From: Actinomycetota bacterium
Lineage (GTDB): Bacteria > Actinomycetota > Acidimicrobiia > Acidimicrobiales > UBA8592
Length of the DNA: 53,770 nt
NCBI GenBank assembly: GCA_902565595.1
Contig: CACFFD010000006.1
Coordinates: 1 to 53,770 of the forward strand
Direction: 5' to 3'
Under the pieces are notes generated by a model. The model saw only the letters and a list, made by a program, of their open reading frames with translations, did not search any database and was not told the origin of the DNA. Positions 1 through 53,770 of the stretch are shown here, piece by piece. The stretch's first letter is position 1. Each line of letters starts with the position of its first letter. The position numbers were made by a program, and so were the translations under genes.

Positions 1-2
1 AC

Positions 3-503
3 TCTGGCGTCGGAGCTATTACAGAGAATGACGTACAATTGGCAGCAACATCTAACGCAACAGTTCTAGGGTTTAATGTTCGCCCAGATCGAAAAGCGAG
101 AGAGATTGCAGACCAAGAGAAGGTCGAAATTCGAAATTATGAGATCATCTACAAACTTTTGGAAGACATTGAATCCGCTATGGTCGGAATGCTAGTTCCA
201 GAGTATGAAGAAATTGTCACTGGGGAAGCAGAAGTTCGAGAGATATACAAGATTCCGAGAATTGGCGCTATAGCGGGTTGCTACGTTCTGAATGGGAAAA
301 TTACACGCGGGTCAAAAGTTCGATTTTTGCGCGAAGGGGTAATTATTTGGAAAGGCGATGTGTCATCCTTGAAGAGGTTCAAAGAAGACGTTACTGAAGT
401 CGCTGCAGGATATGAGTGCGGTATCGGCCTGTCAGATTTCCAAGATTTGAAAAATGGGGACATCATAGAAACTTACGATGAGCAAGAGATTGAACCGACT
501 TAA
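3..503 (+). CDS. infB: Translation initiation factor IF-2, C-terminal fragment
   Basis: The reading frame is open from the window edge and ends at TAA 501-503, giving 166 residues of the C-terminal part of IF-2, the GTPase that brings initiator tRNA to the ribosome. The text GVGAITENDVQLA and then FNVRPDRKAR marks domain III, followed by the C1/C2 domains, including the EIYKIPRIGAIAG strand of the fMet-tRNA-binding C2 domain. The GTPase domain lies upstream, outside the window. It is followed 42 bases later by rbfA, the usual infB-rbfA-truB order. An ATG or TTG inside this fragment is not a true start. Identification is firm. Confidence 0.95.
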   Translation, partial: SGVGAITENDVQLAATSNATVLGFNVRPDRKAREIADQEKVEIRNYEIIYKLLEDIESAMVGMLVPEYEEIVTGEAEVREIYKIPRIGAIAGCYVLNGKITRGSKVRFLREGVIIWKGDVSSLKRFKEDVTEVAAGYECGIGLSDFQDLKNGDIIETYDEQEIEPT

Positions 504-545
504 TATAAGGTTCGTCAACCGGACTTGTAGATGGGACATCTTGTA

Positions 546-923
546 ATGGCTAGGCGACGAACAAACAGAACCCGAGAGTATCAGCGCAGTGCTAGGTTAA
601 ATGAGCTTCTTCGAGAAATAATTGCCGAGGAGCTAGAACGGGTTGATGATGATCGACTTGGTTGGGTAAGTGTGGTTTCCGTAGAGGTCGATAATGAGTT
701 GACCAAAGCACGTGTTTATTTATCTTCTCTTGAAGAGAACGAAGATGAAGTTATCGAAGTAGTTTCAGAATATCGAGGCCAATTTAAGAAGACCATTGGG
801 AGGTCAGCACGTATACGTCGTGTACCAGATCTCCTATTTTTGATCGATCCATCAATTAGAAGTGGGAATCGTATAGATCAAATTCTTTCCGAATTAGACA
901 TCACGGAGCCTGAAGGTGAATGA
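546..923 (+). CDS. rbfA: Ribosome-binding factor A
   Basis: A 125-residue protein with the RbfA KH-like fold, which binds free 30S subunits and helps mature the 5' end of 16S rRNA. It opens MARRRTNRTREYQRS and carries the typical region VSVVSVEVDNELTKARVYLS, followed by RSARIRRVPDLLFLIDPS. An in-frame ATG at 531 would add five residues (MGHLV); 546 is preferred because family members start with a short basic stretch, but neither start has a strong Shine-Dalgarno. The gene overlaps the GTG start of truB by 8 bases, so translation is probably coupled. Length is normal for the family. Confidence 0.93.
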   Translation: MARRRTNRTREYQRSARLNELLREIIAEELERVDDDRLGWVSVVSVEVDNELTKARVYLSSLEENEDEVIEVVSEYRGQFKKTIGRSARIRRVPDLLFLIDPSIRSGNRIDQILSELDITEPEGE

Positions 924-1800
924 CAGCAATTCACATGAGAGTGGTTTCGTTGTTGTTGATAAAGAACCGGGCTGGACTAGTCATGATGTGGTTGCTCGGG
1001 CACGCAAAAAATTAAATACACGTAAAGTCGGTCATTCAGGGACTTTGGATCCCCCTGCTACAGGGATCCTTATTCTTGGTGTCGGAAGAGCAACAAGGTT
1101 ACTTAAGTTTATTACGGACTTACCGAAGCGTTATACAGCAACTATGGTTCTCGGAGCGGAAACTACAACATTGGATGCAGAAGGTGAGATCACAAATGTC
1201 CAGAGCGTCAAAGGAGTTTCCCTTGAAAACCTTCGACAAGTAGCTACTCAGTTCGAAGGGTCGATTCTCCAAACCCCTCCGATGGTTTCTGCAGTGAAGG
1301 TTGATGGGAAACGATTGTATGAAATCGCACGTGAAGGGAGAGAAATAGAGCGAAAACCTCGTTTAGTGCATGTCTATGAACTCACAATAGAACACACTCC
1401 TGAAAAGAACATATATAAAATTCATGTAACCTGTGGCTCTGGTACTTACATACGTTCTCTTGTTTCCGATCTTGCCCAAGCAGCTGGAACAATCGCACAT
1501 GTTGGAAGCTTGAGACGGAATTCAATAGGGTCATTCAATGATTCTCATGCAAACACTATCGAGGAGATAGAAGTTATAAGGATGGAGAGAGGCTTAAGAG
1601 ATTACTCCCAGATAGTGGTAAATGATGAAGATGCAGATTTAATTCGAGTGGGAAATATTTTTCAGGAAAATCATTTCGACCTTCAAGGCTTACCTGAGCC
1701 CTGGGCCTTTACAGATGAACAAGGAAATCTTCTAGCTATGTACAAACTGCACAAAGGTGGGACTATTAAACCTGATGTAGTCATACCTGCAGATAGTTAG
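916..1800 (+). CDS. truB: tRNA pseudouridine(55) synthase
   Basis: TruB converts U55 of the T-loop of tRNAs to pseudouridine. The 294-residue product has the N-terminal signature VVVDKEPGWTSHDVV, then GHSGTLDPPATG with the presumed catalytic aspartate at about residue 45; families usually read GHTGTLDP, so Ser replaces Thr here, a common change. A later motif CGSGTYIRSLVSDLA is also typical of TruB. The start is GTG at 916, overlapping rbfA. The C-terminal part (residues ~220-294) is a small domain resembling the extra C-terminal domain of actinobacterial TruB. Third gene of the infB operon. Confidence 0.95.
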   Translation: MNDSNSHESGFVVVDKEPGWTSHDVVARARKKLNTRKVGHSGTLDPPATGILILGVGRATRLLKFITDLPKRYTATMVLGAETTTLDAEGEITNVQSVKGVSLENLRQVATQFEGSILQTPPMVSAVKVDGKRLYEIAREGREIERKPRLVHVYELTIEHTPEKNIYKIHVTCGSGTYIRSLVSDLAQAAGTIAHVGSLRRNSIGSFNDSHANTIEEIEVIRMERGLRDYSQIVVNDEDADLIRVGNIFQENHFDLQGLPEPWAFTDEQGNLLAMYKLHKGGTIKPDVVIPADS

Positions 1801-1854
1801 TTAAAAAGATAGAAATAGATAGGAAGGGACGTTCGGGGTCGGTACTGTTTCAAG

Positions 1855-2808
1855 ATGGCGATACAACTAATCAATGATCAATCAAGCGTTCCGGACGATG
1901 TCAAAGGAACAGCAGCAACCATAGGGGTATACGACGGTGTTCATAGAGGTCATTGTCAGCTTCTGTCTGCCCTTAGGGATAAAGCAAATGATCAAGGTCT
2001 AGCCACAGCAGTTATTACCTTTGATCAACACCCGACAAGAATAACTAGTCCAGAGAATGCTCCAAAGCTACTCACATCGCTTTCTCAAAAAATCGAACTA
2101 TTTGAATCACAGGGAATGGACTATGTCTACATAATAAAGTTCAATAAGGAACGGTCGATGACCCCCGCAGATGAATTCTTCCGCTCAGTTTTTGTTGAAG
2201 GTGTTAAAGCAAAGGTGATCATCGTTGGAGAAGATTTTCAATTTGGCCGTAATAGAACTGGAGACGTAGCTTTTCTCAAAAGAGAGGGTGCTAAAGAAGG
2301 GATTGAAGCTCAAGGTCTTCAGCTTTTCCGTCATTCCGCTACACCAGATGTTGTTGTCTCTTCTACAGCAATCCGTCTAGCTCTTGGGGAGGGTGATGTC
2401 CGAATGGCAGCAGAAATGCTTGGCCGTCAATTCGAAATTGAGGGAACGGTTGTGAAAGGCGACCAGCGAGGCCGACAAATAGGGTTTCCCACGGCAAATC
2501 TGTCTACAGGAGAAGAAATGCTGCTACCTCGAGACGGGGTCTATGCATGCTGGTACAAGCGCCCAGACGGGTCAAGGCACATGGCAGCTGTAAATATTGG
2601 CCGCCGACCAACCTTTCAAACACATGACAATAAATCTGTTCTCGAGGCGCACCTTCTCGGTTTTGATGGAGAGTTATATGGAGAGTCAGGCCAAGTAGAA
2701 TTTGTGGACTACCTAAGAGAAGAGAGACAATTTGATGGGGTCGATGCCCTTACTTCCCAATTAAAATCGGATATCCAAGCTTCCCAAGCCATCTTGAGAG
2801 CCGTTTAA
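1855..2808 (+). CDS. ribF: Bifunctional riboflavin kinase / FAD synthetase
   Basis: A 317-residue RibF that phosphorylates riboflavin to FMN and adenylylates FMN to FAD. The N-terminal nucleotidyltransferase half carries GVYDGVHRGH at residues 24-33 (the HxGH adenylyl-transfer motif), and the C-terminal kinase half carries GRQIGFPTANL near residue 205 with the downstream PGVYA-like strand RDGVYACW. The next gene is rpsO, and truB-ribF-rpsO is a widely conserved order. The ATG at 1855 has no close Shine-Dalgarno (a GGAAGGG lies about 27 bases upstream), so a leaderless or weakly initiated start is possible. It uses riboflavin made by ribE/ribBA/ribH in this window. Confidence 0.95.
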   Translation: MAIQLINDQSSVPDDVKGTAATIGVYDGVHRGHCQLLSALRDKANDQGLATAVITFDQHPTRITSPENAPKLLTSLSQKIELFESQGMDYVYIIKFNKERSMTPADEFFRSVFVEGVKAKVIIVGEDFQFGRNRTGDVAFLKREGAKEGIEAQGLQLFRHSATPDVVVSSTAIRLALGEGDVRMAAEMLGRQFEIEGTVVKGDQRGRQIGFPTANLSTGEEMLLPRDGVYACWYKRPDGSRHMAAVNIGRRPTFQTHDNKSVLEAHLLGFDGELYGESGQVEFVDYLREERQFDGVDALTSQLKSDIQASQAILRAV

Positions 2809-2956
2809 CCTTATAAAAATAGTTCTTAGGTGTAGTTTCTTCTCTACGCTGGTAGCCTTCGATCGTTCGATAAAGATTACTTTTTGAGAACATTTGCTCT
2901 TTCGTTCGGAAATCGGCGATTGGGCAGGGTAAGAGACCCGAAGGAAAAATTTAACG
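2809..2956 (+). promoter_or_regulatory. rpsO leader, no gene
   Basis: The 148 bases between ribF and rpsO hold no reading frame. I see a short GGGT/ACCC hairpin at 2927-2939 just before the GAAGGA Shine-Dalgarno at 2940-2945. S15 represses its own translation through the leader in several bacteria, so this is a reasonable site for it, but no known S15-binding structure can be recognised by eye. Confidence 0.35.
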
Positions 2957-3226
2957 ATGGCAGCTAACCTCCCTCCGAAAAACGAAACAATTGGAAAACA
3001 CCGTCTTCATGAGTCGGATACTGGATCTCCAGAAGTTCAGATTGCGTTATTAACTGACCGAATTGACCATTTGACTGAGCACTTAAAGGTTCACAAAAAA
3101 GATCACCATAGTCGACGAGGTTTGCTTATGCTGGTAGGCCGCCGCCGTCGAATGCTTGACTATGTCAGAAAGAATGATGTAGAGCGCTATAGGGACATCA
3201 TCTCATCGCTCGGTCTTCGCCGGTAG
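2957..3226 (+). CDS. rpsO: 30S ribosomal protein S15
   Basis: An 89-residue S15, the normal length. The protein binds the three-way junction of 16S rRNA helices 20-22 and forms an intersubunit bridge. Conserved stretches visible are [38 protein letters not shown] and [13 protein letters not shown] at 2957 follows a GAAGGA Shine-Dalgarno about 11 bases upstream. It sits directly before pnp, the classic rpsO-pnp arrangement, separated by a 241-base structured leader. Confidence 0.98.
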
Positions 3227-3242
3227 TCATTAGTCATGACTT

Positions 3243-3274
3243 TAGGGTTTATCTGGTAGAAATCGGATACCCTA
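3243..3274 (+). other. Hairpin after rpsO
   Basis: TAGGGT at 3243-3248 plus ATC at 3251-3253 pair with GAT at 3266-3268 plus ACCCTA at 3269-3274, leaving a TT bulge. No T-run follows, so it is either a U-less terminator or a stabilising/processing hairpin at the rpsO 3' end. A smaller AGTAG/CTACT hairpin follows at 3282-3295. Confidence 0.4.
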
Positions 3275-3330
3275 GAAATAGAGTAGTAAACTACTATAAG
3301 GAATAAACAAAAAAACAATCCCGCTGCGAT

Positions 3331-3430
3331 AAGTCAGCTGCCAGTTGAAGCGGCCTGAGTACTCTTTGATTTGGGCCTCTTCAACTGGAAAGTTGAACTC
3401 TGCAGCTGGTGGTCACCGGAACGTCCGGAG
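3331..3430 (+). ncRNA. Structured pnp leader, actino-pnp-like RNA
   Basis: The leader of pnp folds strongly. CCAGTTGAAG (3341-3350) pairs perfectly with CTTCAACTGG (3379-3388); inside are GGCC 3352-3355 and GGCC 3374-3377, and outside CAGCTG 3335-3340 and CAGCTG 3403-3408. The 3' arm can instead pair locally: TTCAACT (3380-3386), tetraloop GGAA, AGTTGAA (3391-3397). A CCGGA/TCCGG hairpin follows at 3416-3428. Rfam describes an actino-pnp RNA motif before actinobacterial pnp genes; I infer membership from position and shape, not from a covariance search. A role in feedback on PNPase is likely, since pnp leaders are autoregulated in E. coli. Confidence 0.6.
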
Positions 3431-3467
3431 CCAAAGATTAAGGCATTTGCCTTGAAAAGGAGTTCAA

Positions 3468-5861
3468 ATGGCTGAAGCCATTTCAGTATCTAGCGCGATA
3501 GGCGCAGAAGAGAAAGTAGTATCATTAGAAACCGGTGTCCTTGCTAGTCAAGCTAATGGTGCGGTCGTAGTGACCATAGGAAGAACCAAGGTTCTTGTTA
3601 CTGCCACATCTAATAAGAATGTCCGACCCGGAACTGATTTTTTCCCACTTACCGTTGATTTTGAAGAGAGAAATTATGCGGCAGGGAAAATACCGGGTTC
3701 TTTCTTCCGAAGAGAAGGAAGAGCAAGCGAAACAGCAATCTTAGCTTGCCGTTTGACCGACAGGCCTCTGAGGCCTTTGTTTCCAGAAGGATTTAGAAAT
3801 GATGTTCACATAGTAGCGACGGTTCTTGGAGCTGATCAGGAGAATCCATATGATGTTCCAGCTATTAATGCTGCTTCAGCAGCACTGTGTATCTCGGATA
3901 TACCTTTTCAGGGTCCGCTTGGATGTGTCCGAATTGCGTATGACCAGAATGGGGAATGGATTTCTCTTCCGACATATGAAGAAGGGGAAGCGTCAACATT
4001 TGAAATGGTTGTTGCAGGTCGATTGCTTGATGATGGCGATGTAGCTGTCATGATGGTGGAAGCTGGAGGAACACCTGAGTCTTGGAAGTATTACGAAGAA
4101 GGCGCTCCAAAGGTTGATGAAGGTGTCCTTGCTGCAGGACTAGAGTTCGCTAAAGGTCCGATTAAAGATGCTATTTCTCTTCAATCAGAGTTAGTTCAGG
4201 TTGCTGGGGCAAAGGAAACTATGGAAGTGGAAATTGCTGTCGACTACAGTGAAGAGATTTTTGCTGCTGTTGAAGAGAAAGGCACAGAGCTAATCGCTGA
4301 AAGCCAGAAGATAGCTGATAAATCGGCAAGAGGTGAAGCCGAAGCTCTTGCGGCCTCGAAGATTAAAGAAGACCTATCGGAAACATTTGATGACGAAGAT
4401 GCCGAAAAGCAGATTAGTGCGGCGATCCGTTCTTTAACCAAAAGCATAGTTAGAAAGAGAATCGTAGAAGAGGGTCTTAGGATAGACGGTAGAACCCCGG
4501 CTGATCTCCGTCCTGTATCCAGCGATGTTGGGATGATCCCTACTGCTCATGGTTCCGGACTATTTCAACGTGGCGAAACTCAAGTTCTCAATATCACTAC
4601 TTTGGGAACGAAGAGAATGGATCAAATGATCGATGGGATAGATCCCATAACTCGTAAGCGGTATATGCATCATTATAATTTCCCACCGTTTTCGACAGGT
4701 GAAGCCGGATTTATGCGTGGTCCAAAGCGACGCGAAATCGGCCATGGCGCTCTTGCTGAGCGTGCACTTCTTCCGGTCATTCCAAGTGAAGAAGAATGGC
4801 CCTATACCCTCCGACTTGTCTCGGAAGTTATGTCATCAAATGGATCTTCATCTATGGCTTCTGTTTGTTCATCGAGCCTATCTCTGATGGACGCAGGCGT
4901 TCCTATTAAAGCCCCCGTGGCTGGTATCGCTATGGGGCTTGTTTACGCTGAAGGAAAGTACACGGCATTAACCGATATTCTCGGAGCGGAAGATGCATTT
5001 GGAGACATGGACTTTAAAGTAGCTGGAACATCAGACTTCATTACAGCCCTTCAATTAGACACAAAGATTGATGGAATCCCCGCAGAAGTTTTAGCTGCTG
5101 CTCTTAACCAAGCGAAAGAAGCTAGATTGGCAATCCTTGATGTGATGAAAGCAGCAATCTCCGAACCTCGAGATGATGTTAGTGATGTGGCGCCAAAGAT
5201 TATTAGCTTCGAGATACCGCTCGATAAGATCGGTGAAGTCATCGGCCCCAAAGGTAAAGTAATCAATGCTATGCAGCAGGAAACTGGTGCGGAAATCATT
5301 GTTGATGATGACGGAGTTGTTGGCACCGTAGCTATAGCTGGAACTGATCGAGATGCGGTTTACGAAGCTGAACGCCAAATTAATTTAATCCTTGACCCTC
5401 CGACAGCTGACGTAGGGGAGACTTACACAGGTAAAGTTGTTAATATTACCAACTTCGGAGCTTTCGTTAATATTCTCCCTGGACGAGACGGGTTGCTGCA
5501 TATTTCTAAGATTGGAGGGAATAAGCGCATCAACAAGGTCGAAGACGTACTCGAATTAGGACAAGAAGTGGAAGTTCGGGTTGAAGACATTGATCCAAAC
5601 GGAAAGATAAGCCTAGTTCCCGTAGAAGATGGTTCATCTAAAGATAGTGCTGAAAAAGGGAATGATAGTGATGAGAAAGTTCCTGAAAAGGCCGAAGATC
5701 AAAATGAATCGACCAATGACGATGCTAGAAGTTTCGAGGATGAGTTTGAAGAAGGTTTAGTCGCTGATCTCGGTGATTTAGGACCTCAAGCTGTAGGTAG
5801 AAGGAATTCTAGTAATAACTCAAACCGTAAAGGCAAAGGGCGAGGCGGGAGAAACAGATAG
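3468..5861 (+). CDS. pnp: Polyribonucleotide nucleotidyltransferase (PNPase)
   Basis: A 797-residue PNPase, the phosphorolytic 3'-5' exoribonuclease. Order: first RNase PH domain (from about residue 15), linker helical domain, second RNase PH domain (from about 335, with FFPLTVDFEERNYAAGKIPG in the first and MHHYNFPPFSTGEAG in the second), KH domain near 580-640 (IGEVIGPKGKVI), S1 domain near 650-720 (GKVVNITNFGAFV). The last ~75 residues are an acidic linker ending in a basic Arg/Gly/Lys-rich tail, longer than in E. coli PNPase and like other actinobacterial enzymes. AAGGAG Shine-Dalgarno at 3457-3462 supports ATG 3468. It is preceded by the structured leader. Confidence 0.97.
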   Translation: MAEAISVSSAIGAEEKVVSLETGVLASQANGAVVVTIGRTKVLVTATSNKNVRPGTDFFPLTVDFEERNYAAGKIPGSFFRREGRASETAILACRLTDRPLRPLFPEGFRNDVHIVATVLGADQENPYDVPAINAASAALCISDIPFQGPLGCVRIAYDQNGEWISLPTYEEGEASTFEMVVAGRLLDDGDVAVMMVEAGGTPESWKYYEEGAPKVDEGVLAAGLEFAKGPIKDAISLQSELVQVAGAKETMEVEIAVDYSEEIFAAVEEKGTELIAESQKIADKSARGEAEALAASKIKEDLSETFDDEDAEKQISAAIRSLTKSIVRKRIVEEGLRIDGRTPADLRPVSSDVGMIPTAHGSGLFQRGETQVLNITTLGTKRMDQMIDGIDPITRKRYMHHYNFPPFSTGEAGFMRGPKRREIGHGALAERALLPVIPSEEEWPYTLRLVSEVMSSNGSSSMASVCSSSLSLMDAGVPIKAPVAGIAMGLVYAEGKYTALTDILGAEDAFGDMDFKVAGTSDFITALQLDTKIDGIPAEVLAAALNQAKEARLAILDVMKAAISEPRDDVSDVAPKIISFEIPLDKIGEVIGPKGKVINAMQQETGAEIIVDDDGVVGTVAIAGTDRDAVYEAERQINLILDPPTADVGETYTGKVVNITNFGAFVNILPGRDGLLHISKIGGNKRINKVEDVLELGQEVEVRVEDIDPNGKISLVPVEDGSSKDSAEKGNDSDEKVPEKAEDQNESTNDDARSFEDEFEEGLVADLGDLGPQAVGRRNSSNNSNRKGKGRGGRNR

Positions 5862-5920
5862 GTTCTCCCTCTGCTTCCCTTTATAGAGCAGAACAATCAC
5901 GTCATTTCGAGAAATTAGCG

Positions 5921-5941
5921 CACGGTGCCCTCGCCACCGTG
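5921..5941 (+). other. GC-rich hairpin before dapB
   Basis: CACGGTG (5921-5927) and CACCGTG (5935-5941) form a perfect 7-bp stem around a CCCTCGC loop, ending 13 bases before the dapB ATG. There is no T-run. It could be the end of the pnp transcript or a translational control element; no Shine-Dalgarno is visible between it and the ATG. Confidence 0.45.
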
Positions 5942-5954
5942 GCACAATCATAGT

Positions 5955-6722
5955 ATGACAATAAAAGTTGGAGTACTGGGCGCCTCAGGACGGATGGGCT
6001 CAGAGGTGTGTAGAGCTGTAGTTAATGACGTTGATACTTCTCTCGTATCAGCGATAGATGAGATGAATGTTGGAGAAAACGTAGCTGGTTCGGACGTGAG
6101 GATTACCGATGATTTCTCGGCGCTCGAAGATGTGAACGTGATAGTAGATTTCACTGTTGCGGATTCGGCTCGGAAAAATCTGCAACATGTGGCAAAAGCA
6201 GGCATTCATGCGGTAGTAGGGACTACAGGATTAACAAAATCGGATATAGAGGAATTAGGTGACCTCTTTACTAACAGTAATTGTGTCATAGCATCGAATT
6301 TCGCGATTAGTGCTGTTTTGATGATGCGCTTTTCGGAAATGGCAGCCCCACATTTTGGCAACGTCGAAATCATCGAATATCACCACAATTCAAAAATTGA
6401 TGCTCCGTCAGGAACAGCTCTGACGACTGCTGAGCGTATAAGTGCTTCATCTTCCGAATGGAACACAAGCTCTACAAGTAACCATGTGCTCGATGGAGCT
6501 AGAGGGGGAATCACCAAAGACGGCGTTTCGATACATAGTGTTCGTATGGAAGGGATGGTAGCCCACCAAGATGTTATTTTCGGAACAGAAGGGCAAACCT
6601 TAACAATCCGCCAAGACAGCTATGACCGCTCATCTTTTATGCCCGGAGTTCTGCTAGCAGTCAAAAAAGTAGGGGATTTCCCTGGCATTACACTAGGACT
6701 TGAACCACTGCTCAACCTATGA
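5955..6722 (+). CDS. dapB: 4-hydroxy-tetrahydrodipicolinate reductase
   Basis: DapB reduces the product of DapA to tetrahydrodipicolinate using NAD(P)H in the lysine/diaminopimelate pathway. The 255-residue protein has the Rossmann motif GVLGASGRMG at residues 6-15 and the catalytic/substrate-binding motif HHNSKIDAPSGTAL near residue 142. ATG 5955 gives the usual DapB N-terminus MTIKVGVLG; an upstream in-frame GTG at 5925 lies inside a hairpin and would add an atypical N-terminus. The stop overlaps the next ATG by 4 bases (ATGA), implying coupling with the SURF1-like gene. dapA lies one gene downstream. Confidence 0.96.
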   Translation: MTIKVGVLGASGRMGSEVCRAVVNDVDTSLVSAIDEMNVGENVAGSDVRITDDFSALEDVNVIVDFTVADSARKNLQHVAKAGIHAVVGTTGLTKSDIEELGDLFTNSNCVIASNFAISAVLMMRFSEMAAPHFGNVEIIEYHHNSKIDAPSGTALTTAERISASSSEWNTSSTSNHVLDGARGGITKDGVSIHSVRMEGMVAHQDVIFGTEGQTLTIRQDSYDRSSFMPGVLLAVKKVGDFPGITLGLEPLLNL

Positions 6723-7474
6723 GAAAGGCCATATCGCATTTTTTGGTAGGGTCTGCCGTGATCGTAATGATCGGCATGGGACTTTGGCAATTAGATCGCC
6801 TAGGCACCAAACAGAAACTCAATCAAGAGGTAGAGGAAAGAACAGCAGCTGCTCTCGTCCCGCTACAGGACGTAGTCGGAGTAGCTGATCAATGGGAAAT
6901 CGGGGAATCTCTAAAATTCAGAAGAGTTACGGCCGAGGGGCAGTACCAGAATCAGGACAGCGTCCTCATTAGGAATCGTTCTTTGAATGGGGCTCCGGGA
7001 TACTGGTTGCTCACGCCCCTCATCATTGCAGAAGGTCAAGCTGTTGTAGTTAACAGGGGATGGATCCCAATAAGTGCGAGAGAATTCTCACCTGAACCAA
7101 TAGAGAAAGTCAAAATAAGTGGGATGCTTCGCGAAACAACAGAAGCATCCGGCTTGCAAAAAAGTGACCCATCCGATGGCGTGCTAGAAACATTAGGTCG
7201 GGTGGACCTGCAGCGCTATCAAGAGCAATTGAACTACGACATCTACCCTGTTTTCATCCACCTCGAGTTCCAAGACCCAGAAAGCCAAGACGAGGAATTT
7301 CCGCTTAAGCTCGAAATCCCAAAGTTTGATGATGGGCCTCACCTCAATTATGCGATTCAGTGGTTCTCTTTCGCCGCAGTATTTGCAATCGGGTATCCAT
7401 TAGTCTTAAGGCGAAACAAAAGAAAAGAAGGAAGCAAAGAACAGCATTCAGAAATCCCAATTGATTATCTTTAG
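6719..7474 (+). CDS. SURF1-like cytochrome oxidase assembly protein
   Basis: A 251-residue membrane protein with a transmembrane helix at about residues 6-26, an extracytoplasmic domain, and a second helix at about 209-230, the classic SURF1 layout. Motifs include GLWQLDRL at the end of helix 1, VLIRNRSLNGAPGYWLLTPL and VVVNRGWIP, all hallmarks of the family. SURF1 proteins assist heme a insertion into cytochrome c oxidase, which implies aerobic respiration. It overlaps dapB by four bases and precedes dapA by 73 bases, so a respiratory assembly gene sits between two lysine genes; no functional link is implied. Confidence 0.88.
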   Translation: MRKAISHFLVGSAVIVMIGMGLWQLDRLGTKQKLNQEVEERTAAALVPLQDVVGVADQWEIGESLKFRRVTAEGQYQNQDSVLIRNRSLNGAPGYWLLTPLIIAEGQAVVVNRGWIPISAREFSPEPIEKVKISGMLRETTEASGLQKSDPSDGVLETLGRVDLQRYQEQLNYDIYPVFIHLEFQDPESQDEEFPLKLEIPKFDDGPHLNYAIQWFSFAAVFAIGYPLVLRRNKRKEGSKEQHSEIPIDYL

Positions 7475-7547
7475 TTGCATATTCGCAAAGAACTGCTTCA
7501 AAGCGATGCTATTCTCGAAGTAACAGGTTGCTTCAAGAAAGGTTATT

Positions 7548-8450
7548 ATGGCTCGATTTGGCAAAGTACTAACCGCTATGGTTACCCCTTTCGATGAATC
7601 AGGAAATTTAGATGTGGGTATAGCTGCATCACTTGCAGAATGGCTTCTAGCCAATGGTAATGACGGTTTAGTGATTGCAGGAACCACCGGAGAGTCTCCT
7701 ACACTAACCCATGATGAGCAGGCTGAATTAATCGCAGCAGTAGTGGATGCAGTTGATGCGCCAGTTATTGCAGGAGCAGGAAGTAATGACACTAAGGCAG
7801 CAATCGAACTTACGCAGAAAGCAGATCAGGCTGGCGCCACTGCAATCTTAAGTGTCGCCCCATACTATAACCGGCCTTCTCAAGCTGGATTACTAGACCA
7901 TTTTCGCGCGATAGCAGAAGCTACTGACCTTCCTGTCGTTCTCTATGACATACCTATTCGAAGTGGAAGAAAAATTGAAACGGAGACCCTACTTGAGCTT
8001 GCTCATACTGTAGACAATATTGTGGCCCTCAAAGATGCGGCAGGAGATCCATCTGAGACAGCGTACTTTCTCTCACAAGCACCTAGTGAATTTGAAGTGT
8101 ATTCAGGTGACGACTCGCTTACTTTGCCACTCATGGCTATTGGCGCAGTAGGGGTAGTCGGCGTCGCAACTCACTGGACAGGACCCGAACATCAAACAAT
8201 GATGCTAGCCATAGAGAAAGGAGAACTTGAGGAGGCAAGAAGAATAAACGCACAGTTGCAGAAATCTTTCCTGTATGAGTCTTCTGCTGAAGCGCCTAAT
8301 CCTATTCCGGCAAAGGTAATGATGGAATTAATCGGGTTCCGAGTCGGAAGAGGGCGTCCTCCAATGGACTCTGTCCCAGATGGTCTCCGAAATCTAGCAT
8401 TGCAAGTTCTAGCAGAAACTGAAATTGGGAAAAATATAGATCCCGATTGA
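7548..8450 (+). CDS. dapA: 4-hydroxy-tetrahydrodipicolinate synthase
   Basis: DapA condenses pyruvate with aspartate semialdehyde, the committed step to diaminopimelate and lysine. The 300-residue TIM-barrel protein shows GTTGESPTL near residue 44, YYNRPSQAGLLDHF near 106 (catalytic tyrosine) and VALKDAAGD near 160 (Schiff-base lysine). ATG 7548 is preceded by AAAGG at about 7536-7542. rnj follows 21 bases later; a dapA-rnj pair is common in actinobacteria and other Gram-positives. Confidence 0.96.
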   Translation: MARFGKVLTAMVTPFDESGNLDVGIAASLAEWLLANGNDGLVIAGTTGESPTLTHDEQAELIAAVVDAVDAPVIAGAGSNDTKAAIELTQKADQAGATAILSVAPYYNRPSQAGLLDHFRAIAEATDLPVVLYDIPIRSGRKIETETLLELAHTVDNIVALKDAAGDPSETAYFLSQAPSEFEVYSGDDSLTLPLMAIGAVGVVGVATHWTGPEHQTMMLAIEKGELEEARRINAQLQKSFLYESSAEAPNPIPAKVMMELIGFRVGRGRPPMDSVPDGLRNLALQVLAETEIGKNIDPD

Positions 8451-8471
8451 TCAGGAGATCAGCCCGAAATT

Positions 8472-10133
8472 ATGGAAAAAGTACGGATTACCTTTCTAGG
8501 TGGATTAGGAGATATCGGCAGAAATTGTGCAGCCATTGAGACTCAAAGTCAGATCCTTATTTTGGATTGCGGGCAGTTGTTCCCTGATGAATTTATGCCT
8601 GGAGCAAATTCGGTGCTTCCAGACCTCACGTACCTTTTGGATCGAAAAGAGAAAATTGTTGGCTGTATCACAACCCATGCTCACGAGGACCATATTGGGG
8701 CACTCCCATACCTGCTGGAGCACGTTGAATTACCGATTTACGGGTCCTCTTTCACTCTCGGAATGGTTAAAAACCGATTAGAAGAACGACAACTATTGGA
8801 TCGCTGTGACCTAATTGAGGTTAATGACGGCGAAAAGATCTCTATAGGAGAGTTCGCTTGCGAATTTCTTCCTGTCACGCATTCTGTTCCCTCAGGCCTA
8901 ATCTCAGCCATTGAAACTCCACAAGGTTTAATCGTGCACTCTAGTGATTTCAAGTTGGATCTTGACCCAATCGATGGCCGCTTAACAGACTTAAACCGGA
9001 TTGCTGAACTTTCCAAAAATCCCGGTATTCGGCTATTGCTCTGCGATTCAACAAACTCAGACATGCCTGGTAGCACTATTTCCGAGTCTGATATCGGGGC
9101 CTCCTTAGCAAGTGCCTTTCAGTCACACAAGGATAACCGAATCATCGCCGCATGCTTCGCAAGCCATATTCATAGGGTCGAACAGATCGCCGAGACAGCA
9201 ATTAACGATGGCCGAAAGATATCTACATTAGGGCTCTCGATGAAGAAGAATCTTTCCTTGGCCCGCAAGCTAGGTATTTTGGAAATCAGAGAAGAACACA
9301 TTGTAGATATTGAAGATATTCGAAACCTCCCCCCTAATGAAGTGTGTATTATCAGCACTGGAACACAAGCAGAGCCACGTTCGGCTTTAGCTATGGCATC
9401 AACTGGCGAAAGCCGTTGGATTTCAATAGGGGAGCAGGATTCAGTTATTCTTTCTTCGAGGGCCATCCCTGGAAACGAAGAGCGCGTCGGGAGAATGATA
9501 AATAACCTAATGAGACGAGGTGCCAGCGTTTTACACGCCGATCATCTAGGGCTCCATACTTCGGGACATGGTAAGCAAGAAGAACTCCGAGCTCTTCATC
9601 AAGCAGCTAACCCAGAGTGGTTTGTCCCAGTTCATGGAGAATATCGGCACTTGGTCGCACATAAAGACTTAGCTATCGAGATAGGTCTATCTCCTGAAAG
9701 AATACTCCTTGCTACAGATGGTGATCAGGTTGAACTTGGAGATAACAAACTGGAGCTTATAGAGAAAGTCACCCCAGGGGATTACCCATTTGTCCAGGGG
9801 AGGATTCTTGAACACGAGCACCATATCTTCTCTGACAGGAGAATTCTCGGGAAAGAAGGATGCGTAATTGCATCTGTGCAGATTTGCACGAAGGAGAATA
9901 GAGTTCTTGGAGATCCAAGTATTGTCAGCAAAGGTTGGGTAAATACCCAAACGGCTCAAAGGCTAGAAAATGAAATCTCCCATGCAGTCAAAGAAGGGGT
10001 CGAAAAAGCGCTCCTAAACGAAGAAGCGTCGAATGAGTATTTAGAACAGAGGGTTCGGCGAGTCACTGGAGGTCTTGTAAATGAATTAACAGGGCGGAGA
10101 CCTATGATTGTTCCTATCGTGAGAAAAGTTTAA
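8472..10133 (+). CDS. rnj: Ribonuclease J
   Basis: A 553-residue metallo-beta-lactamase/beta-CASP nuclease. The zinc motif HAHEDHIGALPY lies near residue 68, the HSVPSG motif near 139, SSDFKLD near 157, and the beta-CASP and C-terminal domains follow, including HTSGHG and the conserved PVHGEYRHL. RNase J combines 5'-3' exonuclease and endonuclease action in mRNA decay and rRNA maturation. ATG 8472 with AGGAGATC upstream at 8452-8459. It is likely co-transcribed with dapA. Together with pnp it gives the window two major RNA-decay enzymes. Confidence 0.95.
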   Translation: MEKVRITFLGGLGDIGRNCAAIETQSQILILDCGQLFPDEFMPGANSVLPDLTYLLDRKEKIVGCITTHAHEDHIGALPYLLEHVELPIYGSSFTLGMVKNRLEERQLLDRCDLIEVNDGEKISIGEFACEFLPVTHSVPSGLISAIETPQGLIVHSSDFKLDLDPIDGRLTDLNRIAELSKNPGIRLLLCDSTNSDMPGSTISESDIGASLASAFQSHKDNRIIAACFASHIHRVEQIAETAINDGRKISTLGLSMKKNLSLARKLGILEIREEHIVDIEDIRNLPPNEVCIISTGTQAEPRSALAMASTGESRWISIGEQDSVILSSRAIPGNEERVGRMINNLMRRGASVLHADHLGLHTSGHGKQEELRALHQAANPEWFVPVHGEYRHLVAHKDLAIEIGLSPERILLATDGDQVELGDNKLELIEKVTPGDYPFVQGRILEHEHHIFSDRRILGKEGCVIASVQICTKENRVLGDPSIVSKGWVNTQTAQRLENEISHAVKEGVEKALLNEEASNEYLEQRVRRVTGGLVNELTGRRPMIVPIVRKV

Positions 10134-10159
10134 TCAGAATTTTGCTATTGGGCCTAGCT

Positions 10160-10183
10160 TAGGTTGCTGATGGGACAGCCCTA
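10160..10183 (+). other. Hairpin between rnj and ftsK
   Basis: TAGG (10160-10163) and GCTG (10166-10169) pair with CAGC (10076-offset 10176-10179) and CCTA (10180-10183), with a TT bulge and a six-base loop. No T-run follows. It may end the dapA-rnj transcript. The rest of the 140-base gap shows no gene. Confidence 0.35.
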
Positions 10184-10273
10184 AATGCCCTATAGTTAGT
10201 GTTACCGTTAATAGAAATCCAACCTGAAAGAATTCTCAGCATAAGAATTAGAATTTGCAGAGAGTTATAAGAA

Positions 10274-12721
10274 ATGAAAAAAACCCCACCAAAGAATTCT
10301 CAACCATCAAAGAAATCCTCGCCGCCGTTAGTACAAGGCGTAGGAAATACTATGAAAAAAGCGTTTTCAGGCCATAAATCAGACATATTGGGCCTTGCGT
10401 TCCTAGTTATAGGCATGCTATCGACACTTGGACTGTACTTTGATCTAGCAGGAATCGTAGGGAAGATATTAGGTCCTTGGATTTTCTTGTCCTGCTTTGG
10501 GTCTGTGGGTTACGCTGCGCCAGTTTCACTCATAATTGCTGGCTTAGCACTTTCATTTCATTCACCAAATGATGAATCTGAAATGGGAGATGATTCAGCT
10601 TTGCCAGCGAGAATACTCATTGGGGGGTTGTTCATCTTTGCTTCAATATGTGGGCTATCGCATTTCTATGACAACGCGGCAAATTACGGACTATCAGATT
10701 TTTCCGAATTAAAAAAGAGGGGTGGAGTCCTTGGATATTTGACCGGGACTCCACTACGAGCGGCTTTTGAACAACTAGGTGCCTCCCTCGTGTTGGTTGC
10801 TTTAGGGCTATTCGGACTCATTGTGGCTACTGGAGTGACATTTCGAGAAGCAGGTGGAAAAATTTGGCGATTCCTTAAGCTAATTGGAAGGGTCATATCG
10901 AAGTCGATGCGCCTTGCCCTCGGAGAAAGCAAAGATGATGTTGGTAGCTTTCGTGATGATCTCAGCCAACCTGCAATTCTGATAGATGGCGAATCTCGAA
11001 CTGGCGGAGTTCCTTCACCGGAAGGCATACCTGACTCATCAGAAGAAGCTGAAACTCCTCTAGATGACGAGGAAGCAGCAGAAAATGACTCCGCCAAGAA
11101 TGATGCCTCTGAGGGGCCAGAGAAAGCGAGAAAAGGCTTCAAGAAAGCAGGGGAGATCAAAACGGGAGAACAACTTGAGATCGAGCTTGGGCCTGGGGCA
11201 AAGGGATCACCATGGAAATTGCCTTCGATAAAGGTTCTTGACCGCTCGACAACCAGAGACGTTAACGAAGCTCTTGTCGAAGAAAGAGGGCGCGTACTCG
11301 AACGGGCTTTGGCGACACATGGAGTAGAAACTCGACTGGTAGGAATGGTAGTTGGTCCTACAGTCACCAGATATGAATTAGAGCTAGCGCCTGGTGTGAA
11401 AGTATCGAAAGTCACTGCGTTAAACAAAGATATTGCATATGCCATGGCATCCGCTGACGTAAGGATTCTGGCACCTATCCCAGGTCGACAAGCTATCGGA
11501 GTTGAGGTCCCGAACAACGAAAGGCAAGTCGTTGCTCTAGGGGATATTTTAAGCGCACCAGAAGCTAGAAAAGCAACACACCCATTAGAAGTGGCAGTCG
11601 GTAGGGATATTAATGGCCAGTCAATGCTCATGAACCTGTCTGAGATGCCCCACATTCTTCTCGCTGGAGCAACAGGTGCAGGGAAAAGCTCTTGCATAAA
11701 TAGCATCGTTACGTCTGTATTGATGCGCTCGACACCTGAAACCGTTCGGATGATCCTTATTGACCCCAAGATGGTCGAGATGACGCAATACGAAAGAGTT
11801 CCGCACCTACTCACTCAGCCCGTTATCGACCCGAAAAAGGCTGCCAATGCCCTTCAATGGGCGTGCCGAGAGATGGACCGAAGATACGAACTGTTATCTG
11901 AAGTTCGTTTTCGAGATATAGGTGGTTACAACGCCGCGTATGACAAAGGAACGATCGAAGCTCCACCAAGTGCAATTAATTCTGACGGAACCCCAAAGAC
12001 CTATGATCGTCTTCCGTATATCCTTGTCGTAGTCGATGAGCTTTCAGACCTTATGATGGTGGCGCCTAGAGATGTTGAGGACTCTATTTGTCGTATAGCT
12101 CAGAAGGCTCGGGCTGTTGGTATACACCTAGTAATTGCCACACAGCGGCCTTCAACAAATGTGATTACAGGAGTTATTAAAGCAAATATTCCTGCACGAA
12201 TCGCATTTGCTGTTTCGAGTTTAACTGACAGTAGAGTAATTCTTGACCAAGGTGGAGCCGAACGTCTTGTTGGTCAAGGTGATATGCTCCTGCTCGACCC
12301 TAAATCATCGTCAGCGCAAAGAATTCAAGGCGCTTGGGTAAGTGAAGGTGAAGTTCGCCGAGTCGTAGAGGGCTGGCGCAAACAAGTTGAGAGACTAAAG
12401 AAAGACGAGATTGACCCAGAGGTAGATGAGGAGGCCTCTATTACAGAAGAGCAAATTACATCAACCGGCGGTGGGATTCCAGGAGGTGGGACTGGTGATA
12501 CAGAAGACGATGAGCTTTTAATTAAAGCTATAGATCTAGTAGTTGAGTCGCAGTTGGGATCTACCTCCATGCTCCAACGGAAATTACGTGTTGGCTTTGC
12601 ACGTGCCGGAAGGATAATGGACATGTTAGAAGAAAGAGGGATTGTTGGTCCCAGTGAAGGTTCAAAACCTCGAGAAGTTCTGGTCACACAAGAACAACTT
12701 GCTGAAATCGCCGAAGCGTGA
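10274..12721 (+). CDS. ftsK: DNA translocase FtsK/SpoIIIE
   Basis: An 815-residue septal DNA pump that clears chromosomes during division. The N-terminus has about four transmembrane helices (residues ~35-200), then an acidic/charged linker (~225-300), the alpha/beta motor with Walker A GATGAGKSS near 465 and Walker B ILVVVDELSDLM near 583, the FtsK motif IATQRPSTNVITG, and a winged-helix gamma domain (~740-810, QLGSTSMLQRKLRVGFARAGRI in part) that reads polar KOPS-like sites. Length is normal. A long antisense frame inside it is a coding shadow. Confidence 0.96.
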   Translation: MKKTPPKNSQPSKKSSPPLVQGVGNTMKKAFSGHKSDILGLAFLVIGMLSTLGLYFDLAGIVGKILGPWIFLSCFGSVGYAAPVSLIIAGLALSFHSPNDESEMGDDSALPARILIGGLFIFASICGLSHFYDNAANYGLSDFSELKKRGGVLGYLTGTPLRAAFEQLGASLVLVALGLFGLIVATGVTFREAGGKIWRFLKLIGRVISKSMRLALGESKDDVGSFRDDLSQPAILIDGESRTGGVPSPEGIPDSSEEAETPLDDEEAAENDSAKNDASEGPEKARKGFKKAGEIKTGEQLEIELGPGAKGSPWKLPSIKVLDRSTTRDVNEALVEERGRVLERALATHGVETRLVGMVVGPTVTRYELELAPGVKVSKVTALNKDIAYAMASADVRILAPIPGRQAIGVEVPNNERQVVALGDILSAPEARKATHPLEVAVGRDINGQSMLMNLSEMPHILLAGATGAGKSSCINSIVTSVLMRSTPETVRMILIDPKMVEMTQYERVPHLLTQPVIDPKKAANALQWACREMDRRYELLSEVRFRDIGGYNAAYDKGTIEAPPSAINSDGTPKTYDRLPYILVVVDELSDLMMVAPRDVEDSICRIAQKARAVGIHLVIATQRPSTNVITGVIKANIPARIAFAVSSLTDSRVILDQGGAERLVGQGDMLLLDPKSSSAQRIQGAWVSEGEVRRVVEGWRKQVERLKKDEIDPEVDEEASITEEQITSTGGGIPGGGTGDTEDDELLIKAIDLVVESQLGSTSMLQRKLRVGFARAGRIMDMLEERGIVGPSEGSKPREVLVTQEQLAEIAEA

Positions 12722-12744
12722 CCTGAAAAGGTAGCTTATAGCTT

Positions 12745-13698
12745 ATGGTCCTCTCATTAGTGCTTGTCTTTGCCGGCATTACAGTTTTGGTTTTCAGCGC
12801 CAATGTGCTTGTTGAATCCTCGAGTAATCTTGCGCTTCATTGGGGAGTTTCATTAGCTGTTATTGGCGCAATTGTTGTAGGTTTCGGTACCAGCCTCCCA
12901 GAATTGGCAGTTTCTCTAGCTTCTGCTGTTCGAAATGATATCGACTTAGCTACAGGAAATGTAGTGGGCTCAATGGTTGCTAATCTCTCTCTCGTTGTAG
13001 GTGGTGCAGTTCTAATAAGCCAATCATCGATTTCAACTAGCGGGCGTAGCCTCTATCTTCCGCTCTCATTGCTATCTACGCTCGCGTTTATCTTCTTTAT
13101 TCGCGGTGGAATAAGCAGGTGGGAAGGGGTAGTGATGATTCTGCTGCTGCTGCTTTCATTGTCACTAATGTATAAAAAAGGGGCCGACGAAGAAACTGAT
13201 CTTGATCCAAAACTCCAGCGAAATGAAGGCCATGTAGCAGCAAAATTCAGTCTCACGAAAGAATTAACGAAGCTCATTGCTTCGTTGGCTGGGGTAGTCG
13301 TCGCTTCTTATGGTGTTACTGAAGGTGCAATAGATCTAGCTGACCGATGGGGCGTGAAAAGCGGATTTATCGGAATCAGTTTAATTGCAGTGGGGACTTC
13401 TCTTCCCGAACTTGTAGCTTCCACTGTGGCAGCCAAAAAGGGAAAATACGGTCTGATTATCGGGACCATACTAGGGTCCAATGTTTTTAATGGATTTGGG
13501 ATTGGTGGTTTTATTGGGCTTATCGCCCCTGGGAAAAGTGAGGATGGTTCTATTGTTGGAACTTTAGACACCACTTTAACCCTCGCTGCCGTTGCGTTGA
13601 GCGCTATCTTCATTCTTTCGGGTCGAAAGATAGTTCGCACTGAGGCCGGAATCCTTCTTGCAGCATATATTGTGTGGATGATTCTGGTCGGGACATAG
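12745..13698 (+). CDS. Calcium/sodium:cation antiporter, CaCA family
   Basis: A 317-residue polytopic membrane protein of the YrbG-type CaCA family. It has the two inverted alpha-repeats with GFGTSLPELAVS near residue 46 and AVGTSLPELVAS near 216; the acidic Glu in each SLPE motif binds cation. About ten transmembrane helices are visible with a short charged loop in the middle (residues ~145-170). Likely exchanges Na+ or H+ for Ca2+. Starts 23 bases after ftsK; substrate cannot be told from sequence. Confidence 0.88.
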   Translation: MVLSLVLVFAGITVLVFSANVLVESSSNLALHWGVSLAVIGAIVVGFGTSLPELAVSLASAVRNDIDLATGNVVGSMVANLSLVVGGAVLISQSSISTSGRSLYLPLSLLSTLAFIFFIRGGISRWEGVVMILLLLLSLSLMYKKGADEETDLDPKLQRNEGHVAAKFSLTKELTKLIASLAGVVVASYGVTEGAIDLADRWGVKSGFIGISLIAVGTSLPELVASTVAAKKGKYGLIIGTILGSNVFNGFGIGGFIGLIAPGKSEDGSIVGTLDTTLTLAAVALSAIFILSGRKIVRTEAGILLAAYIVWMILVGT

Positions 13699-13768
13699 AA
13701 CATAAGAGGGCTTGTCAGAGTTCAATCTGATATCTGCATCGAACACCTCAGGAAGGTACGCTAAAGAT

Positions 13769-15037
13769 GTGAAGAAAAGCTTCTGGATCGAAACTCTAGG
13801 CTGCCCAAAAAACAAGGTAGACAGTGAAAAGCTAGCTGGGACCCTCCTAGTGGATGGTATGAGCCCAGCAGATAGTCCCTCTGATGCGAATCTCATAGTG
13901 GTGAATACCTGTTCCTTCGTCGAACAAGCAAGAGAAGAAAGTATCGAAACGGTCTTTGAGTACAGTCAGATGCGGTCTAAGGATGTTCAGGTGGTTGTCA
14001 CGGGGTGTTTGGCAGAAAGGTACGGAGAGGAAATTTCGCACTCATTAAGAGATGATGTGGATGCAGTTGCAGGGTTTGGTGTGCCTGTAAGCATTTCTTC
14101 AAAACCGGATGTTTCAAAATTTGATCTACTTAATTTACCTCGCCCTAAACGAGAAGAACCATGGGCCTATATTAAAATTGCTGAAGGTTGCGATAGGCTT
14201 TGCGGATTCTGTGCAATCCCGTCCTTCCGTGGACGACAACGGTCTAGGTCTATTGCTGATATCCGAGAAGAAGTTTTATCTCTTGATCTGCAAGAAGTGG
14301 TTCTAGTAGCACAAGACCTAGCTTCTTGGGCTAGAGACCAGCATGATAGTCCTTTAGGTATCGTTGATTTAGTAAAGGAAATAAACCAGCTAGTTCCCTG
14401 GGTTCGTCTTCTTTATCTATATCCCTCTAGCCTGACCGGTGAGCTTGTAGAAGTTATCGCAAACAGCCCGGTCCCATACTTCGATCTCAGCCTTCAACAC
14501 GTATCAGCGCCCCTGTTGCGCAAAATGCGAAGATGGGGAGATGGAGAAAGGTTCACGGGAATAATCAATCGCATCAGAGACCTCAGGCCTGATGCCACTT
14601 TCCGGACAAATTTTATTGTTGGTTATCCCGGAGAGACTGAAGCGGATCACGATGAACTTATTCGTTTCCTTGAGAAAAACGAAATTGACTGGTGTGGGTT
14701 CTTCCCTTATTCGAAGGAGCCTGGAACATACGCAGAGACTCTTGACGGAGAGGTCCCCGATGCTCTTGTGATGGAGCGTCTTAGAGAATTGGGTGACCTT
14801 CAGGATGGGATAACTGAGAAAAAACAAGACTCCCAAATAGGGAGTAGGATGTCAGTTCTTATTGAGAGCAAAGGAATAGCTAGAAGCCACCGAGAAGCTC
14901 CTGAAATCGATGGGTTGATTCATGTTCCAGGTAGCTTAAAAGTCGGAAGTTTTGAAACGGTAGTTATACGAGAAGCTTTAGGTGTAGACCTAAAGGCTGA
15001 AGTTCATGATTCTGATTATTGGGGAAGCGATGACTGA
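13769..15037 (+). CDS. rimO: Ribosomal protein S12 methylthiotransferase
   Basis: A radical-SAM enzyme that thiomethylates Asp of S12. Domain order: N-terminal UPF0004 domain with LGCPKNKVDSEKL near residue 10 (LGCPKN distinguishes RimO from MiaB), NTCSF, GCLAERY; radical-SAM domain with the GCDRLCGFC cluster motif near residue 140; C-terminal TRAM domain. Start: GTG 13769 (MKKSFWIETLGCPKN) with GGAAGG 12 bases upstream; an upstream TTG at 13712 would add 19 residues without good ribosome site. 422 residues, near the family norm. Overlaps pgsA by 8 bases. miaB, its paralog, is also in the window. Confidence 0.94.
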   Translation: MKKSFWIETLGCPKNKVDSEKLAGTLLVDGMSPADSPSDANLIVVNTCSFVEQAREESIETVFEYSQMRSKDVQVVVTGCLAERYGEEISHSLRDDVDAVAGFGVPVSISSKPDVSKFDLLNLPRPKREEPWAYIKIAEGCDRLCGFCAIPSFRGRQRSRSIADIREEVLSLDLQEVVLVAQDLASWARDQHDSPLGIVDLVKEINQLVPWVRLLYLYPSSLTGELVEVIANSPVPYFDLSLQHVSAPLLRKMRRWGDGERFTGIINRIRDLRPDATFRTNFIVGYPGETEADHDELIRFLEKNEIDWCGFFPYSKEPGTYAETLDGEVPDALVMERLRELGDLQDGITEKKQDSQIGSRMSVLIESKGIARSHREAPEIDGLIHVPGSLKVGSFETVVIREALGVDLKAEVHDSDYWGSDD

Positions 15038-15617
15038 AAACCAAGAATCCTACTCTGCGTCTGGTTTGGCTACGCCAGCTAATGTCATCACCATTGCTAG
15101 GATTGTTGCGTCTCCAGTACTATTCATAATTATCCTGAACGCTGAGGATAATGGGGGCACTTCCTGGGCAGCGTTTATTTTGGGTGCAATTTTTGGAATT
15201 AGCGATGCTGTCGACGGTCGGCTTGCTCGTGCGACTGGAAGCGTAACTAAGGCAGGGGCCTTTCTTGATCCGCTTGCAGATAAGGTTGTTGTTCTCGGTT
15301 GCATGTTTTCGCTTTTGTCAATTGGGAGGTTTCATTGGCTTCCAGTTCTTTTAATTGTGCTAAGAGAAATTTGGATTTCTGGTTATCGATTTTGGCTGGC
15401 AAGAAAATCCTTGGTTATTCCAGCTACCGAGTTTGCTAAGTGGAAGACCTTTACTCAGGGTGTAACGCTAATGATTGCGGTAATGCCTACTTTTGAGAAT
15501 GTTGACTGGTTGATTATTGCATTGCTTTGGATCGCAGTAGTAATGACATTAATTACTGGGTGGCAGTATGTTCGGTCTGGTTATAGCGCTTCTTCTTCAG
15601 GAAGTTCATTGAGCTAG
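15030..15617 (+). CDS. pgsA: CDP-diacylglycerol-glycerol-3-phosphate phosphatidyltransferase-like protein
   Basis: A 195-residue CDP-alcohol phosphatidyltransferase with several transmembrane helices. The signature D-x2-D-G-x2-A-R ... G-x3-D-x3-D is present as SDAVDGRLAR near residue 57 and GAFLDPLADK near 77. Position between rimO and cinA, as in many bacteria, favours phosphatidylglycerophosphate synthase, which starts phosphatidylglycerol and cardiolipin synthesis. ATG 15030 has GGGGAAG at 15021-15027. Actinobacteria also carry phosphatidylinositol-phosphate synthases of this family, so substrate is inferred from synteny. Confidence 0.88.
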   Translation: MTENQESYSASGLATPANVITIARIVASPVLFIIILNAEDNGGTSWAAFILGAIFGISDAVDGRLARATGSVTKAGAFLDPLADKVVVLGCMFSLLSIGRFHWLPVLLIVLREIWISGYRFWLARKSLVIPATEFAKWKTFTQGVTLMIAVMPTFENVDWLIIALLWIAVVMTLITGWQYVRSGYSASSSGSSLS

Positions 15618-15655
15618 ATGATGTGAGAGGTGACTGTCTAGATTAGAGTCGGGAA

Positions 15656-16903
15656 ATGGAACGATTTAGCTGTGAAGTAGTTGCTGTTGGAACTGAACTA
15701 TTACTGGGGCAAATAGTTGATACAAATTCGTCTTGGATCGGAGAGCAACTTGCGTTAAATGGTGTGGATAGTTACTTTCAGACAAAAGTCGGAGATAACC
15801 CTGAGCGCATCAAACGTGTATTAGAGCTAGCTTTAGACCGCTCAGATTTCGTAATTGTCTGTGGGGGCCTAGGCCCAACTCAAGACGACTTGACACGTGA
15901 TGTCATAGCTGAGGTAATGGGGGTTGAACTAGTTACAGATGACGGGCTTGTCGAAAGAATTTCAGCGATTTTTGGGAACAGGGGGCGTGAAATGCCCCTC
16001 AATAATCTGAGGCAAGCTCAAGTTCCCATAGGAGCTGAGGCATTATCTGTAATGCCCGGAACTGCCCCAGGGCTGAAAGCGCCAATTAAGGGAAAGACCC
16101 TTTACGCTGTTCCCGGAGTTCCATGGGAAATGAAGCAAATGGTGCTCGAAGAAATTTTGCCTGATATACGAACAAAAGCAGGTATCAGCAGCATTATCCG
16201 CTCAAAAACCCTAAGGACTTGGGGTGACTCGGAATCAGGACTGGCAGAAAAACTGGGTAACGAAATTGAGAGATTAGACCGAGTAGGTGGTGCAACTATT
16301 GCATTCTTAGCAAGTGGGATCGAAGGACTTAAGGTGCGCCTCACGGTGAAAGGTGATACAGAACCGGAAGTCGAAGAAGCCTTAAATGCCGAAGCAGAAA
16401 TTGTTGCCTCAATACTTGGAGATGAAGTTATTTTCTCTTATGACGATCAAACAATCGAAGAAGTAATTTTGGATCTTTGTAGGGAAAAAGGTCTTACCTT
16501 GGGAATAGCTGAATCTTTGACAGGCGGGCTGATCGGAAGCCGATTAACATCAGTTCCCGGAGCTAGTGAAATCTTTAAAGGCTCGATTGTCGCCTATTCC
16601 ACAGATGTAAAAAATTCCATTTTAGAGGTCCCTGATATTCCCAGCGTCTCACAGGAGGCGGCGGAGGCCATGGCGACGGGTGCTTGTAAGGCCTTAAATG
16701 CTGATGTTGGTTTGGCCGTTACGGGCGAAGCTGGGCCGGAACCCCTTGAGGAGGAGGTCGGTCGGGTTTGGATGGCTACTTCGGTTGGTGGGGTCGTCAA
16801 ATCTTCTACGGTTAAGTGGCCCTTTGATCGAGAAAGAATAAGGCAATTCACCACAATTACGGTTCTAAATGCTCTTCGACTCCGATTAGAAAAAGAAACT
16901 TAA
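15656..16903 (+). CDS. cinA: CinA family protein (competence/damage-inducible)
   Basis: A 415-residue two-domain CinA. The N-terminal MoCF/COG1058 domain (residues 1-~170) begins VVAVGTELLLGQIVDTNS and has VCGGLGPTQDD; the C-terminal PncC-like domain (~255-412) shows GIAESLTGGLIGSRLT and VTGEAGPE. Known activities are ADP-ribose pyrophosphatase and nicotinamide-mononucleotide deamidase, serving NAD recycling. Normally the C-terminal domain reads TGIAGP; here TGEAGP is seen. pgsA-cinA-recA is a conserved order, here interrupted by two minus-strand genes. Confidence 0.92.
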   Translation: MERFSCEVVAVGTELLLGQIVDTNSSWIGEQLALNGVDSYFQTKVGDNPERIKRVLELALDRSDFVIVCGGLGPTQDDLTRDVIAEVMGVELVTDDGLVERISAIFGNRGREMPLNNLRQAQVPIGAEALSVMPGTAPGLKAPIKGKTLYAVPGVPWEMKQMVLEEILPDIRTKAGISSIIRSKTLRTWGDSESGLAEKLGNEIERLDRVGGATIAFLASGIEGLKVRLTVKGDTEPEVEEALNAEAEIVASILGDEVIFSYDDQTIEEVILDLCREKGLTLGIAESLTGGLIGSRLTSVPGASEIFKGSIVAYSTDVKNSILEVPDIPSVSQEAAEAMATGACKALNADVGLAVTGEAGPEPLEEEVGRVWMATSVGGVVKSSTVKWPFDRERIRQFTTITVLNALRLRLEKET

Positions 16904-17658
16904 CGCGTTTGTGCGTAGACGAAGGCTAAGAGTTGTTCAGTCAATTCAACGTTGTGTTCGGCGAATAGATTTGTCCCATGTTGGCTTCCTGTCATTTCTA
17001 GGTACCTGGTCGTTGAAGCAGCATTTAGCAAACTGTTTACGTACCCGTTAAAAGGCGGGTCGTTTTCAGCTACTACCAGAAGAAGAGGGGTCTTCATGGT
17101 AGAAGCAGATTCAAGTGCGTCTATTCTTCCATACGTTGTTGAAGGAGAGATAGCAGCAACTGCAGCAACGTTGTATTCATCTGCGATGGTGATTGCGGCA
17201 GTGCCACCCATTGAGGCTCCAATGATGACAACTTTCCTAACATTCTCCACAAAGAACATATAGCGAACTGCTGCCTCCAGATCTCGATCCATTCGTTTAT
17301 CTTTTTCTCCGGTTGAGTCTCCATAGCCTCGGAAATCAAACGTAAGAACCACATAACCGGTACCGCTTGCATTCATAGCGAACTCTCTCCATGAGGACTG
17401 GTTGCGTCCACGCATATGCGCAAGAACAATTCCGATTTCGCCTTGGCCATAGACTAGTCCTGAAATTTCCTCACCATCTTCCGTGATGAATCTCGCTGTT
17501 TTTGTTATTTCTGGAACATCCGTGGCCTCCTCTGATACTTCTTGAGGATTCTCAGTATTTAGTAGGGGGGGTTCTGAAGTATTATTTGCACACGCCTGAA
17601 GGGGTAAGGTGAGTAAGAGAACGGAAATACTAAGATATTTAAGACGTGAAGAGGGCAC
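16900..17658 (-). CDS. Alpha/beta-hydrolase lipoprotein
   Basis: A 252-residue secreted hydrolase. It starts GTG and has a signal peptide ending in lipobox LQAC (Cys 23), so it should be a lipid-anchored surface protein; a low-complexity acidic linker follows. The fold has FDFRGYGDS, nucleophile elbow GASMGG (Ser 149), acid AEND (Asp 200) and base SQHGTN (His 227), a full triad of the dienelactone hydrolase/peptidase-like class. Substrate unknown. It begins three bases after msrB on the same strand, so the two are probably co-transcribed. The 3' end overlaps cinA by four bases convergently. Confidence 0.8.
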   Translation of the reverse strand: MPSSRLKYLSISVLLLTLPLQACANNTSEPPLLNTENPQEVSEEATDVPEITKTARFITEDGEEISGLVYGQGEIGIVLAHMRGRNQSSWREFAMNASGTGYVVLTFDFRGYGDSTGEKDKRMDRDLEAAVRYMFFVENVRKVVIIGASMGGTAAITIADEYNVAAVAAISPSTTYGRIDALESASTMKTPLLLVVAENDPPFNGYVNSLLNAASTTRYLEMTGSQHGTNLFAEHNVELTEQLLAFVYAQTR

Positions 17659-17661
17659 TAA

Positions 17662-18063
17662 TCAACTATCTGTATCTGGTTGAAGTCGAAGTGAAGCCGA
17701 ATTCATGCAGAAGCGTTCTCCAGTGGGTGGGGGCCCGTCGTTAAAGATATGTCCCAGGTGGGCGCCACACGCATTACAAATTGCTTCAGTTCGGACCATG
17801 CCATATGAGCGGTCTTCCACGCGACGGACTTTTTTAGAGGTCGTGGCCTCGTAGAAGCTTGGCCATCCGGTACCAGAATCAAATTTCGTAGCACTTGAAA
17901 AGAGTTCAGTATCGCAGACAATACAGTGATATGTCCCTGCTTCTTTCGTATCCCAGTAGCACCCGCTAAAGGCAGGTTCTGTCCCTGCTTCTTGTGTAAC
18001 GTAGTATTGGTCGGCAGTCAGACGATTTCTGAGATCATCGTTTTCCTCTCCTAGGTTATTCAT
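17662..18063 (-). CDS. msrB: Peptide-methionine (R)-S-oxide reductase
   Basis: MsrB repairs the R-epimer of methionine sulfoxide in oxidised proteins. The 133-residue protein has two zinc CxxC pairs (Cys 47/50 in CIVCD and Cys 96/99 in CNACG), GTGWPSF, GAHLGHIFNDGP, and the catalytic cysteine in RFCMNS (Cys 119). Length is normal for stand-alone MsrB. It diverges from recA with a 200-base gap containing the recA promoter. Downstream hydrolase may share its transcript. Confidence 0.95.
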   Translation of the reverse strand: MNNLGEENDDLRNRLTADQYYVTQEAGTEPAFSGCYWDTKEAGTYHCIVCDTELFSSATKFDSGTGWPSFYEATTSKKVRRVEDRSYGMVRTEAICNACGAHLGHIFNDGPPPTGERFCMNSASLRLQPDTDS

Positions 18064-18136
18064 ATTGCCTCCGTTCTTTCTTTAGATTAGTACCCATTTG
18101 TTTTCAGTTCATTTATGGCAGAATTTGCCTAAATAC

Positions 18137-18165
18137 TTGACCGAACAAATGTTCGTAGTTACACT
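18137..18165 (+). promoter_or_regulatory. recA promoter
   Basis: TTGACC at 18137-18142 and TACACT at 18160-18165 are separated by exactly 17 bases, a good housekeeping-sigma promoter. The LexA box occupies the spacer, so bound LexA would block polymerase. The transcript would have a leader of about 90 bases before the recA ATG. Confidence 0.7.
18142..18155 (+). promoter_or_regulatory. LexA box of recA
   Basis: CGAACAAATGTTCG fits the Gram-positive/actinobacterial SOS-box consensus CGAAC-N4-GTTCG and lies in the -35/-10 spacer of recA. It places recA in the LexA regulon, together with the lexA cluster at 26.8 kb. Confidence 0.9.
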
Positions 18166-18263
18166 ATTGTTATTCGAGATAATAATGTCACACCAATGAT
18201 TTATGGTGAGTGTGAGTTCAGGCAGGAAGTTACTTTATAACCCCCACTAGATAAGAGGTAAGC

Positions 18264-19301
18264 ATGGAATCAGATAAAGCACTTGATATGGCGTTAAGCC
18301 AAATTGAAAAACAATTCGGTGAAGGCGCCGTAATGAAAATGGGTGAAAAGACTACAATGCAGATTGAGTCAGTCCCCACAGGAGCTTTAGCTCTTGACCT
18401 AGCTCTTGGCGTTGGCGGTTTGCCGCGAGGACGCATAACGGAGATTTATGGACCTGAGTCTTCAGGAAAATCAACTCTTGCAACACATGTTGTAGCTGAA
18501 GCACAACGTAATGGAGGAATCTGTGCATATATCGACGCGGAACACGCTATGGATCCGGTGTATGCGAGAGCTATTGGTGTTGACGTAGATGAATTATTGA
18601 TTTCACAGCCTGATAATGGCGAACAGGCTCTTGAAATTGTTGACACACTTGTACGCTCAGGAGCTATTGATGTCATAGTTATTGACTCAGTAGCAGCTCT
18701 TACCCCACGTGTTGAGTTGGAAGGAGAGATGGGGCAGAGTCATGTAGGTTTGCAAGCGCGTCTTATGTCACAAGCTCTTCGGAAATTAACAAGTAATTTA
18801 AACAAGAGTAAAACTATATGTATTTTTATTAATCAACTCCGAGAAAAAATCGGAGTGATGTTTGGATCTCCCGAAACTACGCCAGGTGGTCGCGCTCTTA
18901 AGTTCTATTCCTCAGTCCGCTTAGATATTCGTCGAATAGAATCTCTGAAGTCAGGAGTTGAAGTAGTAGGGAATCGAACCAGGGTAAAGGTTGTTAAGAA
19001 TAAATGTGCCCCTCCATTCCGACAAGCAGAATTTGACATTATGTATGGGAAAGGGATCAGTCGTGAAGGCTCACTTCTTGATACCGGTGTTGATATGGAC
19101 ATAGTGAAAAAATCTGGAGCTTGGTATACCTATGAAGGTGAACAGCTCGGTCAAGGAAGAGAAAAAGCAAAAATTTTCCTGAGTGAAAACCCTGAAATTA
19201 TGATGGAAATTCAAAATCGAATTTGGGAAACTGTCCATCCAGATGCTGAGGAAGATCAATTTACAGAAGCCGATGATCAACCAATTTCAATTGAAGATTA
19301 G
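18264..19301 (+). CDS. recA: Recombinase RecA
   Basis: RecA forms filaments on single-stranded DNA, drives strand exchange and triggers LexA self-cleavage. The 345-residue protein has Walker [10 protein letters not shown] at 63-71, the IDAEHAMDP region, [11 protein letters not shown] (Walker B), and [22 protein letters not shown] (motif region including loop L2). Acidic C-terminus is typical. No intein. TAAGAGGTAAGC before ATG 18264 supplies a weak Shine-Dalgarno. No recX follows; miaB comes next after 54 bases. Under LexA control from the box at 18142. Confidence 0.98.
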
Positions 19302-19355
19302 TCAATGAATGTAAATATTGGTGCTAGGTGAAATGATTGCCTCTACCCTATAAGG

Positions 19356-20819
19356 GTGAATGATCAGTACATAATCCAGACCTTTGGGTGTCAGATGAAC
19401 GAACATGACTCCGAACGCATATCTGGAATTCTCGAAAGCTCCGGTTTAAAAAGAACGGAACAGGTAACAGATGCTGACGTCATTGTATTGAATACCTGTT
19501 GCATTCGAGAAAACGCTGATAATAAGTTCTATGGCCACTTAGGGAATTTAAAGCAACTAAAAGAAAAAAATCCAGAGTTAAAGATTCTTGTTGGTGGTTG
19601 TCTAGCGCAAAAAGATCAGGAATTAATTCGTGATAGGGCCAAGCACGTGGATGTTGTTTTTGGTACACATAACCTAAACCGTGTAGCGGACCTTCTAAAT
19701 TTGAGTAGAAGCGAAGGTCCGATTGTCGAAATTGTCAATCAGGAGGATGTAGGCGGAGAAGTTTCCTTCGATTCTGCCTTTCCAGTTCGCCGAGAGTTGC
19801 AGCATGCTGCTTGGATGACTATCCAAAGCGGATGCGATAATTCGTGCGCTTTTTGTATCGTCCCACAAGTGCGTGGAGCTGAGATTAGTCGGCCTTTTGG
19901 AGACCTTGTTGAAGAAGCCAAACGCGTCATATCTGAAGGAGTAATTGAAATAACTCTTTTAGGACAGAATGTAAACAGCTATGGGAGGGATCTTACAACT
20001 CAACTTAGGAGTTCGGTCCCAGACTTGAAAGATAGCTATCTTGCAGGAGAGCACTGGGCCCAAGATGTAAAGCGACGCCCTCGTACTCTTTTCCCTGACC
20101 TACTTCGAGAAATTGGGTCGATAGATGGTGTGCAGCGTATACGATTTACGAGCCCTCACCCGAAAGACCTTCGTCGTGAAGTTATCGAAGCAATGGCAAC
20201 TACAGATGCAGTTTGTGAGCATTTACATTTCCCTTTGCAATCTGGGAGTGACCGAATTCTTGCAGCAATGCATAGGGGATACAACAGGGCAAAATACTTG
20301 GAAAGATTAAATGAAGCCCGGCAACTTATTCCAGACCTTGCAGTAACTACTGACATTATTGTCGGCTTCCCTGGAGAAACGGAAGAGGACTTTGAAGAAA
20401 CACTTTCCTTAGCTGCCGAAGCTGAATTTGATGGAGCGTATACGTTCATTTTCTCTCCCAGGCCAGGAACAGAAGCTGCGGACATGGTAGATAGTTTTTG
20501 TGATCCGGAAATCGTAACTCAGCGGTATGAACGGTTACGAGCAGTCATACTGCGATCTGGACTTCGGAAGCATGAAAGCCGTATAGGAAAAAGAGAAGAG
20601 GTTATTGTTGAAGGGCCGAGTAAAAAAGATTCCAACGTAACGACAGGAAGAACTAGACAAAATAAGTTAGTCCATTTCATTTCTCCTAAAAAACTTCCTA
20701 TCGGTTCGGTAGCAATTGTTGAAATTGCTTCTGCGTCGCCTCATTATCTAAATGGGAACTTTGATGAGGTAATTACTATGCCGGCTCGTAAAACCCGAAT
20801 ACCCGTGGTAGCCGTGTGA
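19356..20819 (+). CDS. miaB: tRNA-2-methylthio-N6-dimethylallyladenosine synthase
   Basis: MiaB adds the methylthio group at position 2 of i6A37 in tRNAs. The three auxiliary-cluster cysteines are C12 (FGCQMNEHDSE), C48 (NTCCI) and C82 (GGCLAQ); the radical-SAM cysteines are C160, C164 and C167 (SGCDNSCAFC). A TRAM domain ends the protein. At 487 residues it is longer than typical (~440-450); an extra ~30-residue stretch lies near residues 213-244, after QNVNSYG. GTG start at 19356. It overlaps miaA, which makes the i6A substrate, by 4 bases: the two steps of one modification are coupled. Confidence 0.95.
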   Translation: MNDQYIIQTFGCQMNEHDSERISGILESSGLKRTEQVTDADVIVLNTCCIRENADNKFYGHLGNLKQLKEKNPELKILVGGCLAQKDQELIRDRAKHVDVVFGTHNLNRVADLLNLSRSEGPIVEIVNQEDVGGEVSFDSAFPVRRELQHAAWMTIQSGCDNSCAFCIVPQVRGAEISRPFGDLVEEAKRVISEGVIEITLLGQNVNSYGRDLTTQLRSSVPDLKDSYLAGEHWAQDVKRRPRTLFPDLLREIGSIDGVQRIRFTSPHPKDLRREVIEAMATTDAVCEHLHFPLQSGSDRILAAMHRGYNRAKYLERLNEARQLIPDLAVTTDIIVGFPGETEEDFEETLSLAAEAEFDGAYTFIFSPRPGTEAADMVDSFCDPEIVTQRYERLRAVILRSGLRKHESRIGKREEVIVEGPSKKDSNVTTGRTRQNKLVHFISPKKLPIGSVAIVEIASASPHYLNGNFDEVITMPARKTRIPVVAV

Positions 20820-21745
20820 ACCCTGTTTCTGACTCTCCGGTTCTTTCGATAGTCGGAACAACGGCATCAGGGAAATCTTCAATAGCTATGGTATTGGCTC
20901 GAGAAATTCCCAATGTTGAAATCGTTTCCATTGATTCCATGCAGGTCTATCGCGGGATGGACATTGGTACTGCAAAACCATCCGTCCAAGATCAAATAGA
21001 AGTAGCCCACCATATGATAGATCTTGTAGATCCAAGTATTGAATACTCTCTAAGTGAATTCCAGAGCGAAGCAATAAACGCTATCGAAGAAATTGAAGGC
21101 CGAGGAGCAGTTCCCCTTCTTGTGGGGGGAACAGGGCTACATCTTCGAGCTGTCATAGACAATTTTGAAATTCCAAAGCAGTATCCAACAGTTGGTAAGG
21201 AGCTAAGTGGCGAAGTGGATACCACAAAGCTACACAAACTCTTAACTCAACTTGATCCAGTTGCAGCAGATCGTATGGAGAATACAAACCGGCGAAGGGT
21301 CCTTCGTGCATTAGAGGTAACTCTAGGAAGCGGAAGGCCATTTTCGAGCTATGGGCCGGGGATGCAAAAATATGGACCTACTAGATTTCGCATGGTAGCC
21401 CCAAAGTGGGAGAGGGAAGAGGTTAATCGGCGTATTGACGAACGTTTCAAAAAGCAGATGGAAATGGGATTTCTCGAAGAGGTTCGCGAATTAAACAGGA
21501 ACTCTGAAGGGTTGTCTCGTACAGCACGACAGGCGTTAGGGTACCGTCAATTTCTAGACCACCTAGATGGAGTCTTTAGTCTCGATGAAGCTATCGATGT
21601 TGCGAAGCGACAGATAAGAAAATTTGCTCGGAGGCAAGAGCGCTGGTTTATTAGAGACCCACGTATCCAATGGTTTGATATTGAGAGAAATCCGCTAGAG
21701 ATGCTCCCTGTTCTTATGAAAGAATGGCGACATGCAACTAGTTAA
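20816..21745 (+). CDS. miaA: tRNA dimethylallyltransferase
   Basis: MiaA transfers a dimethylallyl group to A37 of tRNAs that read UNN codons. The 309-residue protein has P-loop GTTASGKSS at 14-22, DSMQVYRGMDIGTAKP, and the C-terminal TRQALGYRQF and KRQIRKFARRQERWF motifs. GTG start inside the end of miaB; 14-base overlap with dapF. Part of a compact run miaB-miaA-dapF-hflX-dapC; a miaA-dapF-hflX order is common in actinobacteria. Confidence 0.96.
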   Translation: MNPVSDSPVLSIVGTTASGKSSIAMVLAREIPNVEIVSIDSMQVYRGMDIGTAKPSVQDQIEVAHHMIDLVDPSIEYSLSEFQSEAINAIEEIEGRGAVPLLVGGTGLHLRAVIDNFEIPKQYPTVGKELSGEVDTTKLHKLLTQLDPVAADRMENTNRRRVLRALEVTLGSGRPFSSYGPGMQKYGPTRFRMVAPKWEREEVNRRIDERFKKQMEMGFLEEVRELNRNSEGLSRTARQALGYRQFLDHLDGVFSLDEAIDVAKRQIRKFARRQERWFIRDPRIQWFDIERNPLEMLPVLMKEWRHATS

Positions 21746-22535
21746 GTACGAAGGACTCGGAAATAAGTTTCTTGTAACCATAGCGGATACTGTTCCTGAA
21801 GAAAGCAGTGAGCTGGCACTTAAGTTCTGTGATCCCGAAAACGGCTTTGATGCAGATGGGTTAATCTTTGGGACTCCTTCCACTTCGAGTGGCATAGATA
21901 TCCACATGACGTTGTTTAACGCTGATGGAAGTTCTGCAGAAATATCAGGTAATGGGATTAGGTGCTTAGCTCAAGAGATCTTTTCAAAAACAGAAGAAAC
22001 ATCGTTGCAGATTTTGACAGGTTCGGGGGTCCGTAACGTTAATCTCGATAATCTTAACGGCGAAGTGGCAAAAATTAGTGTTGATATGGGGACAGTGCGC
22101 GATGGCCCTGATCTACCTTTATTGGATTTCTTGAATCATGACTCTATTGAAATAGTTCAAGCGGCTACAGCTGATATAGGAAATCCCCACGTTGTGATAG
22201 AGGTAGAAACTCTGGAAGGCGTAGATGTAGCTGGAGCAGGACCCCATATCGAATCCCTCTGGCAACCAGTGGGAATTAATGTTCATTTTCTTAAAGCTGA
22301 GAGTAGAACAGCATTCTCAATGCTGACTTGGGAACGTGGTGCGGGTGTAACTGCAGCCTGTGGAACCGGAGCGTCGGCTTGTGCGTATGTCGCAAATGGC
22401 TGGGGCCTGATTGAAGAATCATCGGAAGCGTTGATGGCAGGGGGAGTAGCGCAGGTTCAATTAGCAAACGGAAAAGTTTTGTTAACTGGAGAGTCAATTC
22501 GAGTTACAGAATTTGAGGTTCCTGATCATGGGTGA
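21732..22535 (+). CDS. dapF: Diaminopimelate epimerase
   Basis: DapF converts LL- to meso-diaminopimelate, the cell-wall crosslinker and direct lysine precursor. The 267-residue protein has both catalytic cysteines: Cys 78 in GNGIRC and Cys 209 in TAACGTGAS. ATG 21732, overlapping miaA by 14 bases; overlaps hflX by 8. It is a later step than dapC and dapE, both downstream in this window. Confidence 0.96.
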   Translation: MQLVKYEGLGNKFLVTIADTVPEESSELALKFCDPENGFDADGLIFGTPSTSSGIDIHMTLFNADGSSAEISGNGIRCLAQEIFSKTEETSLQILTGSGVRNVNLDNLNGEVAKISVDMGTVRDGPDLPLLDFLNHDSIEIVQAATADIGNPHVVIEVETLEGVDVAGAGPHIESLWQPVGINVHFLKAESRTAFSMLTWERGAGVTAACGTGASACAYVANGWGLIEESSEALMAGGVAQVQLANGKVLLTGESIRVTEFEVPDHG

Positions 22536-23877
22536 TGACACAACAGGAGTCAGAGATGAAACACATCGTGGAGGTTTTGGCGACCTTGGAGGAGAAGAGC
22601 GAGGCCTTATCGATAGGTCATTTAGAGAGCGAATAATTGCGGTGGGCTTCGTGGAGGAAGGAAAAAATGAAGCATCAATCAAGCTTGAGCTAGAGGAACT
22701 TTGCCGACTGATAGATACAGCCGGTGCTGATGTTGTGGAGATTGTGATTCAGAGAAGGTCTTCCCCTGATCCAGCGACTTATATAGGGAGAGGTAAAGCT
22801 AGAGAAATATATGATATGGCAGAGTCTCTGGATATCGACACGGTGGTTTTTAACGATGAGTTGACACCGGGGCAACAGTTTAACCTTGAGAAGATTTTCC
22901 ACCGTTCCGCATTGGATCGAACAGCGGTGATACTCGATATTTTTGCCCAGAATGCCAGCACTCCTGAAGGGAAAGCACAAGTGGAGTTAGCGCAGTTACA
23001 GTACCGGCTTCCTCGGCTTAAGGGTCAAGGCCGCAACTATAGCCAGCAGGCAGGCGGGATAGGGACACGTGGCCCAGGCGAAACTAAACTTGAGGTAGAC
23101 CGCCGTCGTCTGGTCCGCAGAGTACATAAATTGCAGCGCCAACTAAGGGCAGTTGGTTCGCATAGGAGAAATCAATCAAAAAGACGGCGACGTTCCTACA
23201 ATCAGTCAGTTGCGATAGTGGGCTATACCAATGCTGGAAAATCCACTCTCCTGAATCTTCTTGCAGATTCAGATTCGGTTGTAGCAGATCGGCTATTCGC
23301 AACTTTGGATCCGTTGACACGTCGTATTCAGCTTCCGGGCGGAGAGTCAATATTTGTTACCGACACTGTGGGGTTTGTTCAAAAGCTCCCACACCAATTG
23401 ATTGAGGCCTTTAAAACTACTTTGGATGTAGTGATTGAAGCCGATCTTCTTCTACATATTGTTGACTGCAGTCATGCTTCACCTGAAACCCAAATAAAAG
23501 CGGTTCGAAGTGTCCTCGAAGAAATTGGTGCAGGTGACATACCAGAAATTCTTGTTTTTAATAAAGCAGATAGATCTGATCCTTCTGAATTGCTCATGCT
23601 TTACCCTGATTCAGTTGCGATTTCTTCTTACACTGGAGCAGGAATAGACAAGCTCCTTTCAGCGGTGGCCGATCAGCTCAGAGTAGTTTGGGATGTAGTT
23701 GAATTGGCGATTCCATTTGATAGGGGAGAAGTTCTAGCTCAGGTGCATCGAGAAGGACAGGTGCTCACTGAGAATGTGACAGAGGATGGAATGTTGATTC
23801 AGGCCAGACTTGACTCGTCATCTAGATCCCGTCTTGCTCCATTTTTAGTTTTAGAAAGGGGAAGGGATGAGATTTGA
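22528..23877 (+). CDS. hflX: GTPase HflX
   Basis: HflX is a ribosome-binding GTPase that splits stalled or heat-damaged 70S ribosomes. The 449-residue protein has the N-terminal HflX domain (VEIVIQRRSSPDPATYIGRGK), a basic helical linker (~185-225, ending KRRRRSYNQS), G1 GYTNAGKST near 232, G3 DTVGF, and G4 NKAD. ATG 22528 (MGDDTTGVRD) lies inside dapF; an earlier TTG at 22513 is less likely. The stop overlaps the next gene by 11 bases. Confidence 0.95.
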   Translation: MGDDTTGVRDETHRGGFGDLGGEERGLIDRSFRERIIAVGFVEEGKNEASIKLELEELCRLIDTAGADVVEIVIQRRSSPDPATYIGRGKAREIYDMAESLDIDTVVFNDELTPGQQFNLEKIFHRSALDRTAVILDIFAQNASTPEGKAQVELAQLQYRLPRLKGQGRNYSQQAGGIGTRGPGETKLEVDRRRLVRRVHKLQRQLRAVGSHRRNQSKRRRRSYNQSVAIVGYTNAGKSTLLNLLADSDSVVADRLFATLDPLTRRIQLPGGESIFVTDTVGFVQKLPHQLIEAFKTTLDVVIEADLLLHIVDCSHASPETQIKAVRSVLEEIGAGDIPEILVFNKADRSDPSELLMLYPDSVAISSYTGAGIDKLLSAVADQLRVVWDVVELAIPFDRGEVLAQVHREGQVLTENVTEDGMLIQARLDSSSRSRLAPFLVLERGRDEI

Positions 23878-24967
23878 ATTGCCGCCGTACCCGTATGATT
23901 TACTTGATCCATATCGCCTCAAGGCTACTCAACACGATGGTGGAGTCGTTGATCTTTCAGTTGGAACACCGTGTGACCCTCCTCCACAAGAAGCTATTCG
24001 TTCCCTAACTGAATCTGAGAGTGAACGAGGGTACCCTCCCTCGATTGGATCACAAGAATTTCGAAAGAGTTGTCAGCAGTGGGTAAAGCGGTGTTTTGAT
24101 GTCGATCTTGATTTCGAAAGGCATATTGCTTCATGCATCGGCACGAAAGAATTCGTAGTTTCAGCTCCGACCTACCTTCGTCTTCGAACTCCCGACAAAG
24201 ATACAGTCCTATACCCAGAGATTAGCTACCCGTCTTATGCGATGGGGGCTCATCTTTCCGGATGTAGAGCTGTTCCTGTAAAAGTAGATGGAAAAGGTCA
24301 GTTGATACTTGAAGAATTGGAACCCGATGATATTGAGCGCTCCCTGATGCTCTGGGTAAACTATCCGAGTAACCCAACAGGGGCCATAGCAGATTTAAAT
24401 GCTATTGCCGATTGGGGTCGAAGCCACGATGTTCCTATTTTTAGCGACGAGTGTTATGCAGAATTTGTTTGGGGGCGTGAACCTAGTACAGTGCTGACTA
24501 GTGGGCTGTCTGGCGTGGTCGCGGTCCATTCTTTGTCAAAGAGATCCAATCTTGCTGGGATCCGAGTCGGGTTTTATGCTGGCGATGAGGATTTAGTGCA
24601 TTGGCTCAAAGAAGTTAGAAAGCACTCTGGAAAGATGGTTCCAGGTCCAGTGCAGGCTGCAGCTTCCATAGCGTACTCGGACGATCAACATGTTGAAGAA
24701 CAGAAATTAAGATATAGGAATCGATTGGAGTTTCTCCAGTCATGTCTCAAGTCCTTGGATATTGAGTCAGAGTTGCCGCAGGGATCGTTCTACCTCTGGG
24801 TTCATAGCGGGTCAATTGATGCGTGGGATCTGGTTGACCGTTTAGCATCCGAAGTGGGAGCCCTAGCGGCCCCTGGAACTTTTTTCGGATCATCAAACCA
24901 CATTCGAATTGCTGCTGTGCAACCTTTGGAAAAACTTGAGTTAATTTCCGAACGATTATCTCCTTGA
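23867..24967 (+). CDS. dapC: Succinyldiaminopimelate aminotransferase (DapC type)
   Basis: A 366-residue class I/II PLP aminotransferase. Motifs: PSYAMGA, NYPSNPTGA, FSDECYAEF, and HSLSKRSNLAGIRVGF with the PLP lysine near residue 225. Position directly before dapE and after dapF supports N-succinyl-LL-diaminopimelate transamination, as for the actinobacterial DapC. Fold alone cannot exclude another amino-acid substrate. ATG 23867 overlaps hflX; GGGAAGG upstream at 23859-23865. dapE follows after about 98 bases. Confidence 0.85.
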   Translation: MRFELPPYPYDLLDPYRLKATQHDGGVVDLSVGTPCDPPPQEAIRSLTESESERGYPPSIGSQEFRKSCQQWVKRCFDVDLDFERHIASCIGTKEFVVSAPTYLRLRTPDKDTVLYPEISYPSYAMGAHLSGCRAVPVKVDGKGQLILEELEPDDIERSLMLWVNYPSNPTGAIADLNAIADWGRSHDVPIFSDECYAEFVWGREPSTVLTSGLSGVVAVHSLSKRSNLAGIRVGFYAGDEDLVHWLKEVRKHSGKMVPGPVQAAASIAYSDDQHVEEQKLRYRNRLEFLQSCLKSLDIESELPQGSFYLWVHSGSIDAWDLVDRLASEVGALAAPGTFFGSSNHIRIAAVQPLEKLELISERLSP

Positions 24968-25065
24968 GGATCTATTGGGGTTATATGGCGAAACATTCCC
25001 TTAAATGTCTTGTACCATAACGATTCGAAGATAAAACTTGCTACTTGTATCAATTAGGAAAAATA

Positions 25066-26136
25066 GTGACTGAACCAAACCCCTTTGAAATGACTTCTAC
25101 TTTGGTCGCAATCCCTTCCGTCAGTTTTGAAGAGGCAGCAATCGTAGATTTTCTCCATGATAGATTGAACCAGATTCCTTGGTTAGAAACCTCCCGAATT
25201 GGGGACAACTTGATAGCCAGGACGAACATGGAGAAGGGGCAACGTTTATTACTAGGTGGCCATACCGATACTGTCCCAGCGAATAACAACTTGGAACCTC
25301 GTTTGGAAGGGGAGACCCTATGGGGTTTAGGGGCAGCAGATATGAAAGGGGGACTAGCAGTCATGCTTTCGCTAGCAGAAGCAATACCTTCTCCGGCTTT
25401 TGACATGACGTATCTTTTCTATGCCCGAGAAGAGGTCGCAGCTGAACACAGCGGATTAAAAGATATTGTTGACGCTGCCCCTGAGCTCCTTGATGCTGAT
25501 TTGGCTCTTCTGGGAGAACCTACGTCCGGAACGGTTGAGGCAGGTTGTCAAGGAACAATGCGGTTCGTTCTTGAATTGAAGGGTGAGCGAGCTCACACCG
25601 CTAGGCCTTGGATGGGTGTCAACGCAATTCACCGATTGGATAAGGCACTTAATGTCCTTAATGAATATAAAGAGAGAAAGCCTGTAATTGAAGGTTGCGA
25701 GTACCATGAGGCTTTGCAAGCTGTCCGTATCGAAGGCGGTGTCGCTGGAAATGTAGTTCCTGACAGTGTTGCGCTAACTTTCAACCACAGAGTGGCTCCA
25801 GACAGAGACCTTGAAGAAGCTGAAGATTTTATTCGGAGTCTTTTCTCCTCCATTATTGCACCGGAGGATTCACTGATTTTGGTGGACTCAGCTCCTCCTG
25901 CGAAGCCTGGACTATCTAACCCAATGCTGGCCTCAATGATAGGGAAGCACGACCTTCAAGCACGAGCGAAGCTTGGATGGACTGATGTCGCATTTTTTGA
26001 TCAACGAGGAATTCCTGCTGCTAATTTTGGTCCCGGAGACGCAACTCTTGCGCACACTCAAGAAGAAAGAATCACGAAACCTGCCGTGGATTCTTGCTAT
26101 CTAGTCCTGAAGAACTTGATAGAAACTGGTCTTTAG
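25066..26136 (+). CDS. dapE: Succinyl-diaminopimelate desuccinylase
   Basis: A 356-residue M20 metallopeptidase. Metal ligands and catalytic residues appear in GGHTDTVPAN near residue 63, GAADMKGG near 90, YAREEVAAEHSG near 122 (Glu-Glu), and GEPTSG near 155. It removes succinate from N-succinyl-LL-DAP after DapC. The C-terminal ligand His appears in GDATLAHTQEE. GTG 25066 (MTEPNPFEM) has AGGAA 6-10 bases upstream; ATG 25090 is an alternative. It converges with lexA with a 4-base overlap. Confidence 0.92.
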   Translation: MTEPNPFEMTSTLVAIPSVSFEEAAIVDFLHDRLNQIPWLETSRIGDNLIARTNMEKGQRLLLGGHTDTVPANNNLEPRLEGETLWGLGAADMKGGLAVMLSLAEAIPSPAFDMTYLFYAREEVAAEHSGLKDIVDAAPELLDADLALLGEPTSGTVEAGCQGTMRFVLELKGERAHTARPWMGVNAIHRLDKALNVLNEYKERKPVIEGCEYHEALQAVRIEGGVAGNVVPDSVALTFNHRVAPDRDLEEAEDFIRSLFSSIIAPEDSLILVDSAPPAKPGLSNPMLASMIGKHDLQARAKLGWTDVAFFDQRGIPAANFGPGDATLAHTQEERITKPAVDSCYLVLKNLIETGL

Positions 26137-26780
26137 ACCTTCCTGAGCACAGTCACTACTTTGCCAAAGATCTGAACTTGGCCATCTGGATGAGTATTTG
26201 CTTTAAACCTCATCGGGGTCATCGTCGCATTTGCAGGCTCGAGAATAATGTCGTCTCCTTCTTGGTTGAAGGTTTTGACTGTTGCTTCCTCTCCAGGGAT
26301 TCCAGCTACAACGATCTGTCCTGAATCCGCTGTTTCCTGTTTTCGAGCAACAACAAAGTCTCCAGCAAAAATTCCAGCCTCAATCATAGAATCACCGCGA
26401 ACTCTCAACATGAATAACTCCCCTTCCCCAGTGAGGTCAGAGGGGAGAGGCATAACTTCTTCCACATTTTGGGCAGCAAGCACTCCAGCTCCTGCTGCGA
26501 CATCGCCAACAAGAGGCACATGGGTTACCGGTCGACGATCAATAACAGCACCGGAACCAGCGTCCCAATGGACTTCGATCGCACGATTTTTTGTTGGGTC
26601 TCTGCGAAGATACCCACGGTCTTGAAGAGTGTTCAAGTGGTTGTGGACTGTTGACGGGGAATTGAGTCCAACAGCTTGTCCGATTTCACGAACTGTTGGA
26701 GGGTACCCCTTATCGCGAATTGTACTATCTATGAATTCCAAGATTTGTGATTGGCGGGTTGTAAGGGGAGTATCAGACAT
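26133..26780 (-). CDS. lexA: SOS repressor LexA
   Basis: LexA represses SOS genes until RecA filaments trigger its self-cleavage. The 215-residue protein has a winged-helix DNA-binding domain (residues 1-~70, with GYPPTVREIGQAVGLNSPSTVHNHL spanning the recognition helix; quoted only as landmark ends GYPPTVREIG and STVHNHL), an Ala96-Gly97 cleavage site in VAAGAG, and the catalytic dyad Ser131 (RGDSM) and Lys169 (ATVKTF). GAGGAGACAAA precedes the ATG at 26780. Upstream lie four LexA boxes, so it autoregulates. Divergent from the LysM gene. Confidence 0.97.
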   Translation of the reverse strand: MSDTPLTTRQSQILEFIDSTIRDKGYPPTVREIGQAVGLNSPSTVHNHLNTLQDRGYLRRDPTKNRAIEVHWDAGSGAVIDRRPVTHVPLVGDVAAGAGVLAAQNVEEVMPLPSDLTGEGELFMLRVRGDSMIEAGIFAGDFVVARKQETADSGQIVVAGIPGEEATVKTFNQEGDDIILEPANATMTPMRFKANTHPDGQVQIFGKVVTVLRKV

Positions 26781-26835
26781 TTTGTCTCCTCATGGTCCAG
26801 ATTTAGAGCTTTTAAAGGAAAATTAAATTACATGG

Positions 26836-26864
26836 TTGTAATCGAACATATGTTCGTATATATT
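26836..26864 (+). promoter_or_regulatory. Promoter for the LysM gene
   Basis: TTGTAA at 26836-26841 and TATATT at 26859-26864 are 17 bases apart, with LexA box 1 filling the spacer. It points rightward to the LysM gene, giving a leader of about 75 bases that contains boxes 2-4. Confidence 0.55.
26843..26856 (+). promoter_or_regulatory. LexA box 1 (lexA/LysM gap)
   Basis: CGAACATATGTTCG, a perfect palindromic match to the actinobacterial SOS box, in the spacer of the rightward promoter. Confidence 0.92.
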
Positions 26865-26871
26865 GATTCTA

Positions 26872-26885
26872 GGAACAAATGTTCG
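26872..26885 (+). promoter_or_regulatory. LexA box 2
   Basis: GGAACAAATGTTCG, one mismatch at the first base from the perfect box; starts 29 bases after box 1. Confidence 0.85.
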
Positions 26886-26886
26886 T

Positions 26887-26900
26887 AGAACCTATGTTCG
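26887..26900 (+). promoter_or_regulatory. LexA box 3
   Basis: AGAACCTATGTTCG, starts exactly 15 bases after box 2. GAAC and GTTCG halves are kept. Confidence 0.8.
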
Positions 26901-26901
26901 C

Positions 26902-26915
26902 CGAACAATTGTTCG
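26902..26915 (+). promoter_or_regulatory. LexA box 4
   Basis: CGAACAATTGTTCG, a perfect palindromic box, exactly 15 bases after box 3. A consensus leftward -35, TTGACA on the minus strand (26922-26917), lies directly beside it, and box 4 would fall in the spacer of that candidate lexA promoter, though the matching -10 is poor. Confidence 0.88.
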
Positions 26916-26946
26916 ATGTCAAGTATATAACAAGGAATTATTGGAA

Positions 26947-27408
26947 ATGTCGACTGGAACGATTGTCACACCCTCCTGGGAGAATGTTCATATGAATGAA
27001 AATCTTCAATTTAACCCCGTACTTAATGAATTAAGTACAAACGAGATCATTCGCTTCTCAGCAGCACAGGAAACAGGCCGTCACACTCTTGAGGCCCAGA
27101 ACTTATCGACACCTCAAACAACCTACTTTCGCCGTCGTTTCTTAGTAGGCCTGCTTTTAGTTATAGTCGGAGCAATCTTTTGGACAGCTATCTCCCTTGT
27201 CGTAGGGGTTGGCGAGAAACAAGTTGGAGCGGACCTTACTAATTCTGCTCCTCGTGAAATTTATATTGTTGCTCCCGGCGATACCTTATGGTCAATCGCT
27301 AGCTCTATTGATAATGATGGTGACCCTAGAGAAACTGTTGATCGTTTGGCAGCTTTAAATGGTGGTAGTTCTATCTATGTAGGTCAAAGATTAATACTTA
27401 GTAGCTAA
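26947..27408 (+). CDS. LysM single-pass membrane protein, probable SOS division inhibitor
   Basis: A 153-residue protein: cytoplasmic N-terminus (1-~60), one transmembrane helix (~65-88, after FRRR), and an outer LysM peptidoglycan-binding domain (~105-151, YIVAPGDTLWSIA to YVGQRLIL). ATG 26947 has AAGGAA about 10 bases upstream; upstream in-frame TTG codons fall inside the LexA boxes. Its control region holds four LexA boxes. Small TM-LysM proteins beside lexA (YneA in Bacillus, DivS in Corynebacterium, ChiZ in Mycobacterium) halt division during SOS; that role is inferred here from layout. The N-terminal half does not resemble one I know. Confidence 0.8.
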   Translation: MSTGTIVTPSWENVHMNENLQFNPVLNELSTNEIIRFSAAQETGRHTLEAQNLSTPQTTYFRRRFLVGLLLVIVGAIFWTAISLVVGVGEKQVGADLTNSAPREIYIVAPGDTLWSIASSIDNDGDPRETVDRLAALNGGSSIYVGQRLILSS

Positions 27409-27455
27409 AATTCTCTGCCGACGGTTTAAGCGAGGCTGAGAATGATAACCCTCAG

Positions 27456-28187
27456 TTAATCAAGACGATTTCGTAAAAGTCTTTGGAAAACAAAATCACC
27501 GACTATAAGCTCGCGATCCAAAGAAACTTTTCCTGGCTGGTAGCTTCTAGCGCTTGTAACCAATTGAGATCGTTCGTCTGAAGAATTCCTAGGGCTAATA
27601 GTTATACAAAATTCATCAAATAGGTCGAGATCTACTAATTGCTGGTTCAGGCTCGGTCCTCCTTCAACCAGGATCACTGGACCATAAGTTACTGCTAGAT
27701 CAGATAGTGCTTGGTTGAGATTGACGCGGCTTCCCTTCGTTTGAAGTATGTCCGCGTTTGGAAATATGGACAGGATATTTTCTTTAGGTCTAGCACTCGA
27801 TGTTAGGATTACTGGTCGATAATGCGGGCTAGCGAAAAGCGATGAGTCGGGGTCGAGGTTCAAGCTGTTAGTTAGTATGGCTAGTGAGGGTAGGGGCGAC
27901 TTATTCTGAGAGGCGCGGATTAGGGATGTTCGCTCAGTGATAACCGGCACAGAGTAATTTTCCGCCCTTACTGTTCCAGCGGCGACCAAAATAACGTCTG
28001 CCAATCCTCGAAGTGTGCGAAATAGGGCTTTATCCGCAGCCCCACCTAATGGGCCCGACTTTCCATCAAGGGTAGCTAATCCATTTTTGGAGGAAATCAT
28101 GTTTAGCATTACCCACGGTGAACCAGGCGTTTTAGGTCTAAGGTCAGAAATGTAGGCTTCGAGAAGCGAATCGATATCAGTCTCCAT
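27456..28187 (-). CDS. RibD C-terminal-type (dihydrofolate-reductase-like) reductase
   Basis: A 243-residue protein with only the reductase half of RibD: PWVMLNMISSKNGLATLDGKSG in family style (landmarks MISSKNG and GKSGPLGG), then ADVILVAAGTVRAENY, and the late strand VILVEGGPSLNQQL. Family members reduce 5-amino-6-ribosylaminouracil phosphate or act as F420/NADPH-dependent reductases of unclear substrate. No cytidine-deaminase-like N-terminal half is present, so this is not a complete RibD. Actinobacteria often carry such stand-alone pyrimidine-reductase paralogs. It converges with the LysM gene. Confidence 0.8.
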   Translation of the reverse strand: METDIDSLLEAYISDLRPKTPGSPWVMLNMISSKNGLATLDGKSGPLGGAADKALFRTLRGLADVILVAAGTVRAENYSVPVITERTSLIRASQNKSPLPSLAILTNSLNLDPDSSLFASPHYRPVILTSSARPKENILSIFPNADILQTKGSRVNLNQALSDLAVTYGPVILVEGGPSLNQQLVDLDLFDEFCITISPRNSSDERSQLVTSARSYQPGKVSLDRELIVGDFVFQRLLRNRLD

Positions 28188-28227
28188 ACCAATAAGGTAT
28201 CTGTTTATATTGGGGAAAATTAGGAAT

Positions 28228-28271
28228 TAATCCACAAAGAAATCCACAATCCTTCCCATAGCAATCCACAA
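28228..28271 (+). repeat. Three direct AATCCACAA repeats before nrdJ
   Basis: AATCCACAA occurs at 28229-28237, 28241-28249 and 28263-28271, all in one orientation. The 9-mers resemble DnaA boxes (TTATCCACA): TAATCCACA, AAATCCACA and CAATCCACA differ at one or two of the first two bases only. They lie about 140-180 bases before nrdJ. Binding by DnaA is inferred. Confidence 0.6.
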
Positions 28272-28411
28272 GGGTCTCAATGTAGTTTGATGGATGTGCT
28301 GGATGAAGAGCTGTCCGGCTGTTTTAGAGTCAAAGGTCGCTTGATGCAGGTAGGTCACAGAATATCTTGCTGGGGTTACTAGCCACTGAATGAAGGTGAT
28401 TGAGGTCGTTT

Positions 28412-31168
28412 ATGAATGAAGAGAATCAAATTCCATCGATAGGGTTTAGCAGGAGAAGGACTTCAGGGGATAGTTCTCCCTATGCGGAGATTGATTGGGA
28501 GCTTCGTGAAGCGCTCATTATGAACTGGTCTGATGGTTCGATTGCCTTTCAGCAAGATAATGTCGAGTTTCCTTCTGGGTGGTCAGCCACCGCTAGTAAC
28601 ATAGTGTCGCAAAAATATTTCCGAGGTGAGAATGGAACTCCGGAGCGTGAATCTTCACTCAAAGATTTGATCGATCGTGTTGTCCATCAAATTTCCCAAT
28701 GGGGAAAGGAGGGCAATTACTTTGCTAATGATGAAGAGCGAGAAGTTTTTGTTGATGAGCTTAAGTACCTTCTTGTTAATCAATATGCATCGTTTAATTC
28801 ACCGGTTTGGTTCAATATCGGTGTCCCTGATACTCCACAGCAAAGTTCGGCGTGTTTTATTCTGTCCGTCGATGACACCATGGATTCAATTCTCCAGTGG
28901 TATGTGGATGAAGGAAGGATATTTAAAGGAGGTTCCGGAGCAGGAGTCAATCTCAGCAGGGTACGTGGAAGTACTGAAAGGATAGCTGGTGGAGGCACAC
29001 CTAGTGGCCCAGTCAGTTTTATGCGCGGGGCTGATGCAAGCGCTGGGACAATCAAATCTGGTGGGAAAACACGACGTGCTGCGAAGATGGTGATTCTAGA
29101 TGTAGATCATCCCGATGTGGAGGAGTTTATAGACTCGAAGGTAAGAGAAGAGGAGAAAGCTCGTGTCCTCCGAGCTGCAGGCTTTGATGTTGGGCTCGAT
29201 GGTAGAGATTTATTTTCTCTGCAGTATCAGAATGCTAATAATTCAGTTCGTGTCAGTGATGAATTTATGGAAGCAGTTGAGAGGGATTTAGATTGGGAAC
29301 TAGTTGCTCGAACTACAGGTGAGGTAACTAAAACAGTATCTGCGCGTGAGTTATTCCGAAAGATAGCAGATGCTGCTTGGAAGTGTGCTGACCCTGGAGT
29401 CCAGTTCGATTCGACGATTAATAAATGGCATACCACTCCTATAAGTGGGCGAATTAATGGGAGCAATCCATGTAGCGAATATATGCATTTGGATGATTCT
29501 GCTTGCAACTTAAGTTCTCTTAATCTGCTTTCCTTTTTGAATGAAGACGCTGATTTTGACGTTGATGGTTTTCGTCACGCTGTTCGGTTAATGATCAGTG
29601 CCCAAGAGATGCTTGTTTCTCACTCTCATTATCCGACTGAAAAAATTAGAGATAATGCAGGGAGATTCCGGCAACTAGGCCTCGGTTATACAAATTTGGG
29701 GGCGCTTTTAATGGCGCTTGGTATCTCATATGACTCTGATGAAGCGCGGAGTTTTGCTGCCACCATTACTGCAGTGATGACTGGGGAAGCGTATCGGACC
29801 TCTGTCCAGATAGCTGCAAGATTAGGTTCATTTGAAGGGTTTGAACTTAACAGAGAGGCGATGCTTTCTGTATTTGAAATGCACCGTGATGCGGTAACTC
29901 AAATCCAAGCTAGCGAAGTGGTTCCTGCTGCTTTGACCGCCGCCGCAGTTGAAGTTTGGGAGAACGTTCTGCGTTTCGCTGGGCATGACGGCGTCAGAAA
30001 CGCCCAGGTAACTGTTCTCGCTCCGACAGGGACCATTAGCTTTATGATGGACTGCGATACTACTGGAGTTGAACCAGAACTTGCACTTAAGAAGACAAAG
30101 ACATTGGTCGGCGGAGGTACGTTGTCCATAGTGAATCAGACGGTCGTTCGTGCTCTAGAAAATTTGGGTTACAGTTTGGAGCAACGAGAAGAAATTCTTT
30201 CACATATCGATGACTGTGGGAATGCGAAGGAAGCTCCACATCTGAAAGAAGAGCACCTAGATGTGTTCGCCTGTTCGATGGGAGATCATGTGATTAAGCC
30301 TCATGGGCACGTCAAGATGATGGCGGCTGTTCAACCTTTCCTTTCCGGTGCTATCTCAAAAACTGCCAACCTCACTCATGATGCTTCAGTGGAGGATATT
30401 GAAGCACTGTATATGGATGCTTGGAAGCTTGGTGTAAAGGCATTGGCGGTGTATCGGGACAATTGTAAGGTTGCGCAACCGCTGTCTGCTGATATGGAAA
30501 AAACGTCTTCCTCTCTTGTCGGTGCTGCAGAGTCGGTGGTTTCTTCCTTAGGGCACCCTCAGCGCGAAAGGTTGCCGAGGTCTCGGTCCAGTAGAACGTT
30601 CGAATTTCGGGTGGCTGATTGTAAAGGCTTCGTGACAGTAGGCGAGTACGAGGATGGCCGACCGGGAGAGATCTTTATTCGCGTAAGTAAACAAGGGAGC
30701 ACGCTGGCTGGGATTATGGATGCTTTTGCTATGGCGATAAGTTACGGCCTCCAATATGGTGTTCCTTTGGATGCTTACGCTCGGGCGTTTGTTGGTATGA
30801 GGTTTGAGCCAGCCGGCATTACCGATGATCCTGACCTTCGGATTGCCTCGAGCCTAATCGACTACCTGTTCAAACGTTTATCGGTGGAGTATCTTTCACC
30901 CGAACAACGGGCTCAGATGAATATCTTCACGACAGGCGAGAGAATTCAGCCAACACTTCCGGGGATCGAAGAGGCTGCTGTCGATACTGTTCAAGGGGTT
31001 GACATTAATCCTGATCCACCTTCCGGTGATGGCTTTGTCGAAGGTAAGGAGTTTCAAGCACCATTCAAGGTAGATGCCCCATTTTGTATGCAATGTGGTG
31101 TACAAATGGGACGATCTGGAAGCTGTTATACATGTCAGAGCTGTGGGAACACAAGCGGTTGTAGCTGA
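28412..31168 (+). CDS. nrdJ: Vitamin B12-dependent (class II) ribonucleotide reductase
   Basis: A 918-residue NrdJ making deoxynucleotides with adenosylcobalamin. Visible: SSACFILSVDDTMDSI near 146, GGSGAGVNLSRVRGS, the active-site loop NPCSEYMHLDDSACNLSSLN near 351 (N-x-C-x-E pattern), and VLAPTGTISFMMDCDTTGVEP in part. Near 735 a TSCPD domain starts, and the C-terminus is a cysteine-rich zinc/redox tail (CMQCG, CYTCQSCG). ATG 28412 has GAGGT upstream at 28402-28406; TTG 28400 is unlikely. No class I or III reductase is nearby, so growth may depend on cobalamin. Confidence 0.96.
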   Translation: MNEENQIPSIGFSRRRTSGDSSPYAEIDWELREALIMNWSDGSIAFQQDNVEFPSGWSATASNIVSQKYFRGENGTPERESSLKDLIDRVVHQISQWGKEGNYFANDEEREVFVDELKYLLVNQYASFNSPVWFNIGVPDTPQQSSACFILSVDDTMDSILQWYVDEGRIFKGGSGAGVNLSRVRGSTERIAGGGTPSGPVSFMRGADASAGTIKSGGKTRRAAKMVILDVDHPDVEEFIDSKVREEEKARVLRAAGFDVGLDGRDLFSLQYQNANNSVRVSDEFMEAVERDLDWELVARTTGEVTKTVSARELFRKIADAAWKCADPGVQFDSTINKWHTTPISGRINGSNPCSEYMHLDDSACNLSSLNLLSFLNEDADFDVDGFRHAVRLMISAQEMLVSHSHYPTEKIRDNAGRFRQLGLGYTNLGALLMALGISYDSDEARSFAATITAVMTGEAYRTSVQIAARLGSFEGFELNREAMLSVFEMHRDAVTQIQASEVVPAALTAAAVEVWENVLRFAGHDGVRNAQVTVLAPTGTISFMMDCDTTGVEPELALKKTKTLVGGGTLSIVNQTVVRALENLGYSLEQREEILSHIDDCGNAKEAPHLKEEHLDVFACSMGDHVIKPHGHVKMMAAVQPFLSGAISKTANLTHDASVEDIEALYMDAWKLGVKALAVYRDNCKVAQPLSADMEKTSSSLVGAAESVVSSLGHPQRERLPRSRSSRTFEFRVADCKGFVTVGEYEDGRPGEIFIRVSKQGSTLAGIMDAFAMAISYGLQYGVPLDAYARAFVGMRFEPAGITDDPDLRIASSLIDYLFKRLSVEYLSPEQRAQMNIFTTGERIQPTLPGIEEAAVDTVQGVDINPDPPSGDGFVEGKEFQAPFKVDAPFCMQCGVQMGRSGSCYTCQSCGNTSGCS

Positions 31169-31243
31169 TGCTTGGTGTCCCTATTTTCCTGTGTCTGATC
31201 ACATGGGATAGTGAATCGGTTTTCGAGTTTCGTTGTATGAATT

Positions 31244-32380
31244 ATGGACATTGATCAGGAGAGACTTCGGTCTTTAAAGGGGTTGAAATGGTCGAAGTAC
31301 GGCCCTGAAGTGATTCCAGCATGGGTGGCTGATATGGATTTCTTGCCTTGTTCTGAAGTTATCTCTGCGATTCAGGAGATGGTGGATTTGGGGGATTTCG
31401 GATATAGATACCACGATATTGACCAACTTATACCAGTTTGGTGCGATTGGATTGAGAGCTCGCATGGCTGGCGTCCACCTTCTGATGAGTGCCAGGTATT
31501 TACTTCCTCTATGCATGCTTTGGAGGCAGTAATGGTGTTGCATTCGGAACCAGGTGATGGAGTAGTTCTTTTCTCTCCGATTTATATGCCATTTCGGACC
31601 GCCATTGAACAAGCTGGAAGGAGGGTCGTTGATGTTGAATTGCAAGGGCCTGATTGGAAATTTAACCCCGAAACGTTCAAAGCAGCGCTCGATTCTACGA
31701 CGCGTGTTGTGCTTTTCTGCCAGCCGCATAATCCAACCGGCCATGTGTATACCCAAGAGGAACTAACCGTCTTTGCAGAAATTGTAGTTGAGTACGATCT
31801 TGTAGTGATAAGTGACGAAATTTGGGCTGATCTGGTATTCGATGGGAATAGGCACTTACCTCTTTCCCCCAGCCATGAGGGTTTACTTGAAAGAACGGTT
31901 ACTATCGGCTCTGCTAGTAAAGCATTTAATCTAGCAGGAGCTAGAAGTTGCGTGGCCCACATAGGTTCTCCTGCAACACGGTCTGAATTGCAGAAGTACC
32001 CTGACCATTATTTCGGTTTACCGAGCTCTTTTGGTTCAGCTGCAACAGTTGCTGCGTGGACGCAAGGTAAGCCATGGTTACGGAGGGTGAAAGAACAAAT
32101 CGAGCATAATAGGAATTACGTTCACAGCCGAATAGATGAACATTCTTCAGGGCTCACGATGCATTTACCTGAAGCTACATATCTGGCATGGCTTGACTTC
32201 TCGGAAACGAACCTTTCAGACAACCCGTCTAAGCAGTTGCTTCATAAAGCGAAAATAGCTCTTGAGCCCGGAGATAAATTCGGGAAACAGTGCGGGTCTT
32301 TTGCCCGCCTTAATTTTGCTACCAGTATTGATATTGTCGAAACGATTATTGAACGTATTTTAGGGACTGTGAACCGCTAA
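31244..32380 (+). CDS. PatB/MalY-type PLP aminotransferase or C-S lyase
   Basis: A 378-residue fold-type I PLP enzyme. VIPAWVADMDF at residues ~23-33 is the PatB/MalY hallmark, followed by PHNPTGHVYT, ISDEIWADL and SASKAFNLAGAR with the PLP lysine near 226. Family members are cystathionine beta-lyases, and some have a regulatory role. With metX in the same window a sulfur-amino-acid role is plausible but not proved. The gene is 75 bases downstream of nrdJ, and the gap holds a weak hairpin (TGTG/CACA). Confidence 0.88.
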   Translation: MDIDQERLRSLKGLKWSKYGPEVIPAWVADMDFLPCSEVISAIQEMVDLGDFGYRYHDIDQLIPVWCDWIESSHGWRPPSDECQVFTSSMHALEAVMVLHSEPGDGVVLFSPIYMPFRTAIEQAGRRVVDVELQGPDWKFNPETFKAALDSTTRVVLFCQPHNPTGHVYTQEELTVFAEIVVEYDLVVISDEIWADLVFDGNRHLPLSPSHEGLLERTVTIGSASKAFNLAGARSCVAHIGSPATRSELQKYPDHYFGLPSSFGSAATVAAWTQGKPWLRRVKEQIEHNRNYVHSRIDEHSSGLTMHLPEATYLAWLDFSETNLSDNPSKQLLHKAKIALEPGDKFGKQCGSFARLNFATSIDIVETIIERILGTVNR

Positions 32381-32476
32381 GATCATCAGGCTTCAGCGGC
32401 AAGTGCTCATGCTCGCTGTCGCTTCACTAAAAGATGGGGTAGAGTTCCAGAAAACCGAAAAAGGAGTGTGGGATAA

Positions 32477-33580
32477 ATGCGCGCGGCAGTATTGCGAGAT
32501 AGTAGCGGGTCCTTAAACGTAGAAGAATTATCGATAGATAAGCCCCAAAGAAATGAGGTGCTTGTACAGACCGTTGCATCTGGACTTTGCCATAGCGATT
32601 TGCATTTTATTGATGGAAGTTGGTCACACCTTGCCATGTACCCGATGCTTCTCGGTCACGAAGCTGCAGGAATAGTTCAAGATGTTGGAGAGGATGTAGT
32701 AGGAATTGAGGTTGGTGATCACGTAATTAGCTGCCTCTCGATTTTCTGTGGACATTGTGATCGGTGTTTAACAGGGCACAGCTACATCTGTTCGCAGCGT
32801 CAGGAAATCTCTGGCCGCCCTATGGAAGAGCCACCTCGACTTGTTGATAGCGAAGGAGCAGCTGTAAATCAATTTACTGGTTTAGGTTCCTTTGGTGAGG
32901 AAATGCTCGTTCATCAAAATGGGGTAGTCAAGATCAGTAAAGATATGCCATTGGATCGTGCAGCTTTGATTGGGTGTGGGGTTACGACCGGCGTAGGAGC
33001 TGTTTTCAGGACAGCCGAGGTTAAGCCCGGTTCTACCGTCGCTGTTGTTGGTTGTGGTGGGGTAGGAATATCAGCTATCCAAGGAGCTCACCTAGCCGGA
33101 GCGCGTCAGATTATCGCTGTTGATTTAGAGCCTCAGAAGCTTGAATGGGCTGTGCAACTGGGGGCAACCCATACCGTTAATCCAAACGATGGTGACCCAG
33201 TCCTGCAAGTCCATGAACTCACTGGCGGTGGAGTGGATTACAGTTTTGAATGTATAGGGCTTAAACAAACAGCCGAGCAGTCTTTCGGGATGATACGTCA
33301 GGGTGGCGCTGCAACAATTATCGGAATGGTTCCGCTGGGAGAGAATATTGAAGTTCCTGGAGCGGACTTATTTCTAGGTTCGAAGAAACTGCAGGGATCA
33401 ATGATGGGATCTAACAACTTCAAAGTTGATATGCCGCATCTATGTGATCTGTATCTTGGTGGCCGCCTCAAATTGGATGAAATGGTATCCCGAACTATCA
33501 CGCTCGACGAGATTAATGATGGCTTTGCTGCGATGAAAAACGGTGAAGTAGTCAGAGCAGTTATAGATTTCGTGGGCTAA
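32477..33580 (+). CDS. Zinc-dependent alcohol dehydrogenase
   Basis: A 367-residue medium-chain dehydrogenase. Catalytic zinc ligands Cys38 (GLCHSD), His61-Glu62 (GHEAAG) and Cys167 (IGCGVTTG); structural zinc Cys91, 94, 97 and 105 in CGHCDRC...C; Rossmann motif GCGGVG at 192-197; Asp near 215 (VDLEPQK) suggests NAD over NADP. It resembles the class III/NDMA-dependent mycobacterial alcohol dehydrogenases; the exact alcohol is unknown. ATG 32477 with AAGGAG at 32461-32466. Followed 23 bases later by an acetyltransferase gene. Confidence 0.92.
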   Translation: MRAAVLRDSSGSLNVEELSIDKPQRNEVLVQTVASGLCHSDLHFIDGSWSHLAMYPMLLGHEAAGIVQDVGEDVVGIEVGDHVISCLSIFCGHCDRCLTGHSYICSQRQEISGRPMEEPPRLVDSEGAAVNQFTGLGSFGEEMLVHQNGVVKISKDMPLDRAALIGCGVTTGVGAVFRTAEVKPGSTVAVVGCGGVGISAIQGAHLAGARQIIAVDLEPQKLEWAVQLGATHTVNPNDGDPVLQVHELTGGGVDYSFECIGLKQTAEQSFGMIRQGGAATIIGMVPLGENIEVPGADLFLGSKKLQGSMMGSNNFKVDMPHLCDLYLGGRLKLDEMVSRTITLDEINDGFAAMKNGEVVRAVIDFVG

Positions 33581-33603
33581 TTTTCATATAGCAGGGAAAA
33601 GAT

Positions 33604-34143
33604 ATGACTGCCTGCCCCACGTTAGAGACGAAACGGTTGATTCTGCGACCGTTTTGTGATGAAGATCTGAACAGTTATTTTAAGATGATGGACACTCCTG
33701 AACTACGTGAAAGTCTTCGCATTCCCGATGAGAGTGGAATATCTGAAGTTTGGCTTGAAATGGCTTGGTGGCTTGGCCAGTGGGAACTACGAGGAACCGG
33801 TAACTGGGCGTTAGAAGAGAAGGCTTCTGGAAGGTTTCTCGGGAGGGCAGGTTTGCATAACCCCGAACGTCATGACTGGCCAGGGGTGGAAGTAGGTTGG
33901 GCGCTTCACCCAGATTGGTGGGGGCTGGGATATGCTACAGAGGCAGGAGCGGAAGCCGTGCGGTATGGATTCGAAGAACTCGGCGAGAAACGTCTTTATA
34001 GCACTATTCTCTTAGATAATCATAGGTCTCAATCTGTGGCTCAACGATTAGGGTTTACTTTGATCGATACGAAAACCCTCTCCCATTTCCCCAGTGAACC
34101 ACATGGGATTTGGGCTTTGGGGAGGGAATCATGGAGGGCGTGA
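33604..34143 (+). CDS. GNAT family N-acetyltransferase (RimJ/RimL-like)
   Basis: A 179-residue acetyltransferase of the RimJ/RimL subgroup, opening ETKRLILRPF and carrying VEVGWALHPDWWGLGYATEA, the acetyl-CoA binding region, then LDNHRSQSVAQRLGF. Target unknown; relatives acetylate ribosomal proteins, antibiotics or small metabolites. Starts ATG 33604 with CAGGGAAAAG upstream. Its 3' end overlaps the GH13 gene by 13 bases, so the two are translated in step, as part of an apparent run with the alcohol dehydrogenase. Confidence 0.88.
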   Translation: MTACPTLETKRLILRPFCDEDLNSYFKMMDTPELRESLRIPDESGISEVWLEMAWWLGQWELRGTGNWALEEKASGRFLGRAGLHNPERHDWPGVEVGWALHPDWWGLGYATEAGAEAVRYGFEELGEKRLYSTILLDNHRSQSVAQRLGFTLIDTKTLSHFPSEPHGIWALGRESWRA

Positions 34144-35738
34144 TTAAAAAGGGAAATGCGGGCTGGTGGGATGGGAGCGTAGGTTACGAAATCTACATAC
34201 GTTCATTTGCTGACAGTGACGGAGATGGTGTCGGAGATCTTCCTGGTATTACTGGAAAGTTGGAATACCTCTCTTGGTTGGGCATTGATTTAGTTTGGAT
34301 CACACCGTTTTATCCTTCGCCAATGGCTGACTTTGGTTACGATGTGAGTGATTACTGTGGGATTGACTCTCTCTTTGGAAGTTTTGAAGATTTCGATCAA
34401 TTAATTCAAGAGGCACATAAGCAAGGTCTTCGAGTCATAATTGACCTTGTGCCGAATCACTCTTCTTCAGCACATCCATGGTTTGAGTCCTCTAGGTCAT
34501 CAGTGGATGATGAATATAGGGGTTATTATCACTGGAGAGACCCTACGACAGATGGGAAGCCACCGAATAATTGGGTTTCTCATTTCGGCGGATCAGCTTG
34601 GACACTGGACGAAGAGTCAGGGCAGTATTATCTTCATTTATTCCTACCGGAACAACCTGATTTGAATTGGAATAACCCTAGAGTTATTCAAGAATTTGAT
34701 GAGATTATCAAATTCTGGCTTTCGCGAGATGTAGATGGCTTCCGTATCGATGTGGCACAGGGTCTTACGAAAAACATGCTAATGCCCGATAACCCGATTC
34801 GCTTCCAGATAAATAAGAACATGAGTCCCCGTCAAGTTTTCGCTTCATTTGACCACCGTTACGATCTTGATCAAGCTGGAAACTTAGAAATATTTAGGAG
34901 ATGGAGAAATCTTGTAGATCCTCACGACGCTCTTCTATTGGGAGAAGTATATCTTCGTGACAATGACCCAAATCGGGTTAGTCGCTATGTCAGTTCAGGA
35001 GATGCTCTGCATCGGGCTTTCTACTTCGCGCCCATGCATGTGCCTTGGGACCCTCAATCAATGTGGGACACCTTTAGAGACGCCTTAGATGCTGCTCCAG
35101 AAGACTTGTCATGGGCGCTAAGTAGCCATGATGATCCTCGTGCTCCAACTCGATTCGGCGGAGGAGAAGAAGGGAAACAACGTGCTTTAGCGTATTCTGT
35201 ATTGTTGTTTTTTCTCCCAGGTTTACCGGTTATTTTTCAAGGTGATGAACTAGGGCTACCGAGCATCGAATTAGAACTAGAGGAGCTAGCTGACCCAGTA
35301 GCGACTAGAAACGCGGTTGAGACGGATGGTCGAGATGGGGCTAGAACTCCAATACCATGGGACAGCAGTTCCGGATTTGGATTTACTCACGGAACGCCAT
35401 GGATACCAATTGGAAATCGATCCGAAAAGGACACTGTGGAATACCAGCAGAAGACACAAGGGTCTTGGCTGATGCAATACCAAACGCTTCTTCAAATCCG
35501 CAAAGATAATCTTGAGCTAGACTCGCCTTTGCGCTGGGTCACAGCAAGGGACAGTGACGTTATTAGTTTCAGCCGCGGTGGGTTGATTAGTGCATTAAAT
35601 GTTGGCGTATCCGGCCAAATTCTCTCGCTTCCCAACGGGCAATGGGAATTAGCGTTTCACGTGGGAGAGGTAGTCCTGAACGATAGGTCAGTTGTCTTCG
35701 CAGAGAACTCTGCAGCAATCCTAATTTTGGCTAGTTAA
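34131..35738 (+). CDS. Alpha-glucosidase/alpha-amylase, glycoside hydrolase family 13
   Basis: A 535-residue GH13 enzyme with a (beta/alpha)8 barrel. Conserved regions: DLVPNHSS (region I, near 103), GFRIDVAQG with nucleophile Asp near 205, LLLGEVYL with acid/base Glu near 270, and SSHDDPRAPTRFGG with transition-state Asp near 332. Family style SVGYEIYIRSFADSDGDGVGDL is that of alpha-glucosidases/oligo-1,6-glucosidases. No signal peptide, so it should act on imported maltose- or isomaltose-type sugars or on trehalose/glycogen breakdown products. ATG 34131 follows GGAGGG. Its end overlaps ribH convergently by 18 bases. Confidence 0.9.
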   Translation: MEGVIKKGNAGWWDGSVGYEIYIRSFADSDGDGVGDLPGITGKLEYLSWLGIDLVWITPFYPSPMADFGYDVSDYCGIDSLFGSFEDFDQLIQEAHKQGLRVIIDLVPNHSSSAHPWFESSRSSVDDEYRGYYHWRDPTTDGKPPNNWVSHFGGSAWTLDEESGQYYLHLFLPEQPDLNWNNPRVIQEFDEIIKFWLSRDVDGFRIDVAQGLTKNMLMPDNPIRFQINKNMSPRQVFASFDHRYDLDQAGNLEIFRRWRNLVDPHDALLLGEVYLRDNDPNRVSRYVSSGDALHRAFYFAPMHVPWDPQSMWDTFRDALDAAPEDLSWALSSHDDPRAPTRFGGGEEGKQRALAYSVLLFFLPGLPVIFQGDELGLPSIELELEELADPVATRNAVETDGRDGARTPIPWDSSSGFGFTHGTPWIPIGNRSEKDTVEYQQKTQGSWLMQYQTLLQIRKDNLELDSPLRWVTARDSDVISFSRGGLISALNVGVSGQILSLPNGQWELAFHVGEVVLNDRSVVFAENSAAILILAS

Positions 35739-36194
35739 TGACCGAATTAGGCGCACCATAGCTATTGCGGCTTCTGCCGCTGACGAACCTTTGTCTCCAG
35801 CAGATCCATCATGGTCAACGTAGCTCTTATCTGACCTTTCAAGAGCCTGTTCATAGGTATTAGTAGTCAGTACCCCAAGGCCAATTGGAGTGGAAGTCGA
35901 GACGCTGACTTTCCGAATTCCCCTTATGCATTCTCCCGCAACAAAATCAAAGTGAGGAGTTCCACCTTTAACCACAGAACCTAGAGTGATGAGCGCGTCC
36001 ACGTCTGTCTTGGTGATTATTTCTTGGCAGGCAAAAGGGATTTCAAAAGCTCCGGGGACCCAATGGACGGTTATTTCCACCTCATAATCAGAGACATTTC
36101 TTAAGTAATTTTGTGCACCCTCTAGCAAGCGGTTAGAAATTTCTTCGTTAAACCTGCTTACCACGACGCCTATGTGCACCTTTTCAGCGGTCAC
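35721..36194 (-). CDS. ribH: 6,7-dimethyl-8-ribityllumazine synthase
   Basis: RibH condenses the ribityl pyrimidine with dihydroxybutanone phosphate. The 157-residue protein has VVSRFNEEI, VPGAFEIPFACQ, GSVVKGGTPHFDFVAGE and GVLTTNTYEQALERS, with the active-site His (HFDFV). The usual NKG motif near the end reads DKG (GSAGDKGSSAAEAA), and a short insertion precedes it. GTG start overlaps ribBA by 4 bases. Last gene of ribE-ribBA-ribH. Confidence 0.95.
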   Translation of the reverse strand: MTAEKVHIGVVVSRFNEEISNRLLEGAQNYLRNVSDYEVEITVHWVPGAFEIPFACQEIITKTDVDALITLGSVVKGGTPHFDFVAGECIRGIRKVSVSTSTPIGLGVLTTNTYEQALERSDKSYVDHDGSAGDKGSSAAEAAIAMVRLIRSLTSQN

Positions 36195-37426
36195 TCGTGC
36201 TCCTCAACGACTGATCCTTCGTCTACATTGAGCAGGTGACCCATCCGGTCCTCTTTCGTTTGGAGGTAGCGGACATTCTCCGTATTCGCTCCTCCAATAA
36301 GCGGAACTCGTTCAACGATTTCTAAATCGTAACCTTCAAGGCCACCGTATTTTGACGGGTTATTCGTAAGAAGACGCATTTTTGTTATTCCAAGATCTGA
36401 AATTATTTGCGCTCCAATTCCATATTCTCTTGAATCAACCGGAAACCCCAAGGCTACATTCGCATCAACGGTATCCATTCCTTCATCTTGAAGCGCATAG
36501 GCCCTCATCTTATGACCTAGTCCAATACCACGACCTTCATGGCCTCTAAGATAGACGATGGCACCGTTACCAGACTCACTAGCGAGCTTCATCGCCAAAT
36601 CAAGTTGTGAGCCGCAATCGCACCTTAATGAACCGAGAACATCTCCTGTTAGGCATTCTGAGTGCACACGCACCAATGGGGGTTGGCTAGGATCAAAATT
36701 CTCGCTGACAAAGGCAAGATGTTCCATATTGTCAAGTGAACTCCGGTATATATGTGCAGTAAATTCACCGTATTTTGTCGGAATTCGCGCAGTGGAGAAT
36801 CGTTCAACGAGTCGTTCATGGCGATTTCTGTATCGAATTAGATCAGCTATTGAGATAATTGGGATTTCATAGGTTTTGGAAAATTCTAGAAGTTCAGGTA
36901 GTCGGGCCATGGTTCCATCATCGGACACTATCTCCGAGATAACTCCTGCAGGTGAAAGCCCAGCCATTATCGCTAGGTCTACTGCTGCTTCGGTATGTCC
37001 CGCCCGTTTGAGAACTCCGCCAGCCCGCGCTCGAAGTGGGAAAACATGCCCAGGTCTAGCAAAGCCACTTGCGCTAATTTGGTCATCTGCAAGAGCCCTA
37101 CACGTTAAGGCTCGATCACTCGCAGATATCCCTGTGGTTGTTCCTTCGGCCACATCTACAGAGATAGTAAATGCCGTGCCCATCGCCTCAGTGTTGTTCG
37201 CTACCATTAATGGAAGATGTAGTGCGTCGGCGCGCTCATTGGTAATTGGGCAACACACGACTCCACTGGTGTGCTTAACCATGAACGCCATATTTTCAGG
37301 AGTAATTGTCTCAGCAGCAATGATTAGGTCGCCTTCATTTTCTCGGTCCTCGTCGTCTATTACGACAACAAACTTTCCTGCTGCTATGGCGTCTATCGCT
37401 TCTCGGATTGTGTTTAAATCGGGCAC
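36191..37426 (-). CDS. ribBA: Bifunctional dihydroxybutanone-phosphate synthase / GTP cyclohydrolase II
   Basis: A 411-residue fusion. The RibB half (1-~200) has DDEDRENEGDLI and the metal/catalytic region RAGHTEAAVDLA; the RibA half (~205-400) has VRVHSECLTGDVLGSLRCDCGSQL with the three zinc cysteines, YLRGHEGRGIGL, and LLTNNPSKYGGLEG. It supplies both precursors of riboflavin. GTG start at 37426. The two halves appear complete, so both activities are expected. Confidence 0.97.
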   Translation of the reverse strand: MPDLNTIREAIDAIAAGKFVVVIDDEDRENEGDLIIAAETITPENMAFMVKHTSGVVCCPITNERADALHLPLMVANNTEAMGTAFTISVDVAEGTTTGISASDRALTCRALADDQISASGFARPGHVFPLRARAGGVLKRAGHTEAAVDLAIMAGLSPAGVISEIVSDDGTMARLPELLEFSKTYEIPIISIADLIRYRNRHERLVERFSTARIPTKYGEFTAHIYRSSLDNMEHLAFVSENFDPSQPPLVRVHSECLTGDVLGSLRCDCGSQLDLAMKLASESGNGAIVYLRGHEGRGIGLGHKMRAYALQDEGMDTVDANVALGFPVDSREYGIGAQIISDLGITKMRLLTNNPSKYGGLEGYDLEIVERVPLIGGANTENVRYLQTKEDRMGHLLNVDEGSVVEEHE

Positions 37427-37452
37427 GGTAATCTACTCTACTTCCATTTGCG

Positions 37453-38049
37453 TTACTTCTTTGCTGAAAGCTGGCGTTCTACATACTTAGCGAGGATATC
37501 TACTTCGATATTAACGGCGTCTCCAACTACTTTTGCTCCGAGATTTGTGGCTGACCATGTGTGCGGGATAACTGCTACCTCAAAACTGTTTGAGCCTACT
37601 GCTGCGACAGTGAGACTGATGCCGTCAATTGCAATTGAGCCTTTATGGCAGACATATTGTTCCCATTCAGCTTTAAGCTCAAAAACAAATCGGTATGACT
37701 GGTCATCCTGCATGTCGATACTTTGTATATTGGTCGTTCCATCAATATGGCCTTGAACAATATGCCCACCGAAGCGACCCGAAGTCTGAAGGGGCCGTTC
37801 AAGGTTTACTGGATTACCTTTAGTTAATGACCCTAAAGAGGTCTTATCCATAGTTTCTGGGACCGCGTCTGTGGTCCACCAGTCCTCTCCAAAACTAATG
37901 GCGGTGAGGCAACATCCATTTACAGCTATTGAAGAACCAATCTCGATATCTTCCAACACTTTGTTTGCTGAAAAAGTCAAGGACGAACCAGAGCCGCTAG
38001 GGGAGATCGACCGCACTTTTCCGACTTCTTCAATTATTCCTGTGAACAA
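37453..38049 (-). CDS. ribE: Riboflavin synthase, alpha subunit
   Basis: A 198-residue trimeric-type riboflavin synthase with the internal duplication: MFTGIIEEVGKV ... GSSIAVNGCCLTA in the first half, and GGHIVQGHIDG ... CHKGSIAIDGISLTV in the second. It dismutates two lumazines to riboflavin. Start is TTG at 38049 with AAAGGTG upstream; the peptide MFTGIIEE is the universal N-terminus, so the TTG is secure. First gene of the operon; a perfect inverted repeat lies about 30 bases upstream. Confidence 0.95.
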   Translation of the reverse strand: MFTGIIEEVGKVRSISPSGSGSSLTFSANKVLEDIEIGSSIAVNGCCLTAISFGEDWWTTDAVPETMDKTSLGSLTKGNPVNLERPLQTSGRFGGHIVQGHIDGTTNIQSIDMQDDQSYRFVFELKAEWEQYVCHKGSIAIDGISLTVAAVGSNSFEVAVIPHTWSATNLGAKVVGDAVNIEVDILAKYVERQLSAKK

Positions 38050-38078
38050 CTTGCACCTTTCAGCTGGAACACTACATG

Positions 38079-38103
38079 TGTATTAATGTATACCATTAAT
38101 ACA
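38079..38103 (-). promoter_or_regulatory. 10-bp inverted repeat before the riboflavin operon
   Basis: TGTATTAATG (38079-38088) and CATTAATACA (38094-38103) are perfect inverted repeats separated by TATAC. AT-rich palindromes of this size are typical of dimeric repressor operators. On the minus strand, TACATT lies within it with a weak TTGCAT 17 bases before, so it may overlap the ribE promoter. No FMN riboswitch is visible in the 85-base gap, making protein control more likely. Confidence 0.65.
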
Positions 38104-38134
38104 GGGAATGCAATGCCAGTACAGCTAACAATAG

Positions 38135-38563
38135 TTAAAGATCAATAAGTAGATGGCGGCTTACGTCTCCTATCTGTTTTAAAATCATTCGCCGACTGCT
38201 AAACCACCATCCGTCGTCGTGCAAAAGAAATGAATCGAAATACTGGCCTGTAACAATCACTTGCAGCGGGAAATCGTCCGTTTGCTGAAAGACCGTGAAG
38301 TACGATGATGAATCGGCTGAGTCGTTCATCACATTGGTTGCAATATTCGTTGTCACGTGGTGTGTCCGTGGTGTTCCATCTTCGTATCTACGCGTCGTCG
38401 CCACATACATTGCGCAAACGTCCTCGGCGCCTTCGATGCTCCTAGTGTTATCGATAATAATTTTCCCCCTGCTAAACAACTCTCCGATACCTTCAAAGTC
38501 ACCGTTATCTATTCGCCTGGCGTATTCGAATATGAGATTCTGAATTTTCTCTGAACTATTCAT
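38135..38563 (-). CDS. SnoaL-like/nuclear-transport-factor-2-fold protein
   Basis: A 142-residue protein of the SnoaL_4 cone-like fold: IQNLIFEYARRIDNGDFEGIGELF, then THHVTTNIATNV and VTGQYFDSFLLHDDGWWFSSRRM (each a known landmark of the family, quoted in pieces: YARRIDNGDF, THHVTTNI, GWWFSSRR). Such proteins are isomerases, dehydratases or ring-hydroxylating small subunits; no substrate can be named. ATG 38563 (MNSSEKIQNL) has a GAG-containing leader; ATG 38587 would add 8 residues. It stands alone, divergent from lgt. Confidence 0.72.
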   Translation of the reverse strand: MNSSEKIQNLIFEYARRIDNGDFEGIGELFSRGKIIIDNTRSIEGAEDVCAMYVATTRRYEDGTPRTHHVTTNIATNVMNDSADSSSYFTVFQQTDDFPLQVIVTGQYFDSFLLHDDGWWFSSRRMILKQIGDVSRHLLIDL

Positions 38564-38654
38564 GTTCTCGCTTTCTAGATTCTGCATAGTAGTTGTGCGT
38601 AAGCATGTAGAATGATTTTACTTGCGGGTGTACCGTAATCACTCAAGGAAGATT

Positions 38655-39515
38655 GTGTTTAGTTCAATTCCTAGTCCCAATTCAGGATCGTTAGACTTAG
38701 GGCCGCTCGCCCTTCGGGGTTATGGTTTGATGATTGCCCTTGGCGTCCTCGCTGCGGTTTGGCTCGCTGCAAAAAGATTTACCGAGCGTTCATTGAATGC
38801 TGATCACGCTGCTGGCATAGCGATGTGGGGTGTCCCCGCTGGAATCATCGGAGCCCGTATTTACCATGTCATTACTGACTGGGGAAGGTTCAGCGGAAAT
38901 TGGGGGGAGGCATTCAAAATATGGAAGGGGGGTTTAGGTATTCTTGGCGGGGTTATCGTTGGCTATTTAGCTGCGATGATTTATTGCAAAAGAGCTAATT
39001 TGGATCTCCGAACGGCTATGGATGTAGTTGCACCGGCAATACCTCTCGCACAGATGATAGGAAGGTGGGGGAACTGGTTTAATCAAGAGCTTTTCGGCCG
39101 ACCATCAGACCTTCCGTGGGCGTTAGAAATAGATCCCGAGAATCGTCCCGCTCAGTACATCGAACAATCGACCTTCCACCCGACCTTTCTCTATGAATCA
39201 ATTTGGAATCTTATGGTTGTATTGGCATTGGTCAAAATTGATCGGATGAAGAAACTGTCCAAAGGGATGCTATTCGTTGTCTATTTCTCCCTTTATTCCA
39301 TTGGGCGTATTTGGGTTGAAGCCCTTCGCATTGATCAAGCGACACAGATCGCAGGACTTCGTATAAATGTGTGGGTGTTTTCCTTCCTCCTTCTTTTAAG
39401 TCTGGGTATTCTCTTTAAGGTGGAATGTAAAGGGCGCAGCATCGACCTCATTACTGAGAAAAGTCAAAATAAAACTCAGTTTGGGCCCGAAGAGGGCCAA
39501 TTTGATGACGAGTAG
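38655..39515 (+). CDS. lgt: Prolipoprotein diacylglyceryl transferase
   Basis: Lgt attaches diacylglycerol to the lipobox cysteine of prelipoproteins at the membrane. The 286-residue protein has about seven transmembrane helices, the GARIYHVITDW region, GGLGILGGVIVG and the Lgt signature QMIGRWGNWFNQELFG, and HPTFLYESIWN. GTG 38655 gives MFSSIPSPNSG, the usual actinobacterial Lgt N-terminus, with AAGGAA just upstream; TTG 38622 is less likely. The lipoprotein hydrolase at 16.9 kb would be one of its clients. Ends in a short acidic tail. Confidence 0.95.
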   Translation: MFSSIPSPNSGSLDLGPLALRGYGLMIALGVLAAVWLAAKRFTERSLNADHAAGIAMWGVPAGIIGARIYHVITDWGRFSGNWGEAFKIWKGGLGILGGVIVGYLAAMIYCKRANLDLRTAMDVVAPAIPLAQMIGRWGNWFNQELFGRPSDLPWALEIDPENRPAQYIEQSTFHPTFLYESIWNLMVVLALVKIDRMKKLSKGMLFVVYFSLYSIGRIWVEALRIDQATQIAGLRINVWVFSFLLLLSLGILFKVECKGRSIDLITEKSQNKTQFGPEEGQFDDE

Positions 39516-39598
39516 CCGAATTAGTTCAATTTATCCAAAGAAATCTCAGCACAACAAATGCTATGAGGGTAGCTTCGTTGTTAAGGCTTGGAAGAAAA

Positions 39599-40117
39599 AT
39601 GATTGAAGAGAATCCATACGAGGATAGATTTGAGCGAACTTTTGCATTTGTAGACCTTTCCGGATTTACGACCTTTACAGACCGGTGGGGAGATAAGGCT
39701 GCTGTGGAAGTTCTTAATGACTTTCGATTTCTCGTTCGAACCATAGCTTCTCGAAAGGGGATACGGATTGCAAAATGGCTGGGTGACGGAGCCATGCTGG
39801 TAGCTGTCGAGCCCGAAACTGCAACTGAAGCGATTATGGAAATGTTAGAGTCCTTGGCCCAGTCTGATGCTCCCTTAGAGCTACGTGCAGGTCTAGCTTC
39901 TGGACCTGTGTTGCTTGTAGATGGAGAGGACTACCTTGGGCATGCGGTCAACATGGCATCTCGATTATGTGACCGAGCCGGACCTGGAGAAGTTCTTGCT
40001 ACAAGCTCAATGATTACTTCACTGATGGTTAACACTCCGTCTAGCCCTATTGGTAAACACAAAATTAAAGGATTCAAAGAACCCATAGAACTGGTTCGTC
40101 TTGCATTGGCTGATTAG
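39599..40117 (+). CDS. Single-domain class III adenylate/guanylate cyclase
   Basis: A 172-residue protein that is only a class III cyclase catalytic domain. Metal-binding aspartates are Asp19 (FVDLSGFT) and Asp63 (LGDGAM); transition-state Asn118 and Arg122 lie in NMASRLCDRAGPGE. Lys59 in the KWLGD stretch fits the substrate-binding lysine. It makes cAMP or, less likely, cGMP. No sensor, HAMP or membrane segment is attached, so control must come from a partner or level. ATG 39599 with GGAAGA upstream; ATG 39563 would add 12 residues. Confidence 0.82.
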   Translation: MIEENPYEDRFERTFAFVDLSGFTTFTDRWGDKAAVEVLNDFRFLVRTIASRKGIRIAKWLGDGAMLVAVEPETATEAIMEMLESLAQSDAPLELRAGLASGPVLLVDGEDYLGHAVNMASRLCDRAGPGEVLATSSMITSLMVNTPSSPIGKHKIKGFKEPIELVRLALAD

Positions 40118-40155
40118 AGTCGAGGTATTTCCTAACATACCCATTCAAAGTGCCA

Positions 40156-40185
40156 GAAGATGTATTCTAGATCCTGTGCATCTTC
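40156..40185 (+). other. Hairpin in the leader of the DEAD-box gene
   Basis: GAAGATG (40156-40162) pairs with CATCTTC (40179-40185), a perfect 7-bp stem with a 16-base loop, in the 141-base gap before the helicase gene. It may end the cyclase transcript or belong to a cold-responsive leader. No gene in the gap. Confidence 0.4.
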
Positions 40186-40258
40186 CCTCTCCTCACCATT
40201 TATATTGTGTAAAGCGGCACCAGTTGCCTCTCGCACCTGAAATTTCTTAAGAGTTCTT

Positions 40259-41431
40259 ATGTCGACTGGCCAAACATGGAGTGATCTGGGGGTTGACTCA
40301 GATATTTGTGACGTCCTTTCTCAGAGAGGAATTGCATCACCGTTTCCTATACAAACTCTTACCATTCCAGATGCCCTCTCCGGTAGAGACGTCTGCGGGA
40401 AAGCAAAGACAGGTTCAGGGAAGACTTTAGCTTTTGGTATTCCTATGATTCAGAATCTTAATTTAAATGATGAGATTGGTTTACCGGTGCCAAGAGTCCT
40501 CATACTTGTGCCTACTCGAGAGCTTGCAGTCCAAGTAAGCGATGAGCTTAAACCTATTACCGATATCCGCAGGCTAAAGATAGCTGCAATCTATGGAGGG
40601 GCGAATATTGAAACTCAGATAAAAACGATTAAGAAGGGCTTAGATGTCATCGCTGCCACGCCAGGAAGGATGATCGACCTTCTAGAGCGAGAAGAAATTT
40701 CCGTTGGGGGATTGGAGATGGTTGTAATTGATGAAGCTGACCGCATGGCCGATATGGGTTTCCTCCCCCAAGTTGAATGGATTTTAAGAAAGGTCGAACG
40801 TAGACACCAAACCCTTCTGTTTAGCGCAACGTTGGATGGGGCTGTTAACTCATTAATCCAGCGATATCAATCTGACCCTTTCATGCATGAAGTCGAGACG
40901 AAAGAAATTACCGTCGAAGAGATGACACATCGCTTCTTGCATGTCCACGAGCGAGACAAAGTTAAAGTCGCTGCGACAATAGCAAGTTCGACCTCACGTA
41001 CTTTGGTATTTAGTAATACTAAGGCAGGTTGCGATCATCTCGTTCGCAAACTTACAGAAGAGGGGGTTAAAGCTCAAGCTATCCACGGGGACCTTCGTCA
41101 GAATATGAGAGAGAAAGCTTTGGATCGCTTTGCAAAGGGAGATCTCCCCGTCTTAGTTGCTACAGATGTGGCGGCTAGAGGAATACATGTTGATGATGTC
41201 GAAGTAGTTATACATTACGATCCTCCCCCCGATCATAAAACGTACCTTCATCGTTCCGGAAGGACAGCTAGGGCTGGGACAAAAGGTCTTGTGGTGACTT
41301 TATTGCTTTGGGATGAAGAGCTGATCGTGAAGAGACTCCAAAAGCGTGTAGGGCTTGATATTCCTGTCGTCGAAATGTTTTCCAATGATCAGCGATTACA
41401 CAATCTCGGAGATTGGGAACCAGAAAACTAG
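40259..41431 (+). CDS. DEAD-box ATP-dependent RNA helicase
   Basis: A 390-residue helicase core with little extra. Q motif FPIQTLTIPDAL; motif I AKTGSGKT near 49; Ia PTRELA; Ib TPGR; II VIDEAD near 157; III SAT; IV-VI including VATDVAARGIH and HRSGRTARAG. There is no long C-terminal RNA-binding extension as in DeaD/CsdA, so it is closest to RhlE/CshA cores. Probably unwinds mRNA or rRNA. It starts ATG at 40259; the Shine-Dalgarno TTAAGAG is poor. Confidence 0.95.
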   Translation: MSTGQTWSDLGVDSDICDVLSQRGIASPFPIQTLTIPDALSGRDVCGKAKTGSGKTLAFGIPMIQNLNLNDEIGLPVPRVLILVPTRELAVQVSDELKPITDIRRLKIAAIYGGANIETQIKTIKKGLDVIAATPGRMIDLLEREEISVGGLEMVVIDEADRMADMGFLPQVEWILRKVERRHQTLLFSATLDGAVNSLIQRYQSDPFMHEVETKEITVEEMTHRFLHVHERDKVKVAATIASSTSRTLVFSNTKAGCDHLVRKLTEEGVKAQAIHGDLRQNMREKALDRFAKGDLPVLVATDVAARGIHVDDVEVVIHYDPPPDHKTYLHRSGRTARAGTKGLVVTLLLWDEELIVKRLQKRVGLDIPVVEMFSNDQRLHNLGDWEPEN

Positions 41432-41501
41432 TGAACATTATAGTTTTTTCACCATGAAACGCTCGTAAACTTTTAGGTATGAATTTTTCGAGTGGATCGT
41501 G

Positions 41502-43232
41502 ATGAATCCGGTAATAGCTCATTGGTTGCAAAAATCATTGCAGGATGGGCACAGTCCGATTGAAGTAGCTGCAGCAGTGGCAAGAGGTGTCGCCACTTAT
41601 AAAGGTTTATCTCGGGACTCCTCGGAACCCGACCTTCTTTCCTATGGAAACCTTCTTGCTCCTGAAGGGGCCGAATATACCCCTGAATTGGTTGGGGCGG
41701 TTTATGAACAATGCTTAGATTCCTCAATTCGTCGCAATAGCGGTGTCCATTACACTCCTATCAAAGTCGCCCAGCGGCTTACTGACCTTGCACTAAGTCA
41801 AGCTCCTTCAGGGCCTATTTGTGACCCCTCTGTCGGTGGCGGCTCATTTTTACTTGCAGCAGCCAACGTCTTTCGGAAGTCTGGTATCTCCTCTTCTGTT
41901 ATTCTTCAAGACCTACTGTGGGGCGTCGATATAGATCCAGATGCGGTTCGAGTCACTAAAGCTGTCTTAGCGCTCTGGGCATCTGATGACAGTTGGATTC
42001 TTACTGGGGAAAATCTCGTAGCAGCTGATTCTTTAGAGGTAGGTATTGAAGCTTTCGAATCACCTCCTAGCAGCGGATTCTCTGCGGTTATAGGGAACCC
42101 TCCTTTTCAGAATCAGCTTCAGAATCAGACAGTCCGGACCTTAGACTTAACAAATCGACTCAGGGAACGTTGGAAGACCTCTGCTGGCCCATATGCGGAC
42201 ACAGCAGGTTTTTTTCTACTTGTTGGAGCTTCAATGCTAGGAGAAAAGGGAATTCTGCTTATGATTCAACCTCAGTCCTTTCTTTCCGCGTCAGACTCCT
42301 ACCCGATACGTGAAGACCTCGAAAAACAAATGAACCTTTTGGGTATGTGGTTAGGAGGGTCAGGCATATTCGAAGCCGGTGTGCATGTCTGCGCGCCGGT
42401 TCTGGGTTTCACGAATGGCAGATCTGAGGTGAGGCTATGGGAAGGTCCTGAAATAGAGGAAAGGGACTCTCTGGTTAGAAACAAGGGAGACAATTGGACG
42501 GAAATCATTTCTGCAGTAAGTGGGGTTCCAGATGTCGACCTTCAGGGGCCAGAACTTAGTGATATGTGTTCTTCGACTGCGGGATTTCGAGACCAATTCT
42601 ATGGGCTTCAAGATTATGTATCCGAGAAGTATCTCTGTAAGGGAGAATGGGCCCCGCTCATTACGGTAGGGATGATAGACCCATTCCGTAATCGGTGGGG
42701 CAAGGGAAGTTTTCGATATGCGAATCAAAGCTGGACTGAGCCGGTAGTCGATTTAGATGCATTGGAGAAAGGCAACTTGGAGCTCTTTCATTGGGTTAAA
42801 GATCGATTGAGGCCAAAGATTTTAGTTGCGACTCAAACCAAAGTGCTTGAAGTACTCCCTGACCCTGAAGGATTGCTTATTCCATCGACGCCAGTAATCT
42901 CAGTAGAGTGCGACTATGGAGATGTTTGGCTTATTGCTGCGGCGCTCAGTTCTCCAGCGGCTAGTGCTAAGGCTTTTGCGAGAGCAGCAGGGGCTGCTCT
43001 GTCATCGGACACCTTAAAGTTGTCAGCTACTCAAATTAGTCAGATACCGCTTCCAGAGAGAATTCACGAATGGGATCAAGGAGCAGAATATGCGAAGCAG
43101 GCATATTTGGCTAGTTCAGAATCAAAATGGAAATCGTGTCTCTATAAACTGGGGCAAGAGACCTCAAAAGCATATGATTTGAACGAAGATGTTTTTGAAT
43201 GGTGGCTTCATCGGCTGCCGTCATGGCGCTAA
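41502..43232 (+). CDS. N6-adenine DNA methyltransferase, gamma class, orphan
   Basis: A 576-residue methyltransferase. Motif X/N-terminal signature RRNSGVHYTPIKVAQRL near 77-93, SAM-binding motif I DPSVGGGSFLLAA near 107, WGVDIDPDA motif II, and catalytic motif IV IGNPPFQNQL near 196. Order X-I-IV defines the gamma class, as in TaqI/Eco57I methylases. The C-terminal half (residues ~300-576) is probably the target-recognition domain; no nuclease motif is seen. No restriction gene lies on either side, so it seems solitary. Start ATG 41502 or the adjacent GTG 41499. Not like any methylase I can name. Confidence 0.85.
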   Translation: MNPVIAHWLQKSLQDGHSPIEVAAAVARGVATYKGLSRDSSEPDLLSYGNLLAPEGAEYTPELVGAVYEQCLDSSIRRNSGVHYTPIKVAQRLTDLALSQAPSGPICDPSVGGGSFLLAAANVFRKSGISSSVILQDLLWGVDIDPDAVRVTKAVLALWASDDSWILTGENLVAADSLEVGIEAFESPPSSGFSAVIGNPPFQNQLQNQTVRTLDLTNRLRERWKTSAGPYADTAGFFLLVGASMLGEKGILLMIQPQSFLSASDSYPIREDLEKQMNLLGMWLGGSGIFEAGVHVCAPVLGFTNGRSEVRLWEGPEIEERDSLVRNKGDNWTEIISAVSGVPDVDLQGPELSDMCSSTAGFRDQFYGLQDYVSEKYLCKGEWAPLITVGMIDPFRNRWGKGSFRYANQSWTEPVVDLDALEKGNLELFHWVKDRLRPKILVATQTKVLEVLPDPEGLLIPSTPVISVECDYGDVWLIAAALSSPAASAKAFARAAGAALSSDTLKLSATQISQIPLPERIHEWDQGAEYAKQAYLASSESKWKSCLYKLGQETSKAYDLNEDVFEWWLHRLPSWR

Positions 43233-43252
43233 CATTTTGAGCTAAATGTTGG
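43229..43252 (+). other. Hairpin at the end of the methyltransferase gene
   Basis: AACATTT (43231-43237) pairs perfectly with AAATGTT (43244-43250) around TGAGCT, and two more flanking pairs are possible (43229-43230 with 43251-43252). The left arm begins inside the stop codon. No T-run follows. It may end the transcript before the riboswitch. Confidence 0.45.
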
Positions 43253-43285
43253 AGTTTGCATCAAATTCTGGTTCACTGGCAATAC

Positions 43286-43365
43286 ATCAAGAGAGGTTCG
43301 TTACTCGAACACGGCAACCTGGGATTGACACCCAAGGTGCCTCTAACCGGAGGGTTGGGATGCGG
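43286..43365 (+). ncRNA. SAM riboswitch, SAM-I/SAM-IV type
   Basis: In the leader of metX. AGAG (43292-43295) pairs with CTCT (43341-43344) as P1; GTTCG (43296-43300)/CGAAC (43306-43310) with loop TTACT forms P2; the SAM-binding core GGCAACC (43313-43319) precedes hairpin TGGG (43320-43323)/CCCA (43331-43334), and AGGTGC (43335-43340) follows. The pairing GCAACC ... AGGTGC is the ligand core shared by SAM-I, SAM-IV and SAM-I/IV. The short P2 without a visible kink-turn favours the SAM-IV side. A TTAG/CTAA hairpin downstream may be the expression platform. Should lower MetX when SAM is plentiful. Confidence 0.8.
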
Positions 43366-43453
43366 TTTAGTCAATGGCTAAGCAACAAAGTGCCGAGAAA
43401 TACAAAAATATCTCATCACTTACATCAGGGTGTCTATTTCGAGGAGAGATAAA

Positions 43454-44716
43454 ATGGAACTGGTGAGACGATCAAAATCTAAAGGGCCAAGGTTAGGTAT
43501 TATTGAAGGAGGCCAAGGATCTAGCGAAGGGTCCTTGGATGCTATTCCCGCGCACCCGCGGAACTACACCTCTGACCTTCCGGTTTCTGGTGCTTGGTTC
43601 CCTGGAGACCCAGTGGGCCACCGTAGATTTCTGACCATAACTGATGGTTACCCATTTGCACTTGAACCCGGAGGAAGTCTGGCCGAAGTTGTGCAGGCGT
43701 ATGAAACATGGGGAAAGCTCAACAGTGACGCTTCTAATGCTGTGCTTGTATGCCATGCACTAACCGGAGATTCGCATGTAATAGGAGAAAGCAATACTGC
43801 CCACCCTACGAAAGGTTGGTGGGATGATGTAATTGGCCCAGGGAAAGCAGTAGATACCAATGAGTATTTCGTTGTCTGTATTAATGTCCTTGGTGGCTGT
43901 CAGGGAAGTACAGGCCCATCTTCAATTGATCCTTCAGTTGGGCGCCCATATGGGTCGCGTTTCCCTGAGATAACGATTCGTGACATCGTCCGAGCACAAG
44001 CAAAAGTTGCAGATCATCTAGGAGTGCGCCGCTGGCACGCTGTTATAGGAGGATCGATGGGTGGTATGCAGGTTCTTGAATGGGGAGCTATGTTCCCCGA
44101 ACGTGTTCATCGCATTGCCCCAATAGCAACAGCTTTGGCAGCTAGTTCACAGCAGATCGCTTGGAGCGCTGTAGGAAGATCAGCACTAGCATTAGATCCT
44201 AGGTGGAGAGGGGGAGACTACTACGATGCTGAAATAGGAGATGGCCCATATGCCGGCCTAGCCATAGCACGAGCCATCGCTCAGATTCATTACCGAAGTG
44301 ATGAAAGTTTTCAAGATCGTTTCGGAAGGTCGCTAGTAGAAAAGGATTCACTATTTGGGCTATGGGATCGCTTTCAAGTTGAATCTTATCTGGATTATCA
44401 CGGTGAGAAATTGGTTCGACGGTTTGACGCGAATTCGTATCTCGTTCTTAATCGAGCTATGGACACTCATGACTTATCTCGGGGTCGTATATCTATGGAA
44501 GAAGCTGTCAAAAGAATCACTGCTACTGTATCAACAGCGAGTATCAGTACAGATTCTTTGTATCCACCTCATCAGCAGGTGGAAATCCATCGATTAATTC
44601 ATGGAGCGGGTGGTGAGTGTAGTTATGTTGAGATTGAAGACTCCAATGGGCACGATGGATTTCTTCTGGCTGCAAAAGGTATCGGAGAAGTTCTCCGTTC
44701 CCTTCTGCAAAGCTAA
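43454..44716 (+). CDS. metX: Homoserine O-acetyltransferase
   Basis: MetX acetylates homoserine to enter methionine synthesis. The 420-residue alpha/beta hydrolase has NVLGGCQGSTGPSSIDP, the nucleophile elbow GGSMGGMQ, the acid in TDSLYPPHQQ and the catalytic His in NGHDGFLLA. Length exceeds the ~375 typical because of a ~50-residue N-terminal extension. ATG 43454 has GAGGAGAG at 43441-43448. It sits under a SAM riboswitch, so end-product control is expected. No metY follows; the next gene is an Fpg-like glycosylase. Confidence 0.95.
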   Translation: MELVRRSKSKGPRLGIIEGGQGSSEGSLDAIPAHPRNYTSDLPVSGAWFPGDPVGHRRFLTITDGYPFALEPGGSLAEVVQAYETWGKLNSDASNAVLVCHALTGDSHVIGESNTAHPTKGWWDDVIGPGKAVDTNEYFVVCINVLGGCQGSTGPSSIDPSVGRPYGSRFPEITIRDIVRAQAKVADHLGVRRWHAVIGGSMGGMQVLEWGAMFPERVHRIAPIATALAASSQQIAWSAVGRSALALDPRWRGGDYYDAEIGDGPYAGLAIARAIAQIHYRSDESFQDRFGRSLVEKDSLFGLWDRFQVESYLDYHGEKLVRRFDANSYLVLNRAMDTHDLSRGRISMEEAVKRITATVSTASISTDSLYPPHQQVEIHRLIHGAGGECSYVEIEDSNGHDGFLLAAKGIGEVLRSLLQS

Positions 44717-44739
44717 TTGACTTCTAACTGAGAGAGGCT

Positions 44740-45525
44740 ATGCCTGAGGGAATAGAAGTCGAGTATTATCGAAGAGGAGCAGAGTCAGGTCTTTCTCGCT
44801 TGATTTCCTCGGTAATTGCCGACGACTTGCACTATCTGAAGGGTGAAACATCTCCTCGGAATCTTGAAGAGGCTTTAGTTGGAAGTGAATTCTTGCTTGC
44901 TATGCGACTCGGCAAGCTGCTCTATCTTGAGATTGACAATGGAGATATTCTAGGTTTCCGGTTTGGTATGACAGGACGAATTATTGTTGACGGGGTAGCC
45001 CCTATTGAATATTTGGAATATTCCAGTACACGAGACGAACCTTCGTGGGACCGTTTTGTTGTGAATTTTGCAGACGGTGGAAGTATGCGTATCCGAGATC
45101 CGCGCCGGCTAGGTGGTGTAGAGCTAAATCCTGACCTTAGTTTGCTTGGGCATGATTTGTATGCGATCACAGAGGATGAGCTAACTAATGTACTTTTGGG
45201 ATCAGCGCGTCCTGTTAAAGCTAGGTTAATGGACCAGAGTAGGGTCGCAGGGTTGGGGAATCTACTGGCGGATGAAATTCTCTGGCGTTCGTCTATCGAC
45301 CCCCGCAGGCCTTCGAATTCTTTGACGGCTGCAGAAATTCGGACTTTCTTCAAATGTTTTTCCAAGGTAATCACTGAACTGACGTCTTTAGGTGGGTCTC
45401 ATATGGGTATCCTTCAAGATCACAGGGTAGGGGGAGGATTGTGTCCGAAGGATGGAATTCCCTTGGAAAGATACAAAGTAGGGGGGAGAACAACCTATTC
45501 TTGTCCTGAGCATCAGAAAGGGTAG
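44740..45525 (+). CDS. Fpg/Nei-family DNA glycosylase with altered zinc finger
   Basis: A 261-residue base-excision glycosylase/AP lyase. The N-terminus is MPEGIEVEYY, so after Met removal the catalytic Pro and Glu are kept; Lys in RLGKLLYLEI matches the conserved Lys; the helix-two-turn-helix AGLGNLLADEILW is present. The C-terminal finger should be CxxC...CxxC, but reads CPKD ... CPEHQ, so Asp and His stand in for two cysteines. It could still bind zinc (C-D-C-H) or be zinc-less. Substrate 8-oxoG or oxidised pyrimidine is not decidable. ATG 44740. Confidence 0.85.
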   Translation: MPEGIEVEYYRRGAESGLSRLISSVIADDLHYLKGETSPRNLEEALVGSEFLLAMRLGKLLYLEIDNGDILGFRFGMTGRIIVDGVAPIEYLEYSSTRDEPSWDRFVVNFADGGSMRIRDPRRLGGVELNPDLSLLGHDLYAITEDELTNVLLGSARPVKARLMDQSRVAGLGNLLADEILWRSSIDPRRPSNSLTAAEIRTFFKCFSKVITELTSLGGSHMGILQDHRVGGGLCPKDGIPLERYKVGGRTTYSCPEHQKG

Positions 45526-45532
45526 AGCGGGG

Positions 45533-45889
45533 ATGAAGAAAGCCGGTATGTGCGTAAGTGCTCTCGTTCTGAGTCTTGTTTTTCTGATTCAAGAAATGGA
45601 TTTAGCGTTTGCGCAAATAACAGAGTCCAATAAAGAGTATGTTCCGGGGGAGAATGAAACCTCACAGCTAATCACCTCGTCATTTGAAGTGAGGAGGGCG
45701 GTGGTCGCCTTGATTGTAATTGCTGTGGTGGGTTTAATTGGTTTGTGTTACTACTGGCGTAAGACGGGGCAGTGGGCGCGAGAGCGATTTGTTGAGGAAT
45801 ATGGCGAAGACGCATTGAAGAAACGAAGTTTCTTTAAAGTATTCACTCGGGGTGAAGGTAAGCGGTTAGATCGAAGTTCTGGCTCATAG
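45533..45889 (+). CDS. Small membrane protein of unknown function
   Basis: A 118-residue protein: cleavable signal peptide (~1-27, ending LAFAQ), a short polar outer segment, one transmembrane helix (~55-77, VVALIVIAVVGLIGLCYYW), and a basic, charged cytoplasmic tail (RERFVEEYGEDALKKRS). I do not recognise the family. Starts ATG 45533 seven bases after the glycosylase stop, with GCGGGG upstream, so co-transcription is likely. Codon use and composition match its neighbours. A structural or envelope role is possible but unproved. Confidence 0.6.
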   Translation: MKKAGMCVSALVLSLVFLIQEMDLAFAQITESNKEYVPGENETSQLITSSFEVRRAVVALIVIAVVGLIGLCYYWRKTGQWARERFVEEYGEDALKKRSFFKVFTRGEGKRLDRSSGS

Positions 45890-45945
45890 ACTAGTGAAGT
45901 TTCTGGTTCTGTAGACTTACAGATATCTTGCTCTATGCTAAATGC

Positions 45946-46161
45946 ATGGAAAACGAACTTGATATTGAAGCGATGTTGCAACGGTTTAAAGCTAGGGCAG
46001 CAGCAGTCAAAAAAAGGGATCTCCCTCCTGTGGGTGGTGAAGAGCGACAACTCTTCATTGAGCAAGCGCAGCAAGATTATATGGATTATGCAATTATTGG
46101 AGATGCGAAAGGTTCCCTTGTCGATGGGGTCCTTACCCTTGAGATAGACCTTCGGAGCTAG
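45946..46161 (+). CDS. Small soluble conserved-looking protein
   Basis: A 71-residue acidic-basic protein starting MENELDIEAML, with a predicted helix QRFKARAAAVKKRD, a PPVGGEERQLFIEQAQQDYMDYA block and a C-terminal beta strand SLVDGVLTLEIDLRS. No membrane segment or cysteine pair. I do not know its function; the ordered helix-strand pattern and lack of low complexity suggest a real gene. ATG 45946; an in-frame TTG at 45928 is less likely. Followed by a near-palindromic hairpin at 46168. Confidence 0.6.
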   Translation: MENELDIEAMLQRFKARAAAVKKRDLPPVGGEERQLFIEQAQQDYMDYAIIGDAKGSLVDGVLTLEIDLRS

Positions 46162-46167
46162 AAAAAA

Positions 46168-46187
46168 GCATTGAAAGCTTTGAATGC
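46168..46187 (+). other. Hairpin after the small gene
   Basis: GCATT (46168-46172) and AATGC (46183-46187) flank AAAG/CTTT, giving an almost perfect 20-bp palindrome preceded by an A-run. It could end the small-gene transcript on either strand. Confidence 0.45.
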
Positions 46188-46218
46188 AAAGGGGCATAGT
46201 GTTTCCCTTCGCCTCTGA

Positions 46219-46248
46219 TTGCCTATTTCTTCGTCTACTTCGTATACT
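46219..46248 (+). promoter_or_regulatory. tRNA-Gly promoter
   Basis: TTGCCT (46219-46224) and TATACT (46243-46248) are 18 bases apart and end 9 bases before the tRNA 5' end, right for a stable-RNA promoter with a very short leader. Confidence 0.6.
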
Positions 46249-46257
46249 TGAGTCTCT

Positions 46258-46330
46258 GCGGATGTAGCTCAGTTGGTAGAGCGCAACCTTGCCAAGGTTG
46301 AGGTCGCCGGTTCGAGGCCGGTCATCCGCT
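46258..46330 (+). tRNA. tRNA-Gly (anticodon GCC)
   Basis: Cloverleaf: acceptor GCGGATG/CATCCGC, D-arm GCTCAGTTGGTAGAGC, anticodon stem CAACC/GGTTG with loop TTGCCAA (GCC), T-arm CCGGTTCGAGGCCGG. Discriminator T at 46330; CCA is not encoded (CAG follows). Between this gene and tRNA-Cys there is a GGCAC-GTTT-GTGCC hairpin at 46392-46405. Confidence 0.96.
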
Positions 46331-46411
46331 CAGAAATCTAACACTCTGTAGATGATTAGTACTTGATCGGAGTAGGGTACTATTTGTTGAAGGCACGTTT
46401 GTGCCGGACAA

Positions 46412-46486
46412 GCGTCGGTGCCCGAGTGGCCTAAGGGAGCGGCCTGCAAAGCCGTACAATCGCGGGTTCAAATCCCGCCCGGCGCT
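46412..46486 (+). tRNA. tRNA-Cys (anticodon GCA)
   Basis: Acceptor GCGTCGG pairs with CCGGCGC (one T-G), anticodon loop CTGCAAA within CGGC/GCCG (GCA), T-arm GCGGG-TTCAAAT-CCCGC. Discriminator T at 46486; no encoded CCA. Actinobacteria often carry Gly-Cys-Val tRNAs together; here they are split. Confidence 0.96.
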
Positions 46487-46539
46487 CAAACACAAATAAG
46501 ATTCATGCGATGTGACTTGAGTCGAACTATTCTTCTGAT

Positions 46540-47307
46540 ATGAGTGATGTTCCGCGTGGGCCTGACTGGTGGCAAGATAAGGATGGACGATGGTATCCGG
46601 GTCATGTCTCGCCTAGCGAAGACGAAGAGCGAACTCGGAAAGAGCCTCTTGAGTCTCCACCGAGGTCGAAAGAGGAAGATGAAGAAAACCTTCCAGAGTA
46701 TTTTGCCCGAACATACGGATGGGGGGAGGAGTCAGATGATGGGGAACCCATTCTGGTCATAGGCGGCAGTAATGACAGTGATGATGGTGATCCAAAATAT
46801 ACGACACTTACAGAAAGGGCTTCAACCACTGTTCATCAGCCTGTCAGGTCAACCTTTCCTCCGGATTTGTTTTCAGGATCTCTAGGGGTCGTCGGATCTG
46901 TATTGCTTGTCATTGGTTCCTTTCTCGATTGGGCTACAGCAGGTGGGAGTCTTACTTCAGGAGCTATAGATGGTATAGCTGACTCAAACGGGATTGGGAC
47001 ATTAATTACTGGAGGGATATGCGCTTTCGTAGCGGGGTTACTACTTTCCGGACAGAGAAAACGGTGGGTTGGACTTGCAATGATCATCAGTGCCGGAATC
47101 GCTATTGCGCTTTCTATCTATAGCATTGTGGATATAACTAGTACTTCAAATAGTATTCCTGAGAATATTTTAAGTCGCTTTCCTACTATTGATGCAGCTT
47201 TCGCGAACAATGCGAAGTTGGATTTCGATTTAGGCCTCTGGGCGGTTTTAGGGGGCTCAGTTATCTCATTCTTGGCTGGCTTATCAGGCTTTAAGCGTCA
47301 TACGTAG
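46540..47307 (+). CDS. WWQ-motif membrane protein of unknown function
   Basis: A 255-residue protein between tRNA-Cys and tRNA-Val. The N-terminus DVPRGPDWWQDKDGRWYPG is a short aromatic motif that I associate with many Acidimicrobiia membrane proteins (compare DUF2510, PGWYxDP). Next is a long acidic, Ser/Asp-rich cytoplasmic region (~20-105), then four transmembrane helices (~112-132, 150-168, 175-198, 233-252). Function unknown. ATG 46540 lacks a Shine-Dalgarno; leaderless start possible. Confidence 0.75.
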   Translation: MSDVPRGPDWWQDKDGRWYPGHVSPSEDEERTRKEPLESPPRSKEEDEENLPEYFARTYGWGEESDDGEPILVIGGSNDSDDGDPKYTTLTERASTTVHQPVRSTFPPDLFSGSLGVVGSVLLVIGSFLDWATAGGSLTSGAIDGIADSNGIGTLITGGICAFVAGLLLSGQRKRWVGLAMIISAGIAIALSIYSIVDITSTSNSIPENILSRFPTIDAAFANNAKLDFDLGLWAVLGGSVISFLAGLSGFKRHT

Positions 47308-47356
47308 TTGTAGGAATGAGCAACAAGGAATTTTGACTGGTAGCATCATCGGTCTA

Positions 47357-47433
47357 GGGCCGTTAGCTCAGTTGGCTAGAGCACCTGCATGACGCGCAGG
47401 GGGTCGGGGGTTCAAATCCCTCACGGCCCACCA
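47357..47433 (+). tRNA. tRNA-Val (anticodon GAC)
   Basis: Acceptor GGGCCGT/ACGGCCC, D-arm GCTCAGTTGGCTAGAGC, anticodon stem CCTGC/GCAGG with loop ATGACGC (GAC), T-arm GGGGGTTCAAATCCCTC in part. Discriminator A 47430 and encoded CCA at 47431-47433, unlike the Gly and Cys genes. A possible coding start begins one base after the CCA. Confidence 0.95.
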
Positions 47434-47434
47434 T

Positions 47435-47518
47435 ATGAGAAAATCAACAATACGCATTGTCGCTGGAGTCACCGCCTTTATGATGATTGCAGCCTTACTT
47501 ATCCCTCTATTTCTTTAA
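47435..47518 (+). CDS. Possible 27-residue membrane peptide
   Basis: ATG at 47435, one base after the CCA of tRNA-Val, opens a 27-codon frame ending TAA 47516-47518. The product has a basic N-terminus (MRKSTIR) and a hydrophobic segment (~8-27) that looks like a single transmembrane helix or a signal peptide, with no cleavage site. There is no room for a Shine-Dalgarno; it would need to be leaderless after tRNA 3'-end processing. Too short to prove from one sequence; the hydrophobic pattern is the only support. Confidence 0.35.
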   Translation: MRKSTIRIVAGVTAFMMIAALLIPLFL

Positions 47519-47589
47519 GTGGCCGAGTTAGGTGATTGGCAAAGGCTAGGACTAGTTCCTGTCCTTAGTAGGGATTAAGATCATCATGT

Positions 47590-49287
47590 ATGGCATTCCC
47601 TACTGATTTAGAAATCGCCCGCTCTGCTTCCCTTAGGCCTCTTGTAGACGTAGCCCAGGAAGCGGGCATCGACCCTGAGTATCTCGAGCCCTACGGCGAA
47701 GGTATTGCAAAAATAAAACTTGAATCCATCGAAGCAATGAAGGAATTGCCAAAAGCCCGTTATGTTATTGTTTCAGCGATTACCCCAACTCCACTCGGAG
47801 AAGGGAAAACAACGACAGTGGTAGGGCTTGGTCAAGGCTTTAAACATATAGGGAAAAAAGCTACGGTAGCTATTCGACAGCCATCAATGGGTCCAACATT
47901 TGGGATCAAAGGCGGCGCTGCAGGGGGCGGATATAGCCAAGTAGTTCCTATGGAAACACTTAATTTGCACTTGACTGGGGACATGCATGCTGTTACAGCT
48001 GCACACAATATGTGCTCTGCCTTGCTCGACGCACATATCTTTCACGGGAATGCTTTAGATATTGATCTTCACAATATTACTTGGCGTCGAGTTGTCGATA
48101 TTAATGATCGAGCTCTACGCAATATTGTCGTTGGCCTAGGTAGTAGGTTCGACGGAGTTCCTAGAGAAACCGGATTCGACATTTCTGCTGCATCTGAAGT
48201 CATGGCCGCTCTCGCTCTAGCCACGTCATTGCAGGACCTTCGCAAACGAATGGGACGCATCGTAGTTGGTTATGAAAAGTCAGGAGCACCGATAACTGCT
48301 GAAGATTTGGAAGTCGCTGGAGCTATGACTGTTATTTTGCGAGAGGCCATTAAGCCCAATCTTCTGCAAACTCTAGAAGGTACACCTGCTCTGGTGCATT
48401 GTGGCCCATTTGGAAATATCGCCACAGGTAATTCGTCTATTATCGCAGATCAGATTGGGATTAAGACAGGAGATTTTCTCCTGACGGAAGCTGGTTTCGG
48501 CGCCGATATGGGTGCAGAAAGATTCTTCAATATCAAATGCCGGTACTCTGGGATTGCTCCAGACGCAGCAGTCCTAGTGGCCACAGTTCGTGGGCTCAAA
48601 GCCCACTCAGGACATCATAGAATTATCGCTGGAAAGCCGCTTCCAGAGAAGATACTCGAGAAGAATCCAGATGAGGTCCACCAAGGCGGAGACAACTTGC
48701 GAAAGCAACTCGAGAATATGAAAATTCACGGCGTGTCCCCTGTAGTTGCGGTTAATGTATTTCCAGAAGATCACCCTGAAGATATTCAAGCAATAAAAGA
48801 AATAGCTAAAGAATTCGGGGCTAGGGTGGCAGTTACTACACATTTCTCTGATGGGGGGTCAGGCGCCGTTGAGTTGGCCGAAGCTGTCCAAGAAGCTGCT
48901 AATGAACCATCAGATTTTCAACTACTGTATCCTGACAGTCTTCCGCTGAAAGAAAAAATACGTGTTGTCGCCCAGAAGGTCTATGGAGCGGAGGGAGTCA
49001 ACTTTAGTGCTAGATCTGAAAAACAGTTGAACGGTTATGAGGACAACGGCTTTGGAAATTTGCCGGTTTGTATAGCAAAAACTCATCTATCGCTTAGCGC
49101 CGACCCGACTCTCAAAGGAGCCCCTAAAGGGTGGATACTCCCAGTTCGCGAAGTTAGAGCCTCAGTAGGTGCCGGATTTGTTTATCCGATTTGCGGTGAT
49201 ATGAGGACGATGCCTGGGCTGGGGGCGAAGCCTGCGGCAACCAGAATCGACATAGACGAAAAGGGTGAGATTGTCGGATTAAGCTGA
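47590..49287 (+). CDS. fhs: Formate-tetrahydrofolate ligase
   Basis: Fhs activates formate with ATP and tetrahydrofolate to 10-formyl-THF for purine and one-carbon metabolism. The 565-residue protein has the P-loop TPLGEGKTTT near 67-76, TFGIKGGAAGGGY, NITWRRVVDINDRALR and EAGFGADMGAERF. Length is typical (~555-560). ATG 47590 follows an AGGGATTAAG. It can work together with the folate made from the folE product. No formate- or ZTP-riboswitch is visible upstream. Confidence 0.96.
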   Translation: MAFPTDLEIARSASLRPLVDVAQEAGIDPEYLEPYGEGIAKIKLESIEAMKELPKARYVIVSAITPTPLGEGKTTTVVGLGQGFKHIGKKATVAIRQPSMGPTFGIKGGAAGGGYSQVVPMETLNLHLTGDMHAVTAAHNMCSALLDAHIFHGNALDIDLHNITWRRVVDINDRALRNIVVGLGSRFDGVPRETGFDISAASEVMAALALATSLQDLRKRMGRIVVGYEKSGAPITAEDLEVAGAMTVILREAIKPNLLQTLEGTPALVHCGPFGNIATGNSSIIADQIGIKTGDFLLTEAGFGADMGAERFFNIKCRYSGIAPDAAVLVATVRGLKAHSGHHRIIAGKPLPEKILEKNPDEVHQGGDNLRKQLENMKIHGVSPVVAVNVFPEDHPEDIQAIKEIAKEFGARVAVTTHFSDGGSGAVELAEAVQEAANEPSDFQLLYPDSLPLKEKIRVVAQKVYGAEGVNFSARSEKQLNGYEDNGFGNLPVCIAKTHLSLSADPTLKGAPKGWILPVREVRASVGAGFVYPICGDMRTMPGLGAKPAATRIDIDEKGEIVGLS

Positions 49288-49311
49288 TCTTACCTTTATC
49301 AGAAGTTTTTT

Positions 49312-50097
49312 CTAAAGCCCTCTAGCATGATCGAGTAGCGCGATGATTGCTGGCCTCGCTTCGTCAGCTGATGACAATGGTGATGGGAATCCGATTCTTG
49401 CCATTCTTGGCCCATTCTGAGTGATAGCACGTAATGTCACTCCATAGCGGTCCACTCCGAGCATCGTTGCTTCTTTACAGTCATCAAGATCTGTTAAAGC
49501 TTGGATGTACTTGAGGTTTGCGTCACTGTGGTCATCGTTCATATGGGCGATAATTCCTGCAGAAGTTTCGAAAAGGGGGTCCACTTCCGCATCACTGTAG
49601 GCCCCACTCGTTACCCAACTCATATGGCCAAACCCCCCAACAAAACGGATTTCTTCAACGGAGAGCCTCCAAAAATTGAAGTCATCATAATCAACATAGA
49701 ATGCTGCGTGTTGATGGGTAAGGAGATACGATTCTCTGACATTTTCGGGATTTTCAACTATCGAAAGACGGCCAACGAGTGTAAGTCGAGACCTTCCAAG
49801 CGGATCACCTCCATCACTCGCCTCAGTAATCAACATAGAAGCTCTGCTATCGGATCTTGCATTAATTGTGTGCTCTGCAAGATCAGAGACGAGTATAACT
49901 GGATCTCCATCATCATCCGGCACATAGGACACGATGCTTCCATACGGGTATCCGGATGCTGTCAATGTGCTCAAAGATCCAGTTGTTGATGACGAGACTA
50001 GCGTTCTCGAAAGTTCGGCATCTGATGGGAAAGTAGAGGGATCCCCCGCAATCGGTGGTCCAGAGTCTCCTCCTCCATGCATTCCTTTAGAGTTCAT
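49312..50097 (-). CDS. HugZ-like split-barrel FMN-binding protein with DUF2470 domain
   Basis: A 261-residue protein. N-terminal split barrel of the pyridoxamine-phosphate-oxidase fold (TGSLSTLTASGYPYGSIVSYV, LVSDLAEHTINARSDSRASML, RLTLVGRL); the C-terminal DUF2470 region has IIAHMNDDHSDANLKYI. Such HugZ/HutZ relatives bind FMN or heme, and some degrade heme, but others are nitroreductase-like. The conserved C-terminal HMNDDH supports heme-type members; function remains inferred. Divergent from the YeiH gene. Confidence 0.78.
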   Translation of the reverse strand: MNSKGMHGGGDSGPPIAGDPSTFPSDAELSRTLVSSSTTGSLSTLTASGYPYGSIVSYVPDDDGDPVILVSDLAEHTINARSDSRASMLITEASDGGDPLGRSRLTLVGRLSIVENPENVRESYLLTHQHAAFYVDYDDFNFWRLSVEEIRFVGGFGHMSWVTSGAYSDAEVDPLFETSAGIIAHMNDDHSDANLKYIQALTDLDDCKEATMLGVDRYGVTLRAITQNGPRMARIGFPSPLSSADEARPAIIALLDHARGL

Positions 50098-50209
50098 AGC
50101 TTCTTCCTCTTCATAACCAGTAGTGTAACGGTTAGGCCGGCTTGATGGGAAAGCGAACCTTGACAGTCTCTAAGTAGCTAAAGAAGGTAATCTTTTCTAG
50201 CCTCGAAAC

Positions 50210-51199
50210 ATGGTGAGATGGGTGCAGTCAAATGCTTTAGGGCTTCTAGCTGTCGTGTTGGTGGGGTTTCTATCCGTCATTCTTGCCAACATGACCAGCT
50301 ATGTATCGTCCCCGGTTATCGCCCTCTTAATTGGCGTTGTTTTCTCGAACGCTGGGTTAGTGGGGTCATGGGCTGAGCCAGCCCTGAAGTTTGCGGCTGG
50401 AACGATATTAAAGATTGGTATTGCCCTTTTGGGATTTCGACTTGCTTTTTCAGAGATATCTGAAATCGGCAGTTACGTCGGGATAGGCATCGTCATTTGT
50501 TTAGTGGTCATTGTGTTTTGGGGGGTCCAAAAGATTGGCGGTCTTTTGGGAGCTTCCAGCTCTTTGGCGCTTCTTGTCGCTAGTGGATTCTCTATCTGCG
50601 GTCTTTCAGCGATTGCTGCAATGAAACCGCTCAGTGGTGCAGATGAGGAAGAAGCTGGGTATTCACTTGGACTGGTAATGCTCTTCGGGTCTTTATCTGT
50701 TGTGGTTCTTCCACTTATCCAGTTATTTTTTGGTTTAGGCTCTTCTGACTTCGGGTGGTGGGTAGGATTAGCGGTTCATGATACTGGCCAGGTTGTGGCT
50801 ACCGCATCGATCGATAGTGATGCAGCGTTGGATTCTGCTGTCGTAGTCAAGATGGCCAGAGTCCTTATGCTTGCCCCGATTCTCGTTGGTGTTTCACTAT
50901 TTAAAAAAGCGAAGGTATCTAATCAGGGGAGCAGGTTCAGAACTATACCCATGTTTATCGTCGGGTTTATTATCGCTGCCACTTTACGGTCGCTAGATGT
51001 CTTTTCAGATCGGACATTTGAGGCTATTGGTGATGTTCGAAGCTTTCTCATTACTTCAGCAATGTTCGGTTTGGGGGCAAGTGTGCGATTCAGGGCACTT
51101 TCGAGCTTGGGGCGGCAGCCATTAATTTTTGGGTTTATTTCCTGGGTCGTTATTTTAGCTTTCTCTGGATTGGGTGTTCTGTTAAATGCGCAGCTGTAA
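50210..51199 (+). CDS. YeiH/UPF0324 family membrane transporter
   Basis: A 329-residue protein with about ten transmembrane helices of the UPF0324/YeiH family, annotated as putative sulfate or other anion exporters. Landmarks: SPVIALLIGVVFSN, KIGIALLGFRLAF, ASGFSICGLSAIAAMKP, VHDTGQVVATASI. ATG 50210. Faces away from the HugZ-like gene. Substrate not established in this group; sulfate, taurine or thiosulfate are proposals only. Confidence 0.85.
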   Translation: MVRWVQSNALGLLAVVLVGFLSVILANMTSYVSSPVIALLIGVVFSNAGLVGSWAEPALKFAAGTILKIGIALLGFRLAFSEISEIGSYVGIGIVICLVVIVFWGVQKIGGLLGASSSLALLVASGFSICGLSAIAAMKPLSGADEEEAGYSLGLVMLFGSLSVVVLPLIQLFFGLGSSDFGWWVGLAVHDTGQVVATASIDSDAALDSAVVVKMARVLMLAPILVGVSLFKKAKVSNQGSRFRTIPMFIVGFIIAATLRSLDVFSDRTFEAIGDVRSFLITSAMFGLGASVRFRALSSLGRQPLIFGFISWVVILAFSGLGVLLNAQL

Positions 51200-51350
51200 T
51201 CCTTTGTTGCTGCAATTGAGGATGGTTTGTTCGCTGTTGAATGTCGAAAACCTACCGAATAACTTCTTGCTAGATAGCAACTGCCAACAAGGTCAGAATT
51301 AAGTGCGCTATTGCGCTGAGTATTCAACCGACGATTGGTCATAATTATAT

Positions 51351-51362
51351 CTTAGTACTAAG
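51351..51362. promoter_or_regulatory. Palindrome CTTAGTACTAAG
   Basis: A perfect 12-bp palindrome in the gap, about 300 bases before the MarR gene. MarR proteins bind palindromes near their own promoters; this is a candidate operator only. Confidence 0.35.
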
Positions 51363-51477
51363 CTATTTAGTAGAGAATCTTTTGGTTTATAAATGAAGTT
51401 CATGAAATTTCCGAATCTTCCCTTTGTGAGAAGAGAAAATTACCCTTACTAACGAGGACCTCCGTTAGTTTCGGTAT

Positions 51478-51507
51478 GATGGGCGGGAGTACAAGCTCCC
51501 GCCCATC
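51478..51507 (+). terminator. Perfect 12-bp GC-rich hairpin
   Basis: GATGGGCGGGAG (51478-51489), loop TACAAG, CTCCCGCCCATC (51496-51507). Very stable and perfect, but followed by GACTATTTCC rather than a T-run. A U-less terminator or small-RNA 3' end. Confidence 0.5.
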
Positions 51508-51665
51508 GACTATTTCCGGAGATCTAACTCTTGCTCATAAACAAATAGTGCTGGAGCTTGACTATGTTGCTTAGGTAGAAAATCATCAGTAAGCAGGAAA
51601 ATAACTTCAACGAATAAAAATCACGATAGCGTCAATCTGAGATTTGTAAATGTTTAGGAAGATTT

Positions 51666-52193
51666 ATGCGGGAGTCTGAAGAGATAGAAGAGAACCCTAT
51701 AGACAGAATCGCTGCGGAGTGGAAAAGAGAGCGACCTGATCTCGATGCTAGTCCTTTAGAAATTTTTGGTCGGATAACAAGAATTAATGCGTATTTAGGG
51801 AAATATGTCAACGACTTTCTCGCAGATCATAATTTGTCACTTGGGCTTTTCGATGTTCTGACAGCATTAAGAAGGTCTGGTGAGCCATATCGACAGAAAC
51901 CAACGGATCTAGCAGATATGACGATGTTAACATCAGGCGGTATGACTGGACGTATCGATCAGCTTGAAGAATTAGGGTATGTCAGACGGACATCCCATGA
52001 TAGCGACCGTCGAGTCATGTTCGCTGAACTTACCCCTGAGGGGCTTCAACTCATTGATACGTTGATTGAAGTTCATTTTCTCAGAGAAGCGAAACTGCTC
52101 GATGCAATTGGAGAGAAAGATCAAAGAGAGCTTTCTCGAATACTAATGGCGCTAGATGAGTCCATGAGCAGTGGAGCCCTGCAATTACCTTAG
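51666..52193 (+). CDS. MarR family transcriptional regulator
   Basis: A 175-residue winged-helix regulator. After an N-terminal helix (residues ~1-50), FDVLTALRRSG and the recognition region TMLTSGGMTGRIDQLEELGYVRR, the beta-wing TSHDSDRRVMFAELTPEG (typical R-x-D-x-RR) and the C-terminal dimer helix follow. It likely binds a small aromatic or lipophilic ligand and represses neighbours; target unknown. ATG 51666 with AGGAAG upstream. It converges with folE. Confidence 0.9.
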   Translation: MRESEEIEENPIDRIAAEWKRERPDLDASPLEIFGRITRINAYLGKYVNDFLADHNLSLGLFDVLTALRRSGEPYRQKPTDLADMTMLTSGGMTGRIDQLEELGYVRRTSHDSDRRVMFAELTPEGLQLIDTLIEVHFLREAKLLDAIGEKDQRELSRILMALDESMSSGALQLP

Positions 52194-52208
52194 GTCTTTG
52201 AGAATTGG

Positions 52209-52784
52209 TTAACTTTTTCCAATCATTCGTAATGCTTCCATTCGTGATGACATGTCATCACGAAGAACTCCACGAACTGCGCTTGTTAGCGTTTGACTTC
52301 CAGGTTTTTGAACACCGCGCATAGACATGCATAGATGCTCTGCCTCCACAACAACAATAACACCGCGCGGTTGTAGAACATTTTCGAGAGCGTCAGCTAT
52401 CTCAGTTGTTAAGCGCTCCTGAACTTGCGGTCGTTTTGAAAATCCATCCGTTATTCTCGCCAACTTTGATAGTCCCGTTATTCTCCCTTTAGAACTGGGG
52501 ATGTACCCTATGTGTGCTTCTCCGATGAAGGGGAGAAGGTGATGTTCACAGAGTGAGTAGAGCGGTATGTTCTTTACAAGGATCAGTTCATCATGCTCAT
52601 GCCCAACATCGAATGTTTTCTCAAGATGATGAGAAGGATCTGTTCCCACCCCGCTGCATACTTCCGCATACATACGGGCGACACGTTGAGGAGTTTCCAA
52701 AAGGCCATCACGGGATGGGTCCTCGCCGATCGCTAGAAGTATCTCATGTACTGCTCGCTCTATACGTTCAAGATCGGGGGTCAT
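52209..52784 (-). CDS. folE: GTP cyclohydrolase I
   Basis: FolE opens GTP to dihydroneopterin triphosphate, the first folate step. The 191-residue protein has the zinc ligands Cys and His in LCEHHLLPF and Cys in HLCMSMRG, plus [10 protein letters not shown] and [14 protein letters not shown] 52784 ([10 protein letters not shown]) is chosen; a GTG at 52817 would add 11 residues and lacks a good ribosome site. Stands alone on the minus strand; no other folate biosynthesis gene is adjacent. Supplies folate used by fhs. Confidence 0.95.
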
Positions 52785-52899
52785 GTTCTCAGGATAGAAG
52801 TATTTTTTACAAATCACCCACTGAAGGGCATAGTCGAATAGGGCATCGTATTAGGTCAATGCATCGAATTATGGAATACTCAAAGTAGGAAGATTTGCT

Positions 52900-53760
52900 A
52901 TGCGTGTCAGAAACCTTACCCATGCCAAATTTGGCAGTGTTATCACCGAAATAGATTTAGGTAACCTTTCTGAAGAAGAATGGAGCAAATTATTTTCTCT
53001 GTGGAATGAACGAGCACTTCTGATTTTCCCACAAGCATTTCTATCACGAGAGGGGCAAGACAACTTTGCGAAACGTTTCGGCACTCTTGAATTTCCTAGA
53101 ACAGCAATCAGCAATGTCGGAAAGGAAGGGAGAATCCATCATGAACCCACCGATGATGTCGTAAAAGTGATTCGAGGTAATGAAGGGTGGCATCATGACA
53201 GCACCTATATGCCGGTTCAAGCTAAAGGAGCGGTCTTTACAGCTGATATAGTCCCCGATGAAGGAGGCCTAACTGGGTGGGCAGATATGCGGGCAGCTTA
53301 TGAAGCGCTCGACAGTGATTTGCGTGATGCTGTCTCAGAGCTATCCGCATTCCATTCTTACTATTACAGTCAGGGGCGCGATGGGTATCTACCAAACGAC
53401 CAGAATGACGATGGGACCTATGACGCCTACGGGTTTCATGATGGTGAAGTTTCCCTGCGACCATTAGTAAAAGTGCATCCTGAAACGAAGCGACCTAATC
53501 TACTTATCGGTAGGCACGCGCACAATATTGTCGGTATGGAAGCTCAAGAATCTGAAGACTTTCTTGATGAATTAAATGATTTCGCCTGCGCCGAATCACG
53601 AACATATTTCCATGACTGGAGTCAAGGAGACGCAGTTGTTTGGGATAATAGGCGTCTCATGCACCGCGTTACGCCTTATGACATGACAAAGCCGAGAAGA
53701 ATGTGGCACACAAGAATAGCTGGTGATCCCGATAGCGAACTTGCTGATAACTACCGGTGA
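52900..53760 (+). CDS. TauD/TfdA-type Fe(II)/2-oxoglutarate dioxygenase
   Basis: A 286-residue complete dioxygenase. Metal facial triad His98-x-Asp100 (WHHDSTY) and His255 (NRRLMHRVTPY); 2-oxoglutarate-binding Arg near 272 (HTRIAGD). Relatives hydroxylate taurine, sulfonates, 2,4-D or other small acids. The YeiH gene nearby and TauD share a sulfonate theme, but the substrate cannot be fixed. ATG 52900 with AGGAAG; TGA 53758-53760, inside the window. Confidence 0.9.
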   Translation: MRVRNLTHAKFGSVITEIDLGNLSEEEWSKLFSLWNERALLIFPQAFLSREGQDNFAKRFGTLEFPRTAISNVGKEGRIHHEPTDDVVKVIRGNEGWHHDSTYMPVQAKGAVFTADIVPDEGGLTGWADMRAAYEALDSDLRDAVSELSAFHSYYYSQGRDGYLPNDQNDDGTYDAYGFHDGEVSLRPLVKVHPETKRPNLLIGRHAHNIVGMEAQESEDFLDELNDFACAESRTYFHDWSQGDAVVWDNRRLMHRVTPYDMTKPRRMWHTRIAGDPDSELADNYR

Positions 53761-53770
53761 TCTGCAGAGA

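Follow-up and report, generated by a model that had tools for sequence, protein, structure and literature searches.

The window analysed here, a 53,770-nucleotide stretch of DNA, is contig C6 of its host assembly (1.46 Mb, 63% complete) and carries on its + strand a tRNA-Val(GAC) gene at 47357–47433 (ARAGORN; Rfam RF00005, 65.8 bits), which ends with the discriminator base A at 47430 and an encoded CCA at 47431–47433. A lone T (47434, + strand) separates this CCA from the ATG at 47435, which opens a 27-codon frame, MRKSTIRIVAGVTAFMMIAALLIPLFL, read from the + strand at 47435–47518 and closed by TAA at 47516–47518. We annotate this frame as a small membrane peptide gene on the basis of its 27-codon length, its pN/pS ratio and its conservation up to the stop codon. 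The ARAGORN call and the translation agree with the layout of tRNA, CCA and frame given in a preliminary description of the locus. The basic start and single hydrophobic stretch noted there are likewise borne out by a basic N-terminus and a mean Kyte-Doolittle hydropathy of 2.2 over residues 7–27.

Upstream of tRNA-Val lies a 255-codon gene (46540–47307) with no Pfam or NCBIfam match, whose product, judged by eye, has an acidic N-terminal half and a hydrophobic C-terminal half. This 5′ neighbour is retained across the genus. On the 3′ side, the frame adjoins a formate-THF ligase gene in the window, which in three relatives (G014, G001 and G017) sits on a contig other than that of the tRNA, ruling out a unit formed by the frame and the ligase. 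Conservation of the 5′ but not of the 3′ neighbour groups the frame with the tRNA. The window also holds tRNA-Gly(GCC) and tRNA-Cys(GCA), clustered with tRNA-Val(GAC) at 46258–47433 and split by the 255-codon gene. A P. acnes study lists these three tRNAs in a single operon, in the order Val, Cys, Gly (PMC3848588), and the cluster seen here may be an old one opened by an inserted gene.

Conservation and coding character of the frame

To gather same-genus loci, we searched 60 relatives at the DNA level and 198 genomes of the order at the protein level. The 3′ flank of tRNA-Val(GAC) was readable in nine genomes of the genus, the window's own included, and the counts rest on these nine; of the 18 genus genomes, two others (G012 and G003) break off within the tRNA, and for the remaining seven the search returned no tRNA-Val(GAC) locus. 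A complete frame was found in seven of the nine (G000, G017, G009, G014, G008, G007 and G002), each time of exactly 27 codons and free of indels. In G004 a contig end truncates it after CAAAATGAG, just past the ATG, and in G001 the tRNA is present, its 3′ flank is unrelated and the peptide frame is missing. The tRNA-Val of G001, which has an encoded CCA, is followed by a wholly different flank leading toward a frame that, from its translation, resembles pentapeptide repeats.

All eight loci with a frame start place the ATG 3–4 nt after the discriminator. The intervening spacer is CCAT in the window, CCAT, CGA, CCAT, CAAA, CAA and CATT in the six complete relatives, and CAAA in G004, so that CCA is encoded in just three of the seven complete loci. 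Among other genera of the order, an ATG 0–8 nt after tRNA-Val occurred in none of 16 loci (Fisher p = 8e-6 against the genus; 3 of 19 loci had been dropped for a short flank or lack of a pattern match). The preliminary description had allowed for coincidence, a reading that is contradicted by eight of nine same-genus loci with the ATG against none of 16 elsewhere.

As a control, we inspected the 60 distinct tRNAs with flanks among the sequences collected, 11 of which have an ATG at −4 to +8 nt relative to the called end. Of these, six are the tRNA-Val peptide locus, each with 27 codons, and the remaining five open unrelated frames of 3, 8, 9, 11 and 56 codons. Conservation in relatives, together with these control counts, rules out a chance ATG behind tRNA-Val. 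A scan of the species-genome collection for a tRNA 3′ end followed by M-x-K-x-T codons returned six loci, apparently all on genus contigs already collected. At locus L004, an ATG stands directly after the called end of tRNA-His, and its 56-codon frame apparently enters another tRNA, probably by chance.

Variation among the seven complete frames follows the pattern of a protein-coding sequence. At codon positions 1, 2 and 3, respectively, 13, 5 and 24 of 26 columns are variable (position 2 vs 3, Fisher p = 1e-7), and pN/pS pooled over 21 pairs is 0.23. Pairwise dN/dS ranged from 0.04 to 0.16 in the 11 of 21 pairs for which it could be computed, synonymous sites being saturated in the other 10. 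Mean pairwise identity is 0.71 within the frame; over the next 84 nt it is only 0.28 without gaps and 0.37 after alignment, similarity among loci stopping at the stop codon. Residues M1, K3, T5, A10, T13, A14, M16, M17, A20, L21, I23, P24 and L25 are invariant. The comparison of tRNA-Val(GAC) 3′ flanks that had been proposed at the outset, with a broken frame as the outcome that would speak against a peptide, therefore returned an intact frame under purifying selection. On these grounds, 47435–47518 is almost certainly a genuine gene.

An opposing reading takes the conserved stretch for an RNA element, such as a trailer structure, an attenuator or an attachment site, or takes its ATG for coincidental. 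tRNA genes are frequent integration sites, and the contigs of four relatives (G004, G002, G012 and G003) stop at or inside tRNA-Val, which would fit an attachment site. This reading is nevertheless hardly tenable: Rfam gives tRNA matches only, the 27 codons are kept without an indel, a paralogue exists at a separate locus, and we consider it refuted because of the coding pattern, seen in the third codon position and in pN/pS. As for the contig ends themselves, an assembly fork is their likely cause, given that the tRNA-Val sequence is up to 100% identical in other genera (G045); an integration site could also account for them.

The product of this gene is predicted to be a single-pass membrane microprotein that would insert with its N-terminus inside, and the most ordinary guess at its role is that it regulates a membrane complex or forms a small subunit of one. 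In Pfam the window peptide scored at most 17.7 bits, where the cut-off is 27 (lowest E of the seven members, 4e-4), NCBIfam gave it no match (best E among members, 0.58), and PHROGs returned nothing convincing among 13 peptides (best E, 0.046); these searches thus assign it to no known small-protein family. A phage gene was rejected as well, given the unconvincing PHROGs result and phage records that match the tRNA part only, none covering 80% of the query. When 395 genomes of the class were searched, the strongest hit beyond the peptide's own genome had an E value of 6e-4 and lay within a 359-codon frame. Two small genomes of the class hold a 29-codon look-alike, MSKRTQKIIVIVVSSAMVITLLLPLLSAI (E 0.13–0.15; L102 from about 1536, L103 from about 1514), with no tRNA within the 3.1 kb examined around these loci. 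Autoregulation through Val codons was discarded, as the frame uses a mixture of GTC, GTT, GTA and GTG without pattern.

Transcription and proposed 3′ processing of the tRNA-linked copy

The absence of a ribosome site, pointed out in the preliminary description, holds beyond the window. GGAG, GAGG and AGGA are all missing from the 20 nt before the window's ATG, and a scripted scan of the same interval found none of them in any of six loci; in G002, where the upstream sequence was too short for the script, inspection by eye revealed no Shine-Dalgarno sequence in 26 nt. TANNNT is likewise missing from the 45 nt upstream of the ATG in all six loci with enough sequence. It is found instead 9–11 nt before the tRNA start in six of six loci with that flank, in the window as TAGCAT (47341–47346, + strand), a consensus match 10 nt before the tRNA that forms the putative −10 box of the tRNA-Val promoter. 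A −10 box about 6–8 nt before the start codon, the mark of leaderless transcripts made by a promoter, is present in none of the six tRNA-linked loci, so the tRNA-linked gene is not of that kind. It is very probable that the frame is transcribed together with tRNA-Val.

These features suggest the following sequence of events. The tRNA-Val promoter would drive a pre-tRNA-Val(GAC) whose 3′ trailer is the peptide frame, for which neither a separate promoter nor a ribosome site can be recognised. Endonucleolytic maturation of the tRNA 3′ end would then free a trailer starting 2–4 nt before the AUG, and this trailer would be translated as a leaderless mRNA. We regard it as probable that tRNA 3′ processing makes the leaderless mRNA of the peptide. 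The alternative of a frame extending into the tRNA was excluded: the spacer is 3 nt long in some loci and 4 nt in others, which puts the tRNA into different frames, hence no common frame reads in from it, and an in-frame upstream start codon exists only in G009 and G007, 15 codons back inside the tRNA.

To judge from the spacers, a leader of 1–4 nt would result from cutting at the 3′ end of the tRNA. The P. acnes study (PMC3848588) describes tRNA precursors cut within a few nucleotides of the 3′ end, CCA-encoding tRNAs often between the Cs, and a 5′-end map of S. coelicolor (PMC4681348) places cuts likewise within a few nucleotides of tRNA 3′ ends, often between the Cs where CCA is encoded. 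Because only three of the seven complete loci encode CCA, the likelier cut here appears to fall directly behind the discriminator or to split the two Cs, so that 2–4 nt would precede the AUG. The earlier proposal of an mRNA starting U-AUG is revised in this respect: processing of the tRNA 3′ end stays the best-supported mechanism, and the single-U leader gives way to one of 2–4 nt. Such a leader may work less well than an AUG at the very 5′ end, as the title of one paper suggests. As a counterpoint, exonucleolytic 3′ trimming from a farther cut would destroy the frame.

The search for the responsible enzyme used the RNase Z model of NCBIfam (TIGR02651), which reached its cut-off in none of the 18 genomes of the genus, yet also fell short in 5 of 14 controls. 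Candidates in G000 and G009 scored best against a cyclic-nucleotide phosphodiesterase model, below the cut-off of that model too, and a third candidate, from G000, matched arylsulfatase and then ELAC structures. P. acnes is reported to have no obvious tRNase Z (PMC3848588).

Translation might conceivably take place on the uncut precursor, with ribosomes entering at the tRNA-like fold or 70S ribosomes scanning to the AUG and no 3′ cut involved. The nearly constant distance between tRNA and ATG would suit such entry, and scanning initiation is named alongside leaderless initiation in the abstract of a review (PMC9031893). We nonetheless hold this to be improbable, given that a Shine-Dalgarno sequence is missing, that the start codon lies next to a stable tRNA fold, and that the tRNA needs to be excised anyway in order to work. 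Release of the trailer by tRNA processing is accordingly the reading that we retain.

A putatively promoter-driven paralogue

A second copy of the peptide gene, 27–29 codons long, was found in six genomes (G001, G003, G005, G012, G015 and G017). On one side it is flanked by a gene that Pfam identifies as a short-chain dehydrogenase; on the other, five of the six genomes have a gene that we call YbaK-like from reading its sequence and not from a database match. Five of six paralogues have TANNNT exactly 6 nt upstream of the ATG, at the distance that marks leaderless transcripts. Across the genus, TANNNT at this gap of 6 precedes 16 of 164 mechanically picked genes, compared with a mean of 2.9 at other gaps. 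Promoter sequences of the leaderless type thus appear to occur in the genus, that of the peptide paralogue among them.

These observations bear on another explanation, namely that the tRNA-linked frame is a real gene with a non-consensus promoter of its own inside the tRNA gene and is leaderless by its transcription start, tRNA processing being uninvolved. The paralogue seems to be driven in just this way, leaderless-type promoters are enriched in the genus, and data for P. acnes give 79% of starts as matching TAnnnT, so that some do not (PMC3848588). The tRNA-linked loci offer little room for it, however: TANNNT is missing upstream of the ATG in all six, and the −10 region would coincide with the acceptor stem and T arm, whose sequence is fixed by tRNA function. 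We therefore judge a separate promoter unlikely, if less so than translation of the uncut precursor, and keep to tRNA processing as the source of the mRNA.

The two copies differ in distribution. DNA upstream of the dehydrogenase gene was readable in 14 genomes, with the paralogue present in six and absent from eight, and a branch of the dehydrogenase tree (support 100/100) separates the six carriers from the rest. Either side of this branch includes genomes with the tRNA-linked copy, G017 on one and G014, G009, G007, G008 and G002 on the other; this copy is for that reason probably the older. G017 holds both copies on one contig. G001, also on the paralogue side, is without the tRNA-linked copy; it keeps the tRNA with no peptide behind it, so the tRNA link is not essential, and this one genome suggests that the link can be given up. 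The loss in G001 could be a secondary rearrangement. The peptide had initially been proposed to be tied to tRNA maturation, and the association is upheld by the spacing in eight of nine loci, while the paralogue and G001 show that it is not obligatory.

Taken as a whole, the data incline us, by a modest degree, to a bacterial form of tRNA punctuation, in which maturation of tRNA-Val(GAC) would yield, one for one, a leaderless mRNA for a microprotein whose output would track tRNA synthesis and not a promoter of its own. One lineage would later have escaped this coupling by gaining the promoter-driven paralogue and losing the tRNA-linked copy. The pair of tRNA-linked gene and promoter-driven paralogue lends itself as a natural control for the contribution of the tRNA link.

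Relation to known systems

Prli42, KdpF and CydX are single-pass membrane microproteins of about 30 residues with a basic N-terminus and one hydrophobic span. The tRNA-Val peptide is like them in size, in its basic N-terminus and in its one span, a likeness of features, no Pfam match above the cut-off and no NCBIfam match pointing to one of sequence. If the proposed mechanism is true, annotators would also be directed to the first bases after tRNA genes, where genes of fewer than 30 codons easily escape notice.

Studies on mycobacteria (PMC4633059) and P. acnes (PMC3848588) describe leaderless mRNAs, including ones that encode small proteins. The tRNA-linked gene would resemble these in having an AUG at or near the 5′ end, and it shares with them the lack of a Shine-Dalgarno sequence and a small, overlooked product; the paralogue fits by the position of its promoter. 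In the actinobacterial cases, however, the 5′ end is the transcription start, whereas here maturation of the tRNA 3′ end would create it. Bacterial leaderless mRNAs are mostly regarded as products of transcription starts, and our search of the literature, largely confined to open journals, turned up none in bacteria that owes its 5′ end to tRNA 3′ processing.

In E. coli, tyrT-tpr and tyrU-tufB place a protein frame downstream of a tRNA on one transcript, and tpr is small and basic. The likeness lies in the protein frame 3′ of a tRNA; in E. coli, however, the frame is not known to begin directly at the CCA, whereas here it stands directly behind the tRNA. Closer in layout is the tRNA punctuation of mitochondria, in which excision of a tRNA sets the start of the leaderless mRNA immediately 3′ of it. 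The start codon studied here is likewise directly 3′ of a tRNA and conserved there, and if the proposed mechanism is true, tRNA maturation would serve as a device of gene expression in bacteria, as it does in mitochondria. The two differ in scope: punctuation is a genome-wide rule in the organelle, whereas the arrangement described here, an ATG three or four bases past the end of a tRNA, occurs at one locus in one genus of uncultured Acidimicrobiales.
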